From contig JANYDE010000012.1 of assembly GCA_025359915.1 (NCBI GenBank), forward strand, positions 1 through 32,181: 32,181 nt of DNA. Reading direction: 5' to 3'. The notes beneath the pieces are model-generated. The model made no database searches. It was not told the DNA's origin and saw only the letters and a list, made by a program, of their open reading frames with translations. Source of the DNA: Chamaesiphon sp. 336R_metabinner_41. Its GTDB lineage: Bacteria > Cyanobacteriota > Cyanobacteriia > Cyanobacteriales > Chamaesiphonaceae. Made by a program: the position numbers and the translations under genes. Below are positions 1 through 32,181 of the stretch, one piece after another; the stretch's first letter is position 1, and each line of letters opens with the position of its first letter.

Positions 1-135
1 ACTTATTACTTATTACTTATTACTTATTACTTATTACTTATTACTTATTACTTATTACTTATTACTTATTACTTATTACTTATTACTTATTACTTATTAC
101 TTATTACTTATTACTTATTACTTATTACTTATTAC
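1..135. repeat. Heptanucleotide tandem repeat (ACTTATT, about 19 copies)
   Basis: Perfect head-to-tail copies of ACTTATT run from the window edge to 9 nt before the lnt start codon. The array is cut by the edge, so its full length is unknown. Because 7 is not a multiple of 3, all three plus-strand frames read the same seven codons (Thr-Tyr-Tyr-Leu-Leu-Leu-Ile) and none contains a stop. It belongs to the short tandemly repeated repetitive class known from cyanobacteria. Confidence 0.97.
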
Positions 136-143
136 TCGCCCTC

Positions 144-1763
144 ATGCTTCTATCTTTTCGCAAATCTCTGCCTAAATTGACAGACAAACTATTCGAGCTA
201 GGAATTGCGCTAGGAAGTGGCATTCTAATGGGATCGACATTTGCTCCTGTGGAAGCTTGGTATTTAGCTTGGGTGGCACTCGCACCATTATGGTATTTAG
301 TCTGCCGCAAACAGGATAATGATGGGATAGTTTATGCCATCTTGTGGGGGATTGGATTTTATGGGTTGGGATTAAATTGGATCTTTGGTATTCATCCAAT
401 GATGTGGATGGGTGTTCCTTTCTTGGCTAGTTTAGGGATTGCTACTTTTTGTTTGACTTTCATCACTCTATGGGGTGCAAGTTTAGTAACTTTATGGTCG
501 ATTGGGTTGAGATTTATCAATTCCAAATCTCAACTACATCCCTTTGTCCGCGTACTTTTAGGTACGGCTTGCTGGTGTGGATTGGAAGAATTATATAGTC
601 TGACAGATTTATGGTGGACATCCCTCGCATTGACTCAAAGTCCCCACAATTTGCCTATTCTCCATCTCGGACAATTATCAGGACCAACGACAGTTAGTGC
701 GGCAATCGTCTTAGTAAATGGTTTAATTGCTGAAGGATGTTTAGCATTTAATTATCACCGTCGGCAAGCTAAACTAATTCAAAGCATTAGGAAAACATCG
801 CCTTATTTTGGTAGCGCGTTGGCGAAGTCTATCGGAACGATAATCGCATCAATTATTATTTTACATCTGATTGGATCTAATTTAGCTGATCGACCTTTAA
901 TTCAGACAGCAGCATCAAGTCTCAATATCGGCATTATCCAAGGAAATATCGGCAATGAAGTCAGACACAATCAACTTGGCTATCAACTGGCGATCGAGAA
1001 TTATACCAAAGGTTATCTAGATTTAGTCAAACAAGGTGTAGATGCAGTAGTTACTCCAGAAACTGCTTTTCCATATCGAGAGAGTCAAATTAAATATACA
1101 TCTTTTTACCAGGCAATTTTAGATAAAAAAATTACCGCATTTGTCGGTGGATTTGGTGAATTGTCTGATAAGATTACGAATAGTATTTTGACGATTAATA
1201 GTAATGGTAAAACTATGAGTCGTTATGATAAATGGAGATTAGTGCCATTAGGTGAGTATATTCCTTTCGAGCAGTACTTAGGCAAATTAATCGATACGAT
1301 ATCTCCTCTCGATTCGCATTTGGCTGCTGGTAAATTTGCGCCTATAGTTAATACACCATTCGGCAATATTATCTTTGGTATTTGCTATGATTCTGCGTAT
1401 CATGAACATTTTCGCCGTCAAGCTCAGACGGGAGATCTAATTATTACAGCGGCTAATGATGCTCATTATGGTGATGGAATGGCTGCTCAACATCACGCGC
1501 TAGATTTGATGCGAGCAATCGAAACAGATCGCTGGACAGTTCGCGCTAGTAATACTGGTTATTCCGCAGTTGTCGATCCACATGGACGTACTCAATGGAT
1601 ATCTAAACTCAATGAATTTGCCGCTCACACGCACCAGGTTTATCGCCGACATACTCAGACATTATACGTCCAATATGGCAATTGGTTGACACCTCTGTTG
1701 TGTGCGATTGGGATAATATTTTTGATGAAGCACTCTCTATCTGTAAAAAATGAAAGTAAATAA
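144..1763 (+). CDS. lnt: Apolipoprotein N-acyltransferase
   Basis: Lnt transfers an acyl chain from a phospholipid to the N-terminal cysteine of lipoproteins on the periplasmic face of the inner membrane. The 539-residue length is normal. Hydrophobic segments fill roughly residues 17-250, and a further membrane segment (about 510-530) closes the protein. Between them lies a carbon-nitrogen hydrolase domain with the expected catalytic triad: E306 in TPETAFP, K363 in YDKWRLVPLGEY and C414 in GICYDSAY. The ATG at 144 is the first after the heptamer array. No Shine-Dalgarno sequence is visible, and the frame stays open through the array to the window edge, so a start further upstream cannot be excluded. 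The 3' end overlaps the next gene by 14 nt, suggesting co-transcription. Confidence 0.95.
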   Translation: MLLSFRKSLPKLTDKLFELGIALGSGILMGSTFAPVEAWYLAWVALAPLWYLVCRKQDNDGIVYAILWGIGFYGLGLNWIFGIHPMMWMGVPFLASLGIATFCLTFITLWGASLVTLWSIGLRFINSKSQLHPFVRVLLGTACWCGLEELYSLTDLWWTSLALTQSPHNLPILHLGQLSGPTTVSAAIVLVNGLIAEGCLAFNYHRRQAKLIQSIRKTSPYFGSALAKSIGTIIASIIILHLIGSNLADRPLIQTAASSLNIGIIQGNIGNEVRHNQLGYQLAIENYTKGYLDLVKQGVDAVVTPETAFPYRESQIKYTSFYQAILDKKITAFVGGFGELSDKITNSILTINSNGKTMSRYDKWRLVPLGEYIPFEQYLGKLIDTISPLDSHLAAGKFAPIVNTPFGNIIFGICYDSAYHEHFRRQAQTGDLIITAANDAHYGDGMAAQHHALDLMRAIETDRWTVRASNTGYSAVVDPHGRTQWISKLNEFAAHTHQVYRRHTQTLYVQYGNWLTPLLCAIGIIFLMKHSLSVKNESK

Positions 1764-2136
1764 AATCCATCATATTGCCATCATCTGCTCTGATTATCAA
1801 AAATCAAAAAGATTTTATGTCGATATCTTAAAGTTTTCAGTGATTTATGAAACTTTTAGAAGCGATCGCAATTCATATAAACTAGATCTCAAGGTCTCTG
1901 ATAATGATACGATCGAACTATTTTCATTTCCTGAGCCTCCCCCCAGATCGAGCAAGCCGGAATCCTGTGGCTTAAGACACCTAGCATTTGAAGTGGAAGA
2001 TATTAGAGAAAATGTTGATTATTTGATTTCACGGGGAGTGGATGTCGAACCAATTAGAGTCGATCTAATTACAGGCAAGAAATTTACTTTTTTCAAAGAT
2101 CCAGACGATCTACCACTGGAATTATATGAATGCTAA
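1750..2136 (+). CDS. VOC-family metalloprotein, YaeR/SMU1112c type (glyoxalase-like)
   Basis: This 128-residue protein is a vicinal-oxygen-chelate fold protein closely resembling E. coli YaeR. Shared blocks include HHIAII near the N terminus, IELFSFP, CGLRHLAF and FFKDPD..PLELYE at the C terminus. Likely metal ligands are H8, E56, H77 and E124, as in glyoxalase I-like enzymes. The physiological substrate of the YaeR group is not established, so no reaction is assigned. The start codon lies inside the last codons of lnt, which points to translational coupling; no ribosome binding site is evident. A 30-bp palindrome follows and probably ends this transcript. Confidence 0.9.
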   Translation: MKVNKIHHIAIICSDYQKSKRFYVDILKFSVIYETFRSDRNSYKLDLKVSDNDTIELFSFPEPPPRSSKPESCGLRHLAFEVEDIRENVDYLISRGVDVEPIRVDLITGKKFTFFKDPDDLPLELYEC

Positions 2137-2190
2137 CTGTTTAGTTGTTAGTGAAGAATATAGCAATCCTATTTGAATTCTTATCAGTTA

Positions 2191-2220
2191 AGTAGGGGCA
2201 ATTCATGAATTGCCCCTACT
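2191..2220. terminator. 30-bp perfect palindrome, likely bidirectional terminator
   Basis: The 30 bases are a perfect inverted repeat with arms AGTAGGGGCAATTC and GAATTGCCCCTACT around a central AT. It sits between the convergent VOC and HAD genes and overlaps the HAD stop codon (2216-2218). There is no clear T-run. It may be both a dispersed cyanobacterial palindrome and a transcript end. Confidence 0.7.
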
Positions 2221-2932
2221 CATTGAGGATTGCTATCGCTCCCAATACATCTTTTAATGAATCGAAAGTTAAATCGGCACAGTAGTCTAAGCTTGGTGCT
2301 GGAATATGACTATATTCAGCATCAATTCGCTTAATCTGAATTGTACTCATCCCTAGTTGACGCGCACCAAAAAAGTCTTTGCGGGGGTTATCACCAATAT
2401 AAACACTAAACTCTGGTGCGACATTCAATCTTTCTAGCACTAATTCAAATGGAGCTGTACTGGGTTTCCAATTTTCTCGACCTAAACTATCTGAAAAAAC
2501 CACGGCATCGAAAAAATGGTCTAATCCTAATGCCGCCCATTTTCGTTGTTGAACTTCGAGATAGCCATCGCTGACTAGACCTATTTTATAGGATTGAGTT
2601 AGTATTTTCAATAACTCGATCGATTCGGCGAAAGGATCGATCTGCGGAGTATGTTGGCGATAAATATCCAGCAACTTAGCAACTACTTCTGATTGAGTTT
2701 CCTCAGAAGAGGATACCGCAGGAATCTGATGGATTTGCAACCATTGATTAAAGGTGTTATTCCTAATTCCCTGCTGATAGAGATCAAATAATGTCTCATA
2801 TCCTTGCGCTTGACTAATTCCTAAATTTGCTGTCCCCCAATTGGCAACAGCCCGAAATCCACTCAAAACAAAATCTCTTTCTGAGTATAGAGTGTCATCT
2901 AAATCAAAAATAATTGCTTGTAAGTTATTCAT
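2216..2932 (-). CDS. HAD-superfamily hydrolase (subfamily IA, phosphatase-like)
   Basis: The 238-residue protein has the four HAD motifs. Motif I is FDLDDT with nucleophile D10 and acid/base D12; motif II is LVSDG; the motif III lysine is probably in ENWKP; motif IV is YIGDNPRKD. An alpha-helical cap lies between motifs I and II, as in YjjG and phosphoglycolate phosphatase relatives. The substrate cannot be read from the sequence: a nucleotide, a sugar phosphate or another small phosphate ester is possible. It follows the ATP-grasp gene on the same strand after 156 nt that contain a small hairpin. Such HAD and ATP-grasp pairs also occur in polysaccharide loci, but a functional link here is only inference. 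Confidence 0.85.
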   Translation of the reverse strand: MNNLQAIIFDLDDTLYSERDFVLSGFRAVANWGTANLGISQAQGYETLFDLYQQGIRNNTFNQWLQIHQIPAVSSSEETQSEVVAKLLDIYRQHTPQIDPFAESIELLKILTQSYKIGLVSDGYLEVQQRKWAALGLDHFFDAVVFSDSLGRENWKPSTAPFELVLERLNVAPEFSVYIGDNPRKDFFGARQLGMSTIQIKRIDAEYSHIPAPSLDYCADLTFDSLKDVLGAIAILNE

Positions 2933-3024
2933 TTAAGATTGGATAATATTATTGCTTCTAGCTGTTAGTAATATGGCAAGTAAAAAGGCATAATTAAATA
3001 TAAGATATTGCGCAAAGTTTAGGC

Positions 3025-3041
3025 GGTGGGCATTGCCCACC
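3025..3041. repeat. Short perfect hairpin between ATP-grasp and HAD genes
   Basis: GGTGGGCATTGCCCACC is an 8-bp stem around a single T. It lies in the 156-nt gap between two minus-strand genes. It resembles dispersed cyanobacterial palindromes; an attenuator role between the two genes is possible but unsupported. Confidence 0.6.
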
Positions 3042-3088
3042 CTCCAGAATATTTAATAAGTATCTTGTGTCTAATTGTGCCTAGCTAA

Positions 3089-4096
3089 TTAGTTACTAGT
3101 AACTAATTCAATAACTCGCTCTTTTGCTGAAAGACCTTTCTCATTAGCCTTAACAAAAATAGCATCATCATACCGGAACATTGATAAACCATCTTCCCAT
3201 TCATCGATCGCTACTTGCGGATTTTTATCCATACATAACTGAATTAACCACAGAGGGAAATCGGCACCAGCTCGATATGCTAAGGGATAACCACCACCAA
3301 AGCGGGGATTAATTTCGATGAATATAATCTCCCCCTCGGATTGGAGAAAGCATTGTACTGTGATACAACCAATAACCCCTGGCAGAGATTCAACGACGTA
3401 TTTTGTAGCAGCAATTAAAGCTGGATTTTTGACAGTGATACCTTTACTTATTTCGCCTGCTCTGGTTTCCAGCCTTAAGCGAGGAACGATTGAAATTGCC
3501 TTACCTTGAAAGTTCACTAAGACATCAATCGTGTATTCTTCACCGTCAATTAGTTCTTGAATTATTGCCCCCTCGACATAATTTGCAAAAAATTTTAACT
3601 CGGTTCTATTTTTGACACGATATACTCCCACGCTAGCACTACCTGTATTCGGCTTGACGATGACTGGGAAATTGATATCTTCAACTTCACCGAGTTGATA
3701 TACTTTAGGCGTTTTTACCCCAATTGTTTTAAAGAATACATCTGTCTTCTTTTTGCTGTAACAAATTTCATTTGTCGCTGCTGCCGAAATCAAGACAGTA
3801 ACCCCCCGATCTCGAAATTGCTGTTCGTGAACTGATAAGAGATGAAGCTCTGTATCGATGAGGGGAATCAGGAGATCGATCTGATGTCGATCGCAAATAT
3901 CCAGCAATCGTTCGATATAATTAGGATTGTCAATTCTGGGGACAAGTTCAGAAGTATCTGCTAGAAAAGATGCTGGAGCATTACTTTTGAGATCGGCTGT
4001 AATTATTTTTGCAGTAATGTTCGCTCGATACATTGATTGGCGAAAGGCTTTCAATAGCTCAACTCTTCTACCTACACTCGTGAACAATATATTCAT
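3089..4096 (-). CDS. ATP-grasp domain carboxylate-amine ligase-like protein
   Basis: The protein has a preATP-grasp Rossmann domain (about residues 1-100) followed by an ATP-grasp fold. The nucleotide-binding strand FPVIVKPNTGSASVG includes K148, and the metal-binding segment FIEINPRFGGGYPLAYRAG includes E261, N263 and R265. The family ligates a carboxylate to an amine or thiol through an acyl phosphate; the substrate is unknown. Closest in style are CarB/PylC-like ATP-grasp proteins found in cell-surface or peptide-like metabolism. I chose the ATG at 4096 over the longer TTG start at 4114 because AGG lies 7 nt upstream of it and the Rossmann strand then begins at once. It is 336 aa, in line with related proteins. 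Confidence 0.85.
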   Translation of the reverse strand: MNILFTSVGRRVELLKAFRQSMYRANITAKIITADLKSNAPASFLADTSELVPRIDNPNYIERLLDICDRHQIDLLIPLIDTELHLLSVHEQQFRDRGVTVLISAAATNEICYSKKKTDVFFKTIGVKTPKVYQLGEVEDINFPVIVKPNTGSASVGVYRVKNRTELKFFANYVEGAIIQELIDGEEYTIDVLVNFQGKAISIVPRLRLETRAGEISKGITVKNPALIAATKYVVESLPGVIGCITVQCFLQSEGEIIFIEINPRFGGGYPLAYRAGADFPLWLIQLCMDKNPQVAIDEWEDGLSMFRYDDAIFVKANEKGLSAKERVIELVTSN

Positions 4097-4395
4097 AGAT
4101 GTACCTAATTTCAATAAAATGCCAATCGGGGGTGTATCTTGGTTTAATGAATCAAATCCGCATGTTGTAGATCTATGAATTGTGAGTAGTTTGCTTGAGA
4201 GCTAGCTATTTCGATCGACAACTGTTCCAGCATTAATACATACAGGAGATGATGATCGCTCACAACATAAAATTAAAACATTGCTCAAATAAAAAGTCAG
4301 CAGTATTTCTCTTGTGATCGAGACGATTCGATCGATCTTCTCGTTCCCGAATATCCAGAGATATCGAATACATCTATCTTAACGATCGTCATTAT

Positions 4396-5556
4396 TTATT
4401 TTTGATATCTCATTCCTGGTAATTGGTGTACTAAACCAAGCAATTCTAATTGAAGTAACACACTACTAACAGTCGCAACAGGTAGTTGAGCTTGAGATAC
4501 AATTTCGTCGAAATTAGCTGGTATATCGGTGATCAGTAGCCAGATTTGCTGGAGATCTGGCGTGAGATCTGGTGGTGGTAAAATTTTTGCTTTGTCAACG
4601 ATTAGATCTGGCGGACTTTCTGGTGTGGAAAAGGGAAATAGCTGTAGTTGTTCGGGGGTGTCGAGTTGGGGGATGGATGCGAGTAATTCGAGCAAATGAT
4701 TTAGGCTGAGGATGGGCTGTGCGCCGCGACTAAGCAGTCCGAGACCGCCAATAGAGTTGGGGTTGTCGATCGAGCCTGGAAGGACGTATACATCGCGTCC
4801 GAAGTCATTGGCTTGATAGGCGGTAATCAGGGCACCAGATTTGAGGGGAGCTTCGATGACGATTGTCACACGGCTCAATCCGGCAATAATTCGATTGCGG
4901 GCGGGAAAATGGGGGCGATCTGGTGGAGTTCGGGCGACATATTCACTGACAATTAAGCCATGTTGCTGAATGTCTGCCCATAAGCTGTGATTGCGGGGGG
5001 GATACACGATATCGACTCCTGTTCCGACGGCGGCGATGGTGCGTCCACCCGCTTCTAAACAAGCACTATGAGCTTCGGTATCGATACCCTGTGCCATGCC
5101 GGAAACGATGGTAAAGCCTTTTTTTGCCAAGCAAGCACTAATTTTTCGCGCCCACCGTCTACCATATTCCGAAAGATCGCGAGTACCGACAATTGCCACT
5201 GTGGGAGTATGCCCCTGGTTTTCGGCAAGGTCTACTTGGCCTCGATAGTATAAGATACTGGGTGCGGAGGGAATTTCGCTCAATAAGCGGGGATAGTCTG
5301 GATCGATTCGCGCCCACCATTGAGGATTGTCGATTGAATGTGTGATTAATAATTTTTCGGGATCGATTTGAGCGCGAGCGGCGACAATTTTGGAAAGGGA
5401 TTGAGTGCCCAAGCCATCGATCGCTAATAACAACTGAGGATCGGCACTCCATGCTGTTTCTAATGTGCCAAAATGCTGGTATAATCGATCGATTAAAATT
5501 GGCCCAACGCCGGAAACTTGCGACCACGCTAACAAATAAGTTCGTTCCTGTGACAT
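4396..5556 (-). CDS. dprA: DNA-processing protein DprA
   Basis: DprA/Smf binds incoming single-stranded DNA in the cytoplasm and loads RecA during natural transformation. The 386 residues show an N-terminal helix-hairpin-helix/SAM-like region (about 8-60, with SGVGP and DGLG turns), the central Rossmann fold (about 117-290) with VGTRDLSEYG, SGMAQGID, FPARNRIIAGLS and SGALITA motifs, and a C-terminal winged-helix domain (about 325-386) as in many DprA proteins. Length and motif order are typical. The 243 bp upstream, before the plus-strand DUF1574 gene, must carry its promoter. Its presence is consistent with natural competence, which is widespread in cyanobacteria. Confidence 0.95.
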   Translation of the reverse strand: MSQERTYLLAWSQVSGVGPILIDRLYQHFGTLETAWSADPQLLLAIDGLGTQSLSKIVAARAQIDPEKLLITHSIDNPQWWARIDPDYPRLLSEIPSAPSILYYRGQVDLAENQGHTPTVAIVGTRDLSEYGRRWARKISACLAKKGFTIVSGMAQGIDTEAHSACLEAGGRTIAAVGTGVDIVYPPRNHSLWADIQQHGLIVSEYVARTPPDRPHFPARNRIIAGLSRVTIVIEAPLKSGALITAYQANDFGRDVYVLPGSIDNPNSIGGLGLLSRGAQPILSLNHLLELLASIPQLDTPEQLQLFPFSTPESPPDLIVDKAKILPPPDLTPDLQQIWLLITDIPANFDEIVSQAQLPVATVSSVLLQLELLGLVHQLPGMRYQK

Positions 5557-5749
5557 CCGATCTCGTCCACTTGTATTCAGTTTAGTATGCCCACAAGCTG
5601 GTTTTAATATCGGCAGAGCAAAAATCTGGAATGGGGGAGTGTTAGAGTAGGCGCATTTCGACTAGAGCTGAAAGCCTAAGATCGGTATTTAACGATCTAC
5701 ACAAATCAGCCACCAAATCGATATGATAGGGGACAATTACTCCCTTCCC

Positions 5750-5781
5750 ACTAAACCACTAAATCACTAAATCACTAAACC
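5750..5781. repeat. Octamer tandem repeat (ACTAAAYC x4)
   Basis: Four consecutive copies of ACTAAAYC (Y alternating C, T, T, C) end 18 nt before the ATG of the DUF1574 gene, so they lie in its probable 5' untranslated region. Confidence 0.9.
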
Positions 5782-5799
5782 ATCAGTTGTTCGGATAAA

Positions 5800-8283
5800 A
5801 TGTCGATCGAACCTACTTATTTTGAACGAGATCGTTACGATCTGCCATTGCCATTAATTGAGTTAAATCCAAATATTGTTACGAGCGAAACGACTCGGAT
5901 TCAAAGTGAGCCATCAAATTTAGTGTCGGCGCAGCAACGGTTAATTATTATTCGATCTCTCAATCAGGTACTGACTCCACTTGGTGTGCGGTTCGAGTTT
6001 TCGGTCAAACGTCAGCCGCAGATGCAACAATTGAGTCAAAATCATGGGCGCACGATCTTGCAATCTCCAGATGCCGATTTACAGAGCCTGGAATATCGAC
6101 TGTGGGTAAGGTGTCATTCTCAAAAGAGTTTGGACTGTCAAATCCTCGCCGAATCCCTCGCCAAAGCACTGCGGAGTATCGATCTTCAGGGTTTTCAATC
6201 TGCCATCGTTGAATTTTCACGTTTCTCTGCGGGAGCGGCGATAAATGGTGGGAGTCAAGTTGCTGACTGGCGATTAAAAATCGATCTCACACCCCCAATC
6301 ATCAGGCTAAAAAATTGGGCGCGGTGGGGTGATGTTCAGGCGATTAGTAAACTGCTGAATTTCGCGCTCGAAGCTGAGGAAATTCAGGTAAATGCCGTTC
6401 TCAAAAATCTCACCTTACAGATTTTTTGTACATTCAAGCATCCCCAAACAGCTAAATATCCATCGAAAAAAATCGTTGTTGATCGGATTGCACCATTATT
6501 AATTTCACTTACCCCCCAAGGGATCCAAGGTGCGACAATTCATGGGATGCAGTCTCCCTCAACTACCAGACAGATCGAGAAATCACCCGCTTGGATGCAC
6601 TGGCTAGATCTCCCCGCTTTAGGCGATCCAAAATTCTCCCCAACACCGATAATTTTAGCAGCACGGGGCGATCAAGATGCGTTAAATTTTATCTTGGAAA
6701 GGTTGCTAAATCCAGATCTGGAGCAGTGTTTTACCATTGGGGGAATTCAGTTGTCTTTGCTACATCATCAGCAGTTAATTCATGTGATGAGTGAAGCTCC
6801 AATTTGTCCGATTCAAAGTCAAGTAGCGACAACTGTTGTCAAAGTCATTCAGCAATTGGGATTGCCAGGAGTTAGAGGTGTGCGCGTGCATGGACGTGTC
6901 GCTGGACAAGGCAAGGCAATGTGGACTTATGGGGTAGACTTCGATCGATCTCAATTAGAATTACCACCTGTAACTGTGGCGCATCAGTTTGTCGTTGAGC
7001 CATCGATTGAGAAGGTTGGTTTAAGCGAAATCATTAGCGAATATTTGACAAGAACAAACATTTGGAAACATCAGTTTGAACTGACAAAAGCCAATCAACT
7101 AGTTTATCAACCCCGCTTTCAGTGGGAGTCATCCCTACTGTTATTATTAGTTGGATTAGGTGTCGCGACGATTGGCGATCTAGCAATTAGATCGATCCTA
7201 GAAACTAGACATCTCACTACTGAGTCTACTGACGCAGTTGCCCAATTATCATTTAATAATTCCCTCCTCGAACAGAAATTAGCTGACTATCAGCTTCGCT
7301 GCTCCAAGCAGGGTGTCCCCGATATCTTGATCGTCGGTAGTTCGCGAGCATTACGAGGAGTAGATCCAGCAGTATTACGGAGAAATTTAATTGGTACAAA
7401 TCCCAATCCCCAGATCTATAATTTTGGGATTAATGGTGCGACTGCCCAAGTGGTGGATTTAATCTTGCGCCACTTATTAACGCCGAAGCAGTTACCAAAA
7501 ATGGTGATCTGGGCAGATGGATCTAGGGCATTTAATAGCGGAAGAGTCGATCGAACTTATGATACGATTGCTTTATCCGATCGCTATCGCAAGTTGGCGA
7601 TCACCTCAGGGTTGAAAAATAGTACCTCATCACTATTACAAGCACAATCTTCCTTTCAAAATACCTATCAAGCGATCGATACAGCTATCGATCTTCAGTT
7701 AGCAGAGCTTTCACCGGCTTATCATTATCGCGATCAATTCAAATCTTTATTGCAGACTAAAGTTCCCTTTGTACTGCAAATTACTGATAGTAGCGATTCG
7801 ACTTCTAATAACGATCCGGCAGCAAGTATTAATGAAAAAGATATTAATACTGATGGATTTTTACCACTGAAATTACAATTCAATCCTATTACTTATTATC
7901 AGAAGTATACTAAAGTCACTGGCGATAGTGATGGTGACTATGCTAATTTTCAACTGCAAGGCAATCAAAATCACGCCCTCAAGGAAACGATCGATCTTTT
8001 AGCAGCGCGTAAAATTCCATTAGTATTCGTTAATCTGCCATTGTCAGATATTTATTTAGATAAATTCCGTCTTCAGCATGAAACAACATTTAAAGGATAC
8101 ATGCAAAATTTGATGGATTCACATCAACTTATTTTTGTCGATATGGATGGTTTACTCGCTAAACAATACGACCAATTTTCTGATCCCAGTCATCTCAATC
8201 AATCTGGAGCTATTGCTGTCAGCGATTATTTAACCCAGACAAGAGCGATTCCTTGGCAAGTAGGATTAAGTATTAAGTATTAG
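5800..8283 (+). CDS. DUF1574-type protein: internal repeats + membrane helix + SGNH-like domain
   Basis: This 827-residue protein has two halves. Residues ~30-410 are soluble and contain related units with the recurring pattern 'GD..A...L', an aliphatic core, then 'I..L...G..G..IHG', clearest at about 168-255 and 285-375. A membrane helix follows (about 447-470, SLLLLLVGLGVATIGDLAI). The C-terminal part resembles DUF1574/DltD/AlgX-like SGNH hydrolases: block I VGSSRALRG (GSS 513-515) and block V DPSHLN with D795 and H798. The next gene encodes an MBOAT acyltransferase, and SGNH plus MBOAT pairs move acyl groups onto extracytoplasmic glycans in the alginate and D-alanyl systems. I infer a role in polysaccharide O-acylation. 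The N-terminal repeat function is unknown. Confidence 0.8.
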   Translation: MSIEPTYFERDRYDLPLPLIELNPNIVTSETTRIQSEPSNLVSAQQRLIIIRSLNQVLTPLGVRFEFSVKRQPQMQQLSQNHGRTILQSPDADLQSLEYRLWVRCHSQKSLDCQILAESLAKALRSIDLQGFQSAIVEFSRFSAGAAINGGSQVADWRLKIDLTPPIIRLKNWARWGDVQAISKLLNFALEAEEIQVNAVLKNLTLQIFCTFKHPQTAKYPSKKIVVDRIAPLLISLTPQGIQGATIHGMQSPSTTRQIEKSPAWMHWLDLPALGDPKFSPTPIILAARGDQDALNFILERLLNPDLEQCFTIGGIQLSLLHHQQLIHVMSEAPICPIQSQVATTVVKVIQQLGLPGVRGVRVHGRVAGQGKAMWTYGVDFDRSQLELPPVTVAHQFVVEPSIEKVGLSEIISEYLTRTNIWKHQFELTKANQLVYQPRFQWESSLLLLLVGLGVATIGDLAIRSILETRHLTTESTDAVAQLSFNNSLLEQKLADYQLRCSKQGVPDILIVGSSRALRGVDPAVLRRNLIGTNPNPQIYNFGINGATAQVVDLILRHLLTPKQLPKMVIWADGSRAFNSGRVDRTYDTIALSDRYRKLAITSGLKNSTSSLLQAQSSFQNTYQAIDTAIDLQLAELSPAYHYRDQFKSLLQTKVPFVLQITDSSDSTSNNDPAASINEKDINTDGFLPLKLQFNPITYYQKYTKVTGDSDGDYANFQLQGNQNHALKETIDLLAARKIPLVFVNLPLSDIYLDKFRLQHETTFKGYMQNLMDSHQLIFVDMDGLLAKQYDQFSDPSHLNQSGAIAVSDYLTQTRAIPWQVGLSIKY

Positions 8284-8332
8284 ATGTTAGATGTTAGATG
8301 TTAGATGTTAGATGTTAGATGTTAGATGTTAG
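8281..8332. repeat. Heptamer tandem repeat (TAGATGT x7)
   Basis: Seven perfect copies of TAGATGT plus a partial one. The first TAG is the stop codon of the DUF1574 gene, so the array begins exactly at the end of that reading frame. Confidence 0.97.
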
Positions 8333-8350
8333 GCTTTGAAAAATATCTTC

Positions 8351-8381
8351 CCCTTTTCCCTTTTCCCTTTTCCCTTTTCCC
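8351..8381. repeat. Heptamer tandem repeat (CCCTTTT x4.4)
   Basis: Four copies of CCCTTTT plus CCC lie 19 nt after the TAGATGT array and 38 nt before the MBOAT gene. This is a second, unrelated heptamer unit in the same 136-bp gap. Confidence 0.95.
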
Positions 8382-8419
8382 TCTCCAATCACCCATCTCC
8401 CATCTCATCGAAACTGTAA

Positions 8420-9946
8420 ATGAAGTTTATATCTCCGACTTATGCTATTTTCTTGCTCCTGACGTTATGGTGTTATTGGGGAATAGCAAAGACTCAAAGT
8501 CAGAAATTATGGGTAATGGTAATTTCTAGTATCCTATTTTATATCTCCTTTCTCCAGATCCAATATTTCCCAGTCATTCTAGCAATGATTTTAGTTAACT
8601 ATGGGATTGGTAAGATATTACTAGAGAGTCAAATTATTGAATACAAAGAGATTCAGGATCGATTGGGCGAAGAATATTTTTGGAGTTGGCTGCCACGGGG
8701 AAAGAAACAGCGGCGGCGAGTATTGATTGCTGGGATAGTATTCAATATATTATTACTAATTGCCTCGAAATATATTCCATTCCTACTAGGAATAATTGCT
8801 CCCATCAATCCAACAGAGATTCAACCTCTCGCGATGTGGATGAAGACTAGCTTTTTACCACCACTCGGAATTTCATTTCTCAGCTTTGAATCTGCTGCCT
8901 ATTTAATCGATGTCTACAAAGGTAGCCCAGCTACTGGGAACTTACTTAAATATGCTGCATATAAATCGTTTTTCCCAAAATTAGTATCGGGACCAATTAC
9001 TCATTATAATCAATTTGCGCCGCAACTAAACAATCTGCGATTTCCACCGATCGAACGCTTGACAGAAGCTGGATGGTTGATTGCTAGTGGTGCAATTAAA
9101 AAAACCTTAATTGCCGATAACTTGGCAATCTATGTCAGACTAGTATTCGATCCCAGTACACTCGATCGAGCGGGTAGTGTTGATTTATGGTTGGCAATTT
9201 TTGCCTATGGTTTACAACTATATCTTGACTTTAGTGGTTATGTCGATATCGTCGTCGGTACGTCAATTTTATTCGGCATTAATTTACCGACAAATTTCAA
9301 CTTTCCGTATATGAGTACGAGCATCGCCGACTTTTGGCGACGCTGGCATATTAGTCTCGGCAATTGGTTGCGCGACTATATCTATATCCCCCTCGGTGGT
9401 TCGCGATTGGGATTGGTACGGACATGTCTAAATTTATTTGCACTGATGTTAATTTCAGGAATTTGGCATGGTGCAGATTGGGGCTATATTCTATGGGGAA
9501 TCATCCACGGGATCGCGCTAATAGTTCATCGGTTAACACAGACACTATCAGCAAAAATTGAACCACTGGCTGTATTTTGGCGCAGCCGCTGGGGGCATCT
9601 CTGTGGCTGGCTATTGACTCAACCATTAGTATTTGTGACGTGGATTTGGTTTCGACTTCCCAATCTCAATCAATCGAATCTAGTCTTTGAACATCTCTGG
9701 GGTTATCCGCGCGATGCTCAGTTTGCGACGAAGGTATATGTCGAAAATCTGAAATTGGCAGATAGTCAAATTTTGTTAATCTTAGTAGGATTAACGATCT
9801 CGATGGTGATTGCTTATAGCTTCGATCGATTATTAAAATTAAATCTCAATTGGCATCTGAAGTTGACGCTGATTCCGGTATGTTTATATATTGTGTGGCT
9901 GTTATCTCCAGCAGAGAGTTTAGCCTTCATTTATTTTGACTTTTAA
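8420..9946 (+). CDS. MBOAT-family membrane-bound O-acyltransferase (AlgI/DltB-like)
   Basis: The protein has 508 residues with many hydrophobic helices. The MBOAT core reads FPYMSTSIADFWRRWHISLG..LRDYIYIPLGGSR, with H310 in the RRWH motif, followed by SGIWHGADWGYILWG with the conserved catalytic histidine H350. AlgI and DltB relatives pass acyl groups across the inner membrane to a glycan or a partner SGNH protein, and the DUF1574/SGNH gene upstream is the obvious partner here. Acetyl is the likeliest group but this cannot be read from the sequence. The gap between the two genes is 136 bp and filled with two heptamer arrays, which could affect co-expression. No clear ribosome binding site is visible at the ATG. 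Confidence 0.92.
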   Translation: MKFISPTYAIFLLLTLWCYWGIAKTQSQKLWVMVISSILFYISFLQIQYFPVILAMILVNYGIGKILLESQIIEYKEIQDRLGEEYFWSWLPRGKKQRRRVLIAGIVFNILLLIASKYIPFLLGIIAPINPTEIQPLAMWMKTSFLPPLGISFLSFESAAYLIDVYKGSPATGNLLKYAAYKSFFPKLVSGPITHYNQFAPQLNNLRFPPIERLTEAGWLIASGAIKKTLIADNLAIYVRLVFDPSTLDRAGSVDLWLAIFAYGLQLYLDFSGYVDIVVGTSILFGINLPTNFNFPYMSTSIADFWRRWHISLGNWLRDYIYIPLGGSRLGLVRTCLNLFALMLISGIWHGADWGYILWGIIHGIALIVHRLTQTLSAKIEPLAVFWRSRWGHLCGWLLTQPLVFVTWIWFRLPNLNQSNLVFEHLWGYPRDAQFATKVYVENLKLADSQILLILVGLTISMVIAYSFDRLLKLNLNWHLKLTLIPVCLYIVWLLSPAESLAFIYFDF

Positions 9947-9965
9947 AGGAATCAGCAGTCATTTT

Positions 9966-10850
9966 ATGCAAAAAATCTTAATTCTCGGCAAACAGGGGCA
10001 AATTGCCTGGGAGCTTCAGATGACACTGGCTAGTCTGGGTCATGTCACCGTGTTAGGATCGCAGCAACTCGATTTAGCCAGTCCCGATGCCATTCGCGCA
10101 CAAGTTCGATCGATCCAACCAGATATTATCGTCAATGCGGCGGCATATACAGCCGTAGACAAGGCTGAAAGTGAATCAGAGTTGTGTCTGTCGATTAATG
10201 CGATTGCACCTGGTATCCTGGCAGAATTAGCGCGGGAATCCCAATCCTTGCTGGTACATTATTCGACGGATTATGTCTTTGATGGCACGAACACCAGTCC
10301 CTATCGAGAAACCGATGCTACCAATCCGTTGAGCGTATATGGCGCGAGCAAGCTAGCGGGAGAACAGGCAATTATCCAAGCAGATTGTCCGCATCTGATT
10401 CTACGAACAACTTGGGTATATGGCAATCGGGGTAAAAACTTTTTGCTGACAATCTTGCGCCTAGCAGCGGAGAAAACAGAACTGAAAATTGTCGCGGATC
10501 AGATTGGCTCGCCAACCTGGAGTCGATCGATTGCCGAAGCTACTGCCCAAATCATCGCACAATGTCACGACGATCGATCGAGTCTAAGAGGTTTGTACAA
10601 TCTTTCAGCGGCTGGAACAACTAGTTGGCATGGCTTTGCTAGTGAGATTGTAGATCGTTATCGATCGATCAATCCAGATCTAGATCTGTCGATCGAGCAG
10701 ATCTTACCAATTCCAGCTACTGATTATCCCACCCCCGCACAGCGTCCGGCGAATTCGGTATTGGATAATAGCAAGCTGCTGGCGGATTTTGGGGTGCAAT
10801 TACCCGACTGGAAGTTGAGCTTGGCACAGTGTATGCAGAAATCTGGTTGA
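9966..10850 (+). CDS. rfbD: dTDP-4-dehydrorhamnose reductase
   Basis: RfbD reduces dTDP-4-keto-L-rhamnose to dTDP-L-rhamnose with NAD(P)H, the last step of the pathway. The sequence shows the nucleotide-binding start KILILGKQGQIAWEL, the STDYVFDG strand with T101, and the short-chain dehydrogenase pair Y125/K129 in VYGASKLAGE. I start it at the ATG at 9966. The longer frame opens with TTG at 9936, overlaps the MBOAT gene and adds ten residues before the first Rossmann strand. An AAAGGA lies 15 nt before the ATG, somewhat far. At 294 aa it matches the family. It is the only rhamnose gene on the plus strand and faces rfbBAC. Confidence 0.93.
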   Translation: MQKILILGKQGQIAWELQMTLASLGHVTVLGSQQLDLASPDAIRAQVRSIQPDIIVNAAAYTAVDKAESESELCLSINAIAPGILAELARESQSLLVHYSTDYVFDGTNTSPYRETDATNPLSVYGASKLAGEQAIIQADCPHLILRTTWVYGNRGKNFLLTILRLAAEKTELKIVADQIGSPTWSRSIAEATAQIIAQCHDDRSSLRGLYNLSAAGTTSWHGFASEIVDRYRSINPDLDLSIEQILPIPATDYPTPAQRPANSVLDNSKLLADFGVQLPDWKLSLAQCMQKSG

Positions 10851-10876
10851 TTGGAGGCGGAGATCTACCAGATTTC
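10838..10876. terminator. Inverted repeat between convergent rfbD and rfbC
   Basis: GAAATCTGGT (10838-10847) pairs perfectly with ACCAGATTTC (10867-10876) around a 19-nt loop. The left arm lies in the last codons of rfbD. The hairpin falls between two convergent genes 34 bp apart, so a bidirectional transcript end is plausible, although there is no T-run. Confidence 0.5.
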
Positions 10877-10884
10877 CGCTATGA

Positions 10885-11433
10885 CTAACCCATCGGCAAC
10901 AGATCTAAAACATCTGCCCAACTTGGCAAAACAGCATCCTTATCAGATAGAATTGGTTCATCAATCGGCCACTCAATCCCTAATTGTGGATCGTTCCAAA
11001 TCAAACCGACTTCATCCCCAGGTGTATAAAAATCCGTACATTTATACAAGAATTCGGCACTGTCACTAAGTACGCAAAAACCGTGGGCAAAATTTTCCGG
11101 GACATACATCTGCTTTTTGTTTTCCGCAGAGATAATTTCGCCATGCCATTTGCCAAAAGTCGGTGAACTTTTGCGGACATCGATAGCCACATCGAAGACG
11201 CTACCCTGTGTCACCCGCACTAGTTTACCCTGAGGATGGCGGAGTTGAAAATGTAAACCCCTAAGCACATTTTTTGTAGAATAGGATTGATTATCCTGAA
11301 CGAAAGGCTTGGGAATACCTGCCTCAGCGTACTTCTGTTGTTGATAGGTTTCTAAAAAGTAGCCGCGACTATCGGTAAAAACTGGCGGGATAAATACGAT
11401 CACTTCTGGAATAGAAGTTTGAATGATTTTCAT
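10885..11433 (-). CDS. rfbC: dTDP-4-dehydrorhamnose 3,5-epimerase
   Basis: RfbC epimerises carbons 3 and 5 of dTDP-4-keto-6-deoxyglucose, the third step of dTDP-L-rhamnose synthesis. The 182-residue cupin-fold protein has the signature VLRGLHFQ with catalytic base H61, the following QGKLVRV (K70), VPENFAHGF, and Y130 in EFLYKCTDFY. Length is typical. It is the last gene of the minus-strand set rfbB-rfbA-rfbC, starting 6 nt after the rfbA stop, and it converges on rfbD. Confidence 0.95.
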   Translation of the reverse strand: MKIIQTSIPEVIVFIPPVFTDSRGYFLETYQQQKYAEAGIPKPFVQDNQSYSTKNVLRGLHFQLRHPQGKLVRVTQGSVFDVAIDVRKSSPTFGKWHGEIISAENKKQMYVPENFAHGFCVLSDSAEFLYKCTDFYTPGDEVGLIWNDPQLGIEWPIDEPILSDKDAVLPSWADVLDLLPMG

Positions 11434-11439
11434 TGAGAG

Positions 11440-12312
11440 CTACAATCCTTCTGTGGCTAAATTGAGTAGATACTGTCCATAGGCATTTTTTGACATCGTG
11501 CTACCGATCGATATTAACCGTTCGGCATCGATATATCCCATCCGAAAGGCGACTTCTTCGATACAAGCAATCTTTAAGCCTTGGCGTTGTTCGATCGTTT
11601 CGACAAAAATTGAGGCTTGGAGTAAACTGTGATGGGTGCCTGTATCCAACCATGCCGTACCACGACTGAGTTTATCAACTTTTAGTTGTCCCAGCTCCAG
11701 ATATTTTTGATTGACTGAAGTGATTTCTAGTTCACCGCGTGCTGATGGCGCGATATTGTGGGCAATATCCACCACCTGATTGTCGTAAAAATATAACCCC
11801 GTCACCGCATAATTAGACTTAGGCTGCGTGGGCTTTTCTTCGATCGAAATTGCCGCACCTTCCCGATTAAACTCGACGACTCCATACCTGCCAGGATCGT
11901 TGACATAGTAGCCAAATACAATCGCACCCTCGGTTAACTGTGCCGCTTGCTGAAGACTGACACTTAGGTTATCACCGTAAAAAATATTGTCACCCAAAAC
12001 TAACGCCACCGGATCATTGCCGACAAACTGCTTGCCGATGATAAATGCTTGTGCTAACCCCTCTGGCTGAGGCTGTGGCGCGTAACTAATCGCTAAACCG
12101 ATTTGACTACCATCTCCCAATAATTCCTGGAATAAGGGCAAATCATGGGGGGTAGAGATAATCAAGATTTCTTGAATCCCCGCTAGCATCAGCGTAGACA
12201 AGGGATAGTAAATCATCGGCTTGTCATAAATCGGCATCAACTGCTTGGAAATCACCCTTGTTAGAGGATACAGCCGCGTACCAGAGCCACCAGCTAAGAT
12301 AATTCCTTTCAC
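11440..12312 (-). CDS. rfbA: Glucose-1-phosphate thymidylyltransferase
   Basis: RfbA joins glucose-1-phosphate and dTTP to give dTDP-glucose, the entry step of dTDP-rhamnose synthesis. The N terminus carries the nucleotidyltransferase signature [13 protein letters not shown] (residues 6-18) with K23 in SKQLMP, and metal-binding D108 in [11 protein letters not shown]. At 290 residues it is full length for the short RmlA group. Its start codon overlaps the end of rfbB by 4 nt (ATGA type), a strong sign of operon coupling. Confidence 0.96.
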
Positions 12313-13376
12313 GCACTTACCCCCAACCGTTGTTGCTGGTATTTATCAGTGGTGACAGCATTACACCATCCTTGATTGTCAATGTACCATTGCACCGTGC
12401 GCCGCAATCCCGAATTGATATCTTCTTGGGGTTCCCAGCCGAGTTGCTGTTGAAGTTTGGTAAAATCGATCGCATAGCGGCGATCGTGTCCAGGTCGATC
12501 TTTGACAAATTGAATTAGTTGCTGATGTGGGCAATGGGGCGATGCTGGCAACAGCTCATCCAAAATCGCACAGAGTTGATTCACCAGCCACAGATTATCG
12601 CGCTCGGCATTTCCACCGACGTTATATGTCTCACCAGGCGTTCCTTTGGCTAGTACCAAGCCAATCGCCGTACAGTGATCCTCTACATACAGCCAATCGC
12701 GCACATTTTGTCCATCTCCATATACAGGCAATTGTTTACCCGCAAAGGCATTGAGAATCATTAAGGGAATCAGTTTTTCAGGGAACTGATATGGGCCATA
12801 ATTATTCGAGCAATTGGTGATTAAGGTCGGTAGATTATAAGTATGGAAGTAAGCTCTGACTAGATGATCGGAGCTAGCTTTTGAAGCTGAATAAGGACTA
12901 TTCGGACTGTAAGGCGTTAATTCGGTAAAAGCTGGCTCATCTGGAGTCAGAGAGCCAAATACCTCATCGGTGGAGATGTGCAAAAATCGAAATTCCTGAC
13001 GAGCTGCCTCTGTAAGCTTTTGCCAATATTGCCGCGCCGATTCTAATAAATTAAATGTACCATTAATATTAGTATCAATAAAACTAGCTGGACCATCGAT
13101 CGATCGATCGACATGAGTCTCAGCCGCAAAATTGACGATTGCCTGGGGTTGATATTGAGCTAGTAAATTATCGACTAATGCTCGATCTCCAATGTCGCCT
13201 CGAACAAATATATGGTGTGGATTAGCTGTGAATGGTTCGATCGTCGCTAAATTACCAGCATAGGTCAATTTGTCTAAGTTGATTACTGTGAGCTGCTGAG
13301 ATCTGAGGATCTGTGCGACAAAGTTTGAACCGATAAACCCCGCTCCACCCGTAACCAAAATATACTTTTCACTCAT
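12309..13376 (-). CDS. rfbB: dTDP-glucose 4,6-dehydratase
   Basis: RfbB converts dTDP-glucose to dTDP-4-keto-6-deoxyglucose. The Rossmann motif [10 protein letters not shown] lies at residues 9-18, the catalytic STDEVFG with T136, D137 and E138 follows, and Y162/K166 form the YxxxK pair in [10 protein letters not shown]. The C-terminal substrate region contains [15 protein letters not shown] and [16 protein letters not shown] place the start at the ATG at 13376. The longer frame adds 20 residues that do not belong to the family and no longer starts at the first beta strand. It is the first gene of rfbB-rfbA-rfbC, so the operon promoter should lie in the 369-bp divergent gap that follows. Confidence 0.96.
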
Positions 13377-13745
13377 TTTTAGTAGTGTAGATGATGAATC
13401 CCAGTCTAAATATAGCAGTATGCGGTAGTAGTACAAGGAGGCTAAACATTTATTTCAGTAATTTTACTGGTTTCATATGCCTGTGTGTTGGTGTTATTGT
13501 TGTTGTAATGGACTATTCTATCGATTGCAGTCCTACTTTAAACTTAATGATTATTGTCTGAAAATTATTTTTTATTTACAACAACAATCTGCACTTGCTC
13601 TTACTTAGTGAAGCAGAGACAATTTAATTAGATGGATTCTAGTTAGAACTTATAAACTAGGCTCGATTTCTTAGTCACTCAACATGCTGAAGCGATTTTC
13701 TGCATAGCTAATTCTTTGATTAATATTATCTCCTCAATATTTTAG
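13377..13745. promoter_or_regulatory. Divergent intergenic region between rfbBAC and the wzx-type gene
   Basis: These 369 bp contain no credible gene and must hold the promoters of the rhamnose operon (minus) and the flippase-glycosyltransferase set (plus). The only notable structure is a long-range 13-bp inverted repeat, described separately. I could not pick convincing -10/-35 boxes. Confidence 0.6.
13496..13588. repeat. Long-range 13-bp inverted repeat in the divergent promoter region
   Basis: ATTGTTGTTGTAA (13496-13508) is the exact reverse complement of TTACAACAACAAT (13576-13588), 67 bp apart. The placement could suit a looping regulator with two operator half-sites or a long-stemmed transcript. 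Function is unknown. Confidence 0.75.
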
Positions 13746-15272
13746 ATGTCTGATTTAAGAATGGTCGAAAATACCTTTGCAAATCTTTGCCGTGGTGCTG
13801 CCGTGGCATTGACGGTAATCGTATTGCCTCCATTTTTAACAAGGATTTTATCGAAAGAGGCTTATACGACTTGGTTATTGATTATAGAATTGAGCCTATA
13901 TGTCAATCTATTGGATCTGGGAATTCAGACCGCGATAGGTCGATTTGTTGCACACTATAATGAGTTGGGAGATCCAAAACAACGAAACAGTATTATTAGT
14001 AGTGCTATTGTTATTTTAGTTGGATCGGGCTTAATTGCCCTAAATGTAGTTTCGCTGCTTGCGGTGCAGTTAGGCAATATATTTAAGGATATGCCAATAG
14101 AGTTTCAAAAAGATGCTCGCATCGCTCTATTGTTTATAGGTGGATCTCTGGCAATCAGCTTACCTTGTTCGGTATTTGGCGCGGTTTTCCTGGGTTTATA
14201 TCGCAACGATATACCAGCTTGGATTGTCGGGATCGGTAAGTTTTTTACAGGAGTTTTTGTCGTCTTAATTGCTAATTTGACTCACAGTATTGTCGCGATG
14301 GCTGTAGTTGTTGGAACAATGAATTTACTTACTGGTGTTTGGCAATTCATAGCTTATAAACAAATTGCAGGGAAAGGCTACCAAATTTCCACAAGTATAG
14401 TATCCAAAAAGTCGTTAATAGAAATCAGAGACTCCTGTTTAGCTCTATCAATCTCGACTCTTGGTGTATTAATAGTTAGTGGTTTAGATACGGTCATTAT
14501 TGGCTTTTTTGACTACAAATCCATTGCATACTATGCCTTAGCAACTACGTTGATAAATTTTGTATTTGGCATTTCTGGTGCAATGCTCAATATCATTGTC
14601 CCGGTAGCATCCTCGATTGGAGCTAGAAATGAACCAGAAAAATTAGGGGAGTTGCTAGTATCCGCAACCAAATATTCTGTAGTGTTGATGCTTGCCACCA
14701 ATCTACCACTACTGCTACTATCTAAAATGGTAATAACGTTGTGGGTTGGGGCTGAATATGCAACCCAAACTAGTTACTTATTTGAATTATTGATCGTTGC
14801 TAACTTTCTTCGCCAAATAGGTTCACCCTATTTCATGATCGCGATTGGCTGTGGGGAACACAAAAAAATCATTCTATCTCCATTAATTGAAGCCTTTGTC
14901 AATTTATTCTTCAGTATTCTACTAGCTACAAAGATCGGTGCTGCAGGTGTAGTCACGGGAACGATTATTGGTGGATTTTTTAGTGTCGGATTACACTTTC
15001 TATACAACTTACCCCGAACAAGAAAAATACTTGTTGTCAACAAAATAGATTTGATTACCGCGATATTTAATCCAATCATACTAGTTACCATACCCTTGGG
15101 TATTTCATATCTACTAATAAATAGTATACCAGCCACCACCTGGCTATCATTGCTTTCGATTCCAGTTAGTTGGTTTGTATTATGGAAATATGGACTCAAC
15201 GACAACGATCGATCTGTGCTTTATTCGTCCGTGGAAAAAGCGATCAAAAAGAAACAGTTGTCGCGAAATTAA
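13746..15272 (+). CDS. Wzx-like oligosaccharide flippase (MOP superfamily)
   Basis: This 508-residue polytopic membrane protein has about a dozen hydrophobic segments and the N-terminal pattern of polysaccharide biosynthesis flippases: a first helix, then LPPFLTRILSKEAYTTWLL and LDLGIQTAIGRFVAHY. Wzx proteins move lipid-linked repeat units from the cytoplasmic to the periplasmic face before Wzy polymerisation. The gene is followed after 21 nt by a GT2 glycosyltransferase, and a Wzy-like gene lies further on, which supports this role. It shares its promoter region with divergent rfbBAC. Substrate cannot be inferred because flippases are poorly conserved. Confidence 0.88.
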   Translation: MSDLRMVENTFANLCRGAAVALTVIVLPPFLTRILSKEAYTTWLLIIELSLYVNLLDLGIQTAIGRFVAHYNELGDPKQRNSIISSAIVILVGSGLIALNVVSLLAVQLGNIFKDMPIEFQKDARIALLFIGGSLAISLPCSVFGAVFLGLYRNDIPAWIVGIGKFFTGVFVVLIANLTHSIVAMAVVVGTMNLLTGVWQFIAYKQIAGKGYQISTSIVSKKSLIEIRDSCLALSISTLGVLIVSGLDTVIIGFFDYKSIAYYALATTLINFVFGISGAMLNIIVPVASSIGARNEPEKLGELLVSATKYSVVLMLATNLPLLLLSKMVITLWVGAEYATQTSYLFELLIVANFLRQIGSPYFMIAIGCGEHKKIILSPLIEAFVNLFFSILLATKIGAAGVVTGTIIGGFFSVGLHFLYNLPRTRKILVVNKIDLITAIFNPIILVTIPLGISYLLINSIPATTWLSLLSIPVSWFVLWKYGLNDNDRSVLYSSVEKAIKKKQLSRN

Positions 15273-15293
15273 TCCTCCTGAAAATAGTTAATT

Positions 15294-16250
15294 ATGCTTC
15301 CAAGTATCGATATTATTATAGTCAACTGGAACTCATCTAATCAACTACATGAATGCTTAGATTCGATTGTTGATAGCGATCGTCATGATTTCAGATTAGA
15401 CAAAGTTATTATTGTTGATAATGCATCAACAGATCGATCTCTTGACTGTTTGTCAGACATCAATCTGCCAGTACATATTATTAAAAATTCGGAAAATAAA
15501 GGCTTTGGTGTTGCTTGTAATCAAGGTGCAGCTATTTGTAATGCTGACTACATTTTATTGCTAAATCCTGACGCAAGATTATTTAAAGCAGCTATCGATA
15601 AAGCCATCAGTTTTATTCAACAGCCATCGTCAGAGCTAGTTGGAGTCGTTGGCATCCAACTAATAGATAGCCAAGGTAATATTCAGCGGAATTGTGCCAG
15701 ATTTCCTACCCCCGCAAGTTTTTTGTGCAGCATATTTGGCATCGACAAAATAGTTAGAAATAAGTTTACTAGCTATATGATGGCAGAATGGAACCATGAA
15801 AATACCCAGCCAGTAGATCACGTCATGGGTGCATTTTACTTGATTAGTAGCAAGGTGTTTCAATCTGTGGGTGGATTTGACGAAAACTTCTTTGTTTATT
15901 TTGAAGATCTCGATTTATCCTATCGACTATACAAACAAGGCTTCTCTTCCTATTACTTGGCTGATGTCCAATCCTTTCACAAAGGCGGTGGTACTTCCGA
16001 TTCAATCAAGTCAACCAGAATATTTTATTCGATTAAAAGTCGAATATTGTATGCTTACAAACACTTTAATTGGCTCCAAGCAACTACTATTTTTTTAGCC
16101 TCTATTTTAATCGAACCTTTTACCAGAATAGCATTTTCGATAATCAGACTCTCTCGATCTCAACTGCAAGAAACTATCTCTGCATATATTCAGCTTTTTG
16201 CAGATTATAAAAATATATACAAATCGATCGCCCAGCAACCTCCGAAATGA
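15294..16250 (+). CDS. Family 2 glycosyltransferase (rhamnosyltransferase-like)
   Basis: The 318-residue protein has the GT-A fold of GT2 enzymes: start DIIIVNWNSSNQLHECLDSI, nucleotide-binding VDNASTDRS (D42), the LLLNPDARL motif at about 88-96 in place of a strict DxD, and GGFDENFFVYFEDLDLSYRL with the likely catalytic acidic residues. The WNS start and NPDA motif are usual for the WbbL/rhamnosyltransferase branch, which fits the dTDP-rhamnose genes next door, but the donor is inferred. A hydrophobic stretch near residues 265-290 may attach it to the membrane. It acts at the cytoplasmic face. Confidence 0.9.
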   Translation: MLPSIDIIIVNWNSSNQLHECLDSIVDSDRHDFRLDKVIIVDNASTDRSLDCLSDINLPVHIIKNSENKGFGVACNQGAAICNADYILLLNPDARLFKAAIDKAISFIQQPSSELVGVVGIQLIDSQGNIQRNCARFPTPASFLCSIFGIDKIVRNKFTSYMMAEWNHENTQPVDHVMGAFYLISSKVFQSVGGFDENFFVYFEDLDLSYRLYKQGFSSYYLADVQSFHKGGGTSDSIKSTRIFYSIKSRILYAYKHFNWLQATTIFLASILIEPFTRIAFSIIRLSRSQLQETISAYIQLFADYKNIYKSIAQQPPK

Positions 16251-16376
16251 ATATCGATCAAAGATATTCCAGAAAACAATGTAATCAATTAGACTTAACT
16301 CTCTGTTTTCTATATCTGAATCTAGCAGTATTATAATTTGTTCTAACAATATTTAACAACTAACAAAATAAAAATT

Positions 16377-17438
16377 ATGTCTGACAAGATATTAGTTCTG
16401 ACAAAATATGGACCATTAGGTGGTAGTAGTAGATATAGATTCTACCAATACTTACCGTTTCTAAAATCTCAAGGTTTTGATATTACATTAGCTCCATTAT
16501 TAGACAATAAATACATAACTAATCTCAATAGTGGTAAGAGAAATTTAGGTGACATATTGCCACTATATTTTCAACGCTTATTTAGATCCCTCAGTCATAA
16601 AAATTATGATTTACTCTGGATTGAAAAAGAACTCTTACCTTATTTACCAGCATGGTTAGAAAAAAAAATAATCGGGAATATACCTTATGTTGTTGATTAT
16701 GATGATGCGCAGTTTCATATGTATGACCGATCCAAGTCTAAGCTGGTTAGATTATTGCTCTCTAATAAGATAGATGCAGTGATGAGCAATGCTAAATTGG
16801 TGGTTGCGGGGAATCAATATATAGCAGATAAAGCAACTACAATAGGAGCCAAAAGAGTTGCAATTATTCCAACGGTTATCGATTTAGATCGTTATTCACA
16901 AAAAGACTTTACCACGAATAGTAAAGCTTTTAATATTGGCTGGATTGGTTCTCCAACCAGCAGTAGATACCTTAAATCAATTCAATCTGTTTTCAGAACA
17001 TTAGATCGAAAATATGATTGTGAATTTACGATGGTTGGTTCGGGCATGTTAACAATTGAAGATGTGAAGTTAACAATTAAAGATTGGAATGAAAACTCTG
17101 AAGTTGAAGATATAAAAACCTTCGATGTTGGGATTATGCCATTAGATTATACGCCGTGGGAAGAGGGCAAGTGTGGAATCAAACTCATTCAATATATGGC
17201 TTGTGCGTTACCCGTAGTAGGTACACCTGTCGGTGTTAATCAAGAAATAATTCAGCATGGAGTCAATGGATTTTGTGCTGATACTCCAGATGAGTGGACA
17301 GAGTATCTATCTAAATTAGCAGAGGATCCAAACTTACGGATGGAGATGGGAGCTAAAGGAAGATTAATGGTTGAATCCAGTTATTCTTTACAAGTCACTG
17401 CTCCAAAATTAGCGAATTTGCTGAAATCGTGCATTTAA
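16377..17438 (+). CDS. Family 4-like glycosyltransferase (GT-B fold)
   Basis: This 353-residue protein begins with ILVLTKYGPLGGSSRYRFYQYLPFL, a GT-B N-terminal loop of the GT4 type, and has a C-terminal donor domain with IGWIGSPTSSRYL and then GKCGIKLIQYMACALPVVGTPVGVNQEII (about 264-293). The usual E-x7-E motif is replaced by a K-L-I-Q-Y-M-A-C variant that occurs in a branch of GT4 enzymes. Donor and acceptor are unknown. It lies 126 bp after the GT2 gene with an AT-rich gap, and converges with the secreted TIM-barrel-like gene. Confidence 0.88.
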   Translation: MSDKILVLTKYGPLGGSSRYRFYQYLPFLKSQGFDITLAPLLDNKYITNLNSGKRNLGDILPLYFQRLFRSLSHKNYDLLWIEKELLPYLPAWLEKKIIGNIPYVVDYDDAQFHMYDRSKSKLVRLLLSNKIDAVMSNAKLVVAGNQYIADKATTIGAKRVAIIPTVIDLDRYSQKDFTTNSKAFNIGWIGSPTSSRYLKSIQSVFRTLDRKYDCEFTMVGSGMLTIEDVKLTIKDWNENSEVEDIKTFDVGIMPLDYTPWEEGKCGIKLIQYMACALPVVGTPVGVNQEIIQHGVNGFCADTPDEWTEYLSKLAEDPNLRMEMGAKGRLMVESSYSLQVTAPKLANLLKSCI

Positions 17439-17493
17439 TTTGTGGCATTGCTGATTTAAGGTATAGTCTGCCATTTATGAATATTCTGTACTC

Positions 17494-18747
17494 TCATTGT
17501 AGATCTGAATGTATCACTAAAGAGCATTCCTTGTTGATGACTCGACACTTCTGTAAAGCTTTTTTGACGGCAGAATCGATATTAAATCCAAGGGGTTGTC
17601 CTTTGGCTATTTTTGCCTTGGCACGCCGAATAGCAGCAGTAACTTCTATACTTTTAGGAATCTTATTTTGCCACCAGTCTGCGCGCTCACCATACACCCA
17701 AGTATACCGATTTGCGGTTCGGAGTGCGTGGTAGATATTGTGTTCTAACAGCAATAATCGGTCATTTTGCGATAGGAAATGTGGCATGGTCTTCCCATAT
17801 TGAGAGTCTTTAGCATGAGGGGGAAATAGGTCAAGCAGAAGGTCTGAAAAGACTGATTGACCCAGTTTGACATTTTTTGCATACTTGCGATCGTTGATTC
17901 GATCGACAAACATACGTGCATCTTTAAAGATTAAGTTATGAGTTTTGTCAAACTCAGCCGCTTGGGAGAAATAGTATGACCATTCATTACCATCAATGAT
18001 TGCCGAACTGGGCTGTGCTACATCAAGCATTCCATTGACGAATGCGGGCCATAATCCATAATCATTTTTGGCGAGTTCTTGCTGTAATTTAGAGGGTTCA
18101 ATCTTTGCCAACCACAAATGTTTCATCCAACTCAATAAACCCAATGTCAGCACCTGCGTACCAGGTTGTTCTGATTGTAATGCTGTCATGAATTGAGCAC
18201 CACGCTTACGCACCTGCTGTTGATATTCTGGAAACGTTTTGGTTTGCTGTTGGGGTTGTTTGTCGTAATTCCACGAACTGCCAACATAAGGTTCTGAGTC
18301 GAATGCAATACCTCGAAAGCGACCAGCTTTGGCAGTTTTGGCAAAGTTACGAATATTTTTCTCCGCAGCAGCCCAATCAGTATTATTAAACCAATCCCAC
18401 CCTTCATCCATCCCAGACCACATGATTACAAAGTTGTCAGTGAGACGGGATGATTTAGCAGCGGCAAGATCTTTGCGATCTTGGGTAAATGCTGTATTTG
18501 GATAAGCAGTTTTTTTAAAAACCTCCCTACCCGCATTGAGCTTGATCGTTACACCATCAAAAGGACGTTGCTCCATCGCTTTAAGATGTTCGAGCAAGAA
18601 GTTAGGAGTTGGCGCATCCCATCCATACTCGATTAATTTCTTGGCCGTTGCTTGAGTTTCTACCGCTTTTACTGGCAGATACAATATTACCAAAAGCATC
18701 ACCAAGATCGAACATAAAATGAACTTCCGATCGATTCGTAGTCGCAT
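17494..18747 (-). CDS. Secreted or membrane-anchored protein, TIM-barrel glycosidase-like, unknown
   Basis: I do not recognise the family. A strongly hydrophobic segment at about residues 9-28 after a basic N terminus looks like a signal peptide or anchor. The rest reads like an alpha/beta barrel: strand-like PFDGVTIKL, FVIMWSGMDEGW, RFRGIAFDSEPY (D150, E152), TQVLTLGLL and SAIIDGNEWSYYF (D252, E255). Acidic residues at strand ends are what a glycoside hydrolase would show, but no family motif is clear. At the end of a polysaccharide operon, a lyase or hydrolase acting on the product in the periplasm or outside is reasonable inference. The gene is downstream of the Wzy-like gene on the same strand, 136 bp away. 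Confidence 0.7.
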   Translation of the reverse strand: MRLRIDRKFILCSILVMLLVILYLPVKAVETQATAKKLIEYGWDAPTPNFLLEHLKAMEQRPFDGVTIKLNAGREVFKKTAYPNTAFTQDRKDLAAAKSSRLTDNFVIMWSGMDEGWDWFNNTDWAAAEKNIRNFAKTAKAGRFRGIAFDSEPYVGSSWNYDKQPQQQTKTFPEYQQQVRKRGAQFMTALQSEQPGTQVLTLGLLSWMKHLWLAKIEPSKLQQELAKNDYGLWPAFVNGMLDVAQPSSAIIDGNEWSYYFSQAAEFDKTHNLIFKDARMFVDRINDRKYAKNVKLGQSVFSDLLLDLFPPHAKDSQYGKTMPHFLSQNDRLLLLEHNIYHALRTANRYTWVYGERADWWQNKIPKSIEVTAAIRRAKAKIAKGQPLGFNIDSAVKKALQKCRVINKECSLVIHSDLQ

Positions 18748-18883
18748 AAATTATGTGTAAAATCAAAATTATTATGTGACTAATATTGTAACTCAAATTG
18801 TTCCAGTCATACATGAATTGGAACGTAGATTTTTTGGCACCCTTACAAAATAAAACTAGACGGGATATCCTTCATTGATACTC

Positions 18884-20215
18884 TTATGATTTACGCAAAA
18901 TATCCTGCTTTACAAAAGAAGTTTCCTTATTCATAGACAGCCAGAGACAATAATACAAATAATAAAAAACGGTAAATCTAATCAGATAAGGATTAGTCCC
19001 ATCAGCAAATAGTAAAGACAATAAACCAGCTAGAGATGACATATAAAAAATTTTGCCACTCTTATAAAAATTCTTAAAAAGATTTATACATATCAATAGT
19101 AGCCCAAAACAATGTATACCTGTTCCTAATAAGCCCATATTGTTTAATCTCAGTATATAACCCAGCTCATATCGCCAAGGGCGTTCGTCATTTCTAACTA
19201 ATGAGACTGCGGCACCATTTCCATGTCCAATTATGGGACTTTCATACCAACCGTCTAATAATGAGTTAAATTGTCCGATCCTTTCCACATCCCCTTTATT
19301 CTTTTCCGTGAAACCTTTAATAAGAGTTTCATAGTCTATGTGGATGATGTCAACAACATTGTTTGCAAATGAAACTAGAATAATGAAAAACAAAATTGTA
19401 CTTAACATCAGCATAATATGTTTTCTACCTTCTTCAACATACCTCATGTTCTTATACTTTTGAGTAGAAGATGCTATTGTCTGAACAATTACTATGATCA
19501 CAAGTGAGCTAATAAAACCTACCAATAGCCCCTGTCGGCCAGACATAATAATACAAAAAAGGGTGCTAGTAAAATTAAATAAATTGATCGCTATTAAAAA
19601 ACTTCCACGTACTTTATCAATATTTTTTAATTTAATTTTACGTTGAAAATCTGTAATAGAATGAGCCAGATCGTGAAAACTAACTGATGTGAGATAAGAA
19701 AGAGATGCTAGAGGGATAAATCGTATCCCCGTAACTTTCCCATCACTATTTGTTGCAACTCCTTCTATTTCAGAAGAATCACTAAGGCTAGCTAAGAAAT
19801 CAGACCCCCCACCGAAATTAAGCATTTGGAGAATAAAAATAACTCCAATTATAAATGTAGATATCGTAAAACACAGGCTAATCATTTTCACAAAATTATC
19901 ACTTTTGCCTGTGGAAAATATAGCCAGATAGAGGAGAGGGAAAATAGTATCAAGAAAAAAGTACTCTTCGGCACCAGGTTTGTTTGTAATCAGACCAAAT
20001 GATGTGAAAATAAATGAATTGATCATTAGAATTTTAAATGCCAATAAATTTTTGTTTTCACTCAAAAATTTCTTGGTAAAAGAACTCATTGATTGGCTGA
20101 ATTTAAAAAAAGTGTTGAAAATGATCGCAGCCAGCAAGACAAGTTGAATGTTGTCTTGTGTAATGGGAAGAACCTGAATATAGACAAAATAAATAAAAAT
20201 CAGGAGATTATACAT
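18884..20215 (-). CDS. Wzy/O-antigen ligase-like polytopic membrane protein
   Basis: About 443 residues with roughly ten to twelve membrane helices. The segment IMSGRQGLLVGFISSLVIIV resembles the conserved core of O-antigen ligase/polymerase (Wzy_C/WaaL) proteins, where an arginine after the serine-glycine is typical. A large periplasmic loop follows the helix near FANNVVDII, with GHGNGAA in it, also common in the family. These proteins polymerise or ligate undecaprenyl-linked glycans at the periplasmic face. I use the ATG at 20215, 7 nt after the formyltransferase stop. A TTG at 20230 would overlap that gene by 8 nt and is also possible. Sequence is AT-rich compared with its neighbours. Confidence 0.82.
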   Translation of the reverse strand: MYNLLIFIYFVYIQVLPITQDNIQLVLLAAIIFNTFFKFSQSMSSFTKKFLSENKNLLAFKILMINSFIFTSFGLITNKPGAEEYFFLDTIFPLLYLAIFSTGKSDNFVKMISLCFTISTFIIGVIFILQMLNFGGGSDFLASLSDSSEIEGVATNSDGKVTGIRFIPLASLSYLTSVSFHDLAHSITDFQRKIKLKNIDKVRGSFLIAINLFNFTSTLFCIIMSGRQGLLVGFISSLVIIVIVQTIASSTQKYKNMRYVEEGRKHIMLMLSTILFFIILVSFANNVVDIIHIDYETLIKGFTEKNKGDVERIGQFNSLLDGWYESPIIGHGNGAAVSLVRNDERPWRYELGYILRLNNMGLLGTGIHCFGLLLICINLFKNFYKSGKIFYMSSLAGLLSLLFADGTNPYLIRFTVFYYLYYCLWLSMNKETSFVKQDILRKS

Positions 20216-20222
20216 ATAATCG

Positions 20223-20894
20223 TTAATCAACTTTTAGCTGAAAGCGGAATCCGGCAATATCGATGCTGGGTTGGTACATGCCGTAACTTACCGCTCTAAC
20301 GCGCCTGGCTATTTCATCATCGCTCATGTCTTGCCTGAGAATACCGAGTGTGTTGAATTCCTCTCTACTGTGGTGCTGTCCAGTCCAAATCTCATCAGAT
20401 TCTGGTAAAGGTTCGCCATTGAGAATTTTGCCGATAATTTCGTAGAACAACACTATTTGAAATTCATAGGTTCTCCGCAGCAACGAGTCAACATCATCTG
20501 TTGGAAAAACCGGAAACTTTTTGACAGCGATAATTTTGCCAGTATCTACTTTCTTCGCCATATGATGGCAGGTAACGCCATACTCGGAAGCATTGTCGTA
20601 GAGGGCATAATTGTTGCAGCCAATACCAGGGTAATTCGGTGATGCTGGGTGAAAATTGATCGCGCCTTTGGGTGCGGATTGAATGACAGAGACAGGCACA
20701 ACCCATCTACACAGATAGGAAATGAGGTAATCCCCACGCCAGTGATGGATCTCTGCTGGCATTGGCTGTTCCCAAGTGGAACGATATGATGTCACATTTT
20801 CAAAATTATCATTGACAAATTTGAATGCTCGATCGCAATATTCATCATCTTTTTTACCTAAAAACAGCACAGAACTAGTTGACTTATCTTTCAT
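20223..20894 (-). CDS. Formyltransferase-family protein, probable sugar N-formyltransferase
   Basis: The 223-residue protein has the N10-formyl-tetrahydrofolate formyltransferase core: GAINFHPASPNYPG with N80 and H82, and D117 in VDTGKII, matching the Asn-His-Asp triad of methionyl-tRNA formyltransferase in order and spacing. It is too short for Fmt and lacks its tRNA-binding C-terminal domain. The setting between glycan genes suggests it formylates the amino group of a nucleotide-linked amino sugar, as WbkC, VioF and ArnA relatives do. No aminotransferase for such a sugar is in the window, so the substrate is unknown. It is directly followed by the Wzy-like gene. Confidence 0.85.
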   Translation of the reverse strand: MKDKSTSSVLFLGKKDDEYCDRAFKFVNDNFENVTSYRSTWEQPMPAEIHHWRGDYLISYLCRWVVPVSVIQSAPKGAINFHPASPNYPGIGCNNYALYDNASEYGVTCHHMAKKVDTGKIIAVKKFPVFPTDDVDSLLRRTYEFQIVLFYEIIGKILNGEPLPESDEIWTGQHHSREEFNTLGILRQDMSDDEIARRVRAVSYGMYQPSIDIAGFRFQLKVD

Positions 20895-20924
20895 CGGATA
20901 ATTTAGCTTAATTTATTTATTTAT

Positions 20925-21299
20925 TTATTGATTACCGAGTGCAAAACAAAATTCTTTCAGTGCTGTCGCAGCCTCCTGCGGATACTTACAACTTTCAAAA
21001 CTAAATTTATCTTCGGGCTTATGACTTTTTGTAGCTGCTAGATGTTCCCACAGTTCCAGCCAAATGTCTAAATGTGCAACTAGATCGATCGCGTTTTGCT
21101 GCTGTTCTAAAGGTAATTGATGACCTTTGGAGAGAATCAAACTCCGGATCTCGTGGTTATTATCTCTCAAAATTTTGGCAAATAAAAATTGCCTACCATC
21201 GGAATGAAAGTTCTGATAAGCAGCCTCACCTCGTCGGAAGTGCATACTCAATGGTCCCAACAGTTCTGAGACGAGTATTTCTTGCTCTCGTATTGACAT
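20925..21299 (-). CDS. Small helical protein of unknown function
   Basis: A protein of 124 residues that I do not recognise. It is soluble, mostly alpha-helical in character, without signal peptide or membrane segment. It has FRRGEAAYQNF and LDIWLELWEHL as distinctive stretches. I chose the ATG at 21299 because GGA lies 7 nt upstream; the longer frame starts with GTG at 21311. It sits 30 bp before the formyltransferase gene and is probably co-transcribed with it, so it could be an accessory subunit or regulator of that step, but nothing in the sequence proves this. Confidence 0.75.
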   Translation of the reverse strand: MSIREQEILVSELLGPLSMHFRRGEAAYQNFHSDGRQFLFAKILRDNNHEIRSLILSKGHQLPLEQQQNAIDLVAHLDIWLELWEHLAATKSHKPEDKFSFESCKYPQEAATALKEFCFALGNQ

Positions 21300-21472
21300 G
21301 AGTGATTCCACTATTATGACGTTATCTCAACAATATACATAAGATTATAATTGCTGTTACGCTATTTTATATCTACGTTTCTTGGCTGAATCTTTCGTCG
21401 ATCTGAGTCCGAAGTGCTGATAATAGAGCGATTTAGCTGTTTAACAAATTATCGGATCGATTGTAATGATTA

Positions 21473-22615
21473 TTATTGAAGTGCCATCGCTTCCGCATAC
21501 AATGCTTCGTGGAACTTGATGATGCAGTTGAGATCGTAGTTGGCGATGTGTACACGTCCGCGTTTAGCCATGTTATTTGCCTCTTCTGGTCGATCGAGAA
21601 TCCAATCGATGGCGGCAGTCAAACCGATGACATCGCCGACATCAATCAACAAGCCATAACCACCCGCCAGTAAATCCTGAGTGCCACGGACTTTGGTACC
21701 GATGGTGGGCACCTCTGAAGCCAGCGATTCGAGGATCGTCCGGGGTAATCCTTCTCGTCCTGAAGCCAGGATGTTTGCGCTGGCGGCTTTCATGAGGACG
21801 GGAATGTCTGAGCGACGACCGAGAAAATGGATCCGATCGATCACACCTAATTCTATGGCCAACTGCTCGATCTTGTCCCTGAGTGGGCCAGTACTCACAA
21901 ATGCGAAATGGGCATCCGTTCGAGCTATTTTGGCGAACGCATTCAGCAGATCCACATGCCGTTTGTTGGCATTCAATTCTGCTACAGACAGCAATAATGG
22001 GGTATCCTCGCTGATGTCTAATTCTTGCCGTAGGGCAATCACGGCAGCATCAGGCACCATCTCGCGATTATAATACTGTAAATCTACGCCAATACCTGGC
22101 ATGTAGCGACAGCGATCTGGTGGGACTAATTCATATTTTAGGGCTGCATCCCGATCTTCGAGATTAATGACGATCAAATAGTCCATCCAGTGACGAGCTA
22201 ACTTTTCTAACGCCAGAAACGCCGCATTTGTGAGCGGATTGCCGCCAAGATAGAAATGAAAGCCGTGTGCGGTATAAATAATTTTAGCTTTGAGCTGTTT
22301 GCGGACATCCTTCAATGCATACCGAGTCACAAAAGCCGCAACCGGAGTGTGGACATGGATGATGTCATATTGCTCGCGCAAGACAATCTCTCTAATTTTG
22401 CCTGGAGTTCCCAGTAGATTGCGAGGATCGAGGGGATTTCGCGACCATTGGACTTCCCACAATCGATCGAATAATTGATGACAGGGATCGTCGGGTGTGA
22501 AGCCACAGGACATTGCATCTACTTGCCAGCCGATCTTGCGAAAATGGGCAGCAAAAGGCAGCAAAAAATTGACGATAACGATCGGAACTGTTGTGACTAT
22601 TAACAGTTTAGGCAT
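21473..22615 (-). CDS. Family 4 glycosyltransferase
   Basis: The 380-residue GT-B enzyme has the N-terminal acceptor domain beginning KLLIVTTVPIVIVNFLLPFAAHF, with DIIHVHTPVAAFVTRYALK and YTAHGFHFYLGG, typical of the PglA/EpsD-like branch. The donor domain starts near SVAELNANKRH and contains FLGRRSDIPVLMKAA and then SGREGLPRTILESLASEVPTIGT, which carries the E-x7-E motif (EGLPRTILE). Donor is likely a UDP-sugar but this is family inference. ATG 22615 is preferred over a TTG at 22627. It heads the minus-strand run; a 173-bp gap separates it from the small helical gene. Confidence 0.92.
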   Translation of the reverse strand: MPKLLIVTTVPIVIVNFLLPFAAHFRKIGWQVDAMSCGFTPDDPCHQLFDRLWEVQWSRNPLDPRNLLGTPGKIREIVLREQYDIIHVHTPVAAFVTRYALKDVRKQLKAKIIYTAHGFHFYLGGNPLTNAAFLALEKLARHWMDYLIVINLEDRDAALKYELVPPDRCRYMPGIGVDLQYYNREMVPDAAVIALRQELDISEDTPLLLSVAELNANKRHVDLLNAFAKIARTDAHFAFVSTGPLRDKIEQLAIELGVIDRIHFLGRRSDIPVLMKAASANILASGREGLPRTILESLASEVPTIGTKVRGTQDLLAGGYGLLIDVGDVIGLTAAIDWILDRPEEANNMAKRGRVHIANYDLNCIIKFHEALYAEAMALQ

Positions 22616-22848
22616 AAATCTTGGCAAAACTAGTAAGCTAGCAGCAAGCGGATCTGATTTTCAATGACCATATAATCCAGCAAGCTGGCAATCCTTATTA
22701 TACACACTCTACACAATGAACTACTATACCACTACTGATATTAATACTAGTGAAGACTGATTCTTGGGTAAAATAGAGATAGCTCTAATAGTGGTCATTA
22801 ATCCTGTGTCACTGTCAGCATATTCAATTTTCAGGGAACAGTTTACGC

Positions 22849-24657
22849 ATGTCTAACGCAGAACAGCCAGAGAAAATCCATCTACCGAAAACCAGCGAAT
22901 CGGAAACCCTCAAAAAAATTAGACACACCACCTCCCATGTGATGGCGATGGCGGTACAGAAGCTGTTTCCCAAGGTTCTGGTAACGATCGGCCCGTGGAT
23001 CGAAAATGGGTTCTACTACGATTTTGACAGCCCTGATGCCTTTACAGACAAGGATCTGAAGTCAATTGGGCGAGAGATGATCAAAATCATCAATCAAAAA
23101 TTGCCAGTTGTGCGCGAAGAATTGAGCCGCGCCGAAGCTGAAGCCAGAATTACCGCCGTTAACGAACCCTATAAATTAGAAATCCTCGCTGGATTGCAAG
23201 AACCGATCACTTTCTATCATCTCGCAGATAAATGGTGGGATTTGTGTGCGGGGCCGCATGTGGAGAATACTGGAGATATCCATCCCAAAGCCTTTAAACT
23301 CGAAGCAGTTGCGGGTGCATACTGGCGGGGGGATGAAACCAAAGCGCAACTTCAGCGGATCTACGGCACCGCCTGGGAGACTCCCGAACAGCTCGCCGAA
23401 TATGAACGCCGCAAGGAAGAAGCACTCCGCCGCGATCATCGGAAATTAGGGAAAGAACTAGGCTTATTTATTTTCTCAGAGTTGGTTGGCCCTGGTTTAC
23501 CATTGTGGACACCAAAAGGAACAATTCTCCGCAGTACTTTAGAAGACTTCCTCAAAAAAGAGCAAACGAAACGGGGCTATTTACCTGTAGTTACGCCTCA
23601 CATTGCCAAAACCGATCTATTTATGAAATCGGGACACAGGCAGAAATACAAGGAAGATATGTTCCCAATTATGGCGGACAATCTCGAAGACATTGCGGCG
23701 GACAATGGCTTTGTGATGAAGCCGATGAACTGTCCATTTCACATCCAGATCTATCAAAGCGATTTGCGTTCTTATCGCGATTTACCGATTCGCTATGCGG
23801 AATTTGGCACGGTTTATCGCTACGAGCAATCTGGTGAACTTGGCGGCTTAACTCGCGTGCGTGGCTTTACCGTCGATGACTCCCACCTCTTTGTCACTCC
23901 CGAACAATTGGATGAAGAATTCCTCAATGTGGTCGATTTAATCCTCTCGGTGTTCGAGAAACTCCGACTCAAAAACTTCAAAGCACGCTTAAGTTTCCGA
24001 GATCCAGCCTCTGATAAATATATCGGAACTGATGAGGCTTGGAATAAAGCCGAAGGCGCAATTAGCCGCGCTGTTGAAAAGCTGGGGATGGATCATTTCA
24101 TCGGCATTGGCGAAGCCGCTTTTTATGGGCCTAAACTTGATTTTATCTTTAGTGATGCACTCGATCGAGAGTGGCAATTGGGAACTGTCCAGGTAGACTA
24201 CAATCTCCCCGAACGGTTTGAACTCGAATATATCGACGAACACAGCAGCCGTCAACGTCCGGTAATGATTCACCGCGCACCATTCGGCTCCCTCGAACGA
24301 CTAATCGGGATTTTGATCGAAGAATACGCTGGAGATTTCCCCCTGTGGATGGCTCCCGTTCAGATGCGGTTAGTTCCTGTCGCTCAAGACTTTATCCCCT
24401 TTGCCAAAGAAGTCTGTGCCAAATTACTCGCCCTCGGTGTTCGTGCGGAAGTAGACACCAGCAACGAGCGTCTCGGCAAGATGATCCGCAACGTAGAGAA
24501 GGCAAAAATCCCCGTTGTGGGCATCATTGGTGGTAAAGAGGTAGAAGACAACACAATTAGCATTCGCACCCGTATAGAAGGCGAATTAGGGGCAATTGGT
24601 GTCGATGAAGTGGTGAAACGAATTGTGGATTCGATCGCTAATTTTAGCGATTTCTAA
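22849..24657 (+). CDS. thrS: Threonyl-tRNA synthetase (without TGS domain)
   Basis: ThrRS charges tRNA-Thr in the cytoplasm. The 602 residues begin almost at the editing domain: H26-x3-H30 (HTTSH) and CAGPH with C133 and H137 are its metal-like cluster. The class II core has zinc ligands C295 (MNCPFH), H346 (DDSHLF) and H475 (IHRAPFGS), motif 2 YRYEQSGELGGLTRVRGF and motif 3 GSLERLIGILIEE, followed by the anticodon-binding domain (about 500-602). The N-terminal TGS domain of E. coli ThrRS is absent, as I recall for other cyanobacterial enzymes. It interrupts the polysaccharide locus and has its own 233-bp upstream region. Confidence 0.96.
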   Translation: MSNAEQPEKIHLPKTSESETLKKIRHTTSHVMAMAVQKLFPKVLVTIGPWIENGFYYDFDSPDAFTDKDLKSIGREMIKIINQKLPVVREELSRAEAEARITAVNEPYKLEILAGLQEPITFYHLADKWWDLCAGPHVENTGDIHPKAFKLEAVAGAYWRGDETKAQLQRIYGTAWETPEQLAEYERRKEEALRRDHRKLGKELGLFIFSELVGPGLPLWTPKGTILRSTLEDFLKKEQTKRGYLPVVTPHIAKTDLFMKSGHRQKYKEDMFPIMADNLEDIAADNGFVMKPMNCPFHIQIYQSDLRSYRDLPIRYAEFGTVYRYEQSGELGGLTRVRGFTVDDSHLFVTPEQLDEEFLNVVDLILSVFEKLRLKNFKARLSFRDPASDKYIGTDEAWNKAEGAISRAVEKLGMDHFIGIGEAAFYGPKLDFIFSDALDREWQLGTVQVDYNLPERFELEYIDEHSSRQRPVMIHRAPFGSLERLIGILIEEYAGDFPLWMAPVQMRLVPVAQDFIPFAKEVCAKLLALGVRAEVDTSNERLGKMIRNVEKAKIPVVGIIGGKEVEDNTISIRTRIEGELGAIGVDEVVKRIVDSIANFSDF

Positions 24658-24673
24658 TCCGTAGGACAGATTC

Positions 24674-24706
24674 AGATCCCCGACTTCTCGGAGAAGTCGG
24701 GGATCT
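24674..24706. terminator. 33-bp perfect palindrome after thrS
   Basis: Two 16-bp arms, AGATCCCCGACTTCTC and its exact complement, surround a single G. It lies between convergent thrS and a glycosyltransferase gene and probably ends both transcripts. A closely related hairpin occurs at 31278-31304, so it is a dispersed repeat. Confidence 0.7.
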
Positions 24707-24749
24707 AGCGAGCGCAAACATCCTCTAACCGCCCTGGCGATTGCGATCA

Positions 24750-25745
24750 CTATTTCTTGAGCTTTTTCTGAATACTTTTGACTACTTTCAATATTCTTAG
24801 CTGTAAAATACGCTGATAATTTAGATCGGGAATATCGGAAATACCTGGACTGACACGATCGAATAAATGATTTATTTCGGTCAAAATTACTGGCAGGCGA
24901 GAGCGGATATTTTCAGTTCTATATTCAGCAACTAGGGCTTCAATACTATTAACTGGCGCGGCGGATTTGATGACACCTAAGATTCGTTCGACATCATAAG
25001 CCGTACTAAAACCAGCAATTTTGTGACAGTTGAATCCTGGATCTAAATAATCTGATAAACCATGATTGACACTGGAGAATACGTGACAGCCACAGCTCAT
25101 TGCTTCTAGCGGCTGCAATCCAAATCCTTCGGTTACGCCTTGAGCCGCCCAATATTGGGCAGAATCATATAAATAAACATGCGATCGATTGAATGAATCT
25201 GCCAAACTATCGACAAATCCATCGATGATTTCGACGTGACAATGTTGCTGTAAAGCGGGAATTAATTGGTTTAATAAGTAGTCAGAAGATTTGCGGGCAT
25301 GAACTAATACATCGATCGATCTTGGCTCTTGACGATCGACAAATTCATCAGAAATTTGATTGGGCAAATAATATAATAACGAGTGCGGCGATCTCTGTCC
25401 CCAATAGCCGAGGGTATTGCGACTGACACAGACAATCGGGATCTGCGCGGGGAGCCGAAAGCCATACTCGGCACTATGTGCGTGGTAAATTGTGGGATAA
25501 CCTCGCAGCCGAGCGACTAGTTTGGGGACATCAAAACCCCAACTCACCACGAAGATCGTATCTGCTTGGGGTGGATGTTGGAGGATGTCATCCAAAAATG
25601 GCTTGTCTGGCTCTCGTTGACGATAAGTGACAATTTCGGCGGGACAGATCTGTTTGACTAGCTCGATCGTTTTCAGTTCAGCCCATAATCCCCCGCAGTG
25701 AAATTTCTGGGTAGTTCCTGGTAGGAGAAAAAGAAGTTTTCGCAT
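24750..25745 (-). CDS. Glycosyltransferase, GT4-like
   Basis: A 331-residue GT-B-like protein. It starts KLLFLLPGTTQKFHCGGLWAEL with a glycine-rich acceptor loop and has PTIYHAHSAEYGFRLP and IPIVCVSRNTLGYWG in the first domain. The second domain ends with the donor-site segment EGFGLQPLEAMSCGCHVFSS, which carries an E-x7-E motif (EGFGLQPLE). It has no signal peptide or membrane helix. It is alone on the minus strand beyond thrS, so it may belong to the same glycan pathway or act separately. The C terminus (KKLKK) is basic. Confidence 0.82.
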   Translation of the reverse strand: MRKLLFLLPGTTQKFHCGGLWAELKTIELVKQICPAEIVTYRQREPDKPFLDDILQHPPQADTIFVVSWGFDVPKLVARLRGYPTIYHAHSAEYGFRLPAQIPIVCVSRNTLGYWGQRSPHSLLYYLPNQISDEFVDRQEPRSIDVLVHARKSSDYLLNQLIPALQQHCHVEIIDGFVDSLADSFNRSHVYLYDSAQYWAAQGVTEGFGLQPLEAMSCGCHVFSSVNHGLSDYLDPGFNCHKIAGFSTAYDVERILGVIKSAAPVNSIEALVAEYRTENIRSRLPVILTEINHLFDRVSPGISDIPDLNYQRILQLRILKVVKSIQKKLKK

Positions 25746-25879
25746 AAAATTGAAAGTCTAGTGGCGGGTTTGGGCACGCTTGGGAATAGACTACGATAGA
25801 TCGATCGAGTAGCTGTTTTTTGTCGGCGACAGATTTTTGGGCAATCATATTGTCATCGATCGATTGTGAAAATAATTAG

Positions 25880-25903
25880 AATATCCGAGTTTACACGGTA
25901 CTC
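25880..25903 (+). promoter_or_regulatory. Shared upstream motif, copy 1
   Basis: A 24-bp block beginning AATATCCG and ending ACGGTACTC matches 22 of 24 positions with a block at 31350-31373. Both precede genes for secreted surface-type proteins. It lies about 220 bp before the start codon at 26126. It could be a regulator site or a relic of duplicated upstream DNA. Confidence 0.5.
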
Positions 25904-26107
25904 AATTACAGACGACGTGACTTAGTATAGCAGTGGGTGGGGAGCTGTCAACACAATTAAGTTACATAAACCATCGCAATTATCAAATTTTATTGAATTT
26001 GTAGAGCCAGGTTTATCGATTGAAATTTTCAATCTTGGAACCAATAACGTGATTCGACATTAGTCGGATGGCGAAATATTTATTTTATTTATAATAACCC
26101 GTTAAAC

Positions 26108-26113
26108 TATAAT
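26108..26113 (+). promoter_or_regulatory. Candidate -10 box (TATAAT)
   Basis: A perfect TATAAT ends 12 nt before the ATG at 26126. No good -35 box is seen 17 bp upstream. If used, transcription would begin around 26120, leaving almost no leader for that ATG; the in-frame ATG at 26225, preceded by AGGA, would then be the better start. Confidence 0.35.
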
Positions 26114-26125
26114 TGATCGATCGCC

Positions 26126-29100
26126 ATGAAATCCTTTTTATCATCTCTCCGCAAGATCGATCTCACTGACAACACCCTCAGCAGTCACCAAAATAGCAAA
26201 TCAATCGATCTACACTTAGGACGAATGAATGCTAGAGGTCTGCAATATGACAGTCCAGAATCTTCAGCAGTTGAGCAAACAAACTGGCACAAATTCTACC
26301 GCCAATTTGGTGTAGTGAGTTTACTCTCAACGGCAGCTTACTTGTGGCAATCGACAGCGGTGATGGCAGCACCGCTCTCCTGCTCGTCGATTTATGCGGA
26401 TGTCTATGGTGGTACGGCAATCTACTCGATCAACACCACGACCGCTGCAATCACGCAAGCAGCAACATTACCAGTCAACTCAGGCATCGGGATTGCCATT
26501 ACTCCAGGGGCAACACCCACTCTTTATTCTGACATTTATCGACTCACAACTAGCCCACCAGCCTATCTAAACTATACTAACGGAACTACTCCAGGCACGA
26601 GTACAACTGCCAAGTTTACCGCTCCCTATGGTGGTGGACTTGGTACAACTAACAATGGTCTTTTATTCTACATTGGTCGTAGCGGTTCAACACAGAGCCT
26701 CATGCAATTTCCTACCCCTACCTCGGCGGCAGTGAATCTCGGTACCATCACCGCAGCCATCCCAGGCGACCCCATCTGGCCGACGCTATCCCCCGGCGAC
26801 ATGATGAGTGATGCCAATGGTCGTCTCTATTATTTCGGAACTGACTACGTAAAAAATAACCTAGGACAATACACCAATTATTTATATTATATAGATAGTA
26901 GTAAATCTGCTCACCTATTAGGATCTTATCTATCCACACGGGCTGGAATTGGTGTAGCGTTTAATCCAGCGGGTGTGATGTATACACTCAACGCAAACCT
27001 TCTCTACAAAATTGACATGACGGCGGGCTTCTCATCCACACTGATTGGCGATACAGGTAACTCCAATCTCATTGACATGGCATCATGTGCCTTACCAACA
27101 ATGAACCCAAATGTCTCAGGCACAAAAACCGTGCGGGACGTAACAACGAGCCAGAATCCAGCAACGATCGTTAATACCAATGATATTCTTGAGTATAATG
27201 TAGTCGTAACCAACACTGGTAACTTGCCATCCGATGGTAGTAAGTTTATTGATGTTATCCCCCCAGGAAGTAGTTACGTCGGTAGTTCCACCAAGTTGTG
27301 TAACGCAACTGGCGTAACCTGTGCCACAGTTGCCGATGTTGCTGGAGTTGGGCCGTTTGTTGGGAGCGGGATGCTGGTCAATACTTCGGGTCAAAGTGCA
27401 GGCGTAATGTTGGCTGGATCAGCAAACAACGCCATCGTCAAATTTCAAGTCAAAGTTACCAGTACTGGGGCAGGTACTACTGGTAATCCCATCAGCATCG
27501 TCAACACTGGGCAAACATCCTACCCAACAGTTAGCGGAGGAACTGTCACAACTAGTACTCCAAACACCTCAAGCACCAGTGTTCCAATCGCTGTTCCTAC
27601 CGATTACAGCGATGCGCCTAGCAGCTATGGATCTGCCTCACATACGATCGTTAGTGGCATCCATTTAGGAACAACAATTACAGCAGAGAGTGCTGCCTAT
27701 AATAGCCCTCTGGCTGACGGCGATACTGACGACGGTATCAGCAGCTTTCCTACTTTGACTGCCGGAGCAACCACCTACAGCATTCCCGCTGCCAATATCG
27801 CCGCAACGGGCACTGGTACACTGCACGCCTGGATCGATTTCAATCAGAACGGTACGTTTGAGGCTGGGGAACATACCAGCGTTGCCGTTACTAGCAATAC
27901 ACTTGCAGGTGCTCTAAACTGGACAGGAATTACGGCTGGTGCTGCTGGGAATACCTTCGCCCGTTTTCGCTTTACCAGTGATAGCAACGTCACTGCCAAT
28001 ACCCCCAGTGGAATTGCCGCTAATGGGGAAGTTGAAGATTATCAGATTTCAATAGGGGCTGCTCCTTTGACCTGTGGAACAATCTACGGTTCTTATCTCA
28101 ATGGTGGAATTTACAACGGTCTCAGAGGCTATACTCCATCAACTGGGAGCCTTGCTACTCAGATCGCCACTCTAACAACCCCAGGAGGTACGACAACCGC
28201 AGTTGCAGCACTTGCAGTCGATCCATTACTAGATAGCAGTGGCAATCGTCGTGTTTATTACATGGAGAATACAGGTACTGGTGCAAAACTATATTACTAT
28301 AACGGCTCTAGCATTAGCGATACTGGCATAGCATTAACAGTTCCTTACTCTCCGATAAATATCGTACGCTCTGACGGTTCAACCGGATCTTTAAACAATA
28401 CATTTAACCGGATGGGTTTTGCACCAGATGGTACCTTATACATCGCCGATGGTCAAAAAACATTTTACCGTTTTAGCCCAAATCGTTCAGGTACAGGCGG
28501 CATTCTCTCATCAGCAAACACCATCACAGATAATACCAACAATGATAGTGGAAATTCCGGTCGTGCCAAAGTAGGTCAATCGGGTGGTGGAGATATTGCC
28601 TTTGACAATGCTGGTCGCATGTACATTGTGACTTATGACTCCAATAACTCTAATGTTCCAACCGAGTTCCGACTTTTCCAAATCTTTAATCCGAATAGTT
28701 CCACCCCGACGGCTGTTTTACTCGGTAAAGAACCATCCACAGACACTGTAGCGGGTTTAGCCTTCCAAGCAAGTGACAACACACTTTATATGCAAGGTAG
28801 TGGCGGAAAGTCTTTTGGTTGGAACTTAGCTACAAACACAGTTACACCTCTTACTCTTGCTGTCCCTGGTTCAGCAGATTTAGGTAGTTGTACTTATCCA
28901 GATTTAAACCCCACTGGTGCATTCACCAAAACAGTCGCCAATATTACCAACCCTGGAGCTACAAAACTTACTGCCAACGATGTTTTAGAATATACACTCA
29001 ATGTCACCAATAACGGTAACTTGGTTGCGGGAAACGTCACCCTCACAGACGCTATTCCAGCGGGCACAACCTATGTAGCAGGTTCCACCAAACTAAATGG

Positions 29101-29953
29101 TACTCTCAAAGCCGATAACTCTGGTGCCATGCCCTACGCCAATACAACTACTCCCCAGCAAATCAATAGCCCTGGTAAAGCGAGTGGAGTCTTAACTGCT
29201 GGTGCAAGCAATAAAGCAACCGTTGTTTTTCGGGTCAATGTGAATGCATCCAAGACACAGGTATGTAACCAGGGTAACGTCAAATATGACGGCGGTCTAT
29301 CGGTTGGAATCTTTTCAGACGATCCTACTACTACAGTTGCCGATGACCAGACTTGTACTGGGGTGAATCAAGCTAACATGCTAATAGTCAAAAGAATTAC
29401 GGCAATTAAAGCCGCTGGCGCGACTACGGCGACTAATTACAATACATTTGACACAACATCTCCAGCTTTGGGCAATGATCGCAACTGCAATTGGCCACTA
29501 ACAACTAATGTCGATGGAGCCTGTACTAATAATTATATCCTGGGGAAAATCGATGCTGGTTTGGTCAAGCCAGGTGATGAGATCGAGTATACAATTTATT
29601 ATCTCAATGCTGGGGCAAACAAAGCAAAACAAGCGCGAATTTGCGACAGATTAAATAACAATTTAACGTTTCAAACTCAATTCGATAGTACGATTCCTAC
29701 TACTATCGATAAAGGTATCGCTTTGGCTCAAAATAGTACATCGATCTCATCATATCTGACCAATACGGGAACCGATTCGGACAAAGGGGAATTGACTACT
29801 GAGAATTTAGTTGATACTAGTTGCAACCTCAGTGCCAACACTACGCCGAATCCGACATCTGTCTTGCCTGCGAATGTCGTCGTAGTTGATGTCACGACTC
29901 CTTTACTCAGTGGTGGCTATGGTTATATCCGCTTTAAGACAACAGTGAAATAG
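26126..29953 (+). CDS. Large secreted multidomain protein with DUF11, GEVED and propeller-like domains
   Basis: The 1275-residue protein has a late hydrophobic signal segment (about 60-80, FGVVSLLSTAAYLW...) ending AVMAAPLSC, so the first ~55 residues are an extended n-region or the true start is the ATG at 26225 (M34). Domains in order: propeller-like, DUF6923-type (about 82-325); DUF11 (about 326-490, TNDILEYNVVVTNTGNL); GEVED-type (about 491-645, with HAWIDFNQNGTFEAGE and the GEVEDY motif at 634-639); second propeller-like (about 645-927); second DUF11 (about 928-1085); a third DUF11-like C-terminal part ending GYGYIRFKTTVK. No sorting signal or C-terminal anchor is visible. It is likely exported and structural or adhesive. 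Base use differs from the neighbours: CGATCG is scarce. Confidence 0.85.
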   Translation: MKSFLSSLRKIDLTDNTLSSHQNSKSIDLHLGRMNARGLQYDSPESSAVEQTNWHKFYRQFGVVSLLSTAAYLWQSTAVMAAPLSCSSIYADVYGGTAIYSINTTTAAITQAATLPVNSGIGIAITPGATPTLYSDIYRLTTSPPAYLNYTNGTTPGTSTTAKFTAPYGGGLGTTNNGLLFYIGRSGSTQSLMQFPTPTSAAVNLGTITAAIPGDPIWPTLSPGDMMSDANGRLYYFGTDYVKNNLGQYTNYLYYIDSSKSAHLLGSYLSTRAGIGVAFNPAGVMYTLNANLLYKIDMTAGFSSTLIGDTGNSNLIDMASCALPTMNPNVSGTKTVRDVTTSQNPATIVNTNDILEYNVVVTNTGNLPSDGSKFIDVIPPGSSYVGSSTKLCNATGVTCATVADVAGVGPFVGSGMLVNTSGQSAGVMLAGSANNAIVKFQVKVTSTGAGTTGNPISIVNTGQTSYPTVSGGTVTTSTPNTSSTSVPIAVPTDYSDAPSSYGSASHTIVSGIHLGTTITAESAAYNSPLADGDTDDGISSFPTLTAGATTYSIPAANIAATGTGTLHAWIDFNQNGTFEAGEHTSVAVTSNTLAGALNWTGITAGAAGNTFARFRFTSDSNVTANTPSGIAANGEVEDYQISIGAAPLTCGTIYGSYLNGGIYNGLRGYTPSTGSLATQIATLTTPGGTTTAVAALAVDPLLDSSGNRRVYYMENTGTGAKLYYYNGSSISDTGIALTVPYSPINIVRSDGSTGSLNNTFNRMGFAPDGTLYIADGQKTFYRFSPNRSGTGGILSSANTITDNTNNDSGNSGRAKVGQSGGGDIAFDNAGRMYIVTYDSNNSNVPTEFRLFQIFNPNSSTPTAVLLGKEPSTDTVAGLAFQASDNTLYMQGSGGKSFGWNLATNTVTPLTLAVPGSADLGSCTYPDLNPTGAFTKTVANITNPGATKLTANDVLEYTLNVTNNGNLVAGNVTLTDAIPAGTTYVAGSTKLNGTLKADNSGAMPYANTTTPQQINSPGKASGVLTAGASNKATVVFRVNVNASKTQVCNQGNVKYDGGLSVGIFSDDPTTTVADDQTCTGVNQANMLIVKRITAIKAAGATTATNYNTFDTTSPALGNDRNCNWPLTTNVDGACTNNYILGKIDAGLVKPGDEIEYTIYYLNAGANKAKQARICDRLNNNLTFQTQFDSTIPTTIDKGIALAQNSTSISSYLTNTGTDSDKGELTTENLVDTSCNLSANTTPNPTSVLPANVVVVDVTTPLLSGGYGYIRFKTTVK

Positions 29954-30093
29954 GGAATAAAATTCACAGCCACGGTTGCTTTTCCCAGTAACGCCAATAC
30001 AACATCGATTTCCTTGCCAGTTGGGGTTCCACTGGTGCTGGTATTCCCACCACCTCCTACGGCTACATTCGGATCAAAGCAACTGTGAAATAG
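29954..30093 (+). pseudogene. Remnant of a paralogous C-terminal tail, frameshifted
   Basis: Right after the stop of the large gene, one frame reads KFTATVAFPSNANTTSISLP. The next frame continues with GAGIPTTSYGYIRIKATVK and a stop at 30091-30093. The last ten residues nearly repeat the end of the large protein (GYIRFKTTVK). This looks like the decayed 3' end of a second gene of the same family, with a frameshift near 30010-30035. Confidence 0.65.
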
Positions 30094-30111
30094 GAACTAG
30101 ATTTATGAGCC

Positions 30112-30146
30112 AAAAACCAGATTTCTCTAGAGAAATCTGGTTTTTT
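30112..30146 (+). terminator. Hairpin with T-run (rho-independent terminator-like)
   Basis: Arms AAAAACCAGATTTCT and AGAAATCTGGTTTTT surround CTAG and the right arm runs into six T. It is positioned to end transcription from the large secreted-protein gene. It is also palindromic enough to act on the other strand. Confidence 0.75.
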
Positions 30147-30195
30147 AGCGTGTCGGCTTTGTTTCTATATTTGTAAGTTTTGGATTAAAATATAG

Positions 30196-30226
30196 ATACG
30201 GCTTTAGATTGAAGCTAAAGCCGTAT
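30196..30226 (+). repeat. Hairpin element, copy 1
   Basis: ATACGGCTTTAG and CTAAAGCCGTAT form a 12-bp stem around a 7-nt loop ATTGAAG. It lies 37 nt before the first coiled-coil gene. The same stem and loop recur at 30708-30738 and, diverged, at 30629-30653. Confidence 0.9.
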
Positions 30227-30263
30227 TGCCAAAAAACATATTATTCATAACAACCATAACATT

Positions 30264-30569
30264 ATGTCAGAAGAACGGTTCGACAGGCTAGAAAATCAGC
30301 TCACACAGGTCATTCAAGCTATTGGTACGATGCAACAAAACATGGGTGCCATGAATCAAAACATCGATGCGCTGAGGGAAGATGTAATTGCCCTCCGGCA
30401 TCGGATTGACAGTGTTGAAGGTAGCCAGCAGATGATTATCCGAGAAGGCTTTCAATCATTGATGTCCTACAACGACGATCTCAACTATGAATTGTCTGAC
30501 GCTACACGGCAAAATCGGTTGTTGAAAAGACGAGTCATTCGCCTAGAACGAAAGGAAAAAGAAGATTAG
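30264..30569 (+). CDS. Small coiled-coil protein, copy 1
   Basis: A 101-residue protein with no signal peptide or membrane segment, of no family I recognise. It starts MSEERFDRLENQLTQVIQAI and has heptad spacing of hydrophobic residues over about residues 5-55 (IDALREDVIALRHRIDSVEG), then a charged basic tail RLLKRRVIRLERKEKED. It is a paralogue of the gene at 30774: the first 18 residues are identical and the RIDSVEG and RRV.RLER blocks are shared. A hairpin element precedes both genes. Oligomerisation or nucleic-acid contact through the basic tail is possible, but no role is assigned. Immediately after the stop codon, in frame, lies the tail GYIRFKATVK of the neighbouring secreted-protein family. 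Confidence 0.75.
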   Translation: MSEERFDRLENQLTQVIQAIGTMQQNMGAMNQNIDALREDVIALRHRIDSVEGSQQMIIREGFQSLMSYNDDLNYELSDATRQNRLLKRRVIRLERKEKED

Positions 30570-30602
30570 GGCTATATCCGCTTTAAGGCAACTGTGAAGT
30601 AA
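30570..30602 (+). pseudogene. Third copy of the GYIRFKATVK tail, in frame after a stop
   Basis: The 33 nt after the stop of the coiled-coil gene read GYIRFKATVK and TAA, nearly the same as the end of the large secreted protein. They are in the same frame as the coiled-coil gene, separated only by its TAG. No start or other part of the family is present, so it is a recombination remnant. Confidence 0.65.
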
Positions 30603-30628
30603 TTGGTTTTGGCTTAAAATTAGCAGTA

Positions 30629-30653
30629 CGGCTCTAGTTTCAAGCTAGAGCCG
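30629..30653 (+). repeat. Hairpin element, copy 2 (diverged, with compensatory change)
   Basis: CGGCTCTAG and CTAGAGCCG pair around TTTCAAG. Compared with copies 1 and 3 a T-A pair in the stem has become C-G on both arms, so pairing is kept. The preceding GTTTTGGCTTAAAAT also resembles the flanks of the other copies. Confidence 0.8.
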
Positions 30654-30707
30654 AATCTTGTAGAAACATCGGTGACATTGAGTTGTAAGTTTTAGATTAG
30701 AATATAA

Positions 30708-30738
30708 ATACGGCTTTAGATTGAAGCTAAAGCCGTAT
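30708..30738 (+). repeat. Hairpin element, copy 3
   Basis: Identical stem and loop to copy 1 (ATACGGCTTTAG, ATTGAAG, CTAAAGCCGTAT), 35 nt before the second coiled-coil gene. Copies 1 and 3 are 512 bp apart and part of one tandem duplication that starts near TTGTAAGTTTT at 30171 and 30683. Confidence 0.9.
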
Positions 30739-30773
30739 TTCCGAATTAACCTAATAATAACAAGCATATCATT

Positions 30774-31139
30774 ATGTCAGAAGAACGGTTCGACAGACTG
30801 GAGAATCAACTCACGCAAGTCATTCAGTCTATTGCTACTATGCAACAGCAGATGGCAACCAAGCAAGATTTAGCGGCTGTAGAGCAGAAAGTTGTTGGCA
30901 TCGAGCAAAAGATAATCAGCCTGGAGCAAAATGTTAATGCTGCTCGTGAAGATATCTTCTCCTTACGCAATCGAATTGATAGTGTTGAAGGTGCGGTAGC
31001 TGTTGTCATCCGTAGCACATTTGTAACGCACCAAAGTTTTGTAGACGATCTCAATTTCGATCTCCAAAATAACGAACGTAAAACCCGTCGATTGAGTCGT
31101 CGCGTTGCTCGATTGGAACGCCAAGATTTGGATGACTAA
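30774..31139 (+). CDS. Small coiled-coil protein, copy 2
   Basis: A 121-residue paralogue of the protein at 30264. The N-terminal MSEERFDRLENQLTQVIQ is identical, then this copy carries about 20 extra residues with clear heptads (VEQKVVG, IEQKIIS, LEQNVNA) before rejoining at REDI.SLR.RIDSVEG. The C terminus is again basic (TRRLSRRVARLERQD). The different coiled-coil lengths suggest the two could form homo- or hetero-oligomers, which is inference. No signal peptide or membrane helix. An antisense frame over it is a shadow. Function unknown. Confidence 0.75.
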   Translation: MSEERFDRLENQLTQVIQSIATMQQQMATKQDLAAVEQKVVGIEQKIISLEQNVNAAREDIFSLRNRIDSVEGAVAVVIRSTFVTHQSFVDDLNFDLQNNERKTRRLSRRVARLERQDLDD

Positions 31140-31192
31140 ATATACTCACAGCTTGCATCAATACATATAGACTATTACTAAGCATAGCTCTA

Positions 31193-31222
31193 GGGTACCC
31201 ATAAAGGGCACCCCTACGGGTA
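31193..31222. repeat. Imperfect palindromic intergenic repeat
   Basis: The sequence starts GGGTACCC and ends TACGGGTA, with AAAGGGCACCCC between. TACCC and GGGTA arms can pair. It has the look of a dispersed cyanobacterial intergenic repeat; function unknown. Confidence 0.4.
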
Positions 31223-31277
31223 TAATGCAAACGGCTAAATCCTGGACTTTGCGAATCTTTTAAGCCTGGAAGACATA

Positions 31278-31304
31278 TCCCCGACTTCTTGGAGAAGTCG
31301 GGGA
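31278..31304. repeat. Palindromic repeat related to the one after thrS
   Basis: Arms TCCCCGACTTCT and AGAAGTCGGGGA form a 12-bp stem around TGG. The core is the same as the palindrome at 24674-24706, and both are followed by the short sequence TAGCG. Confidence 0.75.
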
Positions 31305-31349
31305 CATAGCGTAATTCTAAAATGATGGTTAATTATCGCTGAAATGTCA

Positions 31350-31373
31350 AATATCCGCGTTTATACGGTACTC
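31350..31373 (+). promoter_or_regulatory. Shared upstream motif, copy 2
   Basis: Block beginning AATATCCG and ending ACGGTACTC, matching the copy at 25880-25903 at 22 of 24 positions. It lies about 390 bp before the truncated surface-protein gene. Confidence 0.5.
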
Positions 31374-31565
31374 GATCGCTGACACCTTAGCTTAATATGT
31401 AAATAGATAGAAGTCCGTCTGTGCCGGAAAAATTTATTACTCATTAAATTGCAATATGGCATTGATTGCTTATTCTCAATAGTATTCTCCAGGCTTAAAA
31501 TCCAAAAGAGATCTGTTTTGCCACGGGTTAATTCATAAGTTATAAATCGGGATGTTTATTTCCAA

Positions 31566-31596
31566 AGCCAAGAGCCATAAGTGCTCTGGCTTTTTT
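31566..31596 (+). terminator. Terminator-like hairpin with six T
   Basis: AGCC-A-AGAGC pairs with GCTCTGGCT around a 7-nt loop, with one bulged A, and is followed by a T-run. The nearest upstream plus-strand gene ends 427 bp earlier, so it may end a long untranslated tail or a lost gene. Confidence 0.5.
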
Positions 31597-31766
31597 GTGC
31601 TATTAGATTTTAGACGTTTAAAAAAATATTTTTCTTTAGCAGATAAATTTGATTTTGCCTGTAACTTTACGACGAATTCTTGGGATTAATAAGAAAGAAC
31701 TAGATGAGAAGCTCGATAGATCTTGCATGATTCGATCGCTATCAATTATCTGTGAAATTCTTTGTT

Positions 31767-32045
31767 ATGTCAGACTTCCATCCGAAATATACCCGCAAGC
31801 ATAGCAATCGTCAATCGATCGATCAGTACTATCTGAACTTTCTAGCTCGATCTATTGTGATCTTAAGTTTAAATTTGATCGGTTTAGCACCTCTGCTCGC
31901 CTTACCAACCGCGCCCAATACCAATGGGACTCCAGGCGATAATGATGCTAGCAAGCACCGTCAGGAAGCGAGTGCGATTCAGACTGTCAATGCTATTGCG
32001 CCGCCATTGACAATTTCCGGTCGAGTATTTGAAGATCCCAATTAG
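31767..32045 (+). pseudogene. Truncated 5' end of a secreted surface-protein gene
   Basis: The 92 codons from ATG 31767 encode a basic n-region (MSDFHPKYTRKHSNRQ...), a hydrophobic signal segment (about 29-45, ARSIVILSLNLIGLAPLLAL) and then a Pro/Thr/Asn-rich stretch ending LTISGRVFEDPN and a stop. In secreted cyanobacterial proteins the SG.VFED.N motif normally opens a long SdrD_B/Cna-B-like or DUF11 region, so the gene stops just where the main body should begin. The longer frame from GTG at 31752 adds five residues. The sequence after the stop looks like an insertion-sequence end. An intact short secreted protein is a less likely reading. Confidence 0.6.
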
Positions 32046-32181
32046 GGCTTGCTGACAAAAGCCAAAACCCAGACACAGAGAGAGATATAAACAATAAAAA
32101 GTTAGTCAAGTTCAATGAAATCGGCTAAAATCAACTAAAATTAGTGAAGAAATCGATATATCCGTACAAGTAATGTATAAA
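32045..32181. mobile_element. Possible left end of an insertion sequence (partial)
   Basis: From 32045 the sequence reads GGGCTTGCTGACAAAAGCC, similar in style to terminal inverted repeats of insertion sequences, and it follows a TA dinucleotide exactly where a surface-protein gene is interrupted. Only 137 bp are in the window and no transposase frame or right end is visible, so this is a suggestion only. Confidence 0.3.

Follow-up and report, generated by a model that had tools for sequence, protein, structure and literature searches.

Why should the last ten codons of a surface-protein gene stand three times within 700 bp, once at the end of an intact gene and twice without a gene body? The question is raised by one end of a 32,181-nt stretch of DNA from Chamaesiphon sp. 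336R_metabinner_41, hereafter the window, which is one contig (C26) of a draft genome of 4.23 Mb in 169 contigs. Gene 1 (26126-29953, plus strand, like the tails, hairpins and genes placed below) encodes a protein of 1275 aa, of surface type, in which GEVED and DUF11-type repeats occur, and is terminated by T1, YGYIRFKTTVK plus stop (29918-29953), within which GYIRFKTTVK plus stop occupies 29921-29953. A spacer of 71 nt (29954-30024) lies between the gene 1 stop and the T2 stub (30025-30093), GSTGAGIPTTSYGYIRIKATVK followed by a stop codon, which corresponds to the last 22 codons of a family member; the tail proper, GYIRIKATVK plus stop, occupies 30061-30093, which puts its start 140 nt past T1 in a frame other than that of gene 1. 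The third copy, T3, is GYIRFKATVK plus stop (30570-30602), and its first base is the one right after the stop codon TAG of a small coiled-coil gene, CC1, with which it is in frame. The first-pass annotation had placed the three tails in this way, as we confirm, and had read them as traces of repeated recombination between the 3' ends of paralogous surface genes, perhaps at a cassette-exchange site, with readthrough of the CC1 stop as a further suggestion.

The tail as the end of a surface-protein family

The three tails are far better matches to the ends of one protein family than chance would give. A weight matrix was built from 113 other family C-termini, with the gene of the window excluded, and 20 copies of the window generated by a second-order Markov model served as its null. 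For the last ten residues the scores were 28.1 for T1, 19.2 for T2 and 28.5 for T3, compared with a null maximum of 14.0; elsewhere in the real window no place exceeded 10.3. When the last 20 residues were taken, T2 (39.9) scored higher than T1 (27.3), with a null maximum of 7.9, while T3 (-6.3) cannot be scored at this length because CC1 abuts it and the residues upstream of the tail are those of CC1. With these scores above the null, T1, T2 and T3 all qualify as copies of the family's C-terminal motif, YG[FY][IV]RF[RK]..VK at the protein end.

In cyanobacterial surface proteins of one DUF11/GEVED-type family, this tail is the conserved final strand. The family was matched by 115 of the 573 ORF ends of the collected loci in a first pass and by 116 in a second; among the matches listed, nearly all C-termini end in a YG[FY][IV]RF[RK]-like tail, with GTP.NSYGF.RFR..V as the C-terminal consensus, and one pattern-based scan of contigs found relatives of the C-terminal 195 aa of gene 1 encoded at 67 distinct GTDB loci. 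The genome-wide search that the first-pass annotation had proposed located a degenerate DNA pattern of the tail (at most three mismatches) in five places of the genome, all on the plus strand as given, namely T1, T2, T3 and the 3' termini of two paralogs, which lie on contigs C138 and C45. Of the family as a whole, four members were matched in the genome, gene 1 itself along with one on C45 and a pair on C138.

Gene 1 resembles known cyanobacterial DUF11-type repeat surface proteins in that it scores above the curated cut-offs of PF01345 and TIGR01451 (DUF11-type repeats) and of PF20009 (GEVED), but it differs from these models in its conserved C-terminal domain of about 195 aa, for which there is no full Pfam model; a match to DUF7619 covers 35 residues and lies below the cut-off. 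An AlphaFold2 model of this domain, based on 37 aligned domains, has a mean pLDDT of 85.8 and places a strand at residues 185-194 of 195 (with pLDDT values of 94 and 97 for the final two blocks), so that the tail is predicted to be the final beta strand of the domain. A sequence search of the PDB with the domain gave no match at E up to 1, and a fold search gave weak matches, none at E 0.001 or below, with pilus backbone proteins at the top.

The C-terminal domain and CC2, a paralog of CC1, served as queries against ten other genomes of the same genus or family. In a comparison that covers fetched stretches rather than whole genomes, the only genome to show an ortholog of gene 1 was G009, of the same family and of another genus (locus L018, GL140_1; 72% over 818 aligned positions). 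This ortholog terminates in the same kind of linker as that found in T2, and two further surface genes come after it, the first of them close behind; in the 20-kb stretch of G009 there was no match to the coiled-coil proteins and no stub was seen. The intact ancestral arrangement of our locus was not found in the ten genomes.

Extent and divergence of the stubs

The homology of T2 to the family is ungapped over 20-22 codons (30025-30093). Among the members tried, its best match was the C-terminus of the gene 1 ortholog at L018 (score 80, next 72), a preference that is modest, given how little the linker departs from the family consensus; its own neighbour, gene 1, scored 54, and then with gaps and frameshifts. 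The spacer upstream (29954-30024) might have been taken for a continuation of the T2 pseudogene, a possibility that we reject: a frameshift-aware alignment of 29954-30045 alone reached 31 (best of 40 members) compared with up to 39 in 40 shuffles, and 35 as the best over all members, which is the level of shuffled DNA. For T3, the homology comprises ten codons and a stop, and no family homology was found upstream, since CC1 abuts the tail. The first-pass annotation had itself named fragments that align with no family member outside the last ten codons as the case that would speak against it; T2, with 22 codons, escapes that description, while T3 half answers to it.

Most differences among the tails are synonymous. 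Counting the stop, synonymous changes make up 6 of the 8 differing codons between T1 and T2, 4 of 5 between T1 and T3 and 6 of 7 between T2 and T3, where 23% would be expected for random changes (P = 0.003, 0.012 and 0.0009, respectively, from small numbers and from three comparisons that are not mutually independent). Hence the tails probably diverged while they were still the coding ends of genes and were stranded later. At the DNA level T1 and T3 are the closest pair, with 26 of 30 nt identical, followed by T2 and T3 (23) and by T1 and T2 (21); at least 26 of 30 nt is reached by 43 of the 6441 pairs among 114 other gene-terminal tails.

The coiled-coil genes and their leader hairpins

Between and behind the stubs lie two small coiled-coil genes. 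T2 is followed by a perfect 17-bp palindrome (I7, 30112-30145; -19.5 kcal/mol, z -5.55), terminator-like in that its 3' arm ends in a T run, which a simple scan did not flag. Next come a 12-bp hairpin, H1 (30196-30226), with a -10-like TAAAAT just before it, in the leader of CC1 (30264-30569; 101 aa), and, past T3, an orphan leader hairpin of the coiled-coil type with its own -10-like box, Ha (30627-30653), ahead of the leader hairpin H2 (30709-30737) of the paralogous gene CC2 (30774-31139; 121 aa). CC1 and CC2 match each other best in their leaders and also in the first 84 nt of the genes (for CC1 in a tie with L149), while their C-terminal parts rank with different homologs in other genomes. 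In ranked pairwise scores, the leader and first 28 codons of CC1 resemble the CC2 type and its C-terminal 73 aa are nearest to another subgroup (L155, L101, L153 and L150), and CC1 thus looks, on these rankings, like a natural chimera of two coiled-coil subgroups.

The coiled-coil family (MSEERxxRxExQ...; loci L085-L114 and L147-L160) had matches in all 11 genomes of the same genus or family that were searched, ours among them, and 49 more distant genomes gave none at E up to 0.001; several copies carry short repeat units in variable number, of GIEQKV-, GIKQDV- or LTQNVDG-like sequence. The leader hairpin, with arms ACGGCTTTAG and CTAAAGCCGT around a short loop and a -10-like box immediately upstream, stands ahead of 10 of the 22 coiled-coil genes collected from these genomes (own two counted; read by eye), namely at our locus and at L101, L153, L150, L149, L148, L152, L151 and L098, in degenerate form at L148 and L098. 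Across 11 leaders, 96.2% of the cells pair, a value that 2 of 500 shuffles reached, and 2 of 12 pairs have changes on both sides (32 of 500 shuffles). At gathering scores, no Rfam family matched within 29800-32181. A genome-wide repeat is rejected as an explanation, given that the hairpin occurs at three places in the genome, all within this locus; it is possibly a cis-acting RNA element. For RNA biologists, this conserved hairpin in front of coiled-coil genes at the genus level may prove the more useful finding.

The downstream end of the locus

Next in the array comes another surface gene of the family, gene 2, of which the 5' part (31752-32045) is in the window; an insertion sequence cuts it near the end of this part, and the remainder lies on contig C138. 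The end of the window contig and the start of C138 share an exact overlap of 139 nt, by which the array would continue, probably in the order gene 1, T2, CC1, T3, CC2, gene 2 (split) and gene 3. The insertion sequence spans the end of the window from about 32043 and positions 1 to about 1660 of C138, with the rest of gene 2 beyond; it encodes the transposase domains DUF772 and DDE_Tnp_1_2 (Pfam) and is flanked by CAATTA on both sides. The window also carries a gene for DprA, a general recombination mediator.

Discussion

We propose, with a probability of roughly two in three, that T2 and T3 are the debris of local rearrangement between repeats in a tandem array of surface genes. The tails are homologous 3' ends of one paralogous family, with T1 as the live end of gene 1, and the array, now mixed with coiled-coil genes, would have been rearranged through deletions and partial duplications between repeats. 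T2 might be either the old end of gene 1, displaced by 140 bp once T1 had been acquired, or what remains of a neighbour that was lost. T3, a sister copy of T1, would have been left either by the loss of all DNA from the CC1 stop up to a family member's last ten codons or by the duplication of a short 3' segment into that place. Our data show the homology of the tails, their positions, the surplus of synonymous differences and the lack of stubs at the other family gene ends examined; the order and the mechanism of these events are what we infer. Against this reading stand the failure to find an intact ancestral arrangement in another genome, the modest preference of T2 for the ortholog, the even spacing of the repeats, the homology of T3 that stops at the tail and the draft state of the assembly. 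The stubs lack a gene body and are probably untranslated debris, and the surroundings look rearranged as well, with an apparently chimeric CC1, an orphan hairpin Ha past T3 and a gene 2 split by an insertion sequence. In this sense the recombination among 3' ends that the first-pass annotation had suggested is partly supported, by the paralogous tails here and elsewhere in the genome, the 22 codons of T2 and the rearranged surroundings, and it is the exchange site built upon it that is not supported.

The regular spacing of the locus could suggest another history, in which a unit of about 510 bp, made up of tail, intergenic DNA and coiled-coil gene, was duplicated once in tandem to give T2-CC1 and T3-CC2, with T3 as a passenger copy of T2. 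Such an event would account for the nearly equal offsets of 509 bp between the tails, 512 bp between the leaders and 510 bp between the coiled-coil starts, and for the mutual best matches of the leaders and gene starts of CC1 and CC2 (the tie with L149 aside). However, the homology fails at the spacers: in a global alignment the DNA between T2 and H1 and that between T3 and H2 scored -3.0, where the shuffled mean was 8.6 and 371 of 500 shuffles scored as high, so the sequences downstream of T2 and T3 share no conserved flank there and a duplication of the whole unit is rejected despite its fit to the offsets. In addition, T3 is nearer to T1 than to T2, the C-terminal parts of CC1 and CC2 rank apart, and T2 and T3 differ mainly by synonymous changes, all of which makes this history unlikely. 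A little less unlikely, but still doubtful in our view, is that a short 3' segment, the tail with 70-80 nt of following DNA, is itself a moving or converting unit that was the source of T1 and appears again as T3 past CC1. The sister relationship of T1 and T3 speaks for such a unit, as does the alignment of gene 1 with its ortholog, which is without the linker that the T2 stub bears. The DNA past T1 and past T3 also aligns weakly, at a level that 1 and 2 of 1000 dinucleotide shuffles reached under one scoring scheme and that was equalled by 13 or 25 of 5577 real 80-nt places (two schemes, overlaps with the T3 region counted). However, the similarity depends on the scheme, with 328, 63, 39 and 6 of 1000 shuffles as high under others, which give weak or no support, and this pair was chosen from 13 targets. 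Moreover, when a 136-nt segment around T3 was searched for in 30 genomes, it returned itself and the T1 tail alone in its own genome, and short weak matches, with E of 0.0045 or higher, in 5 of the 29 others. A specific form of this idea, which we regard as unlikely too, is that a segment of about 110 nt, consisting of a last strand (T1) and the 71 nt that follow it, was inserted into the linker of the C-terminal domain of gene 1, where it supplied a new in-frame strand and stop and stranded T2, with T3 as its sister copy. This form agrees with the ortholog alignment and with the kinship of T1 and T3, and draws weak support from the similar DNA behind those two tails.

The exchange of cassettes, with the stubs as silent donors for the 3' ends of surface genes and with T3 appended to CC1 by readthrough, is the least probable of the histories and one to which we give very little credence. 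The tails are indeed related, in direct order and beside a complete gene, and T3 is in frame with CC1; but a stranded tail within the next 700 nt was found at 1 of 105 distinct family gene ends, gene 1 alone (all ends with at least 700 nt downstream, four of them from our own genome), and a recurrent exchange site is therefore rejected. The stubs are only 10-22 codons long, the sequences behind T2 and T3 cannot be aligned, and there is no site-specific recombinase in the 25 proteins scanned against Pfam, a subset of the ORFs that comprises the three focal proteins, 20 further proteins of the window and two transposase pieces. Inversion of the shufflon type finds no footing here either, given the lack of a recombinase in the scanned set and three tail copies that are all direct, with the tail pattern on one strand of the genome; a full inverted copy of the tail was not found, and the inverted matches to the T2 stub are short and partial (I16, 16 nt, 81%; I3, 27 nt, 74%). 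As for readthrough, no tail was seen behind the stop of any of the 20 coiled-coil homologs taken from other genomes (107 nt inspected by eye, and a weight-matrix scan). Three of them (L098, L151 and L152) appear interrupted or altered near the end, which leaves 17 to inform on the normal stop, and the extension of CC1 is rejected. According to the model, moreover, the tail is a single strand of a beta domain and would presumably be unable to fold as that domain on its own. The gene ends, the scanned proteins and the homologs taken together thus lend no support to an exchange site or to readthrough.

Silent-cassette systems, such as Neisseria pilS and the Anaplasma msp2 pseudogenes, and shufflons as a related kind, share with this locus the presence of partial paralogous copies next to a surface gene. 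In contrast to them, the stubs described here are far too short, no variable region between conserved flanks was seen, and both the full inverted copy and, among the 25 scanned proteins, the site-specific recombinase are missing. The locus is closer to the pseudogene stubs that are known in general from tandem gene arrays, in that its stubs are truncated and have lost their frame, intact paralogs are adjacent and the locus is otherwise rearranged, but it is unlike the usual case in that the stubs are unusually short, are all 3' terminal and include one that is fused to the stop codon of a neighbour. Among the titles and abstract openings listed in our literature search, we found no publication on this locus or on stranded tails of this surface family.

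If the insertion into the gene 1 linker were true, short insertions at the 3' end would let surface proteins here replace their final beta strand and would give them new C-termini in a simple way. Under the reading that we prefer, local rearrangement between the repeats of a tandem array, the locus illustrates that, where a bacterial array of surface genes has been rearranged, the scars can be marked by a short, conserved protein end, and that such stubs should not be taken for exchange cassettes before the relatives have been checked.
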